From Bdellovibrio bacteriovorus (GTDB lineage: Bacteria > Bdellovibrionota > Bdellovibrionia > Bdellovibrionales > Bdellovibrionaceae), in contig NZ_LUKF01000001.1 in NCBI RefSeq assembly GCF_001592755.1, positions 160,774 through 224,773 on the forward strand: 64,000 nucleotides of DNA, given 5' to 3'. Position numbers and translations under genes: made by a program. The notes beneath the pieces are model-generated. The model searched no databases, was not told where the DNA came from, and saw only the letters and a list, made by a program, of their open reading frames with translations. Below are positions 1 to 64,000 of the stretch, piece by piece (within the stretch, counting starts at the first letter, position 1; each line of letters starts with the position of its first letter).

Positions 1-153
1 CACGGTTTGTGGGCGAAAAGCATTGCGCACTTCAGGGCGATTGAAGGCGATACGAACTGTGCCCTGATCTTTAGCGCGGTGATAAGTGATGTCTTTGAAT
101 TTAAAACCAGGAACTTCAGTCCACCATTCGGGATTGAAAATATCGGAAACCAT
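1..153 (-). CDS. menB: 1,4-dihydroxy-2-naphthoyl-CoA synthase, N-terminal part (cut by window edge)
   Basis: The ATG lies at 153 and reading runs off the left edge, so only about 51 N-terminal residues are visible. They include [10 protein letters not shown] and [19 protein letters not shown], which match the start of the long (mycobacterial-type) MenB of the crotonase family. MenB closes the naphthoquinone ring by converting o-succinylbenzoyl-CoA to DHNA-CoA in menaquinone synthesis. The gene begins 11 bases after the aroC stop on the same strand, so it is probably the last visible gene of the aro operon; this makes sense because chorismate is the menaquinone precursor. The catalytic region is outside the window. 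Confidence 0.8.
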
Positions 154-164
154 TTTTACCTCGA

Positions 165-1190
165 TTAGATACGATCTGTTTTAGACCACAGCCAGTGATC
201 TGCCAATACCAACCATGTCATCGCCTCTAGCACCGGAATGGCGCGAGTGACAATACAAGGATCATGACGACCCTTCTTTGCTACATCCAAAATGGAGCTT
301 GTTGGTTTAAAAGACACTTTTAATAAAATACTCTCGCCTGTCGAAATGCCGCCGCGGATGCCGCCGTAAGCTTCTTGAGTCCCTTGGTGAAATTCGGTGC
401 CTTTCACCTCAGCAGATTCAAAGCCCAGGCCTAATTCGAAGCCATTCGTTGCGCCAACGCTTAAAAAGGCTTGAGCCAGATCTGATTTCAATTTGTGAAA
501 CACGGGTTGCCCCAAGTACGCCGGTGGATTTTCGATGAGAATCTCAGCAACTCCTCCGTAACTGTCTCCAGATTCCTGAGCGGACTTTAAAAGCTCCGCC
601 ACTTCGACATCTCGATTCGAGGGAAAGCGCGCCTGGAATGAATCAATATTTTTCGAAGGAACTTGCACACGCTCATCCGGCGTTAAAGAAAAAGGCCCAA
701 TTTGCGAGGCGTAGCCCATCACACGAGTTTTCGGCGACGTTTCTTTTAGAAGCATTTGTGCTACGGCCCCTGCCATCACGCGCGAAACAGTTTCTCTTCC
801 TGAAGAGCGACCACCGCCGCGATGATCACTGTGACCAAACTTATTCCGCCACATATCATCGGCATGGCCGGCGCGCGGGCTGTTTTTGATTTCTTTATAA
901 TCTTGAGAGCGAGCATCTTGATTACGCACGATGATCGCAATCGGAGTTCCTAAAGTTTTTTCTTCAAACACACCGCTCAGTACTTCGGGGGCATCTGCCT
1001 CCTGACGACCCGAAACGATTTGTCCTGAGCCATGATGGCCGGGACGACGACGTTCCAATTCTTTTTTAAGAATTTCTGAATCAAAGCGGACTCCCGCAGG
1101 GCATCCATCAATGACAACGCCTAAAGCCGTGCCGTGGCTTTCACCGAAGCTCGTGATGACGAAGCGAGATCCAAACTGACTTGCGCTCAT
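165..1190 (-). CDS. aroC: chorismate synthase
   Basis: This 341-residue protein carries the family signatures FGESHG near the N-terminus, a [16 protein letters not shown] stretch around residues 119-134 and GRHDPCI near the C-terminus. It catalyses the last shikimate step, 5-enolpyruvylshikimate-3-phosphate to chorismate, using reduced FMN in the cytoplasm. The length is close to the usual 350-390 residues. Its ATG overlaps the stop of the upstream fused aroK-aroD-aroE gene by four bases (ATGA), indicating translational coupling. The usual RSSARET motif reads RSSGRET here. The identification is secure. Confidence 0.96.
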
Positions 1191-2986
1191 GCGTTCTCCT
1201 CGCAGTGACGCCAGAAAAGGCGTTGCCCTTGGGCCTGGGCGGTAAACATAACTAGCCCCGACTGATAGTTCGCTCCACAGGTTTGTGCGTATTCTTTTCC
1301 CATGGAGTCTTCTTTGTAATTTAAATCAAATACCATCACCGGATTCCAAGAAGCCGGAGGCATCATGGTTTCTTTAGCTCTGGGTGCGGCCCAAATAATA
1401 ATCTTTGGAGAAAGATCCATAGCCGACTCACTTCCAGCCCGAGGCTGCCCCGTTCTAGAAGAAAAATAACTCGCGTGAGGCAAGGCTTTTTGAATCACTT
1501 CCAAAGTTCCACCACCACCCCATACGGAAATTTCTTTCTGTAACGGAGCAATCATCCCAACGCCTTCGATAAGTTCGACAAAACCTTCTTCATCAGTAGA
1601 AGTCCCGATCCACATCTCTTGCTTTTTATTCCAATAAAGCGTGTTCACTGCTTTCAGCTCAGGATGATGACAAAGCTTCGCCGCATTTTCTTTGTGAGGA
1701 GCTGTAACTGCGGCATGAGTAAGACCTAGTTTACGCAGGACGGGTAAAGCCTCATCCCACTCTTCCCGTTCGATGTGAACGGCACAGACAGGCATTTCCT
1801 TTTTAGCAAAATAATCGGAATGCTCAAGAGGCGTAAAACTGTGTGCAACAGGTGCTCCTAGAACAGCCGCAAATTCCTGAGGTGACTGCGGCGTCATAAG
1901 CCAAGACCATAAGGAAGGCTGCTCTAAAGCACTGCCGTCACCCTCACGGATAAAATTCAGAAGCTGCTGACCTTTTTGCAAACGACGATACCACTCCCAG
2001 CGTCCTTCTTTGGAACGAGGAAGAAAACTGCGGTTGGCCTTTTTAGAGCGCTGCCATTCATGATAAGTCGACAGTTCAACAAAAGATGAAATCTCTGGCG
2101 CAAATTTCATATGTGCGGCTTTATCTTCCCAACGTGACCATTCTTGGAAATCAAAGCCGCGATGTAAAGACAGAATAAGTTTCTGAGAATCTACGGCCGA
2201 CAGAATCTCTGCGGGTTCCCCTAGCTCCCACGCCCAATCTACATAAGTAACGCGGGATAAAAATGCGGGCGAAAATTCACGCGATTTGCGAATAGAAAAA
2301 ATAAACTTTTCGCGTGGCAATTCTTGAAGAGCGCGTTCTATTTGTTCTTCGCTAAGAAGATCATCGCGAAGTTCAATGAAATCAAGACCACGATTGGCGT
2401 ATCGGGATTTAAACAAAGACCAACGCAAATCAGTCGCAAAAGTTTCCGGCAAAAGAGTGATGATGCCACCTAAGCCCGTCAATGTGTGCGACAGGATTTC
2501 TTTTTCTACTGTCAGAGCTTTATGATGATTTTCAAGCTGCCCTTCGGGCATGAGATAGACTTCATCGGCTCGTTCGCGATAGCGTTGCTCTCGCAGGTGT
2601 GCTCTTTTATAAAATTCTTCTAGTGGCGAAATATCCGGCTCTAAGCGCGGGCGATTTAAAAAGATGCGACCGTCTAAATCCGTGCGTCTTTTAACCCAAA
2701 GAACTGGAATACTTTCGGGAATGACGGCAAGATCAAAACCCGCTCCTAATACGAGGTATGTTTTTTTAGAGGGTCTTTGCAGGATCTCTAGAAAAAGCTG
2801 TCTTTCCATTTCGCGGAAATAAGCTTCACCATGTTCCATAAAAAGTTCACGGATGGTCTTACCGATTTTCTTTTCGATCTCGGTATCAAGATCAATGGCA
2901 TCGACGTCATCCCGCCAATAAAGCTGCAAACGCTTCATCAGTTCTGTTTTTCCAGTGCCACGATGCCCGACAACGACAGTAATCAT
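1187..2986 (-). CDS. trifunctional shikimate kinase / 3-dehydroquinate dehydratase (type I) / shikimate dehydrogenase fusion
   Basis: This 599-residue protein holds three enzymes in one frame. Residues 1-170 are shikimate kinase, with P-loop GHRGTGKT at 7-14 and an LDTEIEKKIGKTI substrate segment. Residues about 171-368 are a type I dehydroquinase, with FIELRDD at 203-209, LILSLH ending in the probable catalytic His275, and HMKFAPE with the probable Schiff-base Lys294. Residues about 369-599 are shikimate dehydrogenase, with LGAPVAHS at 376-383, TAPHKE with the probable catalytic Lys432, NTLYW, TSTDEEGF and the closing QAQGQRLFW segment. The NADP loop reads WGGGGT. All three act in the cytoplasmic shikimate pathway. 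The ATG overlaps the aroA stop by four bases, and its own stop overlaps the aroC start. Separate proteins are usual in bacteria; this order equals the last three domains of fungal AROM. Confidence 0.93.
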   Translation of the reverse strand: MITVVVGHRGTGKTELMKRLQLYWRDDVDAIDLDTEIEKKIGKTIRELFMEHGEAYFREMERQLFLEILQRPSKKTYLVLGAGFDLAVIPESIPVLWVKRRTDLDGRIFLNRPRLEPDISPLEEFYKRAHLREQRYRERADEVYLMPEGQLENHHKALTVEKEILSHTLTGLGGIITLLPETFATDLRWSLFKSRYANRGLDFIELRDDLLSEEQIERALQELPREKFIFSIRKSREFSPAFLSRVTYVDWAWELGEPAEILSAVDSQKLILSLHRGFDFQEWSRWEDKAAHMKFAPEISSFVELSTYHEWQRSKKANRSFLPRSKEGRWEWYRRLQKGQQLLNFIREGDGSALEQPSLWSWLMTPQSPQEFAAVLGAPVAHSFTPLEHSDYFAKKEMPVCAVHIEREEWDEALPVLRKLGLTHAAVTAPHKENAAKLCHHPELKAVNTLYWNKKQEMWIGTSTDEEGFVELIEGVGMIAPLQKEISVWGGGGTLEVIQKALPHASYFSSRTGQPRAGSESAMDLSPKIIIWAAPRAKETMMPPASWNPVMVFDLNYKEDSMGKEYAQTCGANYQSGLVMFTAQAQGQRLFWRHCEENA

Positions 2987-4158
2987 GCTTTGATACCTAT
3001 CATGTCCCAGAATTCTGGAAAGCTTTTATTTATGGCTTGCGGCTCTTCCAATGTGAATTGATGACCTTTTAGCTTCATCAAAGTGGCCGCCATGACCATG
3101 CGGTGATCTTGATCAGGATTAAAGCGCCCTGTGGTGATAAGCTTTTGCGAAGATTGACCATGAATGATCATTCCATCCGGCAAGCTTTCGTGCTGAATGC
3201 CGATCAAGGTTAATAAATCTGAAACCTTGGCAATCCGATTGCTTTCTTTTTTTGTCAGATGAGGAGCGCCAAAAAGTTTCGAAGTCCCCGCCGTCCAACT
3301 GCATAAAACCGCAAGCACCGGGAACAAATCCGGAGATTGCGCAAGATTCCATTCCACGGAACGAAGATTTTCACTTTTGCGAGTGATAAGCTTTGCTCCT
3401 TCAAGAGTGAAATCGACGTTCATTTTTTTAAAGATCTGTAAGAAGACTAGATCCGGCTGAGAACTCTTTTCAGGAAAATTCTGAATAATACTTTCTCCGG
3501 CCAAAGCACCCGCTGTCGCCATCGTGAAGGCAGAACTCAAATCGGGCTCGACATTCCAACTGAGTTTGCTAATTCTTTGCCCTGCCGGAATCAAATACCC
3601 TTTCTCAGTTTTCTTGGGACGCATTCCTAATGTCTTCATCATTTCTAAGGTCAGAAGAAAATAGGATTCAGAAACTTTATCGCCAACAAGATCAAACTCT
3701 AAATCAAAATCAAGAAGCCAGGCATTTAGTATTAAAGCAGAAGCATACTGACTGGATTCGGACGTATCCACCCGTAAAGGCTTGCGGGGTCTTTTCCATC
3801 CGTCACTGACGATAAAAAGTTCGTTCGCCTTGATCTGGGTTTGCACGCCTAATTGTTTCAGCAAATCTAACAGACCGGCCTGAGGTCTCTGCATAAGTCG
3901 CGAAGAAGCCTCAAGCGTATGAACCCCTTTTTGTCGGGAAGCGCGCAAAGCCATAAAACGAAACGTGGTTCCGCCCTCGCCGCAATCAATACGACTGCGA
4001 TCGCGAATATCCTTCAGGCCTTCGCGCATGTGAACAACGTCATCACACTCTGAAAAACCCTGAAGATCTAATACAGGAAAATAACTTTGCACAATCAAGG
4101 CGCGATTGAAAACGGATTTAGAACCTGGAATTTCGCCTTGAAAATGAAAATCAGCCAT
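2983..4158 (-). CDS. aroA: 3-phosphoshikimate 1-carboxyvinyltransferase (EPSP synthase)
   Basis: This 391-residue protein is somewhat shorter than the usual 425-445. It has the N-terminal PGSKSVFNRAL substrate motif (Lys14, Arg19), GEGGTTFRF in place of the common GNAGTAxR, SSQYASALIL, PDLSSAF, LTKKESNRI in place of LRxKESDR, and QDHRMVMA. It transfers the enolpyruvyl group of PEP to shikimate-3-phosphate. The start overlaps the aroB end by eight bases and the stop overlaps the fused aroK-aroD-aroE start by four, so it lies within one translationally coupled block. Several signature positions differ from consensus, but the fold-defining motifs are all present in order. Confidence 0.93.
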   Translation of the reverse strand: MADFHFQGEIPGSKSVFNRALIVQSYFPVLDLQGFSECDDVVHMREGLKDIRDRSRIDCGEGGTTFRFMALRASRQKGVHTLEASSRLMQRPQAGLLDLLKQLGVQTQIKANELFIVSDGWKRPRKPLRVDTSESSQYASALILNAWLLDFDLEFDLVGDKVSESYFLLTLEMMKTLGMRPKKTEKGYLIPAGQRISKLSWNVEPDLSSAFTMATAGALAGESIIQNFPEKSSQPDLVFLQIFKKMNVDFTLEGAKLITRKSENLRSVEWNLAQSPDLFPVLAVLCSWTAGTSKLFGAPHLTKKESNRIAKVSDLLTLIGIQHESLPDGMIIHGQSSQKLITTGRFNPDQDHRMVMAATLMKLKGHQFTLEEPQAINKSFPEFWDMIGIKA

Positions 4159-5203
4159 TCAGTTCATCTTCCTTTTGACGGCAGATCTCCATCAAAACTT
4201 CATCGACGGTCACTTCTTTCACTACGCATTGACCGGGCCTCTTTAGAAACACGAAACGCAAGGTCTGCGATTTGGTTTTCTTTTTATCGCTTAGTAAAAG
4301 CTGACGGAATTCTTTTAAAACCGAAGCCTTCGTCTGCAACAAATCATCGCGCAAAGGCGATAATAGATATCCTGATACAGGAGCGTGAGATATTTTTTCG
4401 TACTCACCTTGAGACATGATCTTTAACTGAACGCTGTAGCGAAGAGCGAAATCCAAGCCGTAATTGATGGCGACCCCATGAGGCAGTTTATAATAAGATT
4501 CCAAAACATGCCCGACGGTGTGCCCTAAATTTAAAATGTGACGATGACCAGACTTTTCTTCCGGGTCCTTAGACACGACTTTATATTTTGCATCAACGGC
4601 ACGCGCTAGATACTTCCAAAGCACTGACGAAGTGATTTCAAACTCTTTCGATAATTCCTGCCAAAGCGATCCGCCTTGAATCCAAGAAATTTTAAGAAGT
4701 TCACCAAAACCTTCAAAGGCCCGAGCTTCGGGCTGGGACATCAATAGCTGTCGAGAGAGAATAATTTTGTCTGCGGGATAAAACGTGCCAATTTGATTTT
4801 TCGCCCCGCCGACATTCAATGCCGTCTTGCCACCATGAGCAGAGTCAATCGCAGCAAGCCAAGTGCTGGGCATGTGCACAAGCTTCACTCCGCGCTTCAG
4901 AATGCTTGCGACAAAGCCTCCAAAATCGCCAACACTGCCACCGCCGGCAACGACGATAGTCAAACGACGACTCGACGTATTTTCACAAAGCTGCACGATT
5001 TTACGAATGTGCTGAGGAAATTGATCGACAGACTTTAAGGTCTCTCCAGCCTTCACTCCATATTTCAACGAAAACTTTTGCGACCATTTTTTAAAGGCCG
5101 CCGACTTGCGAGGCAAAACCTCATCATAAATAAGCAAAAGCTCTTCGCCCAGATCTGTAAGAGAAGGAAGTGCTGTTGTGAAGAGCAAAGTACTTTTTTT
5201 CAT
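4151..5203 (-). CDS. aroB: 3-dehydroquinate synthase
   Basis: This 350-residue protein has the NAD-binding GGGSVGDFGGFVAS motif, then PSTWLAAIDSAHGGKTALN and GTFYPADKIIL. The metal-ligand regions FEGFGELLK, LNLGHTVGH and LPHGVAI follow. It converts DAHP to 3-dehydroquinate, the first ring-forming shikimate step. It starts two bases after the stop of a small exported coiled-coil protein and overlaps aroA by eight bases. It therefore heads the enzyme part of the aroB-aroA-aroK/D/E-aroC-menB operon. Confidence 0.95.
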   Translation of the reverse strand: MKKSTLLFTTALPSLTDLGEELLLIYDEVLPRKSAAFKKWSQKFSLKYGVKAGETLKSVDQFPQHIRKIVQLCENTSSRRLTIVVAGGGSVGDFGGFVASILKRGVKLVHMPSTWLAAIDSAHGGKTALNVGGAKNQIGTFYPADKIILSRQLLMSQPEARAFEGFGELLKISWIQGGSLWQELSKEFEITSSVLWKYLARAVDAKYKVVSKDPEEKSGHRHILNLGHTVGHVLESYYKLPHGVAINYGLDFALRYSVQLKIMSQGEYEKISHAPVSGYLLSPLRDDLLQTKASVLKEFRQLLLSDKKKTKSQTLRFVFLKRPGQCVVKEVTVDEVLMEICRQKEDELNG

Positions 5204-5205
5204 TA

Positions 5206-5619
5206 TTACTTGGATTCTTTAAATTCTTCTTTGGCTTTTGCGTAAGACGAAGAAAGGGCATCCCAGGCTTTGCTCATACCCGTTTTCATTTCGGTCCATG
5301 CTTTACCGGAACTTTTCTTAAGCTTTGCCAAATCTTTTTTAAGCTCGTCTTGCTGAGCTTCCAAAGCTTTGATCTGTTCTTTCATTTCTTTTTTTGCATC
5401 GCCGGTTTTTTCTGAAGCGGATTTTTTTAAAGCCGTGATCTCTTGCTTCAATTCAGCAAGCTTAGCATCCATGTCTTTTTGGAATTGCTCTTTTTGTTCT
5501 TTAGAGTAATCCACCGCTGCGGCCGCCGCATCACTGGTTTTTTGTTGAACTTCTTCTTTGGTCGTCGCGAAAGCGGAAAGAGAAAAACAAAGAATAGTAG
5601 AGAGAAGAATGTGTTTCAT
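5206..5619 (-). CDS. small exported coiled-coil protein at the head of the aro operon
   Basis: This 137-residue protein has a signal peptide (MKHILLSTILCFSLSAFA) followed by an almost uninterrupted Lys/Glu/Ala-rich heptad region from about residue 22 to the end, so an alpha-helical periplasmic or surface coiled coil is expected. No enzymatic motif is visible and the function is not recognised. It ends two bases before aroB, so it is probably cotranscribed with the shikimate genes, an unexpected partner. The start is set by AAGGAG eight bases upstream of the ATG. That site lies inside a 12-bp hairpin that also covers the first two bases of the ATG (see the regulatory entry). Confidence 0.8.
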   Translation of the reverse strand: MKHILLSTILCFSLSAFATTKEEVQQKTSDAAAAAVDYSKEQKEQFQKDMDAKLAELKQEITALKKSASEKTGDAKKEMKEQIKALEAQQDELKKDLAKLKKSSGKAWTEMKTGMSKAWDALSSSYAKAKEEFKESK

Positions 5620-5651
5620 AAACTGGTCTCCTTGGGCGAAGACCAGTTTAT
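5618..5651 (-). promoter_or_regulatory. start-codon-sequestering hairpin of the exported coiled-coil gene
   Basis: A perfect 12-bp inverted repeat, ATAAACTGGTCT and AGACCAGTTTAT, is separated by a 10-base loop. In the minus-strand mRNA the loop ends in AAGG of the ribosome binding site AAGGAG, and the downstream arm supplies the AT of the ATG. Folding would block both signals. There is no T-run after it, so it is not a standard terminator of the preceding gene. Translation control (thermometer, protein-bound or coupled to upstream translation) is an inference. Confidence 0.6.
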
Positions 5652-5659
5652 ACAGGGAC

Positions 5660-5974
5660 TTATTTCACTTCAAGAATATTGAGCTGAACAGCATCAAACG
5701 TGACGCTTACAGGCTTCTTCGCTTTAAAGGCCTCTTCTAATTTCTTACGAAGGCCATCAAAGTTTTCCACGTCTCGGCGCAGATAATACGATCCCGGATT
5801 TTTCGTAAAAAGCACGACGATCCCCTCGTCATCCTCACGAATCTTCTTGATGGTGTCTTCCAAAGAACGATGCTCCTCAGCATTCGCCGGTCCACGAGCC
5901 GCAGAACGAGCAAAAGCGGGATTTACACTGATTGTCGCTGTGGCTATCAAGGCTGCGATTAAAATCCACTTCAT
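5660..5974 (-). CDS. small exported protein of unknown function
   Basis: This 104-residue protein has a clear signal peptide (MKWILIAALIATATISVNPAFA) and a mature domain of about 80 residues with no cysteines and a predicted alpha/beta character (IVVLFTKNPGSYYLRRD, VSVTFDAVQLNILEVK). An AAAAAGGAG-type ribosome binding site precedes the ATG. It lies 40 bases upstream of the coiled-coil gene on the same strand and may be the first gene of that transcript. The family is not recognised; a periplasmic role is inferred only from the signal peptide. Confidence 0.75.
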   Translation of the reverse strand: MKWILIAALIATATISVNPAFARSAARGPANAEEHRSLEDTIKKIREDDEGIVVLFTKNPGSYYLRRDVENFDGLRKKLEEAFKAKKPVSVTFDAVQLNILEVK

Positions 5975-6057
5975 GAGTCACTCCTTTTTGTCGCCTTATC
6001 TTATCGGCGATCTAAAGCAAGCCTACAGTCCAGGAGTCTGTCGCATTCTGAGATTCA

Positions 6058-6954
6058 TTACAGCAAGGTCGCTGCGCACCATTGTAAGGGATTTAATTGA
6101 GCATCCGCCTCTTCATTCAATTGCTGGATTACAATTTGTGCCATCTCGGGAGCCAAAACATCATCCGGCTCATGCACTAAAAAGAAAACCTTTTGTAATC
6201 CTTGTTGAGACCACGAGCTCAACCGCGCCGCCCAGTCTTCTGAACGCTGACGATCCGAAGGGTGAAGGTCATTCCCAATAAACCGCAGCATTGTGAAAGG
6301 CGCACTCAAGGAGGTATGCAGAACGTCCCTTCTTCCCGCCACATCGGTAATCACCAAACCAATACCTCGCGACTGTAAGTACTTGGTCAACGCCGGAAGA
6401 ATGCATCCGTTTTGAAACCAACTGGGATGACGAAACTCGAGGGCCAGTTCAAATTCTTCCGGCCACTGCTGAAGAAAATAAAACAACGAAGATTTTTTCC
6501 TGTAATCAAAGTGCGGAGGAAACTGCGCAAAGCAAGGGCCGCGATGAGCCCCAAGGTTTTTCAGAAAATCAAACCACTCGGCAAGAAGTTTTTTATCCAA
6601 CATCCCCTGCTCAGAATGCGAAATGCCTTGAAAGAGTTTCGGACAAAAAAGAAAATCCGAACCCACTTGCGCGATCCACTTTTGTGTTTGCTCGGCTGTC
6701 GGTATGCGATAGTGAGATGTGTTGAGTTCGATCGTGTTGAAGTTGCGCGAATAGTAAGAAAGAAAATCAGCGGCTTTTGTTTTTTCGGGGTAAATCTTCC
6801 CGATCCATTCTTTATGACCCCATGCGGGGGTCCCAATATAATATTTCGCGACTGAAGAAGACTTGAATTTTTGCAGATAGCCTGCTGTCAGAGGATCATC
6901 TGCGGGAAGGTCCCAGTTTACACCGTCAACGGAAGGCAGCTTTCCAAATTCCAT
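6058..6954 (-). CDS. DUF72 (YecE-like) TIM-barrel family protein
   Basis: This 298-residue protein carries the DUF72 hallmarks: YYIGTPAWGHKEWIGKIYP, an FNTIELNTSHYRIP strand, FLFCPKLFQGISH, LALEFRHPSW and VITDVAG. The family has a TIM-barrel fold and no firmly established biochemical role. The stop lies next to a stretch without other genes, and the start is 14 bases after the ung stop, so the two are probably cotranscribed. Length and motif order are normal. A DNA or nucleotide-related role is suggested only by its partner. Confidence 0.88.
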   Translation of the reverse strand: MEFGKLPSVDGVNWDLPADDPLTAGYLQKFKSSSVAKYYIGTPAWGHKEWIGKIYPEKTKAADFLSYYSRNFNTIELNTSHYRIPTAEQTQKWIAQVGSDFLFCPKLFQGISHSEQGMLDKKLLAEWFDFLKNLGAHRGPCFAQFPPHFDYRKKSSLFYFLQQWPEEFELALEFRHPSWFQNGCILPALTKYLQSRGIGLVITDVAGRRDVLHTSLSAPFTMLRFIGNDLHPSDRQRSEDWAARLSSWSQQGLQKVFFLVHEPDDVLAPEMAQIVIQQLNEEADAQLNPLQWCAATLL

Positions 6955-6968
6955 GACAGCCTTTCTGC

Positions 6969-7670
6969 TTAAAGACTCCAGTCAATTTCAGGAATACCGT
7001 GAGAGCGAAGATAAGCGTTGGTTTTTGAAAAAGGTTTGGTTCCGAAAAAGCCACGATGCGCTGAAAGTGGTGACGGGTGAACAGCTTCAATCACTAAATG
7101 CTTTTTACGATCAACAAAGGCCGCTTTCTTTTGAGCATACGAGCCCCAAAGAATGAAGACCAAGTGTTCGCGCTCTTCATTGAGTAAGTGAATAATCTTA
7201 TCTGTGAATTCTTCCCAACCTTTTTTTTGATGAGCCGCCGCTTTACCATCTTCGACGGTCAAAACAGCGTTCAACAATAGCACACCTTGCTCCGCCCACT
7301 TTGTTAAGCAGCCGGATTTGGGAATTTGCAAACCCAGATCGGAATTCAGTTCTTTAAAAATATTTTGCAAAGACGGCGGAAAACGAACTCCTTCACGAAC
7401 TGAAAAGCACAAACCATGCGCTTGACCCGGTCCATGATAAGGATCTTGACCGACGATCACGACTTTCACTTTGTCAAATGGCGTAAGGTTCATGGCGGCA
7501 AACCATTCTTCACCACGCGGATAGATGGTCTTACCCTTTTTGTATTCTTGCACAAGAAACTCGCGCAGAGTTTTCATTCGCTCACTGTCGAATTCGCTCT
7601 GCAGTCGCCGTTTCCAGCTCGAATCTAACTTAATTTCACTTTTTGAATTTTCCATCTCACCTTGATACAT
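6969..7670 (-). CDS. ung: uracil-DNA glycosylase (family 1)
   Basis: The protein has the water-activating motif GQDPYHGPGQAHGLCFSV (Asp near residue 76), PPSLQNIFKEL, LLLNAVLTV, ILWGSYAQKK and the minor-groove loop HPSPLSAHRGF. It removes uracil from DNA at the start of base excision repair. The full length is 233 residues from the ATG at 7670. A second in-frame ATG at 7655 (MENSKSE) is possible; AAGGTG lies only two bases ahead of it, so neither start has an ideal site. The gene precedes the DUF72 gene by 14 bases. Confidence 0.95.
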   Translation of the reverse strand: MYQGEMENSKSEIKLDSSWKRRLQSEFDSERMKTLREFLVQEYKKGKTIYPRGEEWFAAMNLTPFDKVKVVIVGQDPYHGPGQAHGLCFSVREGVRFPPSLQNIFKELNSDLGLQIPKSGCLTKWAEQGVLLLNAVLTVEDGKAAAHQKKGWEEFTDKIIHLLNEEREHLVFILWGSYAQKKAAFVDRKKHLVIEAVHPSPLSAHRGFFGTKPFSKTNAYLRSHGIPEIDWSL

Positions 7671-7802
7671 GACAAAGGTCTAGGTCCCGGATTCTAAATC
7701 AATCTTATTGGTTTTCAATTTATTTTTTGATTCCTGCCCAACTTGACCAGACAAATTTCGACCACATTGTTACACTATGAGTAGAGGAAAAGGAGGCCGC
7801 CT

Positions 7803-8204
7803 ATGACGACCCTTCTCAACCCCACAATACAACTTATCGAGCAGAATCCAGAGGTTAAGTCCTTCATCTATCAACAGATCGTGGAGTTCGAACCCTTCGT
7901 GACACCTCAGACAATCGTCGCAGTGGTTGCACGGGATCCGAAAAAACTAGCGATTCAGTATGAAACAGAAGGCAAAGACTTTACCCCTGAAGGTCTCAAA
8001 AAACTCTATCGCATTGCGATCGTGTTGCGCGAGGGTGACACGAGCGTTGAAGCCGAAGGAGTTCACGAAGATATCTTCCAAGCTATTAAGTTAGCCAAAG
8101 ATTCTTTACTGAAAGAGTTGGTTGCTATCCAAGATTCTGTCATTAGCCAACAAGACAGAATTGTCGAGATCAATCACTACTTGCAACACCCCGTTCTTCA
8201 TTAA
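7803..8204 (+). CDS. probable HPF/RaiA-like ribosome-associated protein
   Basis: This 133-residue protein has no signal peptide. Its C-terminal half, with VEAEGVHEDIFQAIKLAKD followed by LLKELVAIQD, resembles the closing strand and helix of hibernation-promoting factor (pattern V-x-A-E-x-x-x-x-D-hydrophobic-x-A-I-x-x-A-x-x-x-L). HPF proteins bind the ribosomal A/P-site region and promote inactive ribosomes in slow growth. The N-terminal half is diverged, so the assignment is tentative. A strong AAGGAGG site lies seven bases before the ATG. It is divergent from ung and 29 bases ahead of an aldo/keto reductase gene. Confidence 0.6.
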   Translation: MTTLLNPTIQLIEQNPEVKSFIYQQIVEFEPFVTPQTIVAVVARDPKKLAIQYETEGKDFTPEGLKKLYRIAIVLREGDTSVEAEGVHEDIFQAIKLAKDSLLKELVAIQDSVISQQDRIVEINHYLQHPVLH

Positions 8205-8208
8205 GATA

Positions 8209-8236
8209 ATAGGGCTTCCGTGAAGGAGGCCCTATG
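8209..8236 (+). promoter_or_regulatory. hairpin over the ribosome binding site and start codon of the aldo/keto reductase
   Basis: ATAGGGC (8209-8215) pairs with GCCCTAT (8229-8235), with an inner TTC/GAA stem. The AAGGAGG ribosome binding site is bulged and the AT of the ATG at 8234 is inside the stem. The layout is the same as that of the hairpin at 5618-5651. No T-run follows. Translational control is inferred. Confidence 0.45.
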
Positions 8237-9193
8237 TTCAATCCTACTATGCCCTACCGCAATGCGGGTCGTTGCGGTCTGAAACTGAGTTCGCTTTCTT
8301 TGGGAGGCTGGACGACGTTCGGGGGCACCGTGAAAGATTTCACTTCCGTACGCAGCATTCTTCGCCTGGCTTATGAAGCCGGGATTAATTTTTTTGATAT
8401 CGCCGATATTTATGCCAAAGGTGAATCCGAACGCATCATGGGTGGAGCCCTTAAAGACTTCCCTCGTCACGAACTTGTGATCTCTTCTAAAGTTTTCTGG
8501 CCGATGAGTGATGACATCAATGATCGCGGCCTTTCACGCAAGCACATCTTAGAATCCGTCAATAAAAGTCTGCAACGTATCGGTACCGATTATTTGGATA
8601 TTTATTTCTGCCATCGCTATGATCCCGAAACTCCCGTGGAAGAAACAGTTCGCATCATGGATGATCTGATTCATCACGGAAAAATTTTGTACTGGGGAAC
8701 GAGTGAATGGACCGCCGAACAAATTCAAGAAGCGATGGATGTCTGCGATCAAGGTGGTTACTACCGCCCGCAAATTGAACAACCTCAATACAGCCTGCTT
8801 GCCCGCGAAAAATTTGAAGACAATGTTCGCCCGAAAGCTCAGGAACACGGCATGGGCTTAGTGACGTGGTCCCCTTTAGCTTCGGGAATGTTAACTGGAA
8901 AATATGACAATGGAATCAGCGAAGGCCGTTTATCTCGCATCGATTGGCTTAGAGAAACTTTTTATACTGAACAAAACTTAGAACGCGTGCGAAATATGAA
9001 GGCGCTGGCGGATGAGTTGGAATGCACACGCGGGCAACTCGCTCTTGCGTGGTTATTGAACCAGCCTGGAATGACAAGCGTGATTTTGGGTGCGACCAGC
9101 ATCGAACAACTGCAAGAGAATCTGAGTTGTCTCAAGGTTCCGATGACCGAGGATGTAGATAAAGCTCTGAAAAAACTTTTTTCTTACTCCTAA
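8234..9193 (+). CDS. aldo/keto reductase (Kv-beta-like)
   Basis: This 319-residue protein begins MPYRNAGRCGLKLS after a short N-terminus and carries the AKR pattern: FFDIADIYAKGESE (catalytic Asp and Tyr), LVISSKVF (catalytic Lys), DIYFCHRYDPETP (catalytic His), YWGTSEWTAEQI, and a C-terminal cofactor loop ending SVILGATSIEQL. It resembles the potassium-channel beta-subunit / YghZ branch of NADPH-dependent carbonyl reductases. The substrate is unknown. The ATG follows AAGGAGG by four bases within a hairpin. It may be cotranscribed with the HPF-like gene. Confidence 0.92.
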   Translation: MFNPTMPYRNAGRCGLKLSSLSLGGWTTFGGTVKDFTSVRSILRLAYEAGINFFDIADIYAKGESERIMGGALKDFPRHELVISSKVFWPMSDDINDRGLSRKHILESVNKSLQRIGTDYLDIYFCHRYDPETPVEETVRIMDDLIHHGKILYWGTSEWTAEQIQEAMDVCDQGGYYRPQIEQPQYSLLAREKFEDNVRPKAQEHGMGLVTWSPLASGMLTGKYDNGISEGRLSRIDWLRETFYTEQNLERVRNMKALADELECTRGQLALAWLLNQPGMTSVILGATSIEQLQENLSCLKVPMTEDVDKALKKLFSYS

Positions 9194-9339
9194 AGACCGG
9201 AAAAAGACGGCGACATTCGTGCTTATTGGCACTGGAGGATTCCGTTTCTTTACTACAGAGCTATACTGAGCATGAAACGATCTCTTGAGAATAAAAGATA
9301 CCATTGATTGGTTATTTAAGTTCTAAGAGATTGTACGAG

Positions 9340-9378
9340 ACGAGACTTAGTCATTAGATTAAGCCTCGTTTCCATTTT
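9340..9378 (+). terminator. possible terminator of the aldo/keto reductase transcript
   Basis: ACGAG-A-CTTA (9340-9349) pairs with TAAG-C-CTCGT (9360-9369) with one mismatch, followed on the plus strand by TTTCCATTTTTA. It lies between the convergent ends of the aldo/keto reductase and the M14 peptidase. Confidence 0.4.
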
Positions 9379-9384
9379 TAGGGA

Positions 9385-10281
9385 TCAGTGTTCTAGCGCG
9401 ACGGGAAGAAAACTCGTCGGCGATTTCGATTCAGCCGTATTGGCTTTCGTCTTTCCATTTTCCAACTTCACTAAGCTGCCGATAATATCTTGCAACTTTT
9501 CAAACGGAGAAAGATTTGGCGGAAGACTTTCTTTCAACTCCATTGTCAAAACAGGTGTCTGTCTTTCAAGCCACATGTAACGACCTAAACTTCCAGGATA
9601 GTTGCCTAAAGATTTCCACGGCAAATAATCAAACTTGGGCGGAGGGGAAACCTTGGGACCGTCAAAATCCAAAACCTTTAGCGGCGTATGCACAGAAACG
9701 ATGAAATCCGGTTGGAAGTCTTCCAAGTGATGCAAAGCACACTTCGTTTCGGGCTCACTTGCAGCTACTTCACCTGGGAATCGGCGCGGATTTGACTTCG
9801 TCGTGCGCTTCCAATTTTCGATTGCACCTACATCCCAATCTTTTGTGGGAAAGTTGCGGTTGATATCGATCTTGTTCGCATTCGTACGAGTTTTGTATTT
9901 CACACCATCGGGATTGACGACAGGAATCACCCGCCAAGAGTTGCGCGGATCAATGCCTTCCAAACGCTCCATCCAATAACGGCCGACAGTGCCTGCCGGT
10001 GTTTCATCTCCGTGGATTAAGCTGAACACCAATACTTTTTTAGCGCCTGGTGTGGAAGAGGGTTTGTCGTAATGGTAAATAGGACGACCTTCCGCGCTCA
10101 CGCAAAGGGCTTCTACTTTGACTTTTTCACAAGCCTTCGTAAGAAGTTTGTCATCCCACGCTCCGGGGAATTTTTTTAGATCATTGATGCAGTCTTGTTG
10201 GATATTAGAAAAGTCTGCTTGAGCGCCAACAGCTGACATAAACATCAGACCAAATAAGATTGTCTTCATCATTTTTGTCAT
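9385..10281 (-). CDS. secreted M14-family zinc carboxypeptidase (MpaA-like)
   Basis: A signal peptide (about 20 residues, ending SAVGAQA) is followed by an M14 metallopeptidase domain. With numbering from a GTG three bases upstream, the zinc ligands are His91 and Glu94 in LIHGDETPAG and His199 in IVSVHTPL. NRNFP is at 142-146 and the catalytic Glu249 is in LTMEL. The closest theme is the murein tripeptide amidase MpaA branch, which cleaves the gamma-D-Glu-meso-DAP bond. An exported form in this organism could act on its own or prey wall peptides; that is inference. AGGGAAG precedes the ATG at 10281. The gene is monocistronic. Confidence 0.88.
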   Translation of the reverse strand: MTKMMKTILFGLMFMSAVGAQADFSNIQQDCINDLKKFPGAWDDKLLTKACEKVKVEALCVSAEGRPIYHYDKPSSTPGAKKVLVFSLIHGDETPAGTVGRYWMERLEGIDPRNSWRVIPVVNPDGVKYKTRTNANKIDINRNFPTKDWDVGAIENWKRTTKSNPRRFPGEVAASEPETKCALHHLEDFQPDFIVSVHTPLKVLDFDGPKVSPPPKFDYLPWKSLGNYPGSLGRYMWLERQTPVLTMELKESLPPNLSPFEKLQDIIGSLVKLENGKTKANTAESKSPTSFLPVALEH

Positions 10282-10436
10282 CACTTCCCTATTATCTCCG
10301 AACTTTGAAATCTCTCAAGATGAGAAAGTGGCTTTTTTTGAATCAAGCTGAGAATCCTTATAAATTGACTAAAGTCTTAGTGCCTTTCGTCCGTAATGTA
10401 AAGGGTGTGACGAATTAGACTCAGGTCGGAGGTTGT

Positions 10437-10658
10437 ATGGTGAATCGTGGCGGTTTTAGTTTTGTAGCGATGTTGGTGATTAATCCCATCGTGATACTGT
10501 TTTATCAAAACTGCTCCATGGCCCCGGTGAGCTATGCGAAAAATACCACACCTCAAGTGAAGGTGTCGCGTCAGGTAGCGTCTGAAGCTAAGCCTACTGT
10601 AGCGACTATTAAGAAACAGACTTGCGTCGAGAAAAAGGAATGCCCCCAAAAGGAATAG
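10437..10658 (+). CDS. small membrane-anchored protein of unknown function
   Basis: This is a 73-residue ORF with a GGAGG site four bases before the ATG. It has a hydrophobic segment at about residues 8-24 (FSFVAMLVINPIVILFY) followed by a Lys/Thr/Val-rich tail with three cysteines, including two near the end (TCVEKKECPQ). It looks like a single-pass membrane or exported small protein. A Cys follows the hydrophobic stretch, but the YQNC context is a poor lipobox. It is not recognised. It stands alone between a divergent M14 peptidase and another small exported protein. Confidence 0.55.
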   Translation: MVNRGGFSFVAMLVINPIVILFYQNCSMAPVSYAKNTTPQVKVSRQVASEAKPTVATIKKQTCVEKKECPQKE

Positions 10659-10724
10659 TATTCATTTCTTGAATATCTGAATTCTTTCTATGCCTTTTAC
10701 TAATCATAGAGTCCCTTGTAGAAC

Positions 10725-10743
10725 GAATCATGAAGCATGATTC
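10725..10743 (+). promoter_or_regulatory. 8-bp palindrome upstream of a small secreted protein gene
   Basis: GAATCATG and CATGATTC are perfect inverted repeats separated by AAG. They lie just ahead of the AAGGAGG site of the gene at 10761. It could be an operator or an mRNA hairpin; no regulator can be named. Confidence 0.4.
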
Positions 10744-10760
10744 AGAACAAGGAGGCTTCT

Positions 10761-11105
10761 ATGATTAAGTTCGTTTTAACTCTCTCAACAATCTCCGTTC
10801 TTTTTAGCTCCCCAGCATTTGCTTTTGTATCTCCGCAAGAAGAAAAAGCCCTGATTGAAGCTATTAACGACGCTAGCCCTGCGCAAACGCATGCAGAAGG
10901 CATTCGCTGCTCATTACGCAACCGCATGTGCCTAGTGCGCCTGCACGTGGCAGAACGCCAAGCTGGCTGCATGATCGAAAGAATCGCGGATGTCTCAGAT
11001 TTATATACTGAAGAAGTAGAAAGAACGACGGGAAAAAGCGTCTTCACCCTTTCCCGTTATGCTCAAGACAGTTTGAACCACTGTGTAGCCGAGCTGTCTC
11101 GCTAA
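10761..11105 (+). CDS. small exported cysteine-containing protein, unknown function
   Basis: This 114-residue protein has a signal peptide (MIKFVLTLSTISVLFSSPAFA) and a mature part with four cysteines (IRCSLRNRMCLVRLHV, QAGCMIER, NHCVAELSR), suggesting one or two periplasmic disulfides. The start at 10761 is chosen because AAGGAGG lies five bases upstream; an in-frame ATG at 10737 would spoil the signal peptide. An 8-bp palindrome precedes the ribosome binding site. The family is not recognised. It converges on the polysaccharide deacetylase gene, with two bases between stops. Confidence 0.75.
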   Translation: MIKFVLTLSTISVLFSSPAFAFVSPQEEKALIEAINDASPAQTHAEGIRCSLRNRMCLVRLHVAERQAGCMIERIADVSDLYTEEVERTTGKSVFTLSRYAQDSLNHCVAELSR

Positions 11106-11107
11106 GA

Positions 11108-12433
11108 CTATTTCTCGCAAGCCGTTGTGAGCGGATCAATCGGAGAATTCTGATAGCTCAATTGAGGGAACATATCACGATAACGGAATCTGTCGGGCTC
11201 ATAACCTAGAGGTTTTACCGGCTCTCCGTTTTGATCCGCGCGCGGTTTCAAATCCGTCACCTTAATGTTGTAAGTATTCATAAACTGCACCGCCTGAGAG
11301 ACCACCGCTAAATTCGAGCGGTCTTGCGTATCACGATGTTCAGGCTTCAAAAGAACCACTTTGTAACCGTTGTCAGCTAAGTAATTCAAAATCAAAGGAA
11401 GAGCTTCTGCAGATTGCTTAAACACATCGTGCATAAGAACGATACCACGGTTTTTGCTGCCTCTAAGAGCCTTCAAGAAACTTTGGAGGATCAACTGACG
11501 GCGCTCTTCATCATTTTTGTATTTGGAAACTCCATACTGCCAGTCAAAGCTGTCGATGCTCCAACCGAAGATTTTTAAACCCAACTCTGTCGCGTTACGA
11601 CGCATGTTTTTGTTCATGCAACCATTTGGAAAGCGGAAGTAAGGGTCAATATATCCCGCAGAAGAAAATACGCCCACGTGACCGCCGATCATCTCTGAAA
11701 GGAAGTAATCATAAGACATTTTACCGCGGTTCACCTCACGGCCCATCATCAGCGTGTGATAGAACGAGTGAGAGCCCAAGATATGACCTTCTGCCAAAAT
11801 TCTTTGTGTTAATGCTTTATTCTGTAGTGCCTGACGACCGGTAGAAAAGAAGGCCGCCTTGACGCCTGCTTTTTTAAGAGCCTCAAGAATAGGTACCGTT
11901 GTTCTTTGTGTAGGACCGTCGTCAAATGTCAGCATGACTTCTTTGTCGTTCAAACCCTGCATTGAAAGATAATCAATATTAGGAACTGTGCGCTCTTCAA
12001 AAGGAATGCGGCGGATCTTTTGGATGTCTGCATCCAAATTCAAAGACGCTTTTTTAGTAAGGTTCGCGATCATGATTTTGCGTTGCAGATCGCCGCTGCA
12101 ATCTTTAAGAGCAATGGCAGCGTCGTCAGATTCAATAATAGACTGAACGTATTCAAGCTCACCCATCGGCAATGACTTCAGCTGAACACACAGAGCTAGA
12201 TTAGAAAACTTGTCATTTCCAGGATTCACAATGAAAGCACGGAGTTTATGGAAGTGCTCATCAAATTCATTTCCACTTTTACTTTTTGAAATGTCTTGGA
12301 TGATCTGGTTATACACGCCCGACACACGCTCCATCTCTGCCGCAAACTTTGTTTGCTCGTGAACTTCACCGGCAGCGAAGGCATTTAAACCTACAAAAAG
12401 CGACGACATTAACAACATGTGCTTTCTAAACAT
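11108..12433 (-). CDS. exported polysaccharide deacetylase (CE4/NodB domain)
   Basis: This 441-residue protein has a signal peptide of about 21 residues, a helical N-terminal region of about 140 residues, and a NodB domain from about 165. The motifs are TFDDGP (169-174, catalytic and metal Asp), HSFYH (metal His222 and His226), RFPNG, DSFDW and VLMHD. CE4 enzymes remove acetyl groups from peptidoglycan or chitin-like sugars. In Bdellovibrio, exported CE4 enzymes are known to deacetylate prey peptidoglycan, so a predation role is plausible but not shown here. GAGGTG precedes the ATG by five bases. A C-terminal extension of about 80 residues follows the domain. Confidence 0.9.
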   Translation of the reverse strand: MFRKHMLLMSSLFVGLNAFAAGEVHEQTKFAAEMERVSGVYNQIIQDISKSKSGNEFDEHFHKLRAFIVNPGNDKFSNLALCVQLKSLPMGELEYVQSIIESDDAAIALKDCSGDLQRKIMIANLTKKASLNLDADIQKIRRIPFEERTVPNIDYLSMQGLNDKEVMLTFDDGPTQRTTVPILEALKKAGVKAAFFSTGRQALQNKALTQRILAEGHILGSHSFYHTLMMGREVNRGKMSYDYFLSEMIGGHVGVFSSAGYIDPYFRFPNGCMNKNMRRNATELGLKIFGWSIDSFDWQYGVSKYKNDEERRQLILQSFLKALRGSKNRGIVLMHDVFKQSAEALPLILNYLADNGYKVVLLKPEHRDTQDRSNLAVVSQAVQFMNTYNIKVTDLKPRADQNGEPVKPLGYEPDRFRYRDMFPQLSYQNSPIDPLTTACEK

Positions 12434-12601
12434 ATGAACACCTCAAATTATATCAATTGAAGGTATCGCAAGTTCTGTTCCGGCTGAGCACGGTTCTATT
12501 CGGTACCCAGTCAGTAAAAAAGCAATGAGAGACACATTGTGCGGCGTGGGTGTCGAGAAGTTCGACAGGATCTTCTGTGAGGTGAATGAGTTTCAGATAC
12601 C

Positions 12602-12629
12602 AAAAGCCCCTCTTGCGAAGGGCTTTTTT
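12602..12629. terminator. intrinsic terminator hairpin between the CE4 gene and the exported protein at 12642
   Basis: AAAAGCCC and GGGCTTTT pair around a 10-base loop. The T-run is longer on the plus strand (six T) than on the minus strand (four T). It can end the minus-strand gene that stops at 12642; no plus-strand gene upstream was found. Confidence 0.6.
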
Positions 12630-12641
12630 GTCGAACGAAAA

Positions 12642-13463
12642 TTAAGGTTGTGGCTCTGGTGTCGGAGCAGGTTTTTGCTCTTCTGGAGTGTGAGTCACCA
12701 AATACGTAGCGATATCATCCACCATTTGCATATTGCGAGCGACGGATTCTAAAGTGTCTTTATCATCAGCTAGAAGCTTTTCGATAAAATCTTTCAAACC
12801 TGGCTGATCGGCATTGAAACCTTTGAAAGCCGGATTGATAAGAACTTCGATGCTGCCGCTAAGACCCGTACGGTCCGCACCCAAACGTGCTTGTAAAGAC
12901 TTAAACTCGACATCTTCGATTTTCAAATTTGCAGGAAGCTTTTGAAAATCCACGGAAGCTTGCAAATGAAGTTTTGCAGAGATGATATTTCCTTCTGCAT
13001 CCTTTTGCAGTTCGTCCATCACGACTTGTACAGTGATGGCGTCCCCATATTTTTGGCCGTAATCACCAACAAGTGACTTCACTAAGTCCTCAAGCTGGCC
13101 GCCGAACTCATTCAAGATCGACTGACCGAAAGCTTTCACCAAATCAAACTTCACAGCCAGATCTCCGGCAACGCGCGGAGCACTGCCATCACCATAGTGA
13201 TAAGAAGCATTGTTCAACTGGAGGTACAATTCATTCGCTGGGCCTTTTTTATACGCCGACGCTTTCAAAGCGAAATCCAACGTGCGAACGGCGTCGACAC
13301 GAAGTTCAGTGAATGCTACATCGAGCTTTGTCGACTCATTGTTGTAAGCCGCAGCAATCGCCGCCACCTTCTTATTTACTTCTTCTTTGTTAATAACGCT
13401 GGCAACGGCCACGGAGGAAACGACAAGAACGACGGGCGCTGCCACTTTAAGCCATGATTTCAT
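12642..13463 (-). CDS. exported protein of unknown function with proline-rich tail
   Basis: This 273-residue protein starts at the ATG at 13463, six bases after AGGAG; an upstream in-frame start at 13508 lacks a site and would bury the signal peptide. The N-terminus (MKSWLKVAAPVVLVVSSVAVAS) is a signal or membrane anchor. The mature part repeats strands such as VDFQKLPANLKIEDVEFKSL and ends with a helical segment and EEQKPAPTPEPQP. The layout loosely recalls YdgA/DUF945-type periplasmic proteins, but the match is weak. A terminator-like hairpin follows its stop. Confidence 0.7.
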   Translation of the reverse strand: MKSWLKVAAPVVLVVSSVAVASVINKEEVNKKVAAIAAAYNNESTKLDVAFTELRVDAVRTLDFALKASAYKKGPANELYLQLNNASYHYGDGSAPRVAGDLAVKFDLVKAFGQSILNEFGGQLEDLVKSLVGDYGQKYGDAITVQVVMDELQKDAEGNIISAKLHLQASVDFQKLPANLKIEDVEFKSLQARLGADRTGLSGSIEVLINPAFKGFNADQPGLKDFIEKLLADDKDTLESVARNMQMVDDIATYLVTHTPEEQKPAPTPEPQP

Positions 13464-13614
13464 GTGAAACTCCTGTAGTGATTTTTGGTTGAGCCCCCTT
13501 TTTATCACCGAGAAATCACACTGACTCGCGAAACCTGAACGGCTTACCCACTCTTAATTTCGCGTCCATTGCGGCGCTTCTAGACCTCAGAAAATATTTT
13601 TAAAAAGCTTATTG

Positions 13615-13652
13615 ACTTACATATTATTTACACTGTAAGTTCATATGTAAGT
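13615..13652 (+). promoter_or_regulatory. LexA operator (autoregulatory) with nested inverted repeats
   Basis: TTAC-ACT-GTAA lies at 13628-13638, matching the TTAC-N3-GTAA box reported for Bdellovibrio LexA. It sits inside a wider inverted repeat, ACTTACATA (13615-13623) and TATGTAAGT (13644-13652), with almost the same centre. The outer right arm touches the lexA start at 13654, so bound repressor should block transcription or initiation. Autoregulation is inferred. Confidence 0.75.
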
Positions 13653-13653
13653 T

Positions 13654-14379
13654 ATGACAAAGAAATTGCCCCTCCCCCCACTGACACCGAAAGAAAAATC
13701 CGTTCTCGAGTTTATCGAGAGCCATATCTTAAGTTCAGGAGTTTCTCCGTCATATCAAGAAATTAAGGATCACTTCGGCTTGGCTTCGTTTAATTCTGTT
13801 CAGAATTATTTGAAGCAATTGACGAGCAAGGGATACATCGAAAATCCATTGGGTCAAAAGCGAGCGATCCAGGTGCTCCACTCAGCCAGTGCTGTGCAGG
13901 AACATCTTCAATCGAAAAAAGTCTCGACGACGACAGGATCTCACCGCTCACAGCTCCTCCAGGCACGTGATGAGGTCCTGTCCCTTCCCCTTCTTGGGAA
14001 AGTGGCCGCAGGTCAGCCGATTGAAGCCATCAAACATGACGAATTTGTCGATGTTCCCCCTTCTATGATTCGCAATCCTTCCAAATCCTTTGCATTGAAA
14101 GTGCAAGGCGACTCGATGATTGAAGATGGCATCTTTGATGAAGATATTATTTTAGTTCAAAAACAGGATTCGGCCTCTAACGGCGATATTGTTGTGGCTA
14201 CGGTAGAAAATGAAGCCACGGTTAAACGCATCTATGTGCGCGCGCGTCCCGACAGCGGTTCTAGCGAAAAACTAGTAGAACTTCGTCCTTCAAACTCCAC
14301 AATGAAATCTATGTGGTATTCACCTGAAGAAGTCGAAATCCGCGGTATCGTCGTGGGCCTTATCCGTAAATTCCAATAG
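13654..14379 (+). CDS. lexA: LexA repressor (SOS regulator, self-cleaving)
   Basis: This 241-residue protein has an N-terminal winged helix (residues about 8-72, with PSYQEIKDHFGLASFNSVQN as the recognition region), an unusually long linker (about 75-108), then the S24 peptidase domain. The cleavage bond is Ala119-Gly120 in GKVAAGQP, and the catalytic pair is Ser154 (QGDSM) and Lys191 (TVKRIY). RecA-stimulated self-cleavage relieves repression. A TTAC-N3-GTAA operator lies directly upstream, so it is probably self-regulated. The next gene follows after 85 bases. Confidence 0.95.
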   Translation: MTKKLPLPPLTPKEKSVLEFIESHILSSGVSPSYQEIKDHFGLASFNSVQNYLKQLTSKGYIENPLGQKRAIQVLHSASAVQEHLQSKKVSTTTGSHRSQLLQARDEVLSLPLLGKVAAGQPIEAIKHDEFVDVPPSMIRNPSKSFALKVQGDSMIEDGIFDEDIILVQKQDSASNGDIVVATVENEATVKRIYVRARPDSGSSEKLVELRPSNSTMKSMWYSPEEVEIRGIVVGLIRKFQ

Positions 14380-14464
14380 TTCATATCTAAGCTTGCGTCA
14401 GGGATGACCAAGTTTTTCTTAAAGATTTTCCCCCGCATTTTGCTTTTTGTGATATCTAAGCAAA

Positions 14465-14965
14465 ATGCAAAGCACACACGCTCAAATCAGCTATCAAGAT
14501 AAATCCAAATTCTACAAAGAACTTCAGTCGGAAGCTTCTGGCATTCTTGAAAAAGAATGGTTTGTAAATTTAGCGAATATCTCAGCTCTTTTAAGACAGC
14601 ATCTTCCTGATATTAATTGGGTTGGCTTCTATCTTCTTCACAATAACGAATTGCTGCTAAGCTCGTTTCAAGGTCTGCCTGCTTGTACAAGGATTGCTTT
14701 AGGAAAAGGTGTCTGCGGTACTGCTGCGAAAACGTTGCAAACTCAGCTTGTGGCGAACGTGGATGAATTTCCCGGTCACATCGTCTGTGATGCCGCTTCA
14801 AAATCAGAAATTGTGATTCCGGTTATTCACGACGGAAAACTTCTGGGCGTTTTAGATGTCGATGCACCTATTCTAAATCGTTTTGACCAGGAAGATAAAA
14901 AAGGACTCGAAGAAATCGTGCACATCCTTACTAAAGGCACGACGTGGCCGGAAAAGTTCACGTAA
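14465..14965 (+). CDS. msrC: free methionine-(R)-sulfoxide reductase (GAF domain)
   Basis: This 166-residue single-GAF protein matches fRMsr (MsrC/YebR). It has NWVGFYLL, FQGLPACTRIALGKGVCG with two of the redox cysteines, FPGHIVCDAASKSEIVIPV with the third, and GVLDVDAP. The enzyme reduces free Met-R-sulfoxide, using thioredoxin to resolve the disulfide. It is a cytoplasmic antioxidant gene lying downstream of lexA, though 85 bases away and with no clear shared signal. A hairpin terminator follows. Confidence 0.92.
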   Translation: MQSTHAQISYQDKSKFYKELQSEASGILEKEWFVNLANISALLRQHLPDINWVGFYLLHNNELLLSSFQGLPACTRIALGKGVCGTAAKTLQTQLVANVDEFPGHIVCDAASKSEIVIPVIHDGKLLGVLDVDAPILNRFDQEDKKGLEEIVHILTKGTTWPEKFT

Positions 14966-14974
14966 CCTAAAACA

Positions 14975-15000
14975 TAAAGGCGCAGTTTCCTGCGCCTTTA
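14975..15000. terminator. bidirectional terminator between msrC and a ferritin-like gene
   Basis: TAAAGGCGCA and TGCGCCTTTA form a 10-bp stem with a six-base loop. It lies between convergent stops, with AT-rich flanks and a T-run on the minus-strand side. Confidence 0.7.
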
Positions 15001-15005
15001 AAAAA

Positions 15006-15761
15006 TCAAATATGGCGCGATGATGATTTATCTTCGCCGCGCTCCATATCGTCGAAGTTCATTTGTTTATAAATACTGGTGATAGTCATTAGATGCTCTT
15101 CTTCTGCAGAAAGAGCTGCTTCAAACTTATCAGCCATGGCATCCATATTCGCTTTACGGGCCATTTCAATTAAAAGCTCCCAACCCGCATTGTCCGTGAG
15201 TTCCGCCATTAACAGCGTCTGTAAAGACTGGGTCACTGTGGTGCGTGGGTCGGCCGCGACCTGCAATAGCCCCATGGCAGTCACCCCGTTGGCATCCGCA
15301 CAAGGAGTTACGGCCGTGGGATCCGCGCCAATCTGTTCGATCGCATTTTTCACGATTTCAAAATGCTCAAGCTCCTCCTGATGAATCCGCATAAGATCTG
15401 TCAGAATTTCAGTCACCCCCGCCGCTTGGCATTTTGTGATGACCGATTCATACAGTCGCGCGCCGGTTCTTTCAAAAGCCAGACGCTCTCCTAATTTATC
15501 GATAAACGCTTCGGGTCGTATACCTTGCAATAGTTCAGCGCCGGTCGAGGCCATTCCCTTCAGACTTCCCGGAGGAGGAACGCTTCCGATATCATCGGAT
15601 TCCTGAATATACTCTTGGCGGATTTTCACAAATTCACTTTGCGAAAAATCCGTCATCGGTGTCGTCGGTGTTTTTTCCGCGACTTGCATCATGCGTTTAC
15701 TGTCTAACGGGGACATTTGAATCCCCGTACGATTACTTCCAATATGAACATGCTCTTTCAT
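15006..15761 (-). CDS. ferritin-like diiron protein (251 residues)
   Basis: A disordered N-terminus of about 80 residues is followed by a four-helix ferritin-like domain. The spacing of acidic residues fits a diiron site: Glu97 in FERTGARLYE, Glu130-x-x-His133 in EELEHF, Glu187 in AELTDNAGWE and Glu220-x-x-His223 in AEEEHL. Iron oxidation, storage or peroxide defence is likely, but the exact reaction is unknown. It lies nine bases downstream of a larger ferritin-like gene on the same strand, so the two form an operon. There is no signal peptide. Confidence 0.8.
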   Translation of the reverse strand: MKEHVHIGSNRTGIQMSPLDSKRMMQVAEKTPTTPMTDFSQSEFVKIRQEYIQESDDIGSVPPPGSLKGMASTGAELLQGIRPEAFIDKLGERLAFERTGARLYESVITKCQAAGVTEILTDLMRIHQEELEHFEIVKNAIEQIGADPTAVTPCADANGVTAMGLLQVAADPRTTVTQSLQTLLMAELTDNAGWELLIEMARKANMDAMADKFEAALSAEEEHLMTITSIYKQMNFDDMERGEDKSSSRHI

Positions 15762-15770
15762 TTTTGACTC

Positions 15771-16955
15771 CTACTGAGGATAAATAGAGTTGCGAATTTG
15801 CGGACTGTTTAACTCGCCACCGGGTTGCCAGATATAACCTTGGGTGATGATCTCTGTCGGTGAGCCTTCCGAATTTAAGGTGTCACGATAGCGCTTGGAC
15901 TTTTCTGATTCTTGAGATTTATCGACATAATTCGGGCCGTCTGTGCGTAGATCTACTTCCGCACGCAAGGTGTCCATCACAAACTGGCGCTGACTTTTAT
16001 AAGATATCGGTGTGGGTAAAGTTTCAGGTAGAATCTCAGCCGGGTCCCTTCTTTCAAATTTTTTAAAGAGCTCCATCACGTGATTCAAATGTCCTAGCTC
16101 GTAATCCAGAAAGCGCTCCCAGATTTCCTTTAATCGAGGATCATCCTCTGTTTGCACGCAGCTATAGTAGTTATAAACTTCGTTCGCTTCGTGCATAAGC
16201 CACTTTTCCATCCAGGTTTCTTCGGGATCTATCAGGGATTCATAGTGAGTCACATGCTGTTCTTCAATGGAAGCAATCTCCGCATAAAGAAGCCTTGCCA
16301 TAGGATCTGTAAAAAGAGGCCCGATATTCATATAGTAGTTATGTGTTTGCTGTTCACCCGACACCAAGGTGAGCGCGTTGAGCTTTGTGATCGGAGACGT
16401 ATTATTTTTATCATAAGGTGTGCGCAAATCATCGTGCGGATGACGGTGCTGGATGATCGTAGGACGCCCCGGATGGACATCCGTATAACTTTGCAAAATA
16501 TTATTCGCGTCTTTTCCCTCTAAGCGATCTAAAAGAGCCGAGTAACGATACATATGATCGAAATCTTCTAAAAGACCGAAGCGAAAACTTTGAGCTATAT
16601 AGGGATCAGGTTCCACTTGTGCTAAGGCCGCTGTGACTTCAATAGCCACTTGTTCGTAAGCGATTGTTGTTTCCAGAGGCGAATGATCAGCGGGGATCAG
16701 CCAGTTAATCATTGTGTGCTGATGCTGCTCTACACGACGAAGCATTGCTAAATCTTTTTGCCATTCTTTATTCATACGCGCGCATGAATGAGAAAAGCGC
16801 ATCGCCTCTTCTTCGATTCCATTCATCAAAATCACGCGGACGCGTGAGAACGCATCACAATCTAATTTGCTGATGGGTTTACGTACAAGATCCTTCCAGG
16901 TAAACCCCTGTTTTGCCAAAGGTCTGCCTTTTGTCTTTAGTAGGTCCAAGCTCAT
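15771..16955 (-). CDS. large ferritin-like protein (394 residues), operon partner of the 251-residue one
   Basis: Four Glu/His pairs in helices (RRVEQHQHTM, LEDFDHMYRY, IEEQHVTHYESL, YELGHLNHVMEL) point to a ferritin-like four-helix domain of about residues 60-320. A roughly 70-residue segment rich in Pro, His and Asn (IIQHRHPHDDLRTPYDK) is inserted in the middle, and a C-terminal tail of about 70 residues follows. It is much longer than classical ferritins (about 170). The substrate is unknown; iron or oxidative stress handling is inferred from the fold. It is the first gene of a two-gene operon. Confidence 0.75.
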   Translation of the reverse strand: MSLDLLKTKGRPLAKQGFTWKDLVRKPISKLDCDAFSRVRVILMNGIEEEAMRFSHSCARMNKEWQKDLAMLRRVEQHQHTMINWLIPADHSPLETTIAYEQVAIEVTAALAQVEPDPYIAQSFRFGLLEDFDHMYRYSALLDRLEGKDANNILQSYTDVHPGRPTIIQHRHPHDDLRTPYDKNNTSPITKLNALTLVSGEQQTHNYYMNIGPLFTDPMARLLYAEIASIEEQHVTHYESLIDPEETWMEKWLMHEANEVYNYYSCVQTEDDPRLKEIWERFLDYELGHLNHVMELFKKFERRDPAEILPETLPTPISYKSQRQFVMDTLRAEVDLRTDGPNYVDKSQESEKSKRYRDTLNSEGSPTEIITQGYIWQPGGELNSPQIRNSIYPQ

Positions 16956-17096
16956 GATCTGCCCTTTCCAAAAATATATTAGTTAGGGCACGGTGAACTT
17001 CCTCCACCAGGCTTTCAATTCATTTTCATTTAAACTGCTTCAAATCACGAGAAGCAAAAGAAAGGACGCAAATGACATGTGTAGAAAAGCATGCCG

Positions 17097-17129
17097 AAAA
17101 AAACAAAGGGGAAGCGCATAGCACTCCCC
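17097..17129 (-). terminator. terminator of the DksA/TraR-like gene
   Basis: On the minus strand GGGGAGTGC-TAT-GCGCTTCCCC forms an imperfect hairpin followed by TTTGTTTTTTT. It lies about 50 bases after the stop of the gene ending at 17176. Confidence 0.65.
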
Positions 17130-17175
17130 CTCATATCCCCTCGAGATAAATTTCTATTTTAAGTACGTGCGAAAA

Positions 17176-17547
17176 CTATCCGCGAGCGTAGCGTTTGTTC
17201 ATGGATTCGCGAATTTCAGCACCTTCGATGCTCAAGCGAGTCCAAGGAATCGCGCGCAGACGTTCTGGTTCGATTTCTTCTTCGGTTTCTTCACAGTAAC
17301 CGAATGAACCGCCCTCGATACGTGCAAGTGCACTTTCGATTTCCATCAATTGGGAACGAAGTCTTTCGTGCATGCTCAAGAATTCTTGTTCAGCAAGTAC
17401 GCGGACAGTTTGGTCACCCTCATCGCCGCCTTTTTCTTCGTTCTGGTCCAAGTTCAAACGAGCTTCTTTAACCCTGTTCAGGATGTCTTGCTTCGTTTGC
17501 AAAAGCTTCGATCTGCATTCAGCGACCAGCTTTTCAGAGATAGCCAT
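17176..17547 (-). CDS. DksA/TraR-family protein with degenerate zinc finger
   Basis: The protein is 123 residues from the ATG at 17547, which is preceded by a purine-rich AGGGGGG site; an ATG at 17580 adds 11 residues. A helical coiled coil is followed by a DksA-type C-terminus, GSFGYCEETEEEIEPERLR then AIPWTRLSIEGAEI. The family normally has four zinc cysteines (CxxC...CxxC); only one Cys remains, replaced elsewhere by Thr, Ser and Gly-Ala. DksA binds RNA polymerase through its secondary channel and works with ppGpp. Cys-poor DksA forms that work without zinc are known, so activity is still likely. Confidence 0.85.
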   Translation of the reverse strand: MAISEKLVAECRSKLLQTKQDILNRVKEARLNLDQNEEKGGDEGDQTVRVLAEQEFLSMHERLRSQLMEIESALARIEGGSFGYCEETEEEIEPERLRAIPWTRLSIEGAEIRESMNKRYARG

Positions 17548-17908
17548 ATTGCCCCCCTGTTCCTCCAGCTTAAGTGCCAATTTGGAACTGACCTATTAAG
17601 TTCTACCCTTGTAAATTTTGCAACTAAAAAATCTTACATTAACTTAAAATTAAACAAATCCATGAAAATCTTAATGAATATTTAAATGTAGCCATGGATG
17701 CGCCGATCCGAAGTCCTCAAAAATCGCGTTCTCACGTCAGGATCTTACAATTTCAATCCTGTTTTTGATTAGAGCCATCAGCATTCGCAGCGCGTTATAG
17801 TTTAGTGCAAACCTCCTAAAAAGAAAACTCACAGCCCGCAAACAGGCTCTAAAGTCTCATGTTAGGACACAGGGAAAAGTGATTTAGGCTAATAGATAAA
17901 TAAAAAAA
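17548..17908. other. gene-free stretch upstream of the DksA/TraR-like gene
   Basis: No convincing ORF or RNA was seen. The part nearest 17547 should hold the minus-strand promoter of the DksA-like gene. AGCCTG-TTTG-CGGGCT on the minus strand (about 17830-17848), followed by TTTTCTTTTT, is a weak hairpin. A strong AGGAGG at about 17811-17816 on the minus strand has no start codon at a usable distance. Confidence 0.5.
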
Positions 17909-17937
17909 GAAAGGCGATCTTCCTCAGATCGCCTTTC
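17902..17937 (-). terminator. terminator of the small exported protein gene at 17979
   Basis: GAAAGGCGATCT and AGATCGCCTTTC form a 12-bp perfect stem with a five-base loop. On the minus strand it is followed by seven T. It lies 41 bases after the stop at 17979. Confidence 0.88.
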
Positions 17938-17978
17938 AAAATGAAGACTCTCTCCCCCGAGAGAATGTCTTTAAGCTG

Positions 17979-18323
17979 TTATTTCAAACAAGAAGCCACG
18001 CGCGCCAGAAGATCTCCGGTCGCGGCGTTCAACTTAACAGCCATTTTTTTACCCTGTACTCCGCGGGTGCGGAAGGCTTGAGCGGACTCATCCATTTGTG
18101 CAGTAACGGCATTCACTGAGGACCCCTTTGCCGATGCAACAACAGAAGAATACTCTTCCATAGATGATGCGAATGTTTCGTGATTATTAACCAGACTGAG
18201 CATGATTTGCTGTTGCGCCGTTTGAAGGGCTTTAAGTTCTTCCTTAAGCTGCGCACAGTTCGAAGCGGCGAATGAACCAGAAGTGAAAAGAATCACAGTG
18301 AAGAATGTAGCGATGGTTTTCAT
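17979..18323 (-). CDS. small exported helical protein, unknown function
   Basis: This 114-residue protein has a signal peptide (MKTIATFFTVILFTSGSFA). The mature helical region has one Cys near each end (NCAQLKEELK, RVASCLK), suggesting a disulfide that closes a helical hairpin. It is not recognised. The leader upstream of the ATG can form TCGTTGC/GCAACGA with an inner AGTTG/CAACT stem, so the 5' UTR may be structured. It is monocistronic and ends with a strong terminator. Confidence 0.75.
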   Translation of the reverse strand: MKTIATFFTVILFTSGSFAASNCAQLKEELKALQTAQQQIMLSLVNNHETFASSMEEYSSVVASAKGSSVNAVTAQMDESAQAFRTRGVQGKKMAVKLNAATGDLLARVASCLK

Positions 18324-18417
18324 TGTCGTTGCCTTTCAGTCAGTTGTGATCTGCAACTAAAGCAACGAGTCTGCCACCTGAAAAGCCGTTTAATTCGCTC
18401 TCAGGTGACATTTTTGG

Positions 18418-19026
18418 CTAGGACTTGAGAAATTTTTCAAACTCGTCCTTTGTTTCGCCAGAAGTATAAGGCAAAAGAAGACGAGCGACGTGACGGCGGC
18501 CGCGATCGATACTGCGCTTTCCCGGCTGCTTTTCTGCCGATTCAAAGAACTGCAAGAACGTCGTCGCCATGGCTAGTAAGGATTCCGCAATATACTGCAT
18601 TTCAGACAGCTGCTCGATCTTCGCCATTTTGCCGTCCTTCACCCACTGGCGGTAAAGGATGACCATCAACTTCATCATTTTTTGAATGTGGTTTCTCCAC
18701 ATTTTTGCCAACTGTTGGTCTTTGCGACGAAGGGCATACATCTCGCGATGAAAGAAACGATAGCGCCAGTACAGCTCAAAATTTTCGTTGATGAATTCCA
18801 AGGGGCTGACTTTTTTCGTGCGACGAGGACGCCAAACATCATAGGTTTCCTTCGCCATGCGCTTAAAAAGTTCGACTAGAATTTCCTCTTTATTGTCATA
18901 GTGGAAATACAAATTTCCAGGACTGATTTCCATCGCTTTTGCGATGTGATTTGTCGTGATCGCCACGACGCCGCTGCGGTTGAAGAGTTCGATGGAAGTA
19001 AGGAGGATGCGTTCTTTGGTCTTCAT
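18418..19026 (-). CDS. TetR-family transcriptional regulator
   Basis: This 202-residue protein has an N-terminal TetR helix-turn-helix (residues about 1-50): ERILLTSIELFNRSGVVAIT, then IAKAMEISPGNLYFHYDNKEE. The C-terminal ligand domain is rich in Trp and Arg (YWRYRFFHREMYALRRKDQ). It resembles TetR proteins with a small-molecule or lipid-like ligand, but the target is unknown. It is divergent from the PBP gene at 19164 with 137 bases between, so control of that promoter is possible but unproven. Confidence 0.9.
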   Translation of the reverse strand: MKTKERILLTSIELFNRSGVVAITTNHIAKAMEISPGNLYFHYDNKEEILVELFKRMAKETYDVWRPRRTKKVSPLEFINENFELYWRYRFFHREMYALRRKDQQLAKMWRNHIQKMMKLMVILYRQWVKDGKMAKIEQLSEMQYIAESLLAMATTFLQFFESAEKQPGKRSIDRGRRHVARLLLPYTSGETKDEFEKFLKS

Positions 19027-19163
19027 GTCTCTAAGTCTTTAGTCCAAGTCCGCTAGAGAGTCACGCGAGAACAGCCTTGAAATCAGCAGCAGATGAGGCT
19101 TTCGGGTGTCTTCTTCTGAGATTGGCCTTGTAACCAATTAAAAGTTGATGCTACGATTAAATA

Positions 19164-20447
19164 ATGCGCGCAAAAAACAAATATAAGTTGTTAAAACTAT
19201 TCGCCTTTTCTGGAGCAAGCCTCTTCGCTTTGTATTCTCTTATGGGCTTCACCTCTTCAGAAAGCCAAGAAGCACCCGCTCTTAAAAAAATTCAAACTCA
19301 ACTGGAACAAAGAACTCACATCGCCAAAGTGGTGGGAGAAAAAATTCGCTCCAATCAATTCCCAGAAAAGATGGATATCAACTGGGATGGTGAAGGCCAA
19401 TCCGTAAAATTGGCTTACACGATTGATGAGGGTTTGCAAAAAGAGGCGGATCGCCTTTTGAAGTCTTACAAGCCCGATTACGGCGCGATCTTCATGATTG
19501 ATGCGATGACTGGCGAAGTTTTAGCGATGTCGAGCTTTCAGCGCGACAACCCTTCGGCTCCCAACCTTAATCTTCAAGCGACCTTTCCTGCGGCCTCTGT
19601 ATTTAAAGTCGTGACTGCGACGGCAGCGGTCGACAAAGCCGGCGTAAATCCTGAGCACAAAATCCGTTATAATGGCGGCGCTTACACTCTTTATAAAAAG
19701 AATGTTCTTTCTGACAAAGTGACTCGCTGGACGAATGTGATTTCGTTGAAAGATGCTTTTGCGCGCTCTATTAACACTGCCTTCGGCCGTTTAAGCATTG
19801 AAAATCTTCATCCTGAAGATCTCAATGAATACGCCAACCGCTTTATGTTCAACCAAGAAATCCCTGCCGACTTCCCCGTCGATATGGGTGTGGCCTATGT
19901 TCCTCCAGGAAAAGGCTTTGAGCTTGCGGAAGTGGCATCGGGATACAACAAAACAAATCGCATGAGCCCTGTTCAAGGTGCGATGATCGCAGCTGCGGTC
20001 GCTAACGGCGGGCAGGTCGTTGTTCCTTATCTTTTCAATTCTATTGAAGACGAAAAAGGCAGTGCTCTTTACCAAGGTTCGACTTTGACTAACGGAACTA
20101 TCATGAGCAAAGAATCTGCGGCTAAAGTGCGCCAGTTGATGGAGCAAACCGTTGTTGCGGGAACTTCTCGCCGTTCGTTCCGCCCGATTGTTAGAGATCG
20201 CAAATTCCGCGAAATTGAAATGGGCGGTAAAACGGGTCACCTTACCGGCGACAACCCTCGTGGGCGCGTGGACTGGTTCGTGGGTTACGCTTTAGACGAC
20301 GAAAGAAAAATCGCCGTCGCCGCGATCACTGTGAACAAGAAGTTTTGGACAGTAAAATCTGCGCACTTGGGACAAAGCATGTTCCGCAAATACTTTGGCC
20401 CTATCGTCTCTAACCAAAAAGGCCGCGTGATCTCTTCGGCAAAATAA
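19164..20447 (+). CDS. membrane-anchored penicillin-binding transpeptidase (no glycosyltransferase domain)
   Basis: This 427-residue protein has one N-terminal membrane segment (about residues 9-29) and a transpeptidase domain from about 84. The active-site motifs are Ser145-x-x-Lys148 (ASVFK), SIN at 202-204 and KTG at 356-358. TIDEGLQKEADRLL before the domain is typical of the linker in high-mass PBPs. No GT51 domain and no PBP dimerisation domain is visible, so it is a short class B-like or single-domain D,D-transpeptidase. It acts on periplasmic peptidoglycan; a role in wall growth or prey wall modification cannot be distinguished here. Confidence 0.88.
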   Translation: MRAKNKYKLLKLFAFSGASLFALYSLMGFTSSESQEAPALKKIQTQLEQRTHIAKVVGEKIRSNQFPEKMDINWDGEGQSVKLAYTIDEGLQKEADRLLKSYKPDYGAIFMIDAMTGEVLAMSSFQRDNPSAPNLNLQATFPAASVFKVVTATAAVDKAGVNPEHKIRYNGGAYTLYKKNVLSDKVTRWTNVISLKDAFARSINTAFGRLSIENLHPEDLNEYANRFMFNQEIPADFPVDMGVAYVPPGKGFELAEVASGYNKTNRMSPVQGAMIAAAVANGGQVVVPYLFNSIEDEKGSALYQGSTLTNGTIMSKESAAKVRQLMEQTVVAGTSRRSFRPIVRDRKFREIEMGGKTGHLTGDNPRGRVDWFVGYALDDERKIAVAAITVNKKFWTVKSAHLGQSMFRKYFGPIVSNQKGRVISSAK

Positions 20448-20472
20448 GGTACCAGGTTCTTTTTAAAAAAAT

Positions 20473-20503
20473 AAAAAAAGGCACCATCGAGGTGCCTTTT
20501 TTT
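20473..20503. terminator. bidirectional terminator between the PBP gene and fxsA
   Basis: AAAAAAAGGCACC and GGTGCCTTTTTTT flank a five-base loop, giving a T-run on both strands between convergent genes. Confidence 0.85.
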
Positions 20504-21077
20504 ATTCTTCTTCTTTCTTCTTTTCCTCGTGAGTGATTTTTATCGGTGTGACATCAAGCACATTTGCTTCATTCACCTCGCGCTCATTCTGAGGAGAAGA
20601 CCCATCGGTTCTACGAAAGCCCTGACCATCATTGCGGAACTCATAATAACGGAAATCCATCCCCGCATTTCCGAAGCCAAAAGGTCCTTTCGAAAATCCG
20701 CCAGCGAAACCGCTCATCCCTTTAGCGACTTGTTTTGCCATGTAGAGTTTAAATCTCCACACTGCCAAGTGACGCAAGCCTGGTAAGAATAAAATTAGTC
20801 CCAACACGCGGGTGAAGAAAGATGGCACTAGGAATAACAATCCGGAAAGAAAGATCGCGCCCGAGTGAAGAATCTTAGAAGCCGGAAGCTGCCCGCGCAT
20901 CACCGTTGTCTGCAGAGTCATCAAAGCTATGCGTCCCACTGTTGAAACGATAAAAAGTCCCAACAAGCATGGCAGAAGATAAAGCCCCAAAGTATTTAAG
21001 AAGCCCCAGTGACGAACTCCAACAAAGAAGATCACGATTTCTGCGATCACTAAGGGAAAAGGAATAAAGAACATCAT
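20502..21077 (-). CDS. fxsA: FxsA-family inner membrane protein
   Basis: The protein is about 191 residues from the ATG at 21077; AAGGAG is two bases upstream of that ATG and five from a second ATG at 21074. Longer starts are less likely. Three or four membrane segments follow the FxsA pattern: FIPFPLVIAEIVIFFVGVR, LGLYLLPCLLGLFIV, GAIFLSGLLFLVPSFFTRVL and LILFLPGLR. The C-terminal 80 residues are soluble and Gly/Glu-rich. The E. coli homologue alters F-exclusion of phage T7 when overexpressed; the native role is unknown. It lies about 55 bases downstream of exonuclease III on the same strand. Confidence 0.87.
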   Translation of the reverse strand: MMFFIPFPLVIAEIVIFFVGVRHWGFLNTLGLYLLPCLLGLFIVSTVGRIALMTLQTTVMRGQLPASKILHSGAIFLSGLLFLVPSFFTRVLGLILFLPGLRHLAVWRFKLYMAKQVAKGMSGFAGGFSKGPFGFGNAGMDFRYYEFRNDGQGFRRTDGSSPQNEREVNEANVLDVTPIKITHEEKKKEEE

Positions 21078-21131
21078 GACTCCTTGGGAAAAGATACCTG
21101 GTACCTTTTCCACACAAAGGGAAGCAGGTAC

Positions 21132-21902
21132 CTAAAGATCCAAAGTGGCTACGACGGGGCAATGGTCAGAGCCTTGAACTTGGTCGAGAATATCTGCTGA
21201 AGAAAGATATTTCTCAAGGCCTTTTGAGATGCAAATGTAGTCAATCCGCCAGCCCTTGTTAGAAACGCGGCCAAATGTGCGCATATCCCACCACGAGTAA
21301 CGCTTTGCTTCGCTTGGTTTAAAATAACGGAAGGTGTCGATGAAGCCGAGTTCTAAAAAGGAATCGAACCACGCTCTTTCTTCAGGTAAAAATCCGCTGA
21401 CTTTAGAAAGACGAACAGGATCATGCACGTCGATATTGTCATGGGCGACGTTGTAATCACCAACGACAACAACTTGTCTTCCCGTTTTCATTTTCTCTTT
21501 CAGATGGATATTGAGATCCTTCAAAAATTTTTGTTTAAAACCGTGGCGTTCTTCCCCGGAACCGCCATTTGGAAAATAAATATTGTAAAGATCAAACGCA
21601 CCATGATCCGACATCACGATGCGACCTTCCGCTTCGTACTCGGGAATGCTGTCGAAATGAAACTGCACCGCTTGCGGATCTTGATGCACAAATGTGGCAA
21701 CGCCGGAATAACCTTTTTTCGTCGCCGAAGACCAAAAAGAATATTCCCATCCTAACTTTCTTGTTTCAATTTCCACCTGATCAATGTGAGCTTTCGTTTC
21801 TTGCACGCAAAAAATATCGGGCTTTTCCGCATTCACAAAATCCATCAGGCCTTTCTTATAGCAGGCTCTAATTCCATTCACATTCCAAGAGACGATTTTC
21901 AC
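21132..21902 (-). CDS. xth: exodeoxyribonuclease III (AP endonuclease)
   Basis: The GTG at 21902, with AAGGAG five bases upstream, gives 256 residues and the normal N-terminus VKIVSWNVNGIRACYKKGL; longer in-frame starts add 47 non-homologous residues. The exonuclease-endonuclease-phosphatase motifs are CVQETKA (metal Glu), GDYNVAHDNIDVHDP, WRIDYICIS and GSDHCPV (catalytic Asp-His). It nicks DNA at abasic sites in base excision repair, so it is functionally linked to ung elsewhere in the window. Its TAG stop is fused to a GGTACC-type motif shared with other gene ends here. Confidence 0.94.
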   Translation of the reverse strand: MKIVSWNVNGIRACYKKGLMDFVNAEKPDIFCVQETKAHIDQVEIETRKLGWEYSFWSSATKKGYSGVATFVHQDPQAVQFHFDSIPEYEAEGRIVMSDHGAFDLYNIYFPNGGSGEERHGFKQKFLKDLNIHLKEKMKTGRQVVVVGDYNVAHDNIDVHDPVRLSKVSGFLPEERAWFDSFLELGFIDTFRYFKPSEAKRYSWWDMRTFGRVSNKGWRIDYICISKGLEKYLSSADILDQVQGSDHCPVVATLDL

Positions 21903-21969
21903 AGTTTCTCCTTGAGTTTCCGCCCTAGAGGGAGCAACTATAAATAGCAGATGCAAGGAGACAGTGTCT

Positions 21970-22497
21970 ATGCCAATGATTAACCAACCCGCACCCCATT
22001 TCACTGCGCAAGCCGTATTTGATTCAGGCGAAGTGAAAGACATTTCTTTGAACGATTACAAAGGAAAATGGGTCATTCTTTTCTTCTATCCTTTGGACTT
22101 CACATTTGTTTGTCCCACAGAGTTAACTCAGTTCCGCGAGCATCTTCGCGAATTTGACGCCGCTGGCGCCGTTGTTATGGGTTGCAGCGTAGATTCTGTT
22201 CATTCTCACAAACGTTGGTTGCGTGATGATCTAGGAAATTTGGGCTATCCTCTTCTTGCGGATTTAACAAAACGCATCGCACGTGACTACGGCGTGCTCT
22301 TTGAGGACCGCGGTATTGCGACACGCGGAACTTTCATCATCGACCCAGACCAAAAGATTCAATACATGAGCATTCACAATACTTCTGTCGGCCGCGACGC
22401 CAAAGAAATCTTGCGCGTCCTTCAAGGTTGCCAATCTGGTGAGCTTTGCCAAGCCGGTTGGAAAAAAGGTGACATGCACATTTCTCCATTGAAGTAA
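21970..22497 (+). CDS. typical 2-Cys peroxiredoxin
   Basis: The protein is 175 residues from the ATG at 21970 (AAGGAG nine bases upstream; a GTG at 21964 is possible). The peroxidatic Cys is in FVCPTELT and the resolving Cys is in GELCQAGWKKG, the Prx1/AhpC pattern. It reduces hydrogen peroxide and organic peroxides with thioredoxin or AhpF-type reductants. It is divergent from xth and two bases ahead of an ATP-grasp-like gene, so probably cotranscribed with it. Confidence 0.94.
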   Translation: MPMINQPAPHFTAQAVFDSGEVKDISLNDYKGKWVILFFYPLDFTFVCPTELTQFREHLREFDAAGAVVMGCSVDSVHSHKRWLRDDLGNLGYPLLADLTKRIARDYGVLFEDRGIATRGTFIIDPDQKIQYMSIHNTSVGRDAKEILRVLQGCQSGELCQAGWKKGDMHISPLK

Positions 22498-22498
22498 T

Positions 22499-23665
22499 AT
22501 GAACTTGAAATCAGATTTTATTCAGCAGTTAAAGACTTCTTATCCGGCGCTTCAACAGAAGCAGTTGGAAGATATTGTCTCTGAGAATCTGATTTCTCTT
22601 TTCGCCGTTGAGCTTCCTTCTTCTGTACTTAAGCAAGCTCAAGATGTGGTCGCAGCTCTTTTCTCTTTGCGCCAGAACCAGTCTTATCTTGATCACTATA
22701 AAAATCTGATCGAAGAAAAAGGTCTGAAAGACCCCGGAAATAAATCCATCATGATGAGCTATGATTTTCACTTAGATGAAAATCAGAACTTAAAACTGAT
22801 TGAAGTGAATACGAACGCCGCCTTTCAGGTTTTGGGATACGAGATGTATCGAATGAAAGGCCATCCACTTCCCGTCGCTGATTTTTCTCCGCTGGAAATG
22901 GGTGCTAACATTCGCGAAGAACTTTCCTTACAAGGAAAGTCACCTTCGCAAAACCTCAAGATCGCGATCATCGATGAAGCCCCTTCAGAACAGCGTTTGT
23001 ACGTGGAGTTCTTGGTTTACAATGAACTTTATAAATCTTTCGGATGGGATTCGCGCATCATGGATTACCGCGAACTTTTCCAAGACTTTCATCCGGAGTT
23101 TATTTACAACCGCTACACGGACTTCTTTTTAACGGCACCTACCAGTCAGACTTTGCGCGAAAAATTTCTGCATCGAGAAGTCTGTCTTTCCCCAAATCCG
23201 TTTGAATATCTGCTTTTAGCGGATAAACAGCGCATGATCGATTGGATGCAGCCGAACTTTCTTGAAAACGTGGGCGTAGAACCCGAACAAGCGGCCTTGA
23301 TCCGTCAAACCGTGCCCTTTTCTTACGATTTAAAATCAGAATTGTCTGAGCAGATTTGGGCGGAAAGAAAGAAGTTATTCTTCAAGCCGAAGAATGCATT
23401 TGGATCTAAGCTTTCTTACAAGGGCTCGTCGATCAGCAATAAGGCCTTTCAAGATATTCTTGGCCAAGACATGATTGCGCAAGAGTTTGTGCCAGCTCCG
23501 GAAATGACTTTTGAAACTCCAGAGGGTCCTCAAAAGTTTAAATTTGATTTACGCTGTTATGCTTATCAAGGCCGCTTACAGCTTGTACTTGCCCGCATCT
23601 ATCAAGGGCAAGTGACGAACTTACGCACTCCGTACGGTGGCTTTGCGACGGTTTTATTTAAGTGA
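22499..23665 (+). CDS. ATP-grasp-like protein of unknown substrate
   Basis: This 388-residue cytoplasmic protein has segments that look like an ATP-grasp ligase: LKLIEVNTNAAF (metal-binding Glu and Asn), KLFFKPKNAFGSKLSYKG (Lys plus flexible loop) and FDLRCYAYQGRL (metal-coordinating region). The arrangement recalls circularly permuted or glutathionylspermidine-synthase-like ATP-grasp proteins, but no specific family was identified. It starts two bases after the peroxiredoxin stop, suggesting a link to thiol or peroxide metabolism. Its end overlaps the convergent gene at 23654 by 12 bases. Confidence 0.6.
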   Translation: MNLKSDFIQQLKTSYPALQQKQLEDIVSENLISLFAVELPSSVLKQAQDVVAALFSLRQNQSYLDHYKNLIEEKGLKDPGNKSIMMSYDFHLDENQNLKLIEVNTNAAFQVLGYEMYRMKGHPLPVADFSPLEMGANIREELSLQGKSPSQNLKIAIIDEAPSEQRLYVEFLVYNELYKSFGWDSRIMDYRELFQDFHPEFIYNRYTDFFLTAPTSQTLREKFLHREVCLSPNPFEYLLLADKQRMIDWMQPNFLENVGVEPEQAALIRQTVPFSYDLKSELSEQIWAERKKLFFKPKNAFGSKLSYKGSSISNKAFQDILGQDMIAQEFVPAPEMTFETPEGPQKFKFDLRCYAYQGRLQLVLARIYQGQVTNLRTPYGGFATVLFK

Positions 23666-24247
23666 TTTCACCGCATCATAGCGGATCGAAAGATACTGAG
23701 TCGTCTCACCATCTTTTTTTACTAACAATAATTCGTACTCGTTATGAGAGCGCTGATAAATTTTGTATTGCGCACCTGCACTTTGAATCCAAGCCTCAAG
23801 CTGTTCTTTCTGTGGAAACGATGGACTTTTTAAGTTCCAAAAAGAAAACTTGGACCCATCCGTCATCATTTGAAACTGCCACAGACTTTGGCCTACTTTT
23901 GGTTTCTTGTAAGTATCAATAAGTGTTGGGGCAAATAAAGCAAAACGACGTCGTCCCTCTTCTTTTGAATTCCCGCAAAGAACAGAAGGCTCTGACGATT
24001 GGCCTTTTAAGAAAGACTGATAGCCATAAAGCTTCGTTTCTTGCCCTTGGCCTTCTACATAAAATTCAGCATCTCGCGCGACCAGCAAGGTTTCCGGAAG
24101 ACGCGAAAGAGTTCCCACAAAGTCAGCGCGCATTTCATTTAAGAACTCGGGACGCTCGTCACACGCCGGAGCTGTTGAGAATTGCGGTTGCAACAAGCGA
24201 CCCGCATCCGCGTTCTTCACCGCGAAGGAACTTGTCGAAAGAAGCAC
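23654..24247 (-). CDS. exported protein of unknown function with apparent frameshift in its signal peptide
   Basis: The readable frame starts at a GTG at 24247 with no ribosome binding site and gives only MLLSTSSFA as a leader. A TTG at 24273 with AAGGGGA five bases upstream starts MKHLAF in the neighbouring frame, closed by TAG nine codons in. Adding one base near 24255-24262 would join them into a normal signal peptide. So a single-base deletion or a sequence error is likely. The mature part has two cysteines (ACDERPEF, VLCGNSKEEG) and no recognised domain. It converges on the ATP-grasp-like gene. Confidence 0.6.
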   Translation of the reverse strand: MLLSTSSFAVKNADAGRLLQPQFSTAPACDERPEFLNEMRADFVGTLSRLPETLLVARDAEFYVEGQGQETKLYGYQSFLKGQSSEPSVLCGNSKEEGRRRFALFAPTLIDTYKKPKVGQSLWQFQMMTDGSKFSFWNLKSPSFPQKEQLEAWIQSAGAQYKIYQRSHNEYELLLVKKDGETTQYLSIRYDAVKSLK

Positions 24248-24398
24248 TAGTAGCAGAAAGCCAGATGTTTCAAGAGGTCCCCTTTTTATGTCTAGTCCAG
24301 TATTCGGCAGAAAGTTTTTAAGGCTTAATATTAAAGTGCAGTCGTGTTCTGCCGATATAAAGAGTGTCTCATTTTTCTACAAGGAGTGTGGAAGTAAC

Positions 24399-26255
24399 AT
24401 GACGATGAAATTAAGCGGCGCTCGAAAACAGAAGGAATCGACAAACTTTTATTCATCTTTCGACCAACTCAATGGCGTGCATCCTTGGATGGAGTCCGTT
24501 GAAGAGGGTTACGTTTCTTACCGCGTTCGCGAACTTCGCACCGGCAAAGTGGCTTACTTCAACTTTATATTAGCAAAAGAAATGGGCCTTATTTCTCCTG
24601 ATCATCCTTTGCAGATGACGGAAGATTTGGAAAATAAGCTGATCGAAACTTTTTCGATTCAAATCATCAACGAATACGACGAACTCACCCAACGCCGCAT
24701 TGATCCTGAGACTGTCCGCCCTCATCGCCACATGGCCACTCGCTACCTTCAACTTCAACACGCTAACAAACAAGGTAAAACTTCCGGCGATGGCCGTGGT
24801 ATCTGGAATGGTACGGTTTATCACCGTGGTACGACGTGGGACGTTTCCAGTCGTGGCACGGGAGTCACGTGTTTAGCTCCGGGAGCTGTCGAAGCGGCAA
24901 AGCCTTTGAAAACAGGCGGCACTCAATTCGGGTACGGTTGCGGCTTAGCCGAAATTGACGAGCTTCTTGGCGCCTCTATCTTAGCAGAAGTCATGCATCT
25001 TCAAGGACTGCGCACGGAACGCGTGCTCTGCGTGATTGATCTTGGCAAAGGTTATGGCATCGGCGTCAGAGCCGCACAGAACTTGATTCGCCCTGCACAT
25101 CTTTTCCTTTATCTGAAACAAGAAAAATACGAAACACTGAAATCAGCAACCGACTATTTGATTGAACGTCAGGTTTCGAACAAAGCCTGGAATATTCCTA
25201 CAAAAGGCCCGAACAAATACGATGCTCTTTTAAGCTGTATTTCAAAAGCCTTCGGCGAATTCACCGCACAAATGGATATCGACTATGTCTTTGCCTGGTT
25301 GGACTGGGATGGGGACAACGTTCTAGCCGACGCGGGAATCATCGATTACGGCAGTGTTCGTCAGTTTGGTATTCGTCACGATAAATACCGCTATGACGAC
25401 GTTGAAAGATTCTCGACGAATCTCAACGAGCAAAAACAAAAAGCCCGCCTGATTGTGCAAGTGTTTGCCCAGATGGTGGACTATTTGAAGACAAAAAAGA
25501 AAAGACCTTTGCGTGACTTCGCTCGTCACCCCGAAGTTTTAAAATTTAATAAAACTTTCGATCAAAAGCGGGCCGAGCGTATTTTGTACCGCATGGGCTT
25601 TAACGAAACGCAAAGAAACAATATTTTTGCGCAGAAGAATCTTTTCGAAAAGTTCGATAAAGAATTCACTTTCTTTGAGCGCGCTAAAATCAGCGGTTCC
25701 ACAGAAAAAGTAGCTGACGGAGTCAATCATCCGGCTCTTTTCAATATGCGTGCGATTTTAAAAGAATATCCAAAGTTCCTTCAAGAAAGTCCTGTGCCTT
25801 TTGAAAAGCGTTGGATGACGGACGGGAACTTCTTTAAGATCATTCTTTCTAGTTTTGCTAAAGCTCGCGATGCGCGCATGGGTGAAAAACAACAGCGCCA
25901 CATTGAAAAATTCCAGATGGCTTACCGCGCTTTAGTTGTCGCGGCCGCTGGAAAACAAAAGCCCGAGACAATTATCAAAGGCATCAGTGAACGCGCAGAG
26001 AAATTAAACTCTGACAAACGCATCACTGGAAACGCCTTGATTGAAATGGTCGAAGAGATCATCACCGAAAAGAAAAAAGGTCTGCCGATGGACCAAATCC
26101 AAAAGATCGTCGATCGTTTGGTTTTTGAAAACAACGGCCTGCCTGAAGTGAATACCAGTCGTTTCTATAAAGATCTGCAAAGCACGCCGGCCGTGAAAAT
26201 GGATCTTTACGCAAAACTCTTAAGCCTCGTCGAAGAAAACGCCGAGTCTATTTAG
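24399..26255 (+). CDS. divergent SelO/YdiU-like (pseudokinase-fold) protein
   Basis: The protein is about 618 residues from the ATG at 24399 (AAGGAG 12 bases upstream); a start at 24288 lacks support. It follows the SelO scheme: VAYFNFILAKEMGLI, GDGRGIWNG, SRGTGVT, a SILAEVMHLQGLRTERVL helix, GVRAAQNLIRPAHLFLY, DYLIERQ, then GDNVLADAGIIDYGSVRQF with the metal-binding Asn and Asp. SelO enzymes are pseudokinase-fold proteins that AMPylate other proteins in redox control. Sequence between motifs differs strongly and the C-terminal 250 residues are charged and helical, so the activity needs testing. It overlaps the convergent gene at 26248 by eight bases. Confidence 0.65.
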   Translation: MTMKLSGARKQKESTNFYSSFDQLNGVHPWMESVEEGYVSYRVRELRTGKVAYFNFILAKEMGLISPDHPLQMTEDLENKLIETFSIQIINEYDELTQRRIDPETVRPHRHMATRYLQLQHANKQGKTSGDGRGIWNGTVYHRGTTWDVSSRGTGVTCLAPGAVEAAKPLKTGGTQFGYGCGLAEIDELLGASILAEVMHLQGLRTERVLCVIDLGKGYGIGVRAAQNLIRPAHLFLYLKQEKYETLKSATDYLIERQVSNKAWNIPTKGPNKYDALLSCISKAFGEFTAQMDIDYVFAWLDWDGDNVLADAGIIDYGSVRQFGIRHDKYRYDDVERFSTNLNEQKQKARLIVQVFAQMVDYLKTKKKRPLRDFARHPEVLKFNKTFDQKRAERILYRMGFNETQRNNIFAQKNLFEKFDKEFTFFERAKISGSTEKVADGVNHPALFNMRAILKEYPKFLQESPVPFEKRWMTDGNFFKIILSSFAKARDARMGEKQQRHIEKFQMAYRALVVAAAGKQKPETIIKGISERAEKLNSDKRITGNALIEMVEEIITEKKKGLPMDQIQKIVDRLVFENNGLPEVNTSRFYKDLQSTPAVKMDLYAKLLSLVEENAESI

Positions 26256-26484
26256 AATTCTTATTTAAAGACACGCCCTCAACGATAAGTTCATCGGTGA
26301 GGGCTTCAATCAATGTCCCCGCCCGAGGCAAGGGCAATAACTCCCCTTCGCCAATGATATAGTCCTCAAGAGATCCTTCCATAGTCACCCAAGCCTTCCC
26401 CACTAAAACCTTATACGCATCCGGTACAAGGACTCTCGCAGGATTCCATAGCTCGCCTTTATGAATCTTAATCTGATAAACCAT
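26248..26484 (-). CDS. small beta-rich (DUF2917-like) protein
   Basis: The protein is 78 residues from the ATG at 26484. The core, VLVGKAWVTMEGSLEDYIIG then EGELLPLPRAGTLIEAL, has the short-strand pattern of DUF2917 cupin-like proteins (G-x-V-W-V-T-x-x-G-x-x-x-D-Y-x-L). No function is known. A TATAAT sequence on the minus strand lies about seven bases upstream of the ATG, so the mRNA may be leaderless. It is divergent from the Lrp regulator gene, which could control it. Confidence 0.6.
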   Translation of the reverse strand: MVYQIKIHKGELWNPARVLVPDAYKVLVGKAWVTMEGSLEDYIIGEGELLPLPRAGTLIEALTDELIVEGVSLNKNSK

Positions 26485-26491
26485 ATAAGCC

Positions 26492-26497
26492 ATTATA
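26492..26497 (-). promoter_or_regulatory. candidate -10 box (TATAAT) of the DUF2917-like gene
   Basis: A perfect TATAAT on the minus strand puts the expected transcription start at about 26485, next to the ATG at 26484. No good -35 box at 17 bases was seen. A leaderless transcript is inferred. Confidence 0.4.
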
Positions 26498-26579
26498 CCG
26501 AATATCATTAGATAAATATCGCAAATAGGTGCTATCCTTAAACAAACGAATGGCATTCAGCCAGACCCCAGGGGGACCC

Positions 26580-27023
26580 ATGACTCTTGATGATGTCGAC
26601 AGAAAAATATTAAGTTTATTGAAAGAAGACGCCCGACTTCAGTACGCCGAAATAGGCAAAAAAGTAAACCTCTCCGCCCCCGCCGTCCACGCCCGAGTCA
26701 AAAAGATGGAAACCAACGGCATCATTAAAAGATACACCATCGACATGGAACCAGAACCCCTAGGAGCCAGCCTCTGCGCCTTCGTAAGAATCGCAAAAAG
26801 CAAAGGCACCTCCGCCTCCATCGCCCACCACTTCAAAAAAATAAAACAAATCGAAGAATGCCACGGCGTCGCCGGCGAAGACTGCATCTACATAAAACTA
26901 AGAACCCAATCCACCAACGAACTCTCAAAATTAATAGACGAAATCAGAAGCATAGAAGGCGTAGACCGAACAGTCACAGTAGTAGTCCTAGAAACCCACT
27001 TCGAAAGAGGCCTCCAAGCTTAA
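26580..27023 (+). CDS. Lrp/AsnC-family transcriptional regulator with unusual codon use
   Basis: The protein is 147 residues from the ATG at 26580. An N-terminal HTH (LDDVDRKILSLLKEDARLQY, then IGKKVNLSAPAVHARVKKME) is followed by a RAM ligand-binding domain (CAFVRIAKSKG, HGVAGEDCIYIKLRTQS). Lrp proteins form octamers and sense amino acids. The codons end mostly in A or C and use many ATA, CTA, AGA, CGA and GTA triplets, unlike neighbouring genes, which hints at transfer or unusual mutation pressure. It is divergent from the DUF2917-like gene, a likely target. Confidence 0.9.
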   Translation: MTLDDVDRKILSLLKEDARLQYAEIGKKVNLSAPAVHARVKKMETNGIIKRYTIDMEPEPLGASLCAFVRIAKSKGTSASIAHHFKKIKQIEECHGVAGEDCIYIKLRTQSTNELSKLIDEIRSIEGVDRTVTVVVLETHFERGLQA

Positions 27024-27140
27024 AAGCGCTTTCGCCAAACTCACTATCCATGAGAGACCTCATATCCAATTCGAGACAGTCCGAGCCCCAGTCACTGGTC
27101 CTTGGACTGTTGTACACGCGGTGAAGGCATCTAACGAACC

Positions 27141-27242
27141 CTAAATCTTACTAAGAATAGTGATCAGCAATAAAATTATCACCAAGACCACTTTAGCAAT
27201 CTCAAGAATACGCCGAACACGTAAATAGTTGTGTTTACGCAT
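27141..27242 (-). CDS. 33-residue single-pass membrane protein
   Basis: This short ORF has an excellent AGGAGG site six bases before its ATG at 27242. It encodes a basic N-terminus (MRKHNYLRVRRILE) and a membrane segment (VVLVIILLLITILSKI), ending at TAG. Size and layout fit small membrane regulators or type I toxin-like peptides, but no family is recognised. It lies alone between the Lrp gene and a hairpin/inverted-repeat region. The ribosome binding site and the membrane segment together make it more likely real than chance. Confidence 0.6.
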   Translation of the reverse strand: MRKHNYLRVRRILEIAKVVLVIILLLITILSKI

Positions 27243-27280
27243 CGGACACCTCCTGTTGTTAAACGGACAGGAGATCCACC

Positions 27281-27314
27281 AAAAGCGAATCTGGCGAAAG
27301 CAAGATTCGCTTTT
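27281..27314. repeat. long hairpin with GAAA tetraloop
   Basis: AAAAGCGAATCT (27281-27292) and AGATTCGCTTTT (27303-27314) are perfect inverted repeats around GGCGAAAGCA, in which GC-GAAA-GC can form a stable tetraloop. It could be a terminator with a weak T-run on the plus strand, or part of the structured region that follows. Confidence 0.6.
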
Positions 27315-27382
27315 GCATTTCTAACTCCAAAAAAATCCCCTCCCCAAAAGCGCCCACGGCAACAAAAACAAAACTTCCGCAG

Positions 27383-27590
27383 TTCTTCCCCTAGGAGTTA
27401 ACGAAGATTTGCTTTTCGAAGAAGTCTTAGAGTGCTTACCCGAAGAAGGGCCTTAGCCGGCGCCACGATGGCGCGAACCGAGGCAAAGCCTCGGCGGCGA
27501 CCGAGCCTGGAAGGCGTGCCCGCCGAAGCGGTAAACACTCTAAGACTTCTTCGAAAAGCAAATCCCCCGTCTGAAACGACAAGGGAAGAA
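27383..27590. repeat. inverted-repeat element with internal GC-rich hairpins (MITE-like or structured RNA)
   Basis: A perfect 29-bp inverted repeat (27406-27434 and 27536-27564) extends to about 35 bp with mismatches and is flanked by TTCTTCCC/GGGAAGAA arms (27383-27390, 27583-27590). The interior is much GC-richer than its surroundings. It folds into GCGCC-ACGAT-GGCGC (27460-27474) and CCGAGGC-AAA-GCCTCGG (27478-27494). No target-site duplication or transposase is visible. The ORFs through it are by-products of the symmetry. Confidence 0.75.
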
Positions 27591-27636
27591 AAAAGGAAAC
27601 CCACACGCGGGGATTTCCAGAAGGACACGTGTGGGC
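27591..27636 (-). terminator. terminator of the L,D-transpeptidase gene
   Basis: CCCACACG (27600-27607) and CGTGTGGG (27628-27635) form the stem. On the minus strand it is followed by TTTCCTTTTTTCTT. It lies just after the stop at 27663. Confidence 0.8.
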
Positions 27637-27662
27637 TTTGAGGGGCTTTGATACCGAAACAA

Positions 27663-28409
27663 TTAGTTCGCGTAAGCGTAGATCAAAGTACCATTTTTCA
27701 ACATGTTAATAACTTTAGTTTTTAGTGAGCTCGCCACTGCAGGGCAACCCCAGCTACGACCTTGGATCACTGACTTTTCTTTTACATAGCTAGCACCGTG
27801 GATAACAACCGCACGACCGCGCGCATTTGAGTTTGTGGAAGAAAGACCATCAAGTCTTAAAGACAAACCATTGCTTCCGTTGTAAGTGCTGCCCGTCAGG
27901 TAATAACCCAAAGAGCTCGCTTTAGAACCCGACTTGTTGCTGAACTTCTCTGCGTAACCGTCGTGGTTCGAGTCAGAACCTTTACCGTGAGCTACGTGGA
28001 TGCTCCATACTTTACCCGTTTTCATATCAATAATATGGAAGCGAGCTTTTGTGGATTTCGATCCGAAGTCGATCACAGAAACATAGTTCTTATTTTTGAT
28101 TTTTGATTTATTTGAATCGAAATAAATCAAAGCTTTTGCCAGAGCATCGGTATTAATAGCTCTGTTTGGATCCACGTAATCGTACTCTTTTAAGATCGCA
28201 GATTTAGTACTTGTTGCAACCGCATTCTCTTCAACCATATTGGCTGCTTCTGGGTTTTCTGTCTGAGCCGTAGAGTCAAATACTTGCTCTTGAGTGGCAT
28301 CGTCTTGCAACGTCTCCGTGGAACTTAAGTCTTCACTGTTTCCTGCGCATGCAGCTAGTCCTAGGTAAGCAGTCAACACAAGTGAGCTTAGTAATGTTTT
28401 TTTCGTCAT
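27663..28409 (-). CDS. lipoprotein murein L,D-transpeptidase (YkuD-like)
   Basis: This 248-residue protein has a lipoprotein signal with lipobox LAAC (Cys21), a Glu/Thr-rich linker to about residue 70, and a catalytic domain with VVIHGASY (His204) and GRSWGCPAVA (catalytic Cys222), the HG...S-x-GC signature of the YkuD_2 group. Such enzymes form 3-3 crosslinks or exchange D-amino acids in peptidoglycan and can attach proteins to it. L,D-transpeptidases strengthen the prey wall during Bdellovibrio growth, so a predation role is possible. It stands alone with its own terminator. Confidence 0.9.
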   Translation of the reverse strand: MTKKTLLSSLVLTAYLGLAACAGNSEDLSSTETLQDDATQEQVFDSTAQTENPEAANMVEENAVATSTKSAILKEYDYVDPNRAINTDALAKALIYFDSNKSKIKNKNYVSVIDFGSKSTKARFHIIDMKTGKVWSIHVAHGKGSDSNHDGYAEKFSNKSGSKASSLGYYLTGSTYNGSNGLSLRLDGLSSTNSNARGRAVVIHGASYVKEKSVIQGRSWGCPAVASSLKTKVINMLKNGTLIYAYAN

Positions 28410-28607
28410 TCTTCCTCCGTGAAAAATTGGCGTTGTGTGTTTTGTGAGATCCTACATAAACGACCTTACAAAGCGGCAATTTTCGTTACGGAAAAAAGAA
28501 ATTTAAGACGTTCATCCCCAAAAAAATTGAGAATGCTTTTGATATCGCAAGTCCAAGGTTCGTGAACAAACTCAGGTTCAGTTTTTACATTTAAAGGATA
28601 TTCAGAT

Positions 28608-28641
28608 TTAAAGAAAGAAAACGGCGAGGACCCTCGCCGTT
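28608..28641 (-). terminator. terminator of the S41 protease/esterase operon
   Basis: AACGGCGAGG and CCTCGCCGTT form a 10-bp stem, followed on the minus strand by TTCTTTCTTT. It lies six bases after the esterase stop. Confidence 0.8.
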
Positions 28642-28646
28642 ATGAT

Positions 28647-29288
28647 TTATTTTTTAAGTTCGGAAAGCTGATCGCGCACCCATTTACGGATGATCGGATA
28701 CTCTTCATCCTGAAGAGAATGGTCTTTATCCATCTCTACCCAGTCGACTTTCAGCCCGGCATCTTTCAATTTCTCAACGCCGTACTTAGTTTCCTCTAGA
28801 GGAAGAATATCGTCTTGATGACCGTGGGTGAATAGCCATGGTGTGTGGCGGGCTTCCATAGATAAATTCGAACGCCAGCGAGGATAGAAATTAAAATACC
28901 CACTGATGCCTACAACGCCGGCCAGCTTCTTAGGATAATTCAAACCCACGTCAGCACTGATCAGACAGCCTTGAGAAAAACCAAATAGAAAGATCTTTTT
29001 CGGATCCCAGCCCTGATTTTCTAAATCATTTAACAGATCAAAAAGCTTTTCCCGAATTTTAAGTACACCGTTACTTTGAAACGGAGGCTCTCCATACCAA
29101 GTGTAACCATCCATAAAACGGCGAGGCGCATTCAACAGAAGATAATTCATTTCTGGAATATTCAGCTCATCATTAAAGGAATAAAACGGACGAATGCTGT
29201 CACCGCGACCGTGCAAAACAATCATCAAAAATTCGGACTTCTTTTTTGCGGGGATAAACTTATGCTTAAATAAATTCGTCGAAATCAT
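28647..29288 (-). CDS. alpha/beta-hydrolase, phospholipase/carboxylesterase family
   Basis: This 213-residue cytoplasmic protein has an oxyanion-loop strand, MIVLHGRGDS, the nucleophile elbow GFSQGCLIS, a catalytic Asp in HGHQDDILPLEE and a His in DKDHSLQDEE. This is the YpfH/EstB-type serine esterase family with broad acyl-ester substrates. Its ATG overlaps the stop of the S41 peptidase gene by four bases, so the two are translationally coupled. A strong terminator follows. Confidence 0.88.
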   Translation of the reverse strand: MISTNLFKHKFIPAKKKSEFLMIVLHGRGDSIRPFYSFNDELNIPEMNYLLLNAPRRFMDGYTWYGEPPFQSNGVLKIREKLFDLLNDLENQGWDPKKIFLFGFSQGCLISADVGLNYPKKLAGVVGISGYFNFYPRWRSNLSMEARHTPWLFTHGHQDDILPLEETKYGVEKLKDAGLKVDWVEMDKDHSLQDEEYPIIRKWVRDQLSELKK

Positions 29289-30835
29289 AAACCTGCTCTA
29301 GCCACAGAACGAGAACAAAACAAAACTTGGCGCGCCTTCGTCAATTGAACGTCATCACCAGAACCCAGCTCTTCCATCTCAAGGCAATCTCCCGAAGAAT
29401 ACGCCATGGACGAGCGCACTTGCTTTTCAGGAGCTAACAATGGATTCATGAACTGATCAGACTCTCTTGAAACAGAGATCTTTTCAAAGTTCACTGCCAC
29501 GTCCGGCTCTAAGCCCTTCATCTGCGGAGAACGTCCCGATGGAAGATAGTAAAAACCTTTGGTTTCAAAAAGAGCGATCTTCTTGTTTTGCGACCAGTAT
29601 TCACCCTCTTGGAATGAACCTTTACCGAAAGTTTTCTCGCCCACAAGAACAGCACGGTTCAAGTCACGTAATGCACCCGCAACGATTTCAGCCGCACTGG
29701 CAGAAGAACCATTGATAAGAATCGCCATCGGCAACGAGAACATTTTCTCTTCACCACCATAGTACTCTTCAGGCTTTTTTGTTGGATCTAGATAACGAAC
29801 TTCAAAGATCTTTTTATCGCCGCCAACAAAAAGGCTCGCAATACAAGCGGCTTCTTCCATTTGACCACCTGGATTATCACGAAGATCCAAAAGCATTCCA
29901 CGGACGTGGGATTTTCTAACGATCTCTAAAGACTCTTTCACTTTGTCACAAGCACCTTTTGCAAACTTGTTGATGCCTACAACAGCGATGGGCTTGATAC
30001 CATCAATCACACGAGTAGAAACTGTGGCCACGGTGATCTCAGTACGACGAAGACGGAACTTTTTCTTTTCTCCATCACGTTCAACAACAACAGAAGTCAC
30101 GTCACCGACTTCGCCTTTTAAAAGTTCAGAGACACGCACTTGCATCAAACCGCGGACTTTTTTACCGTTCACGGAAACTAACAAGTCCCCTTTTTCAACT
30201 CCGGCCAACTTTGCCGGGCTGCCCTCGGTCACTTTACGAACCACATAACCTAAAGCCGATTGCCCCAAAGTGATTCCCAAAGAAGTCGAACGATTGTCCG
30301 CTTTCGAAACAACTTCTTTAAATTGAGAAACAGGCATCAAGTAAGTGTGCGGATCACGAAAGACAGAAATGAAACCATTAAGGCCCATTCCCACCATCCA
30401 AGATTTTTGATTTTCAGAAATGTGCTTTTTCTCTAGTTCTTTCCAAGCATTGAAGAATGAAACTTTCACTGCCTTTGCTGTGTCTTTCGAGAAAAACTCT
30501 CTCCATGGAGCGAGCTGTTTTTTCTCTGAACTCATGTCAGTGGACACATCGTCAGCAGAAACCAGTTTTCCGTCTTGAGTCAGGGATAGATTGAAGCGAC
30601 CCGCGATAGTTAAGACCGCGTTGGCACAAGCCAAATAGTAGCGCTCTGAACTGCTGCAGGTTTGATCTTGTAAAAGGTCTTCCAAGGCTTCTGGGCCGAG
30701 CCCCGTCTCAGCCCAGTAGTCTTCAACAGACTTCACCTTGGAAGTGTCGCGGTAAGAAGTACGCGACAAGGAAAGACTGACCCCCACGGCCAATACTAAC
30801 AATGATGCTATGAAAAAACGTGGTGAACTAAGCAC
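29285..30835 (-). CDS. S41-family C-terminal processing protease with PDZ domain
   Basis: This 516-residue protein starts with GTG six bases after GGAGG. An N-terminal signal or anchor (about residues 5-25) is followed by a helical region, a PDZ domain (GITLGQSALGYVVRKVTEG, then GDLLVSVNGKKV) and the S41 core: DLRDNPGGQMEEA, the catalytic Ser in GSSASAAEIV and Lys in GEKTFGKGSF. Such Prc/CtpA proteases trim or degrade periplasmic proteins, including wall hydrolases. It is the first gene of a two-gene operon with a downstream esterase. Confidence 0.92.
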   Translation of the reverse strand: MLSSPRFFIASLLVLAVGVSLSLSRTSYRDTSKVKSVEDYWAETGLGPEALEDLLQDQTCSSSERYYLACANAVLTIAGRFNLSLTQDGKLVSADDVSTDMSSEKKQLAPWREFFSKDTAKAVKVSFFNAWKELEKKHISENQKSWMVGMGLNGFISVFRDPHTYLMPVSQFKEVVSKADNRSTSLGITLGQSALGYVVRKVTEGSPAKLAGVEKGDLLVSVNGKKVRGLMQVRVSELLKGEVGDVTSVVVERDGEKKKFRLRRTEITVATVSTRVIDGIKPIAVVGINKFAKGACDKVKESLEIVRKSHVRGMLLDLRDNPGGQMEEAACIASLFVGGDKKIFEVRYLDPTKKPEEYYGGEEKMFSLPMAILINGSSASAAEIVAGALRDLNRAVLVGEKTFGKGSFQEGEYWSQNKKIALFETKGFYYLPSGRSPQMKGLEPDVAVNFEKISVSRESDQFMNPLLAPEKQVRSSMAYSSGDCLEMEELGSGDDVQLTKARQVLFCSRSVARAGL

Positions 30836-30879
30836 TCATCGCCTCCCGATTAGTGACACTCTTGAGCAACGGTTGTGCC

Positions 30880-30920
30880 GCCTCAGATCGAATTAGTTCC
30901 ATTCTGAGGCGCTTTTTTGG
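30880..30920 (+). terminator. terminator-like hairpin in the leader upstream of hldD
   Basis: CGCCTCAGA and TCTGAGGCG form a 9-bp stem followed by CTTTTTTGG and a second T-run. It lies between the divergent S41 and hldD genes and is oriented with hldD, about 100 bases before its ATG. It may be an attenuator or the end of a short plus-strand RNA; there is no plus-strand gene just upstream. Confidence 0.55.
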
Positions 30921-31013
30921 TATTTTTTGCTGGGTTGAACAGGCCTCTAACAGGCCGCAAAACTGGCCCCTGTCCTTGAGAAAAAATCGGCTCTGTAATA
31001 GGGTGGAAAAACT

Positions 31014-31982
31014 ATGATTATTGTAACTGGTGCAAACGGCTTTATTGGCAGCGTGATGGTGTGGGAACTCAACGAAAAAGGCTTTACGGACATCATCGCC
31101 GTAGACTCTGTTGGGCTGAACGAACGCAATCTTCTTAAAAAACGTCAAATCACGAAGTTTCTTCTTAAAGACGAGCTTTGGCCTTTCCTTGAAACCGACG
31201 AAGCCAAGAAAAAAGTCACTTGGATCATTCACATGGGGGCGTGTTCTTCCACTACTGAAACCAACAAAGAGTTTCTTTGGGAAAACAACACTTACTACAC
31301 GCAAAGAATTTTTGAATGGTGCGCAGAACATGGAAAATCCATGATTTATGCTTCCAGCGCCGCAACTTACGGTGCAGGTGAGCTTGGCTTTGACGATACG
31401 ACGGACCCTGAAAAACTTCGTCCACTCAATCTTTACGGCGAATCGAAAGTTCTTTTCGATCGTTGGGCATTGAAGCAGACAAAAACGCCTCCTCACTGGT
31501 ACGGACTTAAATTTTTCAACGTCTTTGGACCTAATGAGTACCACAAAGAGGCGATGTCGAGTGTGGCCTTCAAAGCTTACAATCAGATCAAAGCCAATGG
31601 AAACTTGGGTCTTTTCAAATCCGCGGATCCAAAATACAAGGACGGCGAATTCATGCGCGACTTCGTTTACGTAAAAGATGTCACAGGTTGGATGGCAGAG
31701 CTGATGGATAAAAAACCGAAGAACGGTGTTTACAACATGGGCTTTGGTAAACCTCGTACGTGGTTGGATTTAGCCGGCGCTGTATTTACAGCGATGAAAA
31801 AAGAAATGAAAATCAACTGGCTGGAAATGCCAGAAAATATTCGTGGGCAATATCAGTATTTCACTGAAGCAAAAACAGATAAATGGTTGGCTGCCGGTAT
31901 GAGCCCAGCAAAATGGCCGCTTGAAAAAGCTGTTGCTGATTATGTGCAAAACTACCTGTCAAAAGACGATCCTTCGCTTTAA
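31014..31982 (+). CDS. hldD: ADP-L-glycero-D-manno-heptose 6-epimerase
   Basis: This 322-residue short-chain dehydrogenase has MIIVTGANGFIGS (NADP loop), HMGACSSTTETN, SSAATYGAGE, LYGESKVLFD (catalytic Tyr and Lys), FFNVFGPNEYHKEAMSSVAF and RDFVYVKDV, the specific HldD signature. It makes the heptose donor for the LPS inner core. It starts a plus-strand operon with the aromatic hydroxylase (nine bases later) and a TrmJ-like methylase; the functional link is not obvious. A terminator-like hairpin lies in its leader. Confidence 0.93.
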   Translation: MIIVTGANGFIGSVMVWELNEKGFTDIIAVDSVGLNERNLLKKRQITKFLLKDELWPFLETDEAKKKVTWIIHMGACSSTTETNKEFLWENNTYYTQRIFEWCAEHGKSMIYASSAATYGAGELGFDDTTDPEKLRPLNLYGESKVLFDRWALKQTKTPPHWYGLKFFNVFGPNEYHKEAMSSVAFKAYNQIKANGNLGLFKSADPKYKDGEFMRDFVYVKDVTGWMAELMDKKPKNGVYNMGFGKPRTWLDLAGAVFTAMKKEMKINWLEMPENIRGQYQYFTEAKTDKWLAAGMSPAKWPLEKAVADYVQNYLSKDDPSL

Positions 31983-31991
31983 GGACTGAAT

Positions 31992-33734
31992 ATGGAGACA
32001 GACTTTTTACCGCCACATTTAAGAAAATACGTCGTTGAACAACACTACGAAAAATACACCCCCGTAGATCAAGCGGTTTGGAGATACATTCTTCGTCAGT
32101 TGAAGGCGTTTCTTTCAAAGCACGCTCATGAATGTTATGTCGAAGGTTTAGAAAAAACCGGCATCAACATCGAAAAAATTCCGCGCATTGAAGACGTCAG
32201 CGCAAAATTGAAAGAATTCGGCTGGAGAGCTCTTCCTGTTAGCGGATTTATTCCACCAGCCGCATTTATGGAGCTTCAATCTTTGGGTGTGCTTCCTATC
32301 GCCTCAGATATGCGCACCCTAGAGCATCTTCTTTACACGCCAGCTCCAGATATTGTTCACGAAGCGGCAGGACATGCACCGATTTTGATTCACCCTGAAT
32401 TTTCTGAATATCTTCGTCAATACGCTCAAGTCGCAAAAAAGGCGATCATCAGCAAAGAAGATCTCGATCTGTATGAAGCAATTCGTGATCTTTCTGACAT
32501 TAAAGAAAATCCAGCTTCAACTCCGGAACAAATCAAAGCTGCAGAAGAACATCTGGAAATCGTCAGCAAAAACATGTCGCATGTTTCAGAAGCTTCTGAA
32601 TTATCACGCATGAATTGGTGGACGGCGGAATACGGGCTTATCGGTACTTTGGATAATCCAAAAATTTTCGGCGCGGGATTGCTTTCCAGCGTGGGTGAAT
32701 CCAAGTGGTGTCTAAGCCAGAAAGTTAAAAAGCTTCCACTGACTGTAGACTGCATCAAACAGACTTACGATATCACGGAGCCACAACCTCAACTTTTTGT
32801 GACTCCCGATTTTAAAACACTCAGCAAAGTGTTAGAAGATATGGCCCAGCAAATGGCCTTCCGCTTGGGGGGACTTGCGGGTTTAAACAAAGCTATAGAA
32901 GCTCACTCGGTAAATACCGCGGAACTTAATTCAGGAATTCAAATATCGGGTCAAATTGTTGAGGCTATCACAGACGCCAAAGGGCAAGTCGCTTATCTGC
33001 GTCTCAGCGGACCGACACAGCTTTGTTACATGGATCAAGAGCTGTCTGGTCATGACAAGAAATACCACGCGCATGGTTTTGGAACTCCGGTGGGCTTTTT
33101 GAAAGCTCATCCTAAGAAGTGCCCGTCAACATTTACGGATGCAGAGTGGGCCGAACTTCAAGTGGAATCTGGAAAGACCACCCGCCTAGAATTTACTTCG
33201 GGTGTGGTTGTAACAGGCGTGGTTCAGTATCGCCTTATCAAGAACAGTAAAACCATCACTTTGACTTTGGAAAACGCGAAAGCAGAACTTAATGGCCGCG
33301 TTTTGTTTGCACCGGAATGGGGCACTTACGACATGGCTATCGGCTCTTCGGTGACATCGGTCTTTGGAGGACCTGCAGATCGTGAGGCCTATGGCGAAAC
33401 CGTCGACTTCATCGCAAAGCGCGTTCCCGTTCCAAGCTATTCCGAACAAGAGCTTTCAAGACATCGCAACTATGGCGCCGTCAGAAAACTGCGTGAAGAA
33501 AAAGTGCAAGGCTCGAAATTGACAGAAGAATTATCGGAAATTTTACAATCTCACCGCAGTCTTTTTGCGGAGGATTGGCTTTTGTTATTAGAAGCTTTAG
33601 AAATTCTTCAAGCCCGCGATCCCCAATCTTCATTGAAAAAACAAATCGAAGAAGATTTGGCAAGGCTTGCGAAAAAGGATGAAAAAACCCAAGGTTTGAT
33701 CCAAGACGGTCTGACTTTGGCAGGAGCTCTTTAA
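31992..33734 (+). CDS. aromatic amino acid hydroxylase (phenylalanine 4-monooxygenase type) with long C-terminal extension
   Basis: The catalytic domain occupies about residues 10-310. PDIVHEAAGHAP holds the iron ligands His123 and His128, and Glu213 is in TAEYGLI, the 2-His-1-Glu pattern of pterin-dependent hydroxylases. The N-terminal regulatory ACT domain is absent. The roughly 270-residue C-terminal part (beta-rich, then a charged helical end) has no match I recognise; usual bacterial enzymes have about 260-300 residues in all. It converts Phe to Tyr, feeding hppD at 36546. It shares one base with the next gene (TAATG). Confidence 0.88.
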   Translation: METDFLPPHLRKYVVEQHYEKYTPVDQAVWRYILRQLKAFLSKHAHECYVEGLEKTGINIEKIPRIEDVSAKLKEFGWRALPVSGFIPPAAFMELQSLGVLPIASDMRTLEHLLYTPAPDIVHEAAGHAPILIHPEFSEYLRQYAQVAKKAIISKEDLDLYEAIRDLSDIKENPASTPEQIKAAEEHLEIVSKNMSHVSEASELSRMNWWTAEYGLIGTLDNPKIFGAGLLSSVGESKWCLSQKVKKLPLTVDCIKQTYDITEPQPQLFVTPDFKTLSKVLEDMAQQMAFRLGGLAGLNKAIEAHSVNTAELNSGIQISGQIVEAITDAKGQVAYLRLSGPTQLCYMDQELSGHDKKYHAHGFGTPVGFLKAHPKKCPSTFTDAEWAELQVESGKTTRLEFTSGVVVTGVVQYRLIKNSKTITLTLENAKAELNGRVLFAPEWGTYDMAIGSSVTSVFGGPADREAYGETVDFIAKRVPVPSYSEQELSRHRNYGAVRKLREEKVQGSKLTEELSEILQSHRSLFAEDWLLLLEALEILQARDPQSSLKKQIEEDLARLAKKDEKTQGLIQDGLTLAGAL

Positions 33735-34531
33735 TGAATTTGAAACGTCCCTTTGAGGTGCGCATTGTTCTGGTGCGCACTATCTATGAAAGAAACATCG
33801 GTTCCACTTCGCGCGCGATGAGCAATATGGGTTTTGATAAACTCGTACTTGTCGCGCCTGCTTGTGAAATTACTTATGAAGCTCAGCAGGCCGCAGCTAC
33901 TGGACAAACGGGTCTGCAAAACAGAACGACTTACGCTTCTTGGGACGAGTTTTTTGCCAAAGAACCTGAAAGCATTAAAATCTGCTTCACGGCCCGCGAC
34001 GGAAAAGGACGCCAAGTCCGAGACATCGACGAGGTACTGACAGATATCGCGGATCATGCGCCTCAATTTCAAGTTCAAAGCGAAGAACCTTATGTCATCC
34101 ACTTGATCTTCGGCCCTGAAGACTGGGGACTGGCTGCTGAAGACTTAGAACATGCAAACTTCTGTGCCTGCTTACCGACATTCGGTGAAAACTGGAGCCT
34201 GAACTTAGCTCAAGCGACTTTATTGGGTATGTTCTCTTTAAGAAAAATGTGGGGCGGACAACGCACAAAGCTTGATGGCGGAAAAAGCCGTCGCGCTCCT
34301 CAGGGAATTGAGGGCATCAATCCCGAAGAAACTTTGCACACGTGGTTACAAGAGATGGGTTTTGATTTAACTCGTCAGCGCAAAATCAATGTGTTTACGG
34401 TTCTTCGCCGCATGCTTTTACAAAACACACCGACGAAGAAAGAACTGGTTGTTCTTGAAACCGTACTTCAACAAAGCATTCGCAAGCTTCGTGAATGGAA
34501 AGAATATCAAAAAAGAGACGGCAAAGCCTAA
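33734..34531 (+). CDS. TrmJ/SpoU-type RNA 2'-O-methyltransferase
   Basis: This 265-residue protein has the SPOUT knot motifs: VRTIYERNIGSTSRAMSNMG, LIFGPEDWGLAAEDLEHANF and PTFGENWSLNLAQA, closest to TrmJ, which methylates position 32 of tRNA. The C-terminal 80 residues are helical (KKELVVLETVLQQSIRKLRE). It overlaps the hydroxylase stop by one base. Its stop overlaps the convergent coiled-coil gene by four bases. The exact RNA site is inferred from family only. Confidence 0.88.
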   Translation: MNLKRPFEVRIVLVRTIYERNIGSTSRAMSNMGFDKLVLVAPACEITYEAQQAAATGQTGLQNRTTYASWDEFFAKEPESIKICFTARDGKGRQVRDIDEVLTDIADHAPQFQVQSEEPYVIHLIFGPEDWGLAAEDLEHANFCACLPTFGENWSLNLAQATLLGMFSLRKMWGGQRTKLDGGKSRRAPQGIEGINPEETLHTWLQEMGFDLTRQRKINVFTVLRRMLLQNTPTKKELVVLETVLQQSIRKLREWKEYQKRDGKA

Positions 34532-34935
34532 GACGTGATCAAGTCGTCTTGAAGACGGTCTTGCTGTTCACGAATAACACGAAGCTGCTGATCCAGTTTC
34601 GTTAAAGCCGTTGTCATACTTTGGCCTAAGTCCGTCAGCTCATTGATTCTGGCAATGGTGTCAGAATCTTCGGCTCCCACCAGGCGAAGGCTTTCAAGTT
34701 TAGCTGAATTAAGATCAATTTCTTTGGAAACGGTTTCCATTTTTTGATTCAGCTTTTTGCGGTCTTCGACCAAAGCTTTCGTCATTTCATGAATCTGTTC
34801 TGAAGTCAGAACTTCCAGTTTTCCAGTTTTAAAGGAATCGTCAGATGGGGTCTCTTCACCTTGGAAGGCTTCCCAGAAAAGAGACCATTCGTTTTTGAGG
34901 GCTTTTACGATCGACCTACTACTGTCATCACCCAT
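34528..34935 (-). CDS. cytoplasmic coiled-coil protein, unknown function
   Basis: This 135-residue protein has no signal peptide. Heptad-rich helices span about residues 45-130 (MTKALVEDRKKLNQKMETVS, TTALTKLDQQLRVIREQQDR). An N-terminal WSLFWEAFQGEE segment may be a docking motif. It is not recognised. It is the last gene of a minus-strand run hppD-ribD-pspC-this, 42 bases after the PspC gene, and overlaps the TrmJ-like gene end. Confidence 0.65.
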   Translation of the reverse strand: MGDDSSRSIVKALKNEWSLFWEAFQGEETPSDDSFKTGKLEVLTSEQIHEMTKALVEDRKKLNQKMETVSKEIDLNSAKLESLRLVGAEDSDTIARINELTDLGQSMTTALTKLDQQLRVIREQQDRLQDDLITS

Positions 34936-34977
34936 ATATAATTAAATACTCCTGCGCTCGAAAGCGACTTACCAGGT

Positions 34978-35352
34978 TCAGGCTTTCGGAATAAGAAAGT
35001 AACAAAGCCCGTAACCCAAGATCGCCACACCAAAAGTCACAAGAGCCATGACCACGAAACCTGTTCGGATCAACCCGACTTCGATGCGGTATCTCTTGGC
35101 TATTCTAGCACAGACGCCTAGAAGCTTGCCATCCAGCGCATGGTCTAGCTTGTCGACGCGGGGCAAACAAACTGCCAGAATCAAATAAAGCAGGATTCCC
35201 GTACCGAACCACAATATTGCAACAAGCCAAATGACGCGCACGATCCACGTTTCAATACCTAAGGCCGTACCTAAACCTTTGCAGACACCTGCCAAAGCAC
35301 CATCACTCGCCCGAACCCAACGGTAGTTTTGAGTCGCCGTATTTACTGTCAT
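34978..35352 (-). CDS. tandem PspC-domain membrane protein
   Basis: This 124-residue protein contains two PspC-like units: residues about 17-66 (GALAGVCKGLGTALGIE, then ILLYLILAVCLPR) and about 75-123 (GKLLGVCARIAKRYRIE, then GYGLCYFLIPK). Each unit has a hydrophobic membrane pair. PspC acts in the phage-shock envelope stress response and toxin-antitoxin-like membrane sensing. Single PspC units are more common, so a duplication is likely. It overlaps the ribD stop by four bases, suggesting coupled translation. Confidence 0.85.
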   Translation of the reverse strand: MTVNTATQNYRWVRASDGALAGVCKGLGTALGIETWIVRVIWLVAILWFGTGILLYLILAVCLPRVDKLDHALDGKLLGVCARIAKRYRIEVGLIRTGFVVMALVTFGVAILGYGLCYFLIPKA

Positions 35353-36536
35353 GACAATGTCCCCGTGATCATAAAGTCGTTTCCAAAAGTCAGGTAACGA
35401 GGGTTTTTAATATGAATCTTATTCTTCATTTCAGAGATGCGCACCGTCTCGGTCCACGAGCGCGCGCCACCAGATCCCATGATGATAGGAGCCTGGAACA
35501 TGTAAAGACGGTTCGCCAGACCGGAGCTGATAAATGTACTTGCCGTCATGGCTCCGCCTTCGACCATCACCGATCTTAAGCCTTTTGCGTAAAGCTGAGC
35601 TAACAGAGCTTCAAGATCTAGATCCCCGCCGACGTTCGTTTTCACATAAACGATCTGCGGAGTTTTCTTAAGTTTCGATAAAGTTTTATCAACTCGCTCT
35701 TTGGCTTCTTCAGCCACACACCAAAAGATATTTTCTGAAGCATGGACTTCGGAAAGTTTGAGATCGTCAAAGCGATAAAGCAATTCGCCTTCGCCGTCGA
35801 TCACGACGACTTTATTGTCTTTCTTGATCTCGGGGTGACGAATATTCAAAGAAGGATTGTCAAAGTCGATGGTCCCCTTGCCCACGACAACGGCGTCGTA
35901 ACAAGCCCGCAGATAGTGAACATATTCACGCGATTGAGGTCCCGTGATCCACTGACTTTCACCCGACTTCAAAGCGACTTGACCGTCAATACTGGAAGCC
36001 ATCTTCAAAGCGACGAAAACTTTTTTCTTTCGGAAATTCCAAAGAAAAGCTTCGCACACCTCTTCAAGCTGCGTTTTGATTTCTTTTTCTTCTTCCGCAT
36101 TCTGGGATGAAAAAACTTCGGCTTCAATACCGGCATTTTTCAAAATGTCAGCACCCTGACCAGCAACCAAAGGATTCGGATCGATAAGACCAAACGTCAC
36201 CTTTTTCAAAGGAAGTTTAGCCATCATCTTTGCACAAGAAGGAGTTTTACCTTCATGGGCACAAGGCTCTAAGGTCACAAAGACATGAGCCCCTTTTAAA
36301 GTTTCCGAAGACAGATTTTTAAGAGCATTCACCTCAGCGTGAGGGCCGCCGTAAAATTCATGATGCCCGCAGGAAATAAATCCTCCATTGGCATCTAAAA
36401 CGACAGCGCCCACTAAGGGATTGGGACTGACTCGCGTCGCCCCTTTGTAAGCCTCACTGATAGCAAGTTTCATTGCCTGTTCGGGTGAAAGCTTCGTTCC
36501 CGTTGCGGGAATTGAAAGGGGCTTAATTAGTTCCAT
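35349..36536 (-). CDS. ribD: riboflavin biosynthesis deaminase/reductase
   Basis: This 395-residue bifunctional protein has an N-terminal deaminase with zinc ligands in HAEVNAL and PCAHEGKTPSC, and a C-terminal reductase with VALKMASSIDGQVA, YDAVVVGKGTIDFDNPSLN and MVEGGAMTAS. It performs two successive steps of riboflavin synthesis from the GTP-derived pyrimidine. It starts nine bases after hppD with AGGA before the ATG and overlaps the PspC gene. No other rib genes are in the window and no FMN riboswitch was seen. Confidence 0.94.
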   Translation of the reverse strand: MELIKPLSIPATGTKLSPEQAMKLAISEAYKGATRVSPNPLVGAVVLDANGGFISCGHHEFYGGPHAEVNALKNLSSETLKGAHVFVTLEPCAHEGKTPSCAKMMAKLPLKKVTFGLIDPNPLVAGQGADILKNAGIEAEVFSSQNAEEEKEIKTQLEEVCEAFLWNFRKKKVFVALKMASSIDGQVALKSGESQWITGPQSREYVHYLRACYDAVVVGKGTIDFDNPSLNIRHPEIKKDNKVVVIDGEGELLYRFDDLKLSEVHASENIFWCVAEEAKERVDKTLSKLKKTPQIVYVKTNVGGDLDLEALLAQLYAKGLRSVMVEGGAMTASTFISSGLANRLYMFQAPIIMGSGGARSWTETVRISEMKNKIHIKNPRYLTFGNDFMITGTLS

Positions 36537-36545
36537 AGATCCTGA

Positions 36546-37601
36546 CTATGTTAAATATCCACGTTCACGTTGATCGCGTTCGATAGCATCAAACAACGCT
36601 TGGAAGTTACCGTCACCGAAACCATCATGACCTTTGCGTTCAATCACTTCATAGAAAATCGGACCGAACGTATTTTTCGTGAAGATTTGTAGCAAGTAAC
36701 CTTTTTCATCTCCATCTACCAGAATTGCGTTCTTTTCTAGGCGGTTCAAATCTTCTGTCACGTTTGGCACGCGCTCAGGAAGCATCTCATAGTAAGAGTG
36801 CGGAGGTGGAGTTAAGAATTGAATTTCACTGTTCTTCAAGTTTTCCAAAGTTTGAACAATGTCAGTCGTCAACAAAGCCACGTGCTGAATGCCAGAACCT
36901 TTATATTCATCCAAGTACTCTTGAATTTGAGATTTCGATTCTGTCGGTTCGTTAATTGGGACCGAAAATTTTCCGCAAGGAGAACGCATAACTTTGGAAA
37001 GTAAACCGGTCTTTGCACCACGAATGTCGAAGTAACGAGCCTCACGGAAAGCCAAAACTTTCGTGTAGAAGTCACACCACTTATCCATTTCACCTTTAGG
37101 AACGTTGTTGGTGAAATGATCAATCACTGTAAAACCAACGCCTTCAGGAAACTTATCTTCCGGCTTTACTTGGAAGATTTCGTTATAAAGTTTGTTTTGG
37201 TTTTTCTCGTCGATGAAATAAATCAAAGAGTCACCAATGCCATAGATAGCTGGGAATGGTGTCGCTCCTTTTTGGTGATCATTGCCTTCGTAAGGACGGC
37301 CACCGCGTGCCACTGCGGTCTTAAATGCGTGTTCTGCATCTTGAACGCGGAAGCCCGTCGCACAGATCGAAGGGCCGTGCATTTTTGCAAAGTCCGTCGC
37401 GAAAGTTTGCGGTTCACAGTTTAAAATATAATTGATGTCGCCTTGGCGGAATAAGCGGATGTTTTTGCCATGAACTTGTCCCACTTCTTTAAACGCATAA
37501 CGTTTGAAGATAGTTTCGAAATAGTGAGCATCGGGACCTGAATATTCAATAAAATCCACGCCATTAAGGCCGATGGGATTTTGCTCTGTAATTTGAGCCA
37601 T
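36546..37601 (-). CDS. hppD: 4-hydroxyphenylpyruvate dioxygenase
   Basis: This 351-residue two-domain protein has iron ligands in VIDHFTNNV (His), IQHVALLT (His) and FYEVIERKGHDGFG (Glu), and FTKNTFGPIFYE near the end. It converts 4-hydroxyphenylpyruvate to homogentisate in tyrosine degradation. A strong AGGAGG precedes the ATG by five bases. It is the first gene of a minus-strand run with ribD, pspC and a coiled-coil gene. Together with the hydroxylase at 31992 it covers Phe-to-homogentisate apart from the transaminase. Confidence 0.94.
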   Translation of the reverse strand: MAQITEQNPIGLNGVDFIEYSGPDAHYFETIFKRYAFKEVGQVHGKNIRLFRQGDINYILNCEPQTFATDFAKMHGPSICATGFRVQDAEHAFKTAVARGGRPYEGNDHQKGATPFPAIYGIGDSLIYFIDEKNQNKLYNEIFQVKPEDKFPEGVGFTVIDHFTNNVPKGEMDKWCDFYTKVLAFREARYFDIRGAKTGLLSKVMRSPCGKFSVPINEPTESKSQIQEYLDEYKGSGIQHVALLTTDIVQTLENLKNSEIQFLTPPPHSYYEMLPERVPNVTEDLNRLEKNAILVDGDEKGYLLQIFTKNTFGPIFYEVIERKGHDGFGDGNFQALFDAIERDQRERGYLT

Positions 37602-37707
37602 TGCTTCCTCCTAAAAAACCGACAGTAGCCCTATTTAACACTGATTTCAAGCAAGAAGAAGCTAAGGAATATCAATCACTTAAGCAGGGAACATCTGGCC
37701 TTTAGCA

Positions 37708-38985
37708 TTAAGCCCTGAGGTCAGAAGATGAAGCGAATATTCGTTGATAGAAATCCAAGACTTTCGGATCCACGATGATAGAACGAGGATTCCAACCAAT
37801 AAGATGAAGTCCGTCTGAAGCCCGCAATCGGCTTAAAGCCACGTAAGCATGACCCGGTTCCCACAATGAGCTTAGGTCACACCACAAATCGTCCAAGGTG
37901 GCCCCCTGACTTTTGTGAATTGTCGTAGCATAAGCCAAAGTCAGTGGGAACTGCACCACTTGAGCCATGATATTGCCTTCAGCGTCCTGAATAGCAAAAG
38001 ATGTTTTTTCGACTTGGACTTCGCGACCACCATCTTTTTTCACCATCACGGTGTCGGCGGTGATATCGGTGACAACACCGCGAGTCCCATTCACCCAACG
38101 CTTTTGCGGATCATTCTGTAAAAACATCACCCGACAACCCAGCTTAAGAACAAGCTGCAAAGGAACCGGTGCTGATTTCTGTAAAATCTCGATATGTTTT
38201 TCAGTTCCAAAGTAAATGGATGCAATGGTGATCTCTTCTTCGTCGAGTTCACGCAATTTTTTTTGATTGAAATTATCCGCTGCTATTTTTCTAGGGAAAA
38301 GGCGCGTGCCCGGATGATCTTCATCGTGTTCTTGCAAGTGTTCATTCAAAAAATCCCGCACGCGTTCCGTGGTCAATCCGTGTCGAACATCACTCAAAAT
38401 ATCCAAAAATAAGTTATCGCTGACACGTTGATTGTGGGACAGCTTGACGTTTTGAAAACCGCTTTGGTGCCAGACGGCATTCATAAAACACCAGTCTCTT
38501 TGCCCTGTTTGCGTGACGGGTGGCAGCTGTGCAAAATCACCGACGGATATTATGCGCATTCCTCCCCAGGGAAGTTTTGATTCACGAGCTCTTTGCGAAA
38601 GCGCTTCGGCAATCATCAAAGCTTGACCGGGGATCATGGAAATTTCATCGATGATCACGCCTTCGACTTTACGAAGACGAGCCATTAATTTTGTATCTTT
38701 AGAGGCGCGAGCATAAGTGGCGTCAGGTCCGCCTTCCATAATGCCTAGTCCAAAGAAGCTATGAAAAGTCCGTCCGCCCAGAAGGACCGCAGCCGCCCCC
38801 GTGCTGGCCAAGATCGGCATGGACTTGGGATCAAGCTCTTTCATGAAGTGACGAATAAGAAAACTTTTGCCGCTGCCGGCTCCGCCTGTCAGAAAAACAT
38901 TTTCGCCGGAACGAAGAAGTTCCAGGGCGCCAGATTGTTCAGGAGAAAGGTCGACAGGAGTTTTTGACATGAATGGAACGATCAT
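37708..38985 (-). CDS. PIF1-like superfamily 1B DNA helicase
   Basis: This 425-residue protein has the P-loop LTGGAGSGKSFLIRHF, then ASTGAAAVLLGGRTFHSFFG, the Walker B VIIDEISM, SVGDFAQLPPV, and the late motifs TLAYATTIHKSQGATLD and YVALSRLRASDGLHL. PIF1 helicases unwind 5'-3' and can resolve G-quadruplex or R-loop structures. A start at 38970 (MSKTP) is also possible; neither has a strong ribosome binding site. It is monocistronic. Confidence 0.9.
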   Translation of the reverse strand: MIVPFMSKTPVDLSPEQSGALELLRSGENVFLTGGAGSGKSFLIRHFMKELDPKSMPILASTGAAAVLLGGRTFHSFFGLGIMEGGPDATYARASKDTKLMARLRKVEGVIIDEISMIPGQALMIAEALSQRARESKLPWGGMRIISVGDFAQLPPVTQTGQRDWCFMNAVWHQSGFQNVKLSHNQRVSDNLFLDILSDVRHGLTTERVRDFLNEHLQEHDEDHPGTRLFPRKIAADNFNQKKLRELDEEEITIASIYFGTEKHIEILQKSAPVPLQLVLKLGCRVMFLQNDPQKRWVNGTRGVVTDITADTVMVKKDGGREVQVEKTSFAIQDAEGNIMAQVVQFPLTLAYATTIHKSQGATLDDLWCDLSSLWEPGHAYVALSRLRASDGLHLIGWNPRSIIVDPKVLDFYQRIFASSSDLRA

Positions 38986-39014
38986 GCCACAGACACAATC
39001 GTTCCTTCAATAGC

Positions 39015-39530
39015 TTAGCGAGAGAATTTACCGTTTAAGTTCACTTCACGTTGCACAGTCTCGCAGATTTCGCGAGGGCCCATGCGTGGATCTACGACTT
39101 CCCAACGACAGTGACGGTCAAAATAACGACGATCTAAGATTCTAACGTGAATGGTGTTGTAGTTGTTACTGAAACTCAAGACAACCTCACGTCCATCCAT
39201 AAAGCACACGCCTGGATCAAAGTAGAATCCCACGGATTCAACAACACCCTTGCGAGTCACGTACGCCCATTTCAAATCGTTTACCGAAGACTGACATTGA
39301 GGCATCACGAAACTGTCACCGCGAGCATCTTTGTAAGTAAGTACGGGTCTGTTTCCTTGAAATGTGATCGCCAATTCACCACGACGTCCTTCGAAAGAAC
39401 CTTGATAAACGCCTTCTACTTTCTTCGCGCGAGACAGATATTCATCCGGCACTTCGCCATTTTCAATTTTGACTGTCTTACAGGCTGTTAAAGCCAATGT
39501 TGCTACGAGGAGCAAAACAAATTTTTTCAT
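39015..39530 (-). CDS. lipoprotein of unknown function
   Basis: This 171-residue protein has a lipoprotein signal (MKKFVLLLVATLALTAC, lipobox LTAC) and a beta-rich mature domain with four cysteines (MPQCQSSV, PGVCFMDG, DRHCRWEV, REICETVQ), probably forming disulfides. Outer or inner membrane sorting cannot be told. No family is recognised. It lies 29 bases upstream of the PIF1-like gene on the same strand, so limited cotranscription is possible. Confidence 0.78.
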   Translation of the reverse strand: MKKFVLLLVATLALTACKTVKIENGEVPDEYLSRAKKVEGVYQGSFEGRRGELAITFQGNRPVLTYKDARGDSFVMPQCQSSVNDLKWAYVTRKGVVESVGFYFDPGVCFMDGREVVLSFSNNYNTIHVRILDRRYFDRHCRWEVVDPRMGPREICETVQREVNLNGKFSR

Positions 39531-39693
39531 AAGAGATCCCCTTTCCTTTTCGATTACCGCGAGTTTCCGGGTAAGTAAAATTGATTAACTTGTCGATAAC
39601 GCCCTCGATCATAGTCCCAAAGGCCTTTTAAATGAATTTAGGCAGGTTTACGATTTACAAACGAACAACCTTTTCCAATGTGGGAACTCAAGC

Positions 39694-41682
39694 ATGTTAA
39701 AACTTCTATTGGCCTCCACCCTCGTTCTGTCAGCACAGGCTAAGTCCGCAAAAACGGCGGCTCCCTCTTCCGACATCCCCGAAAAAAGATCCTTCCCCTT
39801 GAGCACGGATGTCAGTCCCTGTGAAGACTTTCACAAATACGTTTGCGAAAAAGCGGAGGCCTCATTCAAACTACGCCCGGATCGCCGCAGCCACACCTTT
39901 GCCTTCAATGATTCTAGAGAACGTCTTTTGGAAGTTAAAAAGAAATTCATGAAGGACCTTCCTGCGCAAAAAAATATGGATTCGCGCAGCGAACAGATCC
40001 GCGATGTTTACATGTCGTGCATGAATACTTCCGCGAAAGCCAAAGACGAAAAAGCCGAAGTCGTTCGCATGGTGAACGAGATCGGTAAAATTAAAACCAC
40101 CGAAGAATTAGTTCGTTACTCTCATGAAAATTTGCCGAAGGGCTTTGGCAACATGGTTTATCTTTGGGCGTCTCCGAATTTGGACAATCCGAAAAAGATG
40201 GATGCCATGCTTTATGCCAATTTCATGCTTCTTCCCGATCACAAGTACTATGAGCAGCCAGAGCTTTTGAAAGAGTACGAATCCTTGCTCACCATGTTCA
40301 TCCAAAACATCGAACCCAAAGTAAAGAAGGCGGATGCTCAGGCGCGCGCAAAGGCGATGGTCGCATTCGAACAAGAGTTTATTAAAACTTACCCGGTAAC
40401 TGCTGTTCGTCATCAGCGTTGGAGTGAAAAACGTGTGAGCTCTCAAGCAGATCTTTTAAAAAAGTATCCGCAGCTCTATTTAAAACCTCTGTTTGATAAA
40501 ATCCCCCCTGAAGTGGTTGTAAATACACCGATCCCCGAATCTTTGGATTTCATCAACGCGCAACTAGACAAGCTTCCTTTGCAAGTATGGAAAGACGTTT
40601 ATCTGTATAAAGCTTTGGGCGATCAAATGGACGATGGTTACCCGAAGTTTTTCCAAGCCGGATTTAATTTTGAAAAAAAGTTCTTTGGCGGTCCTGAAAA
40701 GCGTCCTGACCGTCAAGAGCGTTGCACGACGACCGCGGGCAACTATTTCATGAAAGAAATTGATGCGGCGTTGGTCGACAAAGTCTTTCCTCATTTCGAC
40801 GAAAGCAAAGTCAATGAAGTGGGCGCACGTATTCGTCAAAGTATTTTGGAGGGCCTAGAAGCCAACAAATGGCTTTCTAAAGAAGGTAAAAAAGAAGCCA
40901 TCGCGAAAATTAAAACTGCGCGCTTGCAATTAGTAAAGCCTCACACGGACAAAGAATGGGATTTCGTTCCTCTTCGTCAATATTCTAAAACAAATTATGT
41001 GCAGAACATGCACACATACAACGAAGCTCGCTGGGAAAAGAACATGACAGAGCTTCGTGAACCCGCCAATCAAGACGCCTGGGGTATGGGACCGTTGACG
41101 GTGAACGCGTATTACAGCAGTAACGAAAACAAATTTGTTCTGCCGATTGGTATTCTGCAATATCCATTCTACGACAAAGATGGATCGGTGATTGAAAACC
41201 TAGGCGCCGTTGGCGCAGTGATGGGACATGAATTGGGTCATAGCATTGACGACAGCGGATCAAAATATGATTCTCAGGGCCGTCTTCGTCAGTGGATGAC
41301 AACAAAAGACATCATGGAGTTCAACCTTCGCGGGCAAAAGATGATTGATCAATTCAATCAAATTGGTCACGACGGCAAGCTGACGTTGGGTGAAAACGTC
41401 GCTGATCTTGTCGGTTTGACGTTTGCTTACAATGCCGCTTTCCCTAAGGGCCAAGGCACTGAAAAAGATAAAAAAGATTTCTTCATCGCCTATGGTCGTT
41501 TGTGGTGCACGGTGATCCGCCCTGATTTTGAAAAGCTGATGCGTAAAACCGATCCGCACTCGGCGGGATGGGCGCGTATCAATGAACAAGTAAAACATCA
41601 GCCCGCGTTTGCGGAAACTTTCCAATGCAAACCAGGCGATAAAATGACTTTAGATCCAAAAGAAAGAGTACAAATCTGGTAA
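39694..41682 (+). CDS. secreted M13-family (neprilysin-like) zinc metallopeptidase
   Basis: This 662-residue protein has a signal peptide (MLKLLLASTLVLSAQA), an N-terminal domain (DVSPCEDFHKYVCEKAE is typical M13) and a catalytic domain with HELGH (His512-His516), ENVAD (third ligand Glu567) and NAYYSSNENKFVLP. M13 enzymes cleave oligopeptides; an exported one could process prey peptides in the periplasm. It lies alone on the plus strand and ends with a clear terminator. Confidence 0.94.
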   Translation: MLKLLLASTLVLSAQAKSAKTAAPSSDIPEKRSFPLSTDVSPCEDFHKYVCEKAEASFKLRPDRRSHTFAFNDSRERLLEVKKKFMKDLPAQKNMDSRSEQIRDVYMSCMNTSAKAKDEKAEVVRMVNEIGKIKTTEELVRYSHENLPKGFGNMVYLWASPNLDNPKKMDAMLYANFMLLPDHKYYEQPELLKEYESLLTMFIQNIEPKVKKADAQARAKAMVAFEQEFIKTYPVTAVRHQRWSEKRVSSQADLLKKYPQLYLKPLFDKIPPEVVVNTPIPESLDFINAQLDKLPLQVWKDVYLYKALGDQMDDGYPKFFQAGFNFEKKFFGGPEKRPDRQERCTTTAGNYFMKEIDAALVDKVFPHFDESKVNEVGARIRQSILEGLEANKWLSKEGKKEAIAKIKTARLQLVKPHTDKEWDFVPLRQYSKTNYVQNMHTYNEARWEKNMTELREPANQDAWGMGPLTVNAYYSSNENKFVLPIGILQYPFYDKDGSVIENLGAVGAVMGHELGHSIDDSGSKYDSQGRLRQWMTTKDIMEFNLRGQKMIDQFNQIGHDGKLTLGENVADLVGLTFAYNAAFPKGQGTEKDKKDFFIAYGRLWCTVIRPDFEKLMRKTDPHSAGWARINEQVKHQPAFAETFQCKPGDKMTLDPKERVQIW

Positions 41683-41688
41683 TAAGAC

Positions 41689-41721
41689 AAAAAGCCGCAT
41701 CAAATTGAAGCGGCTTTTTTT
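41689..41721 (+). terminator. terminator of the M13 peptidase gene
   Basis: AAAAAGCCGC and GCGGCTTTTT form a 10-bp stem around an 11-base loop, followed by further T. Confidence 0.88.
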
Positions 41722-41800
41722 GAATTCTACTCTTCATCGCATTTAAGCAAAATGACGGCGCAAAGCTTGCGTGTTTTGTTAAAGAACCGATAAGAAGATC

Positions 41801-42733
41801 ATGGAACGTATCTTGTTTTATTCGGCGTTACTCATATCTTTGAGTGCGTGTAGCTTGGATCTTAAAAAAGTGACAGATGCACTCACAGAAATCCCTGAAG
41901 AGGACGTCATTCAGTATTCCTGTCCCACGGGATATGTTTACGTACCCCCTTCCGCGAGCGAAACTCCTCCCGGATTCTGTGTCGCAAAATATGAAATGAA
42001 AGATGTCGCTGGCATTGCCACCTCACAAGCTGGTGGTACACCTTGGGGCAATATCGATCGCGATGATGCGATCACCGCTTGTCAGGCTTTGGGTTCTGAC
42101 TACGACCTTATCAGCACGGTTCAATGGAATAAGATTGCCACCAACATCACTGAAACGACGGCAAACTGGAGTTCCGGTGCTGTTAGTTCAGGGGCTCTAA
42201 ATCGCGGTCACTTTGATAACTCTTACGGAAGTCTGCTTGAAGCCGGCGGAGACGATCATCCCTGTTATGGTTATGACTTCGATAGCTCTGGAGCTGCGGA
42301 TTCGCAAGCTTCGCTCGACGCCGTTTGCAGTCCCAGCTTGTGGCATGAAAACCGACGAACTCATCAACTGTCTAACGGCGAAGTGCTTTGGGATTTCGCG
42401 GGGAACTCTTGGGAGTGGAACAAAGAAGATTTCACCGATCCCGGCGCTTCAAGCAATGACTACATCGCTGATTTAGTGGGACTGGGCGGAAGTTTTGCTA
42501 CTTTGTTTGCTCCCTCAAGCTCTTTGGTTTGTGCGAGTCCTAACTCGAACGAATATTGCGGAATGGGTTTTGCCTGGATTAATGGACCGGGCGGAGCGAT
42601 TGCACGCGGCGGAAGCCTTTATAATGGAACTGACACCGGAGTTTTCGCTGTGGACCTCGACAATTCAACCTCGTACTCAAACACCCACGTGGGTTTCCGC
42701 TGTGTGACTTCGGCCACTGCTGCACCCCAATAA
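41801..42733 (+). CDS. lipoprotein with formylglycine-generating-enzyme-like (SUMF1/C-type-lectin fold) domain
   Basis: This 310-residue protein has a lipobox (SALLISLSAC). The mature domain has the FGE-sulfatase pattern: GFCVAKYEMKDVAG, LISTVQWNKIA, LSNGEVLWDFAGNSWEW and the closing ARGGSLYNG, VGFRCV. Catalytic cysteines of true FGE are not evident, so a binding role is more likely than an enzyme; several bacterial proteins use this fold as a variable binding surface. Asp/Ser-rich insertions occur at about 150-180 and 215-240. It lies between the M13 peptidase and the rhodanese gene and was not classified further. Confidence 0.7.
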   Translation: MERILFYSALLISLSACSLDLKKVTDALTEIPEEDVIQYSCPTGYVYVPPSASETPPGFCVAKYEMKDVAGIATSQAGGTPWGNIDRDDAITACQALGSDYDLISTVQWNKIATNITETTANWSSGAVSSGALNRGHFDNSYGSLLEAGGDDHPCYGYDFDSSGAADSQASLDAVCSPSLWHENRRTHQLSNGEVLWDFAGNSWEWNKEDFTDPGASSNDYIADLVGLGGSFATLFAPSSSLVCASPNSNEYCGMGFAWINGPGGAIARGGSLYNGTDTGVFAVDLDNSTSYSNTHVGFRCVTSATAAPQ

Positions 42734-42808
42734 AAAAGCCTCTCTTTGCTGCATTTCAAAGCAAGTCCTGTTATGCTAAGAATCTTGGCTGTGACGCAGG
42801 AGGAATCT

Positions 42809-43174
42809 GTGACAGTGAAGTTAGTGAACTTCGAAACAAAAACTGAAAATCCTCATTATGAGGGAGTCTACGACATCGCACCGGCTGAAGTGCAAAAGCT
42901 GATGGCGAATGTGAAGCTTATTGATGTTCGTCAACCTGACGAGTACACGGGCGAATTGGGTCACGTCCCGGGCTCAGAGCTAGTAGTTCTGAACACTCTT
43001 CCCGATCATCTTGAAAATTTACCTAAAGACCAAACCGTGGTCTTCATCTGTAAAAGTGGCGGTCGCTCTGCTCAGGCCACAGCTTTTGCAAAAATGAATG
43101 GCCTTACACACGTTTATAATATGCAAGGTGGAATGATGCTTTGGAACCACCTTCAATTGCCTGTTGAAAGATAG
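42809..43174 (+). CDS. rhodanese-like domain protein
   Basis: The GTG at 42809, five bases after AGGAGG, gives 121 residues; an ATG at 42746 is less supported. LIDVRQPDEYTGELGHVPGS and the active-site loop FICKSGGRSAQA (catalytic Cys) identify a single rhodanese domain. Such proteins transfer or carry sulfane sulfur in the cytoplasm. It lies seven bases before the HAD nucleotidase gene and probably shares its transcript. Confidence 0.9.
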   Translation: MTVKLVNFETKTENPHYEGVYDIAPAEVQKLMANVKLIDVRQPDEYTGELGHVPGSELVVLNTLPDHLENLPKDQTVVFICKSGGRSAQATAFAKMNGLTHVYNMQGGMMLWNHLQLPVER

Positions 43175-43181
43175 AAAAAAT

Positions 43182-44555
43182 ATGCCAGGAAAAGTATTTG
43201 TTAATAGAACTTTGAATCTGAAAAAGATTCGTTACATCGGCGTTGATATGGACCATACGTTGGTTCGTTATAACAGTGAAAACTTCGAACGCCTTTCTCA
43301 CACCACTATGATCGAAAAATTGATCAAACGTGGTTATCCAGAAGCTTTGCGTAAGTTGACGTTTGACTACAACTACGCGATTCGCGGTCTGGTGATCGAT
43401 CGTAAGATGGGGAACCTTTTGAAATTGAATCGCTATACGGCGATTCGCGCCAGCTACCATGGTTTGAAGCCGTTGGATTTCAAAAGCCATCAAAAGCTTT
43501 ACAAGTCGACTTACATCGACTTAAGCAACTCGGACTATTTGGCCGTCGATACTTCGTTTTCAATTTCTTTGGCGAACTTGATCGCTCAGATCGTCGAGCT
43601 TAAAGACACGGATCTTGGAAACAAGTATCCGGAGTATTCCCAAATCGCCGACGACGTGTTGGATGCTTTGGATGAAGCCCATCGCGATGGCTCTTTGAAA
43701 GACGTTGTTAAGAAAAATCTGGATCACTACATCATTAAGGATCCTGAGCTTGTTGAAGGACTTGAAAAATTCCGTCGTCATGGAAAGAAGATCTTCGTTT
43801 TAACGAATTCTGATTTCCACTATACAAAATTATTGTTGGATTATGCGATTCAACCTTTCTTGAAAGAACACAAGTCTTGGCAAGATCTGTTTGAATTCGT
43901 AATTACTTTTGCCTCGAAACCCAAGTTCTTCTATGAAAGCCAAAAATATCTTCGCGTAAATCCCGAAGATGGCACGATGACAAACATGGAAGGAAAACTG
44001 ACTCCCGGTATCTACCAAGGCGGTAACGCGAAGAAATTCACGGCCGATCTTGAGCTTGCCGGCGACGACATCCTGTACATCGGGGACCATATTTACGGCG
44101 ACATCCTTCGCTTGAAAAAGGACTGTAACTGGAGAACAGCTATGGTCATTGAAGAGTTGGATGACGAAGTGAACAACAATAAAAAAGCCGAACCTTTGAA
44201 TCAAGAAATCGAAGTCTTGATGAAAAAGAAAGAGCCTTTAGAAGATGAACTGACAGACCTGATGACTCGTAAAATTGAAAAAGCCGCGAACATCAACGAC
44301 ACGCAAATCGATGGTCTTCAGAAAACCATTTCTGAAATCGACGCGCAAATCAGTCAGCTGATCAAAAAGCAGCAAGCCATGTACAACGGCAACTGGGGTC
44401 AACTGATGAGAGCCGGTAACGAAGAAAGCTACTTCGCCTATCAGTTAGACCGCTACGCCTGCGTTTACATGGAAAAGCTCGGAGACCTCTTGGATCTTTC
44501 GCCAAGAACTTATTTCCGCGCCCCACGCCGCCCACTAGCCCACGAAATCTACTAG
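43182..44555 (+). CDS. HAD-superfamily 5'-nucleotidase (cN-II-like)
   Basis: The protein is 457 residues from the ATG at 43182. The HAD motif I is GVDMDHTLVRYN, motif II is FVLTNSDFHYT and the late motif is ILYIGDHIYGD, with a cap domain in between; the layout matches HAD-IG purine 5'-nucleotidases of the human NT5C2 type. A coiled-coil insertion (about residues 345-405, rich in Lys/Glu) follows motif IV. Nucleotide dephosphorylation is likely, and may help salvage prey nucleotides; the substrate is inferred. A terminator follows. Confidence 0.88.
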   Translation: MPGKVFVNRTLNLKKIRYIGVDMDHTLVRYNSENFERLSHTTMIEKLIKRGYPEALRKLTFDYNYAIRGLVIDRKMGNLLKLNRYTAIRASYHGLKPLDFKSHQKLYKSTYIDLSNSDYLAVDTSFSISLANLIAQIVELKDTDLGNKYPEYSQIADDVLDALDEAHRDGSLKDVVKKNLDHYIIKDPELVEGLEKFRRHGKKIFVLTNSDFHYTKLLLDYAIQPFLKEHKSWQDLFEFVITFASKPKFFYESQKYLRVNPEDGTMTNMEGKLTPGIYQGGNAKKFTADLELAGDDILYIGDHIYGDILRLKKDCNWRTAMVIEELDDEVNNNKKAEPLNQEIEVLMKKKEPLEDELTDLMTRKIEKAANINDTQIDGLQKTISEIDAQISQLIKKQQAMYNGNWGQLMRAGNEESYFAYQLDRYACVYMEKLGDLLDLSPRTYFRAPRRPLAHEIY

Positions 44556-44587
44556 GTGCCTGCTTCTTTTTGGGTCTACACCGCAGC

Positions 44588-44617
44588 AAAGCCACTCCAT
44601 AAGAGTGGCTTTTTTTA
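44588..44617 (+). terminator. terminator of the HAD nucleotidase gene
   Basis: AAAGCCACT and AGTGGCTTT pair around CCATAAG and are followed by a run of T. Confidence 0.88.
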
Positions 44618-44674
44618 TTTCGACAGTTAAACTGATCTAGAGAGTCTCGAAGAACACATTTCTAAGGATGGTCT

Positions 44675-45175
44675 ACGAGAAAGTTTATTGTTTCCGCACT
44701 GCTTGTTTTTGCTACTTCCCATGTCATGGCTGACGCCAAGGTCGGTTTCATCGATATGCAAAAAGCAATCAAAGGAACTGCGGCTGGAAAAAAAGCCACC
44801 GCCGAACTCGATGCACAGTATTCCGAAGAGAAAAAGAATTTCGAAAAGCGCGAAGTTGAACTTAAAAACATGGCTCAGGAGCTAGAAAAGAAAAAGGCGG
44901 TTCTTTCAGAAGAGGCTTTTAAAGCCAAACAAATTGAATATCAAAAAGCCGTTATCGCCTTTCGTGAAAACGTAACAAAAAGTCAGAACGACATTCAAAA
45001 GAAACAAGAGCAACTGACAGCTCCTATTCTTGAAAAAATGGAAAAGGTCATCGCGAAAGTTTCTAAAGAAAAAGGATTTACGATGGTGCTGCAAGACACT
45101 CGTATGATCGTATATTCATCTACGGACGCTGATTTAACAGAAGATGTGATTAAGGCCTACGAAAGCGAGAAATAG
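44675..45175 (+). CDS. skp: periplasmic chaperone Skp/OmpH with apparent ACG start
   Basis: The mature part (ADAKVGFIDMQKAIKGTAAG, long coiled coil, then AKVSKEKGFTMVLQDTRMIV) is an OmpH/Skp chaperone that escorts outer-membrane proteins. The first ATG in frame (44726) would remove the signal peptide. Upstream in the same frame lies ACG-AGA-AAG-TTT, giving (M)RKFIVSALLVFATSHVMA, a good signal peptide, with AAGGA six bases ahead of the ACG and an in-frame TAA just beyond. So the start is probably ACG (166 residues), or an ATG mutated or misread. The stop codon is followed by a TGCCAGCACC motif. Confidence 0.82.
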   Translation, partial: TRKFIVSALLVFATSHVMADAKVGFIDMQKAIKGTAAGKKATAELDAQYSEEKKNFEKREVELKNMAQELEKKKAVLSEEAFKAKQIEYQKAVIAFRENVTKSQNDIQKKQEQLTAPILEKMEKVIAKVSKEKGFTMVLQDTRMIVYSSTDADLTEDVIKAYESEK

Positions 45176-45187
45176 TGCCAGCACCCT

Positions 45188-45898
45188 TTACCAAGGTAAA
45201 GGGTCACCATCGCGAAAGAAGCCACCGTTAGGACCACCCTTAGGAAGAGTGGCTGCCCAGATGATGCCTTTGATTCCCTGCTCAACTGTACGGTCTGCAT
45301 GTGGGCCACCCATATCCGTGCGCACCCACCCCGGTGATACGGAGTTCACACAGATATCTGCCCCTTGCACTTCCGAAGCAAAAAGATTCGTCACCATATT
45401 CAGAGCCGTTTTAGAGATACGATAAGACGCGGAAGCGTTTTGCGGAACTGACAGCTGGGCCATACCACTAGAGACATTTACAATACGGCCGTAACCTTCT
45501 TGCTGCATCAACGGAAAAATTTTCTGAGTCAGCAAAAAAGGACCTAAAGTATTCGTCGTAAATGTTTTCTGAATAGTTGAAGCTTTCGTTTTAAATAAAG
45601 AAGAATTTCCGCCATCTTCACTGTCGATCAGGATTCCAGCGTTATTCACAAGAACATCCACAAAACCAAAATCTTTGCGGATGTTTTCAACGAAATCATT
45701 AATACTTTTTTCTTGCGAAAGATCCAGCTTCATCGGCACCACATCCAAGTCCTTCATTTTGAAGGCATTGATTTGCTTTTGCGCCTTATCTGGATTTCGC
45801 ATGGCCATCACCACTTTAAAACCTCTTTGCGCCAAGGCCTCGCTTGTCGCAAGACCCAAACCTCGATTCGCACCTGTGACGATGGCAATTTTTTTCAT
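45188..45898 (-). CDS. short-chain dehydrogenase/reductase
   Basis: This 236-residue classical SDR has VTGANRGLGLA (cofactor loop), LVNNAGIL, VNVSSGMA, SASYRISKTALN (catalytic Tyr and Lys) and VSPGWVRTDMGG. It is NAD(P)-dependent; the substrate is unknown, and the closest types are carbonyl-reductase-like SDRs. Its end overlaps a perfect ACCCTTTACC/GGTAAAGGGT palindrome next to the skp stop. It lies nine bases after the exported protein gene at 45908, on the same strand. Confidence 0.9.
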   Translation of the reverse strand: MKKIAIVTGANRGLGLATSEALAQRGFKVVMAMRNPDKAQKQINAFKMKDLDVVPMKLDLSQEKSINDFVENIRKDFGFVDVLVNNAGILIDSEDGGNSSLFKTKASTIQKTFTTNTLGPFLLTQKIFPLMQQEGYGRIVNVSSGMAQLSVPQNASASYRISKTALNMVTNLFASEVQGADICVNSVSPGWVRTDMGGPHADRTVEQGIKGIIWAATLPKGGPNGGFFRDGDPLPW

Positions 45899-45907
45899 GA
45901 CAATTCC

Positions 45908-46501
45908 TTATTGAGGACGTGGAACCGGGAAGTCAGGGCCCGCACCGCCGCCGCCGCCATCAACGGGGTCAACCGGAACTAGAACACCTGTAGACCAGTT
46001 GCGCGCATCAATCACGCATTCACTGGAAATCACACGCCAACGTTCGATCGGGAAGTGATAAACTGTTTCAACCCAACCCCAACCGTTCCAATCAACGACA
46101 CGGCGGTAACCACCACGCCCATCACGGTCTACAACCGAACGAGTTTCGCGATGGAACGTTAGAAGTGGATAGTGAAGTTTCAAACGACCGTCATGAGTCA
46201 ACTGAGCCTTCGCAGGTTCTTCAAACAAACAACCATAGAAACCATCAATGCTGCGAATGCGGCCTTCAAGAATTTCTCCGGGTTGTACGTCACGATCTTT
46301 CGGTACGCGGAAAGAAAAGAAATAATCAGAAGGTGCGCCATTGTAGTAATAGCTGCGAGTATTCAAAGTCAAAAGACCGTCGAACTCTACCAAGCGAACC
46401 GTCGCGCGACCATCTTCGCTCATCCATGTGCCTTCCAAATTGCTGCCGGCAACGGCGTTGAAAGACAAAGCCAATGTTAATGCGGCTACGAACATTTTCA
46501 T
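45908..46501 (-). CDS. exported protein of unknown function
   Basis: This 197-residue protein has a signal peptide (MKMFVAALTLALSFNAVAG). The mature domain begins LEGTWMSEDGRATVRLVEFD, a lipocalin-like or DUF2147-like strand pattern, has two cysteines (FYGCLFEE, SSECVIDA) and a Gly/Pro-rich tail (VDGGGGGAGPDFPVPRPQ). The fold call is weak. It lies eight bases after the anchored protein gene at 46510 and ahead of the SDR gene, forming a minus-strand run. Confidence 0.72.
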   Translation of the reverse strand: MKMFVAALTLALSFNAVAGSNLEGTWMSEDGRATVRLVEFDGLLTLNTRSYYYNGAPSDYFFSFRVPKDRDVQPGEILEGRIRSIDGFYGCLFEEPAKAQLTHDGRLKLHYPLLTFHRETRSVVDRDGRGGYRRVVDWNGWGWVETVYHFPIERWRVISSECVIDARNWSTGVLVPVDPVDGGGGGAGPDFPVPRPQ

Positions 46502-46509
46502 ATTTCCCC

Positions 46510-47244
46510 CTATCGAGAACCCGCGTTGCGGTTGAACAAAATGATGTAGTCTTTCGCACCTGTTTGTTCCATCATTCCCGAAAATTTATTGTCTTCAAAT
46601 TTCTTGCGGTAGGTCTTGCGAGCGATGTTTTGAATCATGCACCCCAAAGGACCGGTACCCGCCAAATCTTTACCTTCTTCAATCACACACTTCGGTTCAA
46701 ACGACTCCTCTTGCTGACGAGTCACCGGAAATTTTGTGATAGAAAAACTGACTACATCGAGCTTGTACTCTTCTTTCAAACGATTGGCAGGATTTTTCTT
46801 TAATAGTTGCGAAGAATAAATGTTAGGTACGATGGCCGCGACCCGCAAACCCTGCTCACGAGCCGTCTTTACGCCGTCCACGAAGCGATCCATTTCGTTT
46901 TTGATATCGACCCGCATGTTGGAATTAAAAAGCTCCACGTAAGGCAGCATAGGCTCAACAACGATCACATCGTATTTAGATCCGGCCTCTTGATTGGCTT
47001 CAAAAAATCCGCGCAAAAGCTCCATGTCTTCGATTTGGTTCGGAGTGACTCCCAATAACACAACCGGCGCCTCTTTAATCTCTAAGCGAAGACGTTCGTA
47101 AACGCCCTTCCCTAACTCTTCAGGAGTCGTCACTTGAGAGAATTTGATCTTCGGAATGCTTTGCGGCTGGATAGAGAAATTCATCGCAAAATAGATACCC
47201 AAAGCGATCACAGCAGTAGCACAGGCCCAGTAAATGTATTTCAT
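46510..47244 (-). CDS. inner-membrane-anchored protein of unknown function
   Basis: This 244-residue protein has one N-terminal membrane segment (YIYWACATAVIALGIYFAM) and a periplasmic domain with alternating strands and helices (VVLLGVTPNQIEDMELLRGF, YDVIVVEPMLPYVELF, LRVAAIVPNIYSSQLL), suggesting an alpha/beta fold. Two Cys lie in the C-terminal third. It is not recognised. It is the first gene of a three-gene minus-strand run and divergent from the pantothenate operon. Confidence 0.68.
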   Translation of the reverse strand: MKYIYWACATAVIALGIYFAMNFSIQPQSIPKIKFSQVTTPEELGKGVYERLRLEIKEAPVVLLGVTPNQIEDMELLRGFFEANQEAGSKYDVIVVEPMLPYVELFNSNMRVDIKNEMDRFVDGVKTAREQGLRVAAIVPNIYSSQLLKKNPANRLKEEYKLDVVSFSITKFPVTRQQEESFEPKCVIEEGKDLAGTGPLGCMIQNIARKTYRKKFEDNKFSGMMEQTGAKDYIILFNRNAGSR

Positions 47245-47399
47245 GGGGCCGAAGGTCGCGCAGAATATGAGCGAAGTCTAGTTACGGCGCTACGCACGCC
47301 ATTCGTCGCAGCGTGGCAATCCTCGTTGTAATCTGTTAGAATTATGCTAGGTTGCGAACATTACATAGGACTTGATCCCCAGGACAGGTACCCACTTAT

Positions 47400-48122
47400 A
47401 TGAAGGCGACGAATACAAATTCTTCTTTTTCTTATTTAATTATTGGCTCTGGCCGCGTCGCCCGACACCTGGGCTATTATCTTCACTTACTCAATCAACA
47501 TTTTGAAACTTGGGATCGCTCACAAGATCCGCACGCACTGGCACGAAAAGTCGCGAAATCTTCTCACGTCTTGCTTGCGATCAGTGATTCGGCCCTCTTA
47601 GGATTTTATCGACAGCATTTAGCAGGTCACGAGAAAGTCCTCGTGCATTTTTCTGGAGCTCATCATTTTGATGATATGATTGCCGCGCACCCGTTGATGA
47701 CTTTCGGACCCGAGCTTTATGATCTTTCGTTTTATCAAAAGGTTCACTTCACCGTGACGGGTGCTGACTCTCTTAAAGAGGCGATCCCGGTCTTTACGAA
47801 TCCTTTCTCTGTCTTGCCACCGGAACAAAAGGCGCGCTATCACGCGTACTGTGTTTTAGGCGGAAACTTCGTGACTTTACTTGTAACTAAAATGTTGCAA
47901 GGTTTTTCAGAGATGAATATTCCGGTCGAGGCCGCGCACCTTTACGTCGAAAAAATTTTAGCGAATACATTTCAGAATCCGACTCAGGCCTTAACGGGAC
48001 CGCTTGTGCGAAAAGATGTCGATACTGTGAAGACAAATCTCGCAGCTCTTTCAGAGGATTCCTATCTTCCCGTCTATGAAGCATTTTTAAAAACCCACTG
48101 GCCCGATTACCCGCGAAAGTGA
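47400..48122 (+). CDS. DUF2520-family Rossmann protein, candidate ketopantoate reductase
   Basis: This 240-residue protein has a nucleotide loop IIGSGRVARHLG at residues about 14-25. The C-terminal DUF2520 helical domain has YHAYCVLGGNFVTLLVT and ALTGPLVRKDVDTVKTNLA. DUF2520 proteins resemble ketopantoate reductase. The gene starts the operon and is followed after seven bases by panB, then panC, coaBC, coaX and panD. No panE lies in this operon, so it probably reduces ketopantoate to pantoate, comparable with alternative reductases such as PanG. This is inference from neighbourhood; no activity motif was verified. Confidence 0.75.
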   Translation: MKATNTNSSFSYLIIGSGRVARHLGYYLHLLNQHFETWDRSQDPHALARKVAKSSHVLLAISDSALLGFYRQHLAGHEKVLVHFSGAHHFDDMIAAHPLMTFGPELYDLSFYQKVHFTVTGADSLKEAIPVFTNPFSVLPPEQKARYHAYCVLGGNFVTLLVTKMLQGFSEMNIPVEAAHLYVEKILANTFQNPTQALTGPLVRKDVDTVKTNLAALSEDSYLPVYEAFLKTHWPDYPRK

Positions 48123-48129
48123 GGCAACA

Positions 48130-48921
48130 ATGAAAACCATTTTAGATTTTCAGGATAAGAAAGCGAAAAAAGAAAAAATATCCATGGTCACCTGTTATGA
48201 CTACACCTTCGCGCGCATCTTAGCCGAAAGCGACGTCGATTGCCTTTTAGTGGGAGATTCTTTGGCGATGACGATGCATGGACATAAGACGACGTTGAAC
48301 GCCTCTGTAAACATGATGGCTTTGCACACGGCGGCCGTCGTGCGCGGCGCCGGCGATAAATTCGTCGTTGGTGATTTGCCCTTCATGAGTTATCGCAAAG
48401 GTCTTACTGCCAATATGACTTACGTTGAAAAGATCATGAAGGCTGGAGCCCACGCGGTGAAACTGGAAGGTGCTTCTGGAAATATCGAACTGGTTCGTCA
48501 TCTTCTGGATTCAGGCGTTCCGGTGATGGGTCACTTAGGTTTAACTCCGCAATCCGTGAATCAATTGGGCGGTTTTAAAGTACAAGGTCGCGACGAAAAG
48601 GCTCAGAAAAAAATCAAAGAGCAAGCTTTGCAACTTCAAGACGCTGGTGCCTTTTCCGTAGTACTTGAATGCGTTCCTTCAAAACTTGCTAAAGAAATCA
48701 CCGCGTCCCTAGAAATCCCCACGATTGGTATCGGTGGAGGTCCTGACTGCGACGGCCAAGTTCTTGTTCTGCAAGACATGTTAGGAATGACTCCAGGATT
48801 TAAACCTAAGTTCCTAAAACAATACTTCAATGGCTTTGAAGCGATGAAAGAGGCCTTTAACACTTATCATCAAGAAGTGACAGAAGGAAAATTCCCTACC
48901 GAGAAAGAGAGCTACTCATGA
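48130..48921 (+). CDS. panB: 3-methyl-2-oxobutanoate hydroxymethyltransferase
   Basis: This 263-residue TIM-barrel protein has MVTCYDYTFARILAES, DCLLVGDSLAMTMHGH, HTAAVVRGAG, VGDLPFMSY, KLEGASGN, MGHLGLTPQ and VLECVPSKLAKEIT, all family-specific. It adds a hydroxymethyl group from methylene-THF to ketoisovalerate, forming ketopantoate. It lies seven bases after the DUF2520 gene, and its stop overlaps the panC start by four bases, so it is a coupled operon gene. Confidence 0.96.
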   Translation: MKTILDFQDKKAKKEKISMVTCYDYTFARILAESDVDCLLVGDSLAMTMHGHKTTLNASVNMMALHTAAVVRGAGDKFVVGDLPFMSYRKGLTANMTYVEKIMKAGAHAVKLEGASGNIELVRHLLDSGVPVMGHLGLTPQSVNQLGGFKVQGRDEKAQKKIKEQALQLQDAGAFSVVLECVPSKLAKEITASLEIPTIGIGGGPDCDGQVLVLQDMLGMTPGFKPKFLKQYFNGFEAMKEAFNTYHQEVTEGKFPTEKESYS

Positions 48922-49673
48922 GTGAAGTTCTGCGTTCTCCTTCAGAAATGAAAGCCTGGCGCAAAGACAAAGTGGGCACGGTGGGCTTTGTTCCTACCAT
49001 GGGTGCTTTGCATGCCGGGCATGAAGAATTGATCAAGCGCGCCCGCAAAGAAAATGACTTGGTTGTTCTTTCTATCTTCGTAAATCCGACACAGTTCAAT
49101 GACCCTCAAGATCTGGCGAAGTATCCAAAAACATGGGAGCAAGATTTCGCCATGGCCGAGATGAACGGAGTGGATGCGGTTTTCTTTCCTAACTTTGAAG
49201 AAATGTATCCGGACAAGTACCGCTATAAAGTTTCAGAGAACGATTATTCCTTGCTATTAGACGGCGCTCATCGACCCGGTCACTTTGACGGCGTTTTATC
49301 CGTCGTGATGAAGCTTTTTAACTTAGTCCGTCCTAATAAAGCCTACTTTGGAGAAAAAGATTTTCAACAGCTCTCATTAATTCGCGGAATGGTGGATGCA
49401 TTTTTTATGAATCTGGAGGTCATTCCTGTCGCGACGGTGCGTGAGCACGATGGTCTAGCCATGAGTTCTCGCAATACGCGACTGAAAGCTGAAGAAAGAA
49501 AAATCGCGCCTGCGATCTATAAAGCCATCACCGAAAGCAAAAGTGCCGAAGAAGCCACGGCAAAACTTCAAGCCCAGGGTTTTGTCGTCGATTACGTCAC
49601 CGATATAGGATCTCGCCGCTTCGTCGCGGCGAAATTGGGTGAAGTGAGGTTGATAGACAATGTCGAAATCTAA
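48918..49673 (+). CDS. panC: pantothenate synthetase
   Basis: This 251-residue protein has PTMGALHAGHEELI (nucleotide HIGH-type), SIFVNPTQFNDPQDL, RPGHFDGVLSVVMKLFNLV, AYFGEKDFQQL and the KMSK-like GLAMSSRNTRL. It ligates pantoate and beta-alanine with ATP. It overlaps panB by four bases and coaBC by 14, indicating tight translational coupling. It is a little shorter than the usual 280 residues at the C-terminus. Confidence 0.96.
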   Translation: MSEVLRSPSEMKAWRKDKVGTVGFVPTMGALHAGHEELIKRARKENDLVVLSIFVNPTQFNDPQDLAKYPKTWEQDFAMAEMNGVDAVFFPNFEEMYPDKYRYKVSENDYSLLLDGAHRPGHFDGVLSVVMKLFNLVRPNKAYFGEKDFQQLSLIRGMVDAFFMNLEVIPVATVREHDGLAMSSRNTRLKAEERKIAPAIYKAITESKSAEEATAKLQAQGFVVDYVTDIGSRRFVAAKLGEVRLIDNVEI

Positions 49674-50925
49674 AGTTCTTTTTATTATGACGGGCTCTAT
49701 CGCCTGCTACAAAGCCTGCCACGTGGTCTCTCGACTGGTCCAAGCCAATTGCGAAGTGCAAGTCGTTGCGACTCCTTCGGCCTTAAAGTTTGTGGGCAAT
49801 GCGACACTTGAAGGTCTGACCGGAAAACCTGTTGTCAGCGACATGTACGCCACAGGCAATGTTATGGATCATATTCACCTTATGAGATGGGCGGATGTGA
49901 TTTTAGTCGCACCCGCAACGGCCAGCTTCATCAACAAAGCAGCCCAAGGTGTCGGCGATGATTTAGTGCAAACTCTTTTCTTAGCTCACGACTTTAAGAA
50001 ACCTTTCCTTGTTGCGCCCGCGATGAACACGAGTATGTACAAACACCCTGTCACGCAAAAGTCCTTGCAGACTCTTCGTGAAATGGGTGTGCAGATTTTA
50101 GAAACCGCTTCCGGTATTCTGGCTTGCGGCGAAGAAGGTTGGGGGAAACTTCTTGAACCTGATTTGATTCTGAAATTCACGCTTGAAGCTTTGCAAAACA
50201 AAGGCGCCACGGTCCCGTCCGAGGCGATCTCATTTAAATCCGCCAGCAAAGTCAAAGTCCTTGTCACTGCCGGCGGCACGCAAGAACCCATCGACACCGT
50301 ACGAGTTATTAGCAATCTGAGTTCTGGTAAAACAGGTGTTACGATCGCAGAAAATCTGACGCAAATGGGTTTTGACGTCACACTTTTGCAGGCGCATGGA
50401 TCCGCACACGCTGAACACGTCACTCGTCGCGACTTCTTTACAAGCTTTGCTAGCCTTGATGAAAAGATGAAAAATTATCTTTCCAGTGAAGAGTTCACGC
50501 ATGTCATTCACGCAGCGGCTGTGAGTGATTATTCTGTGGATAGCATTGAAGTGAACGGTGTTAAGCATCGCCCCTTTGAGGTAAAAAAGGTCAGCTCAGA
50601 CGCAGATCACCTCAATATTCATTTGAAACGCAATCATAAGATCGTGGATCGTTTGAAGGATTACTCAAAGAATAAAAATCTGCAAGTGATCGCGTTTAAA
50701 TTGACCAGCCATGCTTCGGCTGAAGACAAACAAAAAGCCGTGACGAAGTTATTCCAAGGTTCTCATGCCGACTTCGTCGTACACAACGATATGACGGATA
50801 TTGATATTGTTAACAAAACACATAAGTTCACCTTACACTCGCCTTCCAACGCGGTGGCTTGCGAAAGCCTAGAAAGACTTTCCAGTGAATTGATCCATGC
50901 TCTTATGCCTAAGGATACTTTATGA
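49660..50925 (+). CDS. coaBC: bifunctional phosphopantothenoylcysteine decarboxylase / phosphopantothenate-cysteine ligase
   Basis: This 421-residue fusion has an N-terminal CoaC flavoprotein ([34 protein letters not shown] with the catalytic His, [10 protein letters not shown]) and, from about residue 190, a CoaB ligase ([33 protein letters not shown]). It makes 4'-phosphopantetheine from phosphopantothenate and cysteine. It overlaps panC by 14 bases and coaX by four. Confidence 0.95.
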
Positions 50926-51692
50926 TTTTATGTCTTGATGTGGGGAACACTCAGATCTATGCCGGTCTTTTTGACAAAGACAAAATGGTGCTTTCATTCC
51001 GTAAGAACTCTAAAAGCGGGGCTTCTTCCGACGAGACCGGGATTTTCTTAAGAAGCGCTATTCGTGAGAATGGTTACGATCCTTCCAAAATCAAACAGAT
51101 CGCTATCTGCAGCGTCGTCCCCGAAGTGATTTATTCGCTTCGGGGCGCTTGCATGAAGTATTTTAATATCAATCCGTTTATTCTTCAGGCCGGAGTTAAA
51201 ACAGGATTGAAAGTAAAATATCGCAATCCCTTAGAAGTCGGCGCAGACCGTATTGCCAATTCAATTGCGGCAACTCATCTTTACCCAGGTAAAAATCTTA
51301 TTATCGTGGATCTGGGTACCGCGACCACTTTCTGTGCCGTGACGAAAGAAAAGGATTATCTGGGCGGCTCCATCGTGGCGGGCCTTCGCCTTTGTATGGA
51401 AGCTTTAGAAAGTAAAACGGCGAAACTTCCATCCGTCGAAATCGTTTCTATGCACGAAGCCTTGGGACGCTCGACGATAGAAAGCATCCAGTCTGGACTT
51501 TTCTACGGCCATCTAGGAACGATCCGCGAATTGAGTGATAGAATCACCAAGGAATGTTTCCAAGGAGAAAAGCCGCTTGTCATAGGAACCGGCGGATTTG
51601 CCTACTTGTTTGAAAAAGAAAAAATATTTGATGAGATCGTGCCGGATTTAGTTCTGAAGGGCATGTTGATCGCTTTGCAATACAATACGTAA
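50922..51692 (+). CDS. coaX: type III pantothenate kinase
   Basis: This 256-residue ASKHA-type kinase has [55 protein letters not shown] and [15 protein letters not shown]. It phosphorylates pantothenate, is insensitive to CoA feedback and needs a monovalent cation. It lies inside the pan operon, overlapping coaBC by four bases and 18 bases ahead of panD. It provides the step linking the pan and coa genes. Confidence 0.95.
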
Positions 51693-51710
51693 GGATTTAG
51701 GAATCACTAT

Positions 51711-52085
51711 ATGAATTTATCAATGTTAAGAGCAAAAATTCACCGCGCCACAGTCACCGGAGCGGACCTTGATTACGAAGGTTCCGTCAGTGTGTGCCCA
51801 GATCTTATCAAAGCTTCTGGTTTGTTAATTAATGAGCGCGTGGATATTTATAACTGTAATAACGGCGCCCGCTTTTCCACTTACGTGATCAAAGGAAAGA
51901 AAGGCGAAATTTGCCTTAATGGAGCTGCAGCTCGCCACGTTCAACGTGGAGACCTTGTGATCATCTGTGCTTACTGCGGACTCAGCATGGACGAAGCTAA
52001 AAAGCACGAACCCGCAGTGGTTTTTGTTGATGCGAAAAATCGCGTGAAAGAAAAGCGCAAAGAAGACAGAAAAAATAATAAGTGA
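51711..52085 (+). CDS. panD: aspartate 1-decarboxylase
   Basis: This 124-residue pro-enzyme shows the self-cleavage site Gly24-Ser25 in DYEGSVSVC, where Ser25 becomes the pyruvoyl group. [20 protein letters not shown] is the family core. It makes beta-alanine, the second substrate for panC. It is the last gene of the pan/coa operon, followed by a hairpin at 52093. Length and cleavage position match the family. Confidence 0.95.
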
Positions 52086-52092
52086 TTATTCA

Positions 52093-52114
52093 AAGGGCGG
52101 CTACAACCGCCCTT
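52093..52114 (+). terminator. hairpin ending the pan/coa operon
   Basis: AAGGGCGG and CCGCCCTT form an 8-bp stem around CTACAA, overlapping the 3' end of the convergent metallo-hydrolase gene. The T-run is weak (CTTCTTG). Confidence 0.5.
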
Positions 52115-53003
52115 CTTGAAATGGTTTTGGCTTTTCCCATTTAAGAATTTTTTCTGCAGGGACTTCTGCAGATCGTCCCGAAAGTTTCTCAAACTCCACT
52201 ACGTCGTGCGCACAAAAGATTTCCACTTCTTCAGAGTGAGTTCTTTTTAGCTCGCGCAAACGATCCTGATTCCACAAACGAGCCTTACGATCTTTTTCCA
52301 TCATAATCTGATATAAATTTAAACCCGGTGTGCAATGGGGATTCAGCACATTCATCTCTTGATGATAAAAGTAGGCATCCCCCGCCTGAAGCAGCCATTT
52401 ACTTCCCGTATTCACGGCCACTCCTGCATGCCCTAAGGTATGTCCCAACAGCGGTAAAAGAACGATGTCCGAAGAAATACCATCCAGTTGCTGCACACGA
52501 TTGAATCCAAACCAAGATTCTCCTTCGCCGGCGTCATACACTTTCCATTGATCCTGAGTAGACCACTGCTGCGGTCGGAAACGTTGCCGATCTAACCAAG
52601 TTTCTTGTTTCACGGCGCTGTCCCTCTCTGATCGCATCATGTGAACTGTCGCCTGCGGAAAATCGTCCAACCCACCTGCGTGATCAAAATCCAGATGAGT
52701 TAGAACAATGTGCCGCACATCGCGAGGATCAAAACCCATTTGTTTAATTTGCTCTAGGGCCGTCATCTCGAGACGAAATTCCGGGCTGACCAAGCTCAGA
52801 AAAAAGGAACTCAGACGACCTTGAGGATTTTCAACGTCGCGGGTCCCTAAACCAGTATCGATAAGGACAAGCTCTTGATTAGTTTCGATAAGCAGGCAGT
52901 GATTCGTGAGGTGTCCTCTTTGGATAACGGATTCAGGCCCATGATCCATCAGGCTTCCGCCCAAAGGACAAGTTGAAATACAATTTAAGTGATGAACATG
53001 CAT
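52101..53003 (-). CDS. metallo-beta-lactamase-fold hydrolase
   Basis: This 300-residue protein has LVLIDTGLGTRD, the metal motif TLDFDH-type in HIVLTHLDFDHAGGLDD, and LPLLGHTLGHAGVAV and LLQAGDAYFYH with the remaining His and Asp ligands. The layout resembles quorum-quenching lactonase-like MBL proteins, but the substrate is unknown. The N-terminus has HHLNCISTCPLGG, also seen in that branch. No signal peptide. It converges with panD. Confidence 0.87.
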   Translation of the reverse strand: MHVHHLNCISTCPLGGSLMDHGPESVIQRGHLTNHCLLIETNQELVLIDTGLGTRDVENPQGRLSSFFLSLVSPEFRLEMTALEQIKQMGFDPRDVRHIVLTHLDFDHAGGLDDFPQATVHMMRSERDSAVKQETWLDRQRFRPQQWSTQDQWKVYDAGEGESWFGFNRVQQLDGISSDIVLLPLLGHTLGHAGVAVNTGSKWLLQAGDAYFYHQEMNVLNPHCTPGLNLYQIMMEKDRKARLWNQDRLRELKRTHSEEVEIFCAHDVVEFEKLSGRSAEVPAEKILKWEKPKPFQEGRL

Positions 53004-53053
53004 AGAACCTCCCCAGAAAAGATATCTTGAGAGGTTGAGCCGAAGACAGTTGA

Positions 53054-54016
53054 TTATTTACAGTAACGATATTGACTCATGATCGCGCGAGTTTTTTGAG
53101 CGCCCGAGATATCTCCACCACGACGTTTATTCCAGTCGTCACTGCGCAAAGGTCCCCAATAAGTCCCCTCGGGCCCCTTGGATGTTGGAGTCATCAGAGT
53201 GTCACGATTCTGCAGCTCTTTCGCTAGCAAATCGATACCACACTGAATATTTTGATATGGCACGTGAAGGTCGCGTGCTTTAGGACATACCGGTTTCCAC
53301 ACTTGCAAAAGACCAATGGCCGTTCCATTAGGTGCGTTCGGATTGTCATTGCGCGGATTACAGCTTGATTCAGATGAAGCCATGGACATGATGATCCACA
53401 CCCAATAAAGTTCGCGCTGGTCCTTAGACATCTTCGGATAATTGGGACACCACTTCGTAATATCATCAGGAATATTCTCGCCGAAAGAGTCTGGCTTTTC
53501 TTTGATCTGTTGAAGAGTGTAAGATCCCCACGAACCTAGCTGACCTTCTTTGTTGATAAAGTTATCACAGCCCTTCGCCATTTTTGCGCTGGCATCAGAT
53601 CCGACTTCTCGAGCCACATTGCGATCCAGATCCTTTTCGTAAATGAAACCTTCTTTTTCGCGCGCAGCCCAAGCCGCATCCATCACATCGTACGAGTTGT
53701 CTTCAGTCTTTTTGCTGTCAGCACCCATCGCGCTTTGCTTGCCGCCGCCGCTGAACATATTCGTACAAAAACCCATGATCAGTTGAAAAATACTTTGCTT
53801 TTGTGTAGCCGCAGCTTGAGCTTCTTGAGCCGCAAGAGCTTGATTCGCCGCTGTTTGCGCCGCCGCTTGTTGCTGTTGAAGCATGTAGTTTTGCTGAGCT
53901 TGCATGGATTGGAAAATCGCGGTGGCATTCGCCGGATTCGGTGCCGCCGTCGTCGTTTGCGCAAAGGAAAGCGCAGGAGCAAATGTTGCCGTAACAATTA
54001 GAATCTTGATGCGCAT
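53054..54016 (-). CDS. exported lytic transglycosylase-like (SLT-fold) protein
   Basis: The protein is 320 residues from the ATG at 54016; a start at 54034 is less likely. The signal peptide MRIKILIVTATFAPALSFA is followed by an Ala/Gln-rich low-complexity stretch (about residues 25-75) and a C-terminal domain with MASSESSCNP (catalytic-type Glu), GTAIGLLQVW and NIQCGIDLLAKEL, the SLT/goose-lysozyme pattern. Cys residues at about 196, 224, 252 and 267 suggest disulfides. Cleavage of peptidoglycan glycan strands is likely but not certain, because the overall similarity is weak. Confidence 0.72.
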   Translation of the reverse strand: MRIKILIVTATFAPALSFAQTTTAAPNPANATAIFQSMQAQQNYMLQQQQAAAQTAANQALAAQEAQAAATQKQSIFQLIMGFCTNMFSGGGKQSAMGADSKKTEDNSYDVMDAAWAAREKEGFIYEKDLDRNVAREVGSDASAKMAKGCDNFINKEGQLGSWGSYTLQQIKEKPDSFGENIPDDITKWCPNYPKMSKDQRELYWVWIIMSMASSESSCNPRNDNPNAPNGTAIGLLQVWKPVCPKARDLHVPYQNIQCGIDLLAKELQNRDTLMTPTSKGPEGTYWGPLRSDDWNKRRGGDISGAQKTRAIMSQYRYCK

Positions 54017-54118
54017 GTACGTCCCTGTCTCCATAAGGGACTTATCGGGAAACGCCCAAATTCCATGAATATTTCTGGGCTATTTACGAGGCCTGTTTCA
54101 CTATGATACAGTCGCCGG

Positions 54119-55951
54119 ATGGGTATTACGCTTCTTCAGCTACAAGACGGCCATAAGGCCTACGGTCCAAAGATTCTTTTCGACAACGCCACTTTTGCAA
54201 TCAATGAAGGTGAGCACGTCGGGGTCATCGGACCCAATGGCGCGGGTAAAACAACTCTCTTCAAAGTTTTGGTGGATCAGGAACATCTGGATCAAGGTAT
54301 CGTCACAAGATCTCAGCAGCTTCGTCTAGGCTACTTAGAGCAAGAAGCAGAATGGAACGTCGACGAAAAGGTCGAAGAATACCTAGATAAGAACTGCATC
54401 AAACCTCTTTGGGAGTTAAAGCAGTTCGGATTAAAGCTGGGTCTTACCGAAGCGCATTTTCAATCTCACCTGAAACAGCTCAGCGGTGGCTATCGCATGC
54501 GCGTGAAGCTACTTTATCTGATTGGCCAGGAACCTAATCTGTTGCTTCTCGATGAGCCGACAAACTTTCTGGATCTCGAAACACTTCTTGTATTGGAAAG
54601 CTTTCTTCAAGAATTCAAAGGCGCTTTTCTTTTGATTTCGCATGACCGCGAATTCTTGCGTCGCGTGACAGACCACATCTTAGAAGTAGAGTCCGGAGAT
54701 ATCGTAAAATTCCCAGGCAGCTTAGATGATTACTTTGAACAAAAACAAATGTTGAATGAGATTTTGCAAAAACAAATTCTTTCTCAACAGGCAAAAAGAA
54801 AATCCATCATGGACTTCGTCACTCGTTTCGGTGCCAAAGCCACCAAAGCCCGCCAAGCGCAAAGCCGCCTGAAAGCTTTGGAAAAGATGGAAGTCATCGA
54901 AATGAAGGCCGCCCCTACTCACTCGCATATTCACATTCCCCCCGCGCAACCGACGGGAAAAATGATTTTGGAAATCGAGAATGCTGATTGTGGCTACGGG
55001 GAAAAAGTCATTCTTAAGAATGTTTCCTTGCGCCTAGAGCGAGGAAATCATCTTGGCATCGTCGGACTGAATGGCGCGGGTAAATCCACGCTGCTTAAAT
55101 CACTGGGCGAACAAATTCCTCTGGTCAAAGGCGCCATTAAATGGGGCCACCAAGTGAGCTATTCATACTTTGCGCAGCATACGCCGGAAGCTTTAAATCC
55201 TGAACATACGGTTCTTGAAGCTATGGCTGCGGCAGCTCATAAAGAAGTGACTCAACAGGATGTTTTAAATATAGCTGGCAGTCTGCTCTTTTCCGGAGAC
55301 GCCGTTCACAAAAAAGTGAAGGTCCTTTCCGGCGGAGAAAAATCCCGCGTGGCTTTAGGGCAAATTCTTTTACAGAAGTCTCCGTTGCTATTGCTGGATG
55401 AGCCGACGAACCATCTGGACTTCGACACGGTCGAAGCTCTGACGACAGCTTTAGAAGAGTACGAAGGAACAATCGTGACCGTGAGCCATGACCGCGGATT
55501 TATCGGACGCGTCGCCAATAAAATCCTTGAGGTGAATCACGGACTTTTGACTCTTTATCCGGGGACGTATGATGAGTACGTTTGGAGTTTACAAAAAGGC
55601 TTCTTGGCGGAAAGAACTTTCGAAACCGGAGACGCTAAAGGTGCGGCGACCGCGAAAAGCGACGAACCCGCCAAGTTTAACTATAAAGAAGAACGCAAAC
55701 GTTTAGAGAATTTAGTTAAAAAGGCTCAGAAGCAGATTGAAGATTGCGACAAGAAGATTGCCCAACTGGGGCAAATGCGAGATTCTTTAAATGAAAAACT
55801 AATGACGGCGTCAGGCGATAAAGCGGCCACCTTTGCAAAAGAGCTGCATGAGCTGAGCGGTCAAATCGAAGATCTGGAATCTTCTATGCTTCAGGCGATG
55901 GAAGATCAGCAAAACTTCGAGACAGAACTAAAACAACTTGTAGGATCATAA
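54119..55951 (+). CDS. ABC-F ATPase (Uup-like)
   Basis: This 610-residue protein has two ABC domains: Walker A GPNGAGKTTLFKVL and GLNGAGKSTLLKSL, signatures LSGGYRMRVKLL and LSGGEKSRVALG, and Walker B LLLLDEPTNFLDLE and LLLLDEPTNHLDFD. Between them lies a linker, and a C-terminal coiled coil (about residues 520-610) is present. ABC-F proteins act on ribosomes and lack membrane segments. The C-terminal coiled coil suggests Uup. A DUF2799 lipoprotein gene follows directly, with no gap. Confidence 0.93.
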   Translation: MGITLLQLQDGHKAYGPKILFDNATFAINEGEHVGVIGPNGAGKTTLFKVLVDQEHLDQGIVTRSQQLRLGYLEQEAEWNVDEKVEEYLDKNCIKPLWELKQFGLKLGLTEAHFQSHLKQLSGGYRMRVKLLYLIGQEPNLLLLDEPTNFLDLETLLVLESFLQEFKGAFLLISHDREFLRRVTDHILEVESGDIVKFPGSLDDYFEQKQMLNEILQKQILSQQAKRKSIMDFVTRFGAKATKARQAQSRLKALEKMEVIEMKAAPTHSHIHIPPAQPTGKMILEIENADCGYGEKVILKNVSLRLERGNHLGIVGLNGAGKSTLLKSLGEQIPLVKGAIKWGHQVSYSYFAQHTPEALNPEHTVLEAMAAAAHKEVTQQDVLNIAGSLLFSGDAVHKKVKVLSGGEKSRVALGQILLQKSPLLLLDEPTNHLDFDTVEALTTALEEYEGTIVTVSHDRGFIGRVANKILEVNHGLLTLYPGTYDEYVWSLQKGFLAERTFETGDAKGAATAKSDEPAKFNYKEERKRLENLVKKAQKQIEDCDKKIAQLGQMRDSLNEKLMTASGDKAATFAKELHELSGQIEDLESSMLQAMEDQQNFETELKQLVGS

Positions 55952-56755
55952 ATGTCGAGATGGATATTGCTGGCCTTGGCCCTGAGTTTGGTTTCTTGTG
56001 CAAGTTACTTCAAACGCAAAGACTGTGAATCAATCAACTGGTTTGAACACGGTAAGAAAGTCGCGCTGAGCGGGAAATGGCTGAATGCAGATGCGATGGT
56101 GACCGAGTGCCGCAAAGTCGATGCGGAAATCCAGGAATCGCAATTGGATCTAGGATTCAAAAACGGCATGCAAATCTACTGTAGCAACACGAATGCCTAT
56201 AATGTTGGTAAAAGCGGAGACTTCTTTTCCCGCGATCTCTGCGAAGGTCCCCAGATTAACGTTCTTCTTAATGAACACAAAAAAGGTGTCGCGGCTTATT
56301 GCCATAAAACTTATGGTTTCACGGCGGGCACTTCCGGAAAGAAATATCAAAACATCTGTCCGAAAGAAATGGAACCCGCTTTCCTTAAAGAGTATCGCCG
56401 AGGCCGCAAGAAGTACGTGGAAACTTTGATCTCTACCAAAGAAGGCGAAGTGCGTGAGCTGGATAACCGCATGCGCTCGATGAAATCCGATCTTAACTTT
56501 CAAAAAGGACGTTTGACCGGACTCCGTGGCGAGCTGAACTCTTTAGAGACTCAGAAAGCTTTTGTTGCGAACAACAATCCTGCACAACTCGGTTATATCG
56601 AAAATCGCATCAGCCAGTTAAATTCAGATATCTCTTCCTTGAACCATGATATTTCCGGGAAAGAGAGCGATCTGAAGAAACTTGAAAACAACAGAAATTC
56701 AAAACTTTCCGAGATCACAGGATTTAAAGAAGAGCTTCCTAGTTTAGACGAGTAA
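55952..56755 (+). CDS. DUF2799-like lipoprotein with coiled coil
   Basis: This 267-residue protein has lipobox LVSC (ALSLVSCASYF), then a Cys-rich N-terminal domain with repeated G-x-x-x-Y-C and Y-x-x-x-x-G patterns (SINWFEHGKKVALSGK, NGMQIYCSNTNAYNVGKSG, GVAAYCHKTYGFTAGTSG), as in DUF2799. The C-terminal half (about 155-260) is a long coiled coil. It starts right after the ABC-F stop, so it is cotranscribed. It converges on the gene ending at 56756, with no gap between stops. The function is unknown. Confidence 0.8.
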   Translation: MSRWILLALALSLVSCASYFKRKDCESINWFEHGKKVALSGKWLNADAMVTECRKVDAEIQESQLDLGFKNGMQIYCSNTNAYNVGKSGDFFSRDLCEGPQINVLLNEHKKGVAAYCHKTYGFTAGTSGKKYQNICPKEMEPAFLKEYRRGRKKYVETLISTKEGEVRELDNRMRSMKSDLNFQKGRLTGLRGELNSLETQKAFVANNNPAQLGYIENRISQLNSDISSLNHDISGKESDLKKLENNRNSKLSEITGFKEELPSLDE

Positions 56756-58309
56756 TTAGTTTGGAACGCGAAACCATTCAATCGCGTCAACATAGGCTTT
56801 AGGTTGGTAAGCATTGGCTTGTTCACTCCAGTGAACTTCTCGCCAGCCTAAGCTTTTAAAAGACGGATTTTCCACGTCGCGCTTCTGGATAAACTCAAAC
56901 ACATTCGACACTTGTTCCAGCTCGTTTTTCTTCATTAGCAAAGACGGCAAATGAAACTGAACGAACGCGATACCCTTGTTTTGCGCCCCGAAACCTTCAG
57001 CGCCTTCACTTAAGAAGCGTGAATACTGGAGTTCTCTTTTCTCATCACAGTGGTCAACAACCAAAAGTTTTTCAGTGATATTGGCGTAATCCATGACATA
57101 GCTAAAGTTATATCCGCCACACTTTTCAACGACCGTACGATTGGCTTTGATCTGACCAAATGATTTCAAAGGAATAGGAAAACGCGACGGTAACATCCAT
57201 AGATTATCCTGATCCCGTAAAGCAATTTGAACTTTGGGTGAGGACTTCGCGATCTTCATAAAATGCGCAAATATCGCGGATTTTTCGGAAAGTGCCACCG
57301 GACTGACAAAAAGAAGATCAAAAGACGCTTCCGCAAAGGCCTCTTGAAAACCGTGGCTGCGCAGCTCGTTCGTGAAATTCGCAGCAAAGACCCGGTGAGT
57401 TTCAGAATCCTTCATCGCCTGTGATGAAGCGACAAAGGAATTAATATTCTTCATGGCTTCGGCGGCTTTCAACAAAGTAGTTTCCTGCACACCCGCCAAA
57501 CGGTGCATGCCAATTAAAGGAAGTGCGGGCTGGTGTTCAGAACGCAAAAGTCGCGGCAAATTCTGAACAAAGTTAAATCTTTCTCTGCTGGAAAGACCTT
57601 TATATGAATTCACCCAGCTCGTCACCAAAAGAGGTCTAAGGCTCAACTCCACCACTTGTTGATCAACCGACAAATCCTCTTTTTGATCTAGGCATACCGC
57701 AAAGTGCTCAGACTGCTTCCATGGCGATTCACAATAGGCGGGTACTGACTTAATCACAAAAGGCCAACGCACTTTACGAAGTGCCGTTGCAATCTTCGTT
57801 TGGGGATCACCTAGATCCAAATCGCCATTTAATAAATAGACGACAAAGTCAGTGATCACTTCTTCCATCAAAACTTGCTGAGCAAAAAGAGCTTCGTTGC
57901 GTTCCCGATACCAGATCTTCGCCAGGGCTTTTTCTAAGTGGCCTGGCGCTTCTAATAATTTAGCGCCGATATAAATCTGATGACCTTGCACTCGGTACAA
58001 GTAAGGACGATCTTCCAAAATCGTCAGCTGAACCTTCTTATAGAAAGGCTCCATGCTTTCGAGGAGCCTTTCCATCTGTTGCACACGATAGTTTAAGTCC
58101 TTCACCTGCTCATTGAAGTAAGCACTAAAGGGGACGTTTTTGTTTAAAGCACAGCGATAGATGCTTTCAGAAGATTCGGCCGATACTCTGTCAATTCTTT
58201 CGACAACCTTGGAATCAATACAGATCGGCCTCTTCGTCATCTGAAGAACCATCAGGCTAAGTAAGCCAAAACACACAAGACTGAGCGAGGTCAACCAACG
58301 GGCCAGCAT
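56756..58309 (-). CDS. membrane-anchored protein of unknown function
   Basis: This 517-residue protein has one N-terminal membrane segment (about residues 4-23, WLTSLSLVCFGLLSLMVLQ), and the rest is probably periplasmic. Long helices alternate with strand-rich segments (IYIGAKLLEAPGHLEKALAK, LLVVDHCDEKRELQYS). Cys residues are scattered, including KRPICIDS, IYRCALNK, AYCESPW and KCGGYN. No domain is recognised. It lies nine bases after an ABC-F gene on the same strand. The mirrored arrangement with the ABC-F/lipoprotein pair on the plus strand is noted. Confidence 0.7.
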   Translation of the reverse strand: MLARWLTSLSLVCFGLLSLMVLQMTKRPICIDSKVVERIDRVSAESSESIYRCALNKNVPFSAYFNEQVKDLNYRVQQMERLLESMEPFYKKVQLTILEDRPYLYRVQGHQIYIGAKLLEAPGHLEKALAKIWYRERNEALFAQQVLMEEVITDFVVYLLNGDLDLGDPQTKIATALRKVRWPFVIKSVPAYCESPWKQSEHFAVCLDQKEDLSVDQQVVELSLRPLLVTSWVNSYKGLSSRERFNFVQNLPRLLRSEHQPALPLIGMHRLAGVQETTLLKAAEAMKNINSFVASSQAMKDSETHRVFAANFTNELRSHGFQEAFAEASFDLLFVSPVALSEKSAIFAHFMKIAKSSPKVQIALRDQDNLWMLPSRFPIPLKSFGQIKANRTVVEKCGGYNFSYVMDYANITEKLLVVDHCDEKRELQYSRFLSEGAEGFGAQNKGIAFVQFHLPSLLMKKNELEQVSNVFEFIQKRDVENPSFKSLGWREVHWSEQANAYQPKAYVDAIEWFRVPN

Positions 58310-58318
58310 ATTAACTAA

Positions 58319-59854
58319 CTAAGATTGCAAAAGGTAGACCTCTTCAACCCCGATGTTTTCTAAGAAAACTTCGTCATGCGAGACCACTAAAAGGGCTCCC
58401 CGATATTCGTTTAAAGCGGCCTCCAGGATTTCCAAACTTTGCAGATCTAAGTTGTTCGTCGGTTCATCCAAAATCAGAAGCTGAGGAATCGGTGCTGCTA
58501 GCAGGATTTTCGCCAGCCCGGCTTTAAGTTTTTCGCCCCCACTCAGCGTCGCTACCGGTTGATGGACTTTTTCTTTCATAAACTGAAAGCGCGCGAGTTT
58601 ATTGCGAGTTTCAACTTCATCGTAAGCGGAAGTCTGCATCACGTTTTCCATCACTGTCAGGCTCGGATCAAGTAACGAGTACTTCTGGTCCAAGAGCGCC
58701 ACGGTGACCGCGCCAAGTTTCGCCACCCCCACCTGTTCTACGTTTTCTGGAAATTTTCTTAATAGCGCCTGTATCAACGAGCTTTTTCCACTTCCATTCG
58801 CACCGGCCAAAGCCCATCGATGAGCCCCACGCATGATGAAAGAAATAGCGTCAGTCCACAAAAAATCCTCTTTACCGGGATAGCGCAAGTTGAACTCATC
58901 CACTTCAATGACAAGCTTTCCCTCGGGCAAAGCCACATCGGGAAGCTCTAGCCCCAAGATGTTTTCGGTTTTTGCCTGAGCCAATAGAGTACGAAATCCC
59001 TCTTCCGCGTTTTCCGCACGTTTTTCCTCATTGACGTGGATCTTCGCGTGCGTCACCTCGGCTCTTCTTTTTAAGCCGCCAGCCACAATGCGGGGAATGC
59101 CTCCTTTGTCAGCGACTCGCTGACCTCGGCGCATCCGCTTTTCTTGCGCATCCATTCTTTCGTGGTATTCCCTTTCAATCTTCTTTTTTTCTTTCCGGGC
59201 GCGCTCGATCTTCACCTGCTGTAATTCACGCTCGGCCTCTTTCAACTCTTGATAGTGCGCAAAGTTTCCGCCGTAGCTGGAAAGACCTTGGTTTGATAGT
59301 TCCCAGATACTGTCGACATAGTTTAAAAGTTCTCGATCATGGCTGATGACAAGCAAAGCCCCTTGATAGGCCTTCACAAAATCAATAATCATCTGCCGCC
59401 CATCTTTGTCTAAATTATTCGTCGGTTCGTCCAGAATCAAAAGTCCCGCGGGTGAAGCCAAAGCTTTGGCGATTCGAACACGTGTCCACTCACCTCCACT
59501 CAGATTTTTCAGTGAGGACTCTAATGAAAGATTTTGCAAGAGGGCACCCCAGATTGCGGGATCCGCATAGGGGCTTTCCCACAACTCCATGAGATATTCA
59601 CCCACAGACATATCCGCAGTTTCCGCGAACTGAGTTAAATAAATCACCGGGTGCGAACGCAATAGAGTTCCCGAGGTGGGTTCTAGCTCGCCAGCAATAA
59701 TTTTTGCCAGCGTGCTTTTACCAACACCGTTAGGGCCCACCAATCCGCAGCGAAGCGAGTTTAACGAAAATGAAATGTTTGAAAACAGCACATCGCCTTG
59801 AGGAAGCTCAAAGCTCAGTGACTGACCGGTCACCTGTATTAAATTGTTTTGCAT
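58319..59854 (-). CDS. ABC-F ATPase (ribosome-associated)
   Basis: This 511-residue protein has two ABC domains: Walker A GPNGVGKSTLAKII and GANGSGKSSLIQAL, signatures LSGGEWTRVRIA and LSGGEKLKAGLA, and Walker B LLILDEPTNNLDKD and LLILDEPTNNLDLQ. A charged, Arg/Lys-rich helical linker lies between them (about residues 205-285). It is shorter than Uup and lacks the C-terminal coiled coil, so it is a different ABC-F subgroup. The family includes translation factors and antibiotic-resistance proteins; no resistance claim can be made from sequence alone. The downstream neighbour is the anchored protein above. Confidence 0.92.
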   Translation of the reverse strand: MQNNLIQVTGQSLSFELPQGDVLFSNISFSLNSLRCGLVGPNGVGKSTLAKIIAGELEPTSGTLLRSHPVIYLTQFAETADMSVGEYLMELWESPYADPAIWGALLQNLSLESSLKNLSGGEWTRVRIAKALASPAGLLILDEPTNNLDKDGRQMIIDFVKAYQGALLVISHDRELLNYVDSIWELSNQGLSSYGGNFAHYQELKEAERELQQVKIERARKEKKKIEREYHERMDAQEKRMRRGQRVADKGGIPRIVAGGLKRRAEVTHAKIHVNEEKRAENAEEGFRTLLAQAKTENILGLELPDVALPEGKLVIEVDEFNLRYPGKEDFLWTDAISFIMRGAHRWALAGANGSGKSSLIQALLRKFPENVEQVGVAKLGAVTVALLDQKYSLLDPSLTVMENVMQTSAYDEVETRNKLARFQFMKEKVHQPVATLSGGEKLKAGLAKILLAAPIPQLLILDEPTNNLDLQSLEILEAALNEYRGALLVVSHDEVFLENIGVEEVYLLQS

Positions 59855-60092
59855 AGTAATATCCGTCCAACAGCCTGAAAGGCCTTAAGAAGTTCTTAGA
59901 ATAAGGAAGTATTGACGGATTTATTTTCTCATAGACGTCGGGTTTAGGGCCCGACTGAATAAGATTAGCACAGTCGAGTGGATTTTTTCAATAGCCAAGA
60001 GACCAGGATTATATGTCTGTCACAAATAGAGGCGTCTCTTGCGTTAAAGGGCCATCTTCTTTAAACCATGTCTATATCCCGGAGAACACCCT

Positions 60093-60500
60093 ATGTCCAA
60101 ATTCAAGATGTTTGCTATGATAATTTGTCTTGCACCCATGACTTCGTTTGCTCAAAACAAACCTCGCCAAGCGGCTTTAGTGAACGCCGAATGGGTTTAC
60201 TGGGCGTTGTCACACACTTTCCCCGAATATAAAAAATCAATTGGCCCGGACGCCTATGAATTCTATCTGACACAACTGGAATGCCGCTCTATGGATATGC
60301 ATGAAGAAGGTGAACCAAGTATTAAAGTAGAATGCAACGGTCGCCCCGCAACCGAGCTTTTTTTATCACTGTTGAATGCGGGTGCCGCTGTTAATCGCGA
60401 TAAGATTGGATCCTCTACAATCAAACTGCGCAATATCGCATGTGGAGTAGAGGATTTGGGAGCCGCACAGCCTGAATACTACTGCACGGCTATTCAGTAA
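60093..60500 (+). CDS. small exported protein of unknown function
   Basis: This 135-residue protein has a signal peptide (MSKFKMFAMIICLAPMTSFA). The mature domain contains four cysteines (LECRSMDM, VECNGRPA, IACGVEDL, YYCTAIQ), suggesting two disulfides, and a mixed alpha/beta pattern. It is not recognised. It converges with the lipoprotein gene ending at 60502, with one base between stops. It is monocistronic. Confidence 0.72.
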   Translation: MSKFKMFAMIICLAPMTSFAQNKPRQAALVNAEWVYWALSHTFPEYKKSIGPDAYEFYLTQLECRSMDMHEEGEPSIKVECNGRPATELFLSLLNAGAAVNRDKIGSSTIKLRNIACGVEDLGAAQPEYYCTAIQ

Positions 60501-60501
60501 A

Positions 60502-61920
60502 TTACCAACAAGGTGCTGTCGGTTGAGACTTCGCTGTCACTTCTTTTAAAGAACTCACAAGCTTATCATCTGAAGCGACCAGAATAATATCTTGAGCTTT
60601 ATCTTTTCCTTCAGCCAAAGCACCTTCGCAAGTCGCTTTTCCATCAACGACCGTCACTTTTTTAATTACGCCCGGGATAGATAGAACTCCCGAAATGCCG
60701 AAGTTAGTTTTTCCTTCTGTTTCAGACTTCTTTAACACGAGATAGTTCAAACGATACTTCGTGCCTACCTCAGGCTTTTCTAAACCTTTGGACATCAGAG
60801 GCAGAAGCTGCAATTTTTCGTTTTTTGAGTCCATCACTTCTACGATATCCTGGCCGTTAAGCTCATAGAAAACTTCCGTCAACAAAGCGGACTCTGCTTC
60901 AGCTTCTTTTGCCGCCAAAGAAATCAAACGATACCCGGCGTGGCCTGGAACTTTAAATAGATCCGATCTTTCAACACTGACCTGACATTTGGAATTGCCA
61001 TCAAGGCGCAACGAAAAACACGTCGTCTCTTTACCATGAAGTTGCACGACTTCTTTGAAAAGACTTTCAGTCTGGGCGTCCGTCATTTTTAGGGGATTGC
61101 TGACCTCGGAAGCTTTACCTAATTTAAAAGAGAACAAACGCATATCAAAACCTGCATCTGTCAATTCCTTCAAAAGATCCGCTTCCGTCAATTGCGTCCC
61201 TTTTTGCATCACTAGAGCAAGGACACGGTCGACACGATTTTCATCCGCACGTTCAATCTTTCTATTCACCGATGGTACTGTCTTCGTTACTTTTGTTTTT
61301 GATTTAGAAGCTTCCACCCGAGCGGCCGCCGCTTGTTCAGGTGTCGGCGTTTCGGCAATAGCTTGGCATTCTGTACTTGTCAGACTTTGTTTTGCCAGTG
61401 TGCAAAGCTCCTGTCCTGAAAGACTGCGAAGAGAATAAAGACTTATCAGATATTGTCTTAAAATAAGTTTTGCCTGCTCTTCCGACGCAACTGTAGCGAA
61501 GGCTTTATCATCGACAAAAACTTCAAATTGAGTTTGACGAACGACGGCTTGTTGATGGCGAACTTCATACTCTTCAGCGATGAAGCCCGTAATCATTTTT
61601 ATGTCAGCACCACCGAAGATCCAATTTTTCAATGAGAACAAACCACTCCAAGGAACTTGCCCGGATTTTTCTAAAGCTTTAAAAATTTCAGAAAGATGAG
61701 CGTTGTAGGCTGTTAAAGTGCGGGGATCTTTGATGTTCTTAGAGTATTTTTTAGCTACTTCCGCTTTACTGGAAACAGATTCAGTGACGGGGGCACCAGT
61801 CCCTTTTCCGGCGGCACGCACAGAGGCCTTGCGGCTAGTTTCTTGACAGGCTGACAAAACAAGGGAGGCCGAAACCATCAACGCGGTCGTTAAATGCCAG
61901 TATTTTCGAGTAGAGTCCAT
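60502..61920 (-). CDS. large lipoprotein of unknown function
   Basis: The protein is 472 residues from the ATG at 61920, five bases after GAGGTG; an upstream start at 61950 is inside the kinase gene end and less likely. Lipobox LSAC is in SASLVLSACQETSRK. A helical region is followed by a Lys/Thr/Val-rich linker at about residues 210-225 (VEASKSKTKVTKTVPSVN) and a beta-rich C-terminal half. The Cys residues include FSLRLDGNSKCQVSVE and GKATCEGALAEG. No family is recognised. It lies ten bases after the histidine kinase gene and is probably cotranscribed, so a link to signalling or envelope sensing is possible. Confidence 0.75.
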   Translation of the reverse strand: MDSTRKYWHLTTALMVSASLVLSACQETSRKASVRAAGKGTGAPVTESVSSKAEVAKKYSKNIKDPRTLTAYNAHLSEIFKALEKSGQVPWSGLFSLKNWIFGGADIKMITGFIAEEYEVRHQQAVVRQTQFEVFVDDKAFATVASEEQAKLILRQYLISLYSLRSLSGQELCTLAKQSLTSTECQAIAETPTPEQAAAARVEASKSKTKVTKTVPSVNRKIERADENRVDRVLALVMQKGTQLTEADLLKELTDAGFDMRLFSFKLGKASEVSNPLKMTDAQTESLFKEVVQLHGKETTCFSLRLDGNSKCQVSVERSDLFKVPGHAGYRLISLAAKEAEAESALLTEVFYELNGQDIVEVMDSKNEKLQLLPLMSKGLEKPEVGTKYRLNYLVLKKSETEGKTNFGISGVLSIPGVIKKVTVVDGKATCEGALAEGKDKAQDIILVASDDKLVSSLKEVTAKSQPTAPCW

Positions 61921-61930
61921 AGCTACACCT

Positions 61931-64000
61931 CTAAAGACTTCTATTTTCAAAAGAAGTGCCCGGTCTCATTTTGAGATCCGCTACTTTAATTAGCTCCTGA
62001 CGAAGGGCCTCTTTAGAAACGGGCTTCTGCAAATAACCATCAAAGCCTTCGGCAAGACAGCGCTCTTGATCCCCTTTCATTGCATGCGCCGTCACCGCAG
62101 CAATGCGCCCCTGGTAATGGCGTTTTTTTAGTTCACGAACGGCTTCAAATCCGTCCATCACAGGCATTTGCACGTCCATCAAGATCAGATCATACGTTTT
62201 CTTTGAAGCTTTCTTTACAGCTTCGACGCCGTTTTCAGCGGTTTCAATTCGCGATCGTGGAATTCCAAATTTATAAAGATAGTGACAAAACAACTCGCGA
62301 TTATCCACAGCATCGTCCACCACCAACACAGAATTGATCGATCGAAAGTCATGCATTTGCTGAGCCCGCGAATTTTCGGGACTGACATCCTTACTCGAAA
62401 CAACGTCACAGGCCACGGTGACTAAGAAAACACTGCCACTTCCGGCGATACTCTTATCTAAAATTACATCACCACCCAAGAGCCTTGCTAGTTTTCGCGA
62501 TAAGAAGAGCCCAAGTCCCGTTCCTCCGAATCTTCGTGTGGTCGAACTGTCAGCTTGGACAAAAGGTTGGAAGAGCAAGTTTTTTTGTTCATCAGAAATT
62601 CCGATGCCCGTATCAATCACTCGAAATTCAAGAACACAGTGATTTTGATCGTTGGGGTCCGGGCGCTTGTGCACATGCAGTTCAACAGATCCTTGATCGG
62701 TGAATTTAATCGCATTACCAATAATATTTATAAGAATCTGTCGAAGCCGAGTGGGGTCCGTGCGAATGTAATCCGGAAGCTCATCATAGAGGATCTTTAA
62801 TGACACCCCTTTTTCTTCCGCGCGCAAAGTAAGAAGGTGCTCGACATCCAAAAGAATTTCTTTCAACGAAACCGCCAGCTTTTCGATCTCGATTTTTTGA
62901 GACTCCACTTTTGAAATGTCCAAAATCTCATCGACGATCCGCAAAAGTTGCTGGCCATTGCGATAAATTGTTTCGACCGAGTCCTTGAGCTCTGATGTCA
63001 GGCCGTCGGCATCCTGCAGAATTTCTGCAAAACCCAACATCGCTCCTAAAGGAGTGCGAATTTCGTGGCTGACGTTGGCTAGAAATGCGGACTTCGCCTT
63101 ACTCGCCTCCTGAGCTTTGTCATAAAGCCTTGAGTTTTCTATCGCCAAGCCAAGGCGCGAAGAGATTTCCTCAAGCAATGGCAAGTCTGCTTCAGTGTAG
63201 CGCGGACTTTGAGGTTTATTTAAGAAGGTAATAAAACCGATAGGTTTTTCATCACGTATTTTAATAGGGGTAAAGGCTATCGAACCTACTGCGACAGCCT
63301 TTTCGCTTTCACGCGCACCGGTACCATAAGCTTCTTCGACGTGAAAATCTAAGTTTTCACCTAGGATGATGTTAGCCTTACCGGTCTTTAGAACTTTTCC
63401 TGGACCGGTATTTGAATCCCACCTTAAAGGATGACGTTGTCGCCATTGCAGCGCCATACTTTCTTCTATCGGATCTTGGGCCGCACCTTCTGTCAGATTA
63501 ATTTCAAGTCTTTGCTCATCCAAAAGATCGACAATGCAAAGGTCTGCTTTGAACGAAACGACTTTACGACAGAAGGCTTTAATAATTTTATCAAGTTCAA
63601 AGGACTGAGTGATCAAACTAATATCCGACAGAAAACTCATTTCTCTAGCGTGATTTTCAGCTTGGGTTCTAGCGAACTCTGCCTGGAAAAGCGCCATTTT
63701 CTGCTTTTCGAGTTCCTTTTCTTCAGTGATATCTTCGGAAACCCCCAGAAGATACTGGGGCTCTTGGGAATCGCCTAGAACAGGAATTTTTTTTGTGTGC
63801 AAATATCGAACACCGTTCCGCGTGTCGATCACTTCTTCAGGAATGTCGACGACATTTTTCTGATTCAAAACAGCGCGGTCTTTGGAGGTAAAAAAATCAG
63901 CTTGTTCTTTCGGAAAAAAATCGTAGTCATTCTTACCAATAAGTTCATGTCTGGGAACTCCCAATAATTCTTCACCGGCACGATTGAACCGAACAAAGCG
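61931..64000 (-). CDS. hybrid sensor histidine kinase with PAS, GAF and receiver domains (5' end beyond window)
   Basis: About 689 residues are visible, and the frame stays open to the right edge, so the true start lies outside. Domains in order: PAS (FNRAGEELLG, NDYDFFPKEQ), GAF (about residues 120-285), HisKA with H-box FLANVSHEIRTPLGAML, an HATPase (RQILINIIGNAIKFTD, DTGIGISDEQKNL, FGGTGLGLFLSRKLA) and a C-terminal receiver (VLVVDDAVDN, phospho-Asp in LILMDVQMPVMDG, ending YLQKPVSK). It is a cytoplasmic or membrane-linked sensor; no membrane segment lies in the visible part. A large lipoprotein gene follows after ten bases. Confidence 0.93.
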   Translation of the reverse strand, partial: RFVRFNRAGEELLGVPRHELIGKNDYDFFPKEQADFFTSKDRAVLNQKNVVDIPEEVIDTRNGVRYLHTKKIPVLGDSQEPQYLLGVSEDITEEKELEKQKMALFQAEFARTQAENHAREMSFLSDISLITQSFELDKIIKAFCRKVVSFKADLCIVDLLDEQRLEINLTEGAAQDPIEESMALQWRQRHPLRWDSNTGPGKVLKTGKANIILGENLDFHVEEAYGTGARESEKAVAVGSIAFTPIKIRDEKPIGFITFLNKPQSPRYTEADLPLLEEISSRLGLAIENSRLYDKAQEASKAKSAFLANVSHEIRTPLGAMLGFAEILQDADGLTSELKDSVETIYRNGQQLLRIVDEILDISKVESQKIEIEKLAVSLKEILLDVEHLLTLRAEEKGVSLKILYDELPDYIRTDPTRLRQILINIIGNAIKFTDQGSVELHVHKRPDPNDQNHCVLEFRVIDTGIGISDEQKNLLFQPFVQADSSTTRRFGGTGLGLFLSRKLARLLGGDVILDKSIAGSGSVFLVTVACDVVSSKDVSPENSRAQQMHDFRSINSVLVVDDAVDNRELFCHYLYKFGIPRSRIETAENGVEAVKKASKKTYDLILMDVQMPVMDGFEAVRELKKRHYQGRIAAVTAHAMKGDQERCLAEGFDGYLQKPVSKEALRQELIKVADLKMRPGTSFENRSL

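Follow-up and report, generated by a model that had tools for sequence, protein, structure and literature searches.

The palindrome at 27383-27590 of the window, the 64,000-nucleotide stretch of Bdellovibrio bacteriovorus DNA analysed here (contig NZ_LUKF01000001.1, positions 160,774 to 224,773), is one copy of a multi-copy, non-coding DNA hairpin family of Bdellovibrio and its relatives. We read it as a copy of a non-autonomous mobile palindrome of the MITE type, about 170-240 bp long, that acts as folded DNA (probability about 0.58). Evidence that bears on this reading includes the pattern of base changes in the paired positions, the comparison of the same sites between sister species, and a group of IS1-related transposons that carry the hairpin.

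Architecture of the window copy

The palindrome consists of a 29-bp perfect inverted repeat around three small hairpins, which are arranged in two junctions, with a complementary 8-mer pair farther out (Table 1). The perfect part of the stem is its outer 29 bp, 27406-27434 with 27536-27564. A preliminary description, made from the letters alone, had recognized this repeat and the extra outer pair, and both are borne out, the pair TTCTTCCC/GGGAAGAA lying at exactly 27383 and 27590; it had counted two further hairpins inside the repeat, where we find three. The best outer inverted-repeat score of the window copy is low (8.0) and falls at a place other than this 8-mer pair. The same description had called the composition unlike that of the surroundings, and the GC content is indeed 0.67 at 27450-27549, compared with 0.32-0.53 in the 100-base windows of 26000-29000 lying outside 27400-27599, and with 0.455 over the whole window. 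The RNA fold of 27340-27640 has an energy of -136.5 kcal/mol (z = -9.15), which none of 100 shuffles equals, and the structure is therefore far from chance.

Table 1 Features of the palindrome (positions in the window)
Feature	Sequence	Position	Strand	Remarks
Outer left 8-mer	TTCTTCCC	27383..27390	+	Pairs with 27583-27590; read directly from the sequence
Left arm of long stem		27406..27440	+	35 nt, 34/35 complementary to the right arm
Conserved core		27435..27534	+	Covariance model R1, 107.4 bits, this copy being one of the 30 cores from which R1 was built (G000:C1:188208-188307; window start C1:160774)
Basal core helix, 5' side	GGGCC	27448..27452	+	Partners G27516 and 27518-27521
Hairpin 1	GCGCC-ACGAT-GGCGC	27460..27474	+	Five-base loop; GA invariant in the 30-copy alignment
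Hairpin 2	CCGAGGC-AAA-GCCTCGG	27478..27494	+	Two-sided changes in 4/5 model pairs
Hairpin 3	GCC-TGGAA-GGC	27505..27515	+	
Right arm of long stem		27530..27564	+	Partner of 27406-27440
Right flank	CCCCGTCTGAAAC	27565..27589	+	Commonest form in the family CCCCGCTCGAAGC; ends at the A-tract of the convergent gene's terminator
Outer right 8-mer	GGGAAGAA	27583..27590	+	Read directly from the sequence

Copies and distribution of the family

A blastn search of the own genome (G000) returned 19 rows, two of them the arms of one copy, and copies were found in 18 of 39 relatives, all of the same genus. The search for further copies that had been proposed thus yields many, dispersed through the own genome and its relatives. 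The covariance model R1, built from 30 cores (a 30-sequence MAFFT alignment), recognizes 26 copies in the own genome. Of the 24 genomes of the genus Bdellovibrio, 22 have matches and two (G002 and G003) have none. Among 78 sampled genomes of the order, 17 have matches, which fall in 3 of 45 genera including the own one; two other genera of the family hold four copies each. B. bacteriovorus HD100 (G005) has 13 R1 matches, and the own genome and its sister species have about 25 copies per genome. For detailed study, 24 of the 26 own R1 matches and 22 of the 23 in the sister genome (G018) were fetched. Phages and plasmids gave no blastn match, nor did viral contigs searched with a single exact degenerate pattern. 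No description of the element was found in the literature on repeats, insertion sequences, MITEs or small RNAs, mainly in openly accessible papers.

The copies, found through their tip, have a core of ~90 nt in common. It comprises a basal helix, a second helix bearing hairpins 1 and 2, a linker, and then hairpin 3. Among the linkers, the GAA that goes with hairpins 1 and 2 is invariant in the 30-copy alignment, and the one before hairpin 3 is of the C-Y-G-A type. The stem measures 26-41 bp in 64 of 70 copies and is broken in the remaining six, where the same rule gives 5-22 bp. Hardly any two non-orthologous sites share its sequence, an exception being the transposon copies L105 and L106 of G012. 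Pairing is nevertheless kept: in the arms of the 64 copies (the six left out of this census have one arm shorter than 25 bp), 2,039 of 2,130 positions are Watson-Crick pairs (96%), the remainder being 29 G-T, 35 A-G, 15 A-C and 12 other combinations, and 13 of the 64 stems are perfect.

Among the outer motifs, AGCAAA-GATTTG is common to the left of the stem and CAAATCCCCGCTCGAAGC to its right. In some copies CGTC follows the stem, and the window copy has CCCCCGTC at that place. A further outer inverted repeat (score at least 12) occurs in 13 of 64 copies versus 1 of 880 controls, which were left/right combinations of different copies from the same genome; part of this excess may come from similar terminators on both sides. 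Across the family the element is about 170-240 bp long, and it appears to be structure, not a reading frame, that is conserved.

Covariation in the core

Covariation had been proposed as a check, and it proved strong. In the 70-copy alignment (67 distinct rows), which was fitted to the structure of the model, 17 of 24 pairs show two-sided changes, with 216 cells doubly changed. None of 500 shuffles reaches these covariation values, and sliding the partner destroys the signal. One further measure, the number of additional pair types, is attained by 20 of 500 shuffles for the 70-copy alignment and by 259 of 500 for the 30-sequence one; no shuffle attains any of the others. The 30-sequence MAFFT alignment gives a similar picture, with two-sided changes in 11 of 24 pairs.

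Wobble pairs are scarce throughout. G-U occupies 2 of 1,590 core cells in the 70-copy alignment and none in the 30-sequence set, and A-C, which is G-U on the opposite strand, occupies one of the cells. RNA folds of the 70 elements contain 109 G-U among 4,861 pairs. The tRNA control comprised a single tRNA with G-U in 6 of 29 pairs and is too small to lean on. Because wobble pairs are nearly absent despite 216 two-sided changes, the fold looks constrained or corrected as DNA and not as RNA; that is, the structure looks like one held or repaired at the DNA level.

Mirrored stem changes between sister species

Twenty own copies have a counterpart at the same site in G018, with aligned flanks 82-99.5% identical. 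The L056 counterpart there, which lies outside the fetched G018 loci, has lost hairpin 1 and brings the shared sites to 21 of 24 (L062 is left out). The window copy is also present in this sister species, and L060 and L070 are absent from it. In the 16 orthologous pairs with full arms, 455 of 518 positions are the same, 51 changed on both sides and 12 on one side; this count omits the four of 20 pairs with one arm shorter than 25 bp (L055/L078, L059/L080, L072/L084 and L074/L092), and some of its arm alignments are uncertain, the arms of L061/L076 and L068/L090 being very diverged. In one of the omitted pairs, L055/L078, one arm carries a block of changes; the species do not differ in the opposite arm or in the 3' flank. 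Template switching can make and mend hairpin stems, as passages of PMC8794818 describe. The process would be expected to yield mirrored changes of several bases with few intermediates, and from the aligned arms we infer that it may act on these stems.

Insertion sites and gene context

Two own copies are insertions relative to the sister genome: L060 of 235 bp, and L070 of 376 bp, which G008 lacks as well. Both lie at A/T tracts, with AAAATA around L060 and a T-run around L070. Since the insert lengths differ, the left boundary of the element is unsettled. At the place of the L058 pair, G008, G013 and G019 have 39-53 bases between the aligned ends of the convergent genes, too few for a copy, and two of 14 relatives' loci, those of G014 and G007, do have a copy in this gap (L240 2734-2834 and L235 3639-3732). 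The place is either shared or was hit again. Movement is rare, because the sister species shares 21 of the 24 own sites and the L058 gap is occupied in G014 and G007 too. That sites differ between distant species is therefore not claimed here.

At the window locus, homology with G008 starts at 27590, in the A-tract of the convergent gene's terminator. G008 lacks the whole block 26256-27589, including a small minus-strand gene and genes beyond the element; the block contains a regulator gene, presumably AsnC/Lrp-like. As neighbouring genes are missing too, 27590 is a hint at a boundary and not a clean empty site. Empty sites, the search for which had been proposed, were thus found for L060, L070 and the L058 pair but not for the window copy, which is present in G018 and lies within the block absent from G008. 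L083, a copy found in G018 only, was rejected as a clean empty site since the own genome has other DNA there.

Nineteen of the 24 own copies, and 16 of 22 in G018 (mostly the same sites), face the end of the gene on their 3' side, with genes called by a simple frame rule. Close pairs of copies in the fetched loci are always arranged minus then plus (15/15, or 13 after removing two sister-species counterparts), and many of these loci were fetched because the pair was visible in the match lists. We read such pairs as two insertions next to convergent genes; a transposon with two hairpins was rejected, since the spacers of nine pairs share no sequence by eye except between orthologs. A YTAR target site was also considered: YTAR stands 8 bases to the left of the arm in 11/64 copies, more often than the background of 0.014 per position. 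As this spot and the outer stem's conserved AGC overlap, we claim no target motif.

Several neighbouring features were observed on the way. The L070 insert (G000:C17, locus positions 1455-1830) adds about 190 bp with parts that by eye look like a promoter and a terminator, possibly a small RNA gene. Terminator-like hairpins lie near the 5' side of several copies, namely L060 (inside the insert), L061 and the window copy (27280-27315). An unrelated repeat of ~240 bp occupies 27077-27324 of the window and has blastn copies in G000, G018, G020, G012, G015 and others. By eye, its minus strand holds a ribosome-binding site, a 33-aa hydrophobic peptide and an adjoining hairpin (27076-27110), in what we take to resemble a type I toxin unit. 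Positions 27023-27190 are absent from G018, where the flanks nearly abut.

Terminal repeats and an IS1-related carrier transposon

In G076, a genome of another genus of the family, AACTGSCCCC-like repeats bound three of four copies on both sides at the same distance of 55-57 nt. One of its copies, L217, measures 204 bp and has a 9-bp direct repeat, TACTCGATA, beside GAAACTG...CAGTTTC; this target duplication was read from the sequence, and the script listed none at the four G076 copies because the repeat boundary ran into the duplication. Among 95 copies from all genera, no Bdellovibrio solo copy has the G076-type terminal inverted repeat (TIR) on both sides, in a search whose motif was picked after seeing the G076 copies and could miss other TIRs. 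The window copy shows no recognizable terminal repeats and no target site duplication (TSD). The evidence supports assigning the family to a MITE system; by a strict test the window copy alone would not be called a MITE.

Two copies in G012 share, besides the hairpin, the end of the upstream gene, and this gene is part of a transposon. The transposon is about 1,229 bp long (L185:1266-2494), has the short terminal repeats AACTGATCC/GGATCAGTT, and carries the hairpin after its transposase gene and before the right terminal repeat. One of its four copies (L171) is flanked by an exact 9-bp TSD, GATTCTTTA; by eye, the duplication is imperfect at L192 and not seen at L185 and L194. Target duplications of the IS1 family are 8-9 bp. 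The transposase is encoded in one long frame of about 292 aa, and the NCBIfam model transpos_IS1 (cut-off 100) gives two carriers 44.1 and 54.0 bits and a relative that lacks the hairpin 37.5. As judged by these scores, the carrier transposase is a distant relative of the IS1 family and is not filed as a member.

The genus contains 25 transposase loci, grouped by identity and sequence features. In the closest group of nine, eight have an R1 match, intact or damaged, just behind the transposase gene (four in G012, one in G013, two in G009 and one in G010), and the ninth, in G019, has a long palindrome there whose tip is unmatched. None of the other 16 loci has an R1 match within roughly 1.5 kb of flank, and the two IS1-like transposases of the own genome, like those of G018, belong to this hairpin-free group. 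The five relatives of the transposon found in the GTDB collection are all from Bdellovibrio MAGs. The hairpin-free loci L176, L186, L187, L181, L182 and others encode IS1-like transposases 34-49% identical to the query. Several right ends of hairpin-free transposons read GGGGSCAGTTT, which is the TIR motif of the G076 copies L208 and L217.

An HD100 copy within a published transcript

With HD100 coordinates anchored by the c-di-GMP riboswitch inside the published merRNA, one HD100 copy (1,339,149-1,339,248, minus strand) lies inside APsRNA6 (1,338,787-1,339,441, plus strand), for which Table 2 of PMC3627812 gives a 46-fold increase in attack phase and a FliA promoter. It is the only one of 13 HD100 copies to overlap an AP-specific sRNA, and APsRNA6 the only one of eight such sRNAs, on the attack-phase list of that paper. 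APsRNA6 contains an 89-aa frame (L221 1174-1443) like that of a small membrane protein, with the hairpin after it, so that this transcript may be an mRNA whose 3' end is a hairpin. Where it ends, a second hairpin begins that by eye looks decayed. In Rfam, the window has no match at the gathering score and four weak ones below it (E 0.085-3.5).

Discussion

The preliminary description had left two readings side by side, a mobile element or a large structured RNA. The mobile one finds support at the level of the family, with dispersed copies, empty sites, carriage by IS1-like transposons and the TIRs of G076, and the window copy itself offers neither a recognizable TIR nor a TSD. The RNA one is weakened by the few G-U pairs. 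It would make the element part of a 3' untranslated region or of a small RNA, on the strand opposite to the drawn one, that stabilizes or processes transcripts. Its conserved loops and linkers, its place behind genes that end towards it (19/24 own copies, 16/22 in G018) and the copy inside APsRNA6 would all suit such a role. However, a selected RNA should often pass through G-U, so that 2 G-U and 1 A-C cells in the core despite many two-sided changes, together with 29 G-T and 15 A-C among 2,130 arm positions, argue against it; so do the lack of an Rfam match at the gathering score and the single coincidence with the attack-phase list of PMC3627812. We regard a structured RNA as unlikely. A slightly lower probability goes to a domesticated DNA site akin to the REP/BIME repeats, kept by the host near gene ends after mobility was lost and used for protein binding, for supercoiling or for blocking convergent transcription or replication. 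The persistence of the same sites in two sister species, the copies of G014 and G007 between the same two genes (in the single locus examined), the number of about 25 copies per genome, the uniform arrangement of close pairs (15/15) and a core conserved where the own genome has no cognate transposon all fit such a site. Yet 2 of 24 genomes of the genus have no match, the L058 locus has no room for a copy in three genomes, and no binding protein is known.

An integron attC-like site, at which recombination takes place on a folded single strand, would share the DNA-level folding with a variable stem sequence, and the 376-bp insert does carry other DNA in a promoter-like and terminator-like arrangement by eye. 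But attC sites keep their ends and vary at the tip, whereas the conserved part here is the tip, and the copies are dispersed and not in cassette arrays; this reading is very improbable. A chance palindrome or local duplication, for which the preliminary description had given a single copy and no covariation as the signs, is refuted by a family that is clearly multi-copy and covarying, and receives practically no weight. Against the mobile palindrome that we favour stand the absence of a Bdellovibrio solo copy with a two-sided G076-type TIR, the lack of a TSD at the window copy, and the placing of the own genome's two IS1-like transposases in the hairpin-free group.

We propose the following model for the mobile palindrome. 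An IS1-like transposase would have moved the element in trans, and the tip would be recognized as a DNA hairpin or cruciform by that transposase or by a host protein. The stem would stay perfect when replication forks switch template between the arms and copy a change in one arm into the other, and selection against long mismatched palindromes may help to keep it so. Copies settle beside stop codons and terminator A/T tracts, perhaps because an insertion is least harmful at such places. A host function could lie behind the conservation of loops and linkers and the placement 3' of genes (19/24). It is tempting to speculate, although only tentatively, that the element is a self-repairing hairpin, in which a protein reads the structure of the tip and the stem sequence is largely free and again and again re-made symmetric as template switching copies one arm into the other; its shape would then be what is inherited, and it may now serve the host at gene ends.

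If this is true, the family is a natural many-copy experiment on the evolution of perfect palindromes, in which the same locus can be compared across species. Counts of mirrored and one-sided changes would separate template switching from selection and bear on the origin of compensatory changes. The family would also extend the ends of IS1-like transposons by a structured palindrome and name a repeat that touches a published Bdellovibrio attack-phase transcript.

In shape, the element recalls the inverted terminal repeats of linear virus genomes, which have cross-arms at the hairpin tip: both would combine a long stem with small palindromes at its tip. The copies here differ in lying inside a bacterial chromosome, and we claim no sequence relation. 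With the IS1 family, the carrier shares a transposase that resembles transpos_IS1 and, at one copy, a 9-bp TSD; it differs in scoring below the 100-bit cut-off and in its one long frame of about 292 aa. We know of no IS1 element with a structured palindrome between the transposase gene and the right TIR. Like the prokaryotic MITEs treated in sections of PMC10969869 (Correia elements and others), the copies are short, non-coding, dispersed, palindromic and mostly intergenic, and relatives in another genus have TIRs of an insertion-sequence type, one of them with a TSD. Unlike these MITEs, the window copy has no recognizable TIR or TSD, and the family has a conserved three-hairpin tip on a stem that varies from site to site yet remains paired. 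REP/BIME elements (GTAG and CGTC families) are likewise multi-copy intergenic palindromes that are often paired, according to parts of PMC3733652, in whose main text the word "Bdellovibrio" does not occur. The same parts give REPs as 20-40 bp and link the GTAG kind to IS200/IS605-type tyrosine transposases, whereas the elements described here are about 170 bp, beyond the REP size with a stem of mostly 26-41 bp plus a ~90-nt tip, and are linked to an IS1-like transposase.
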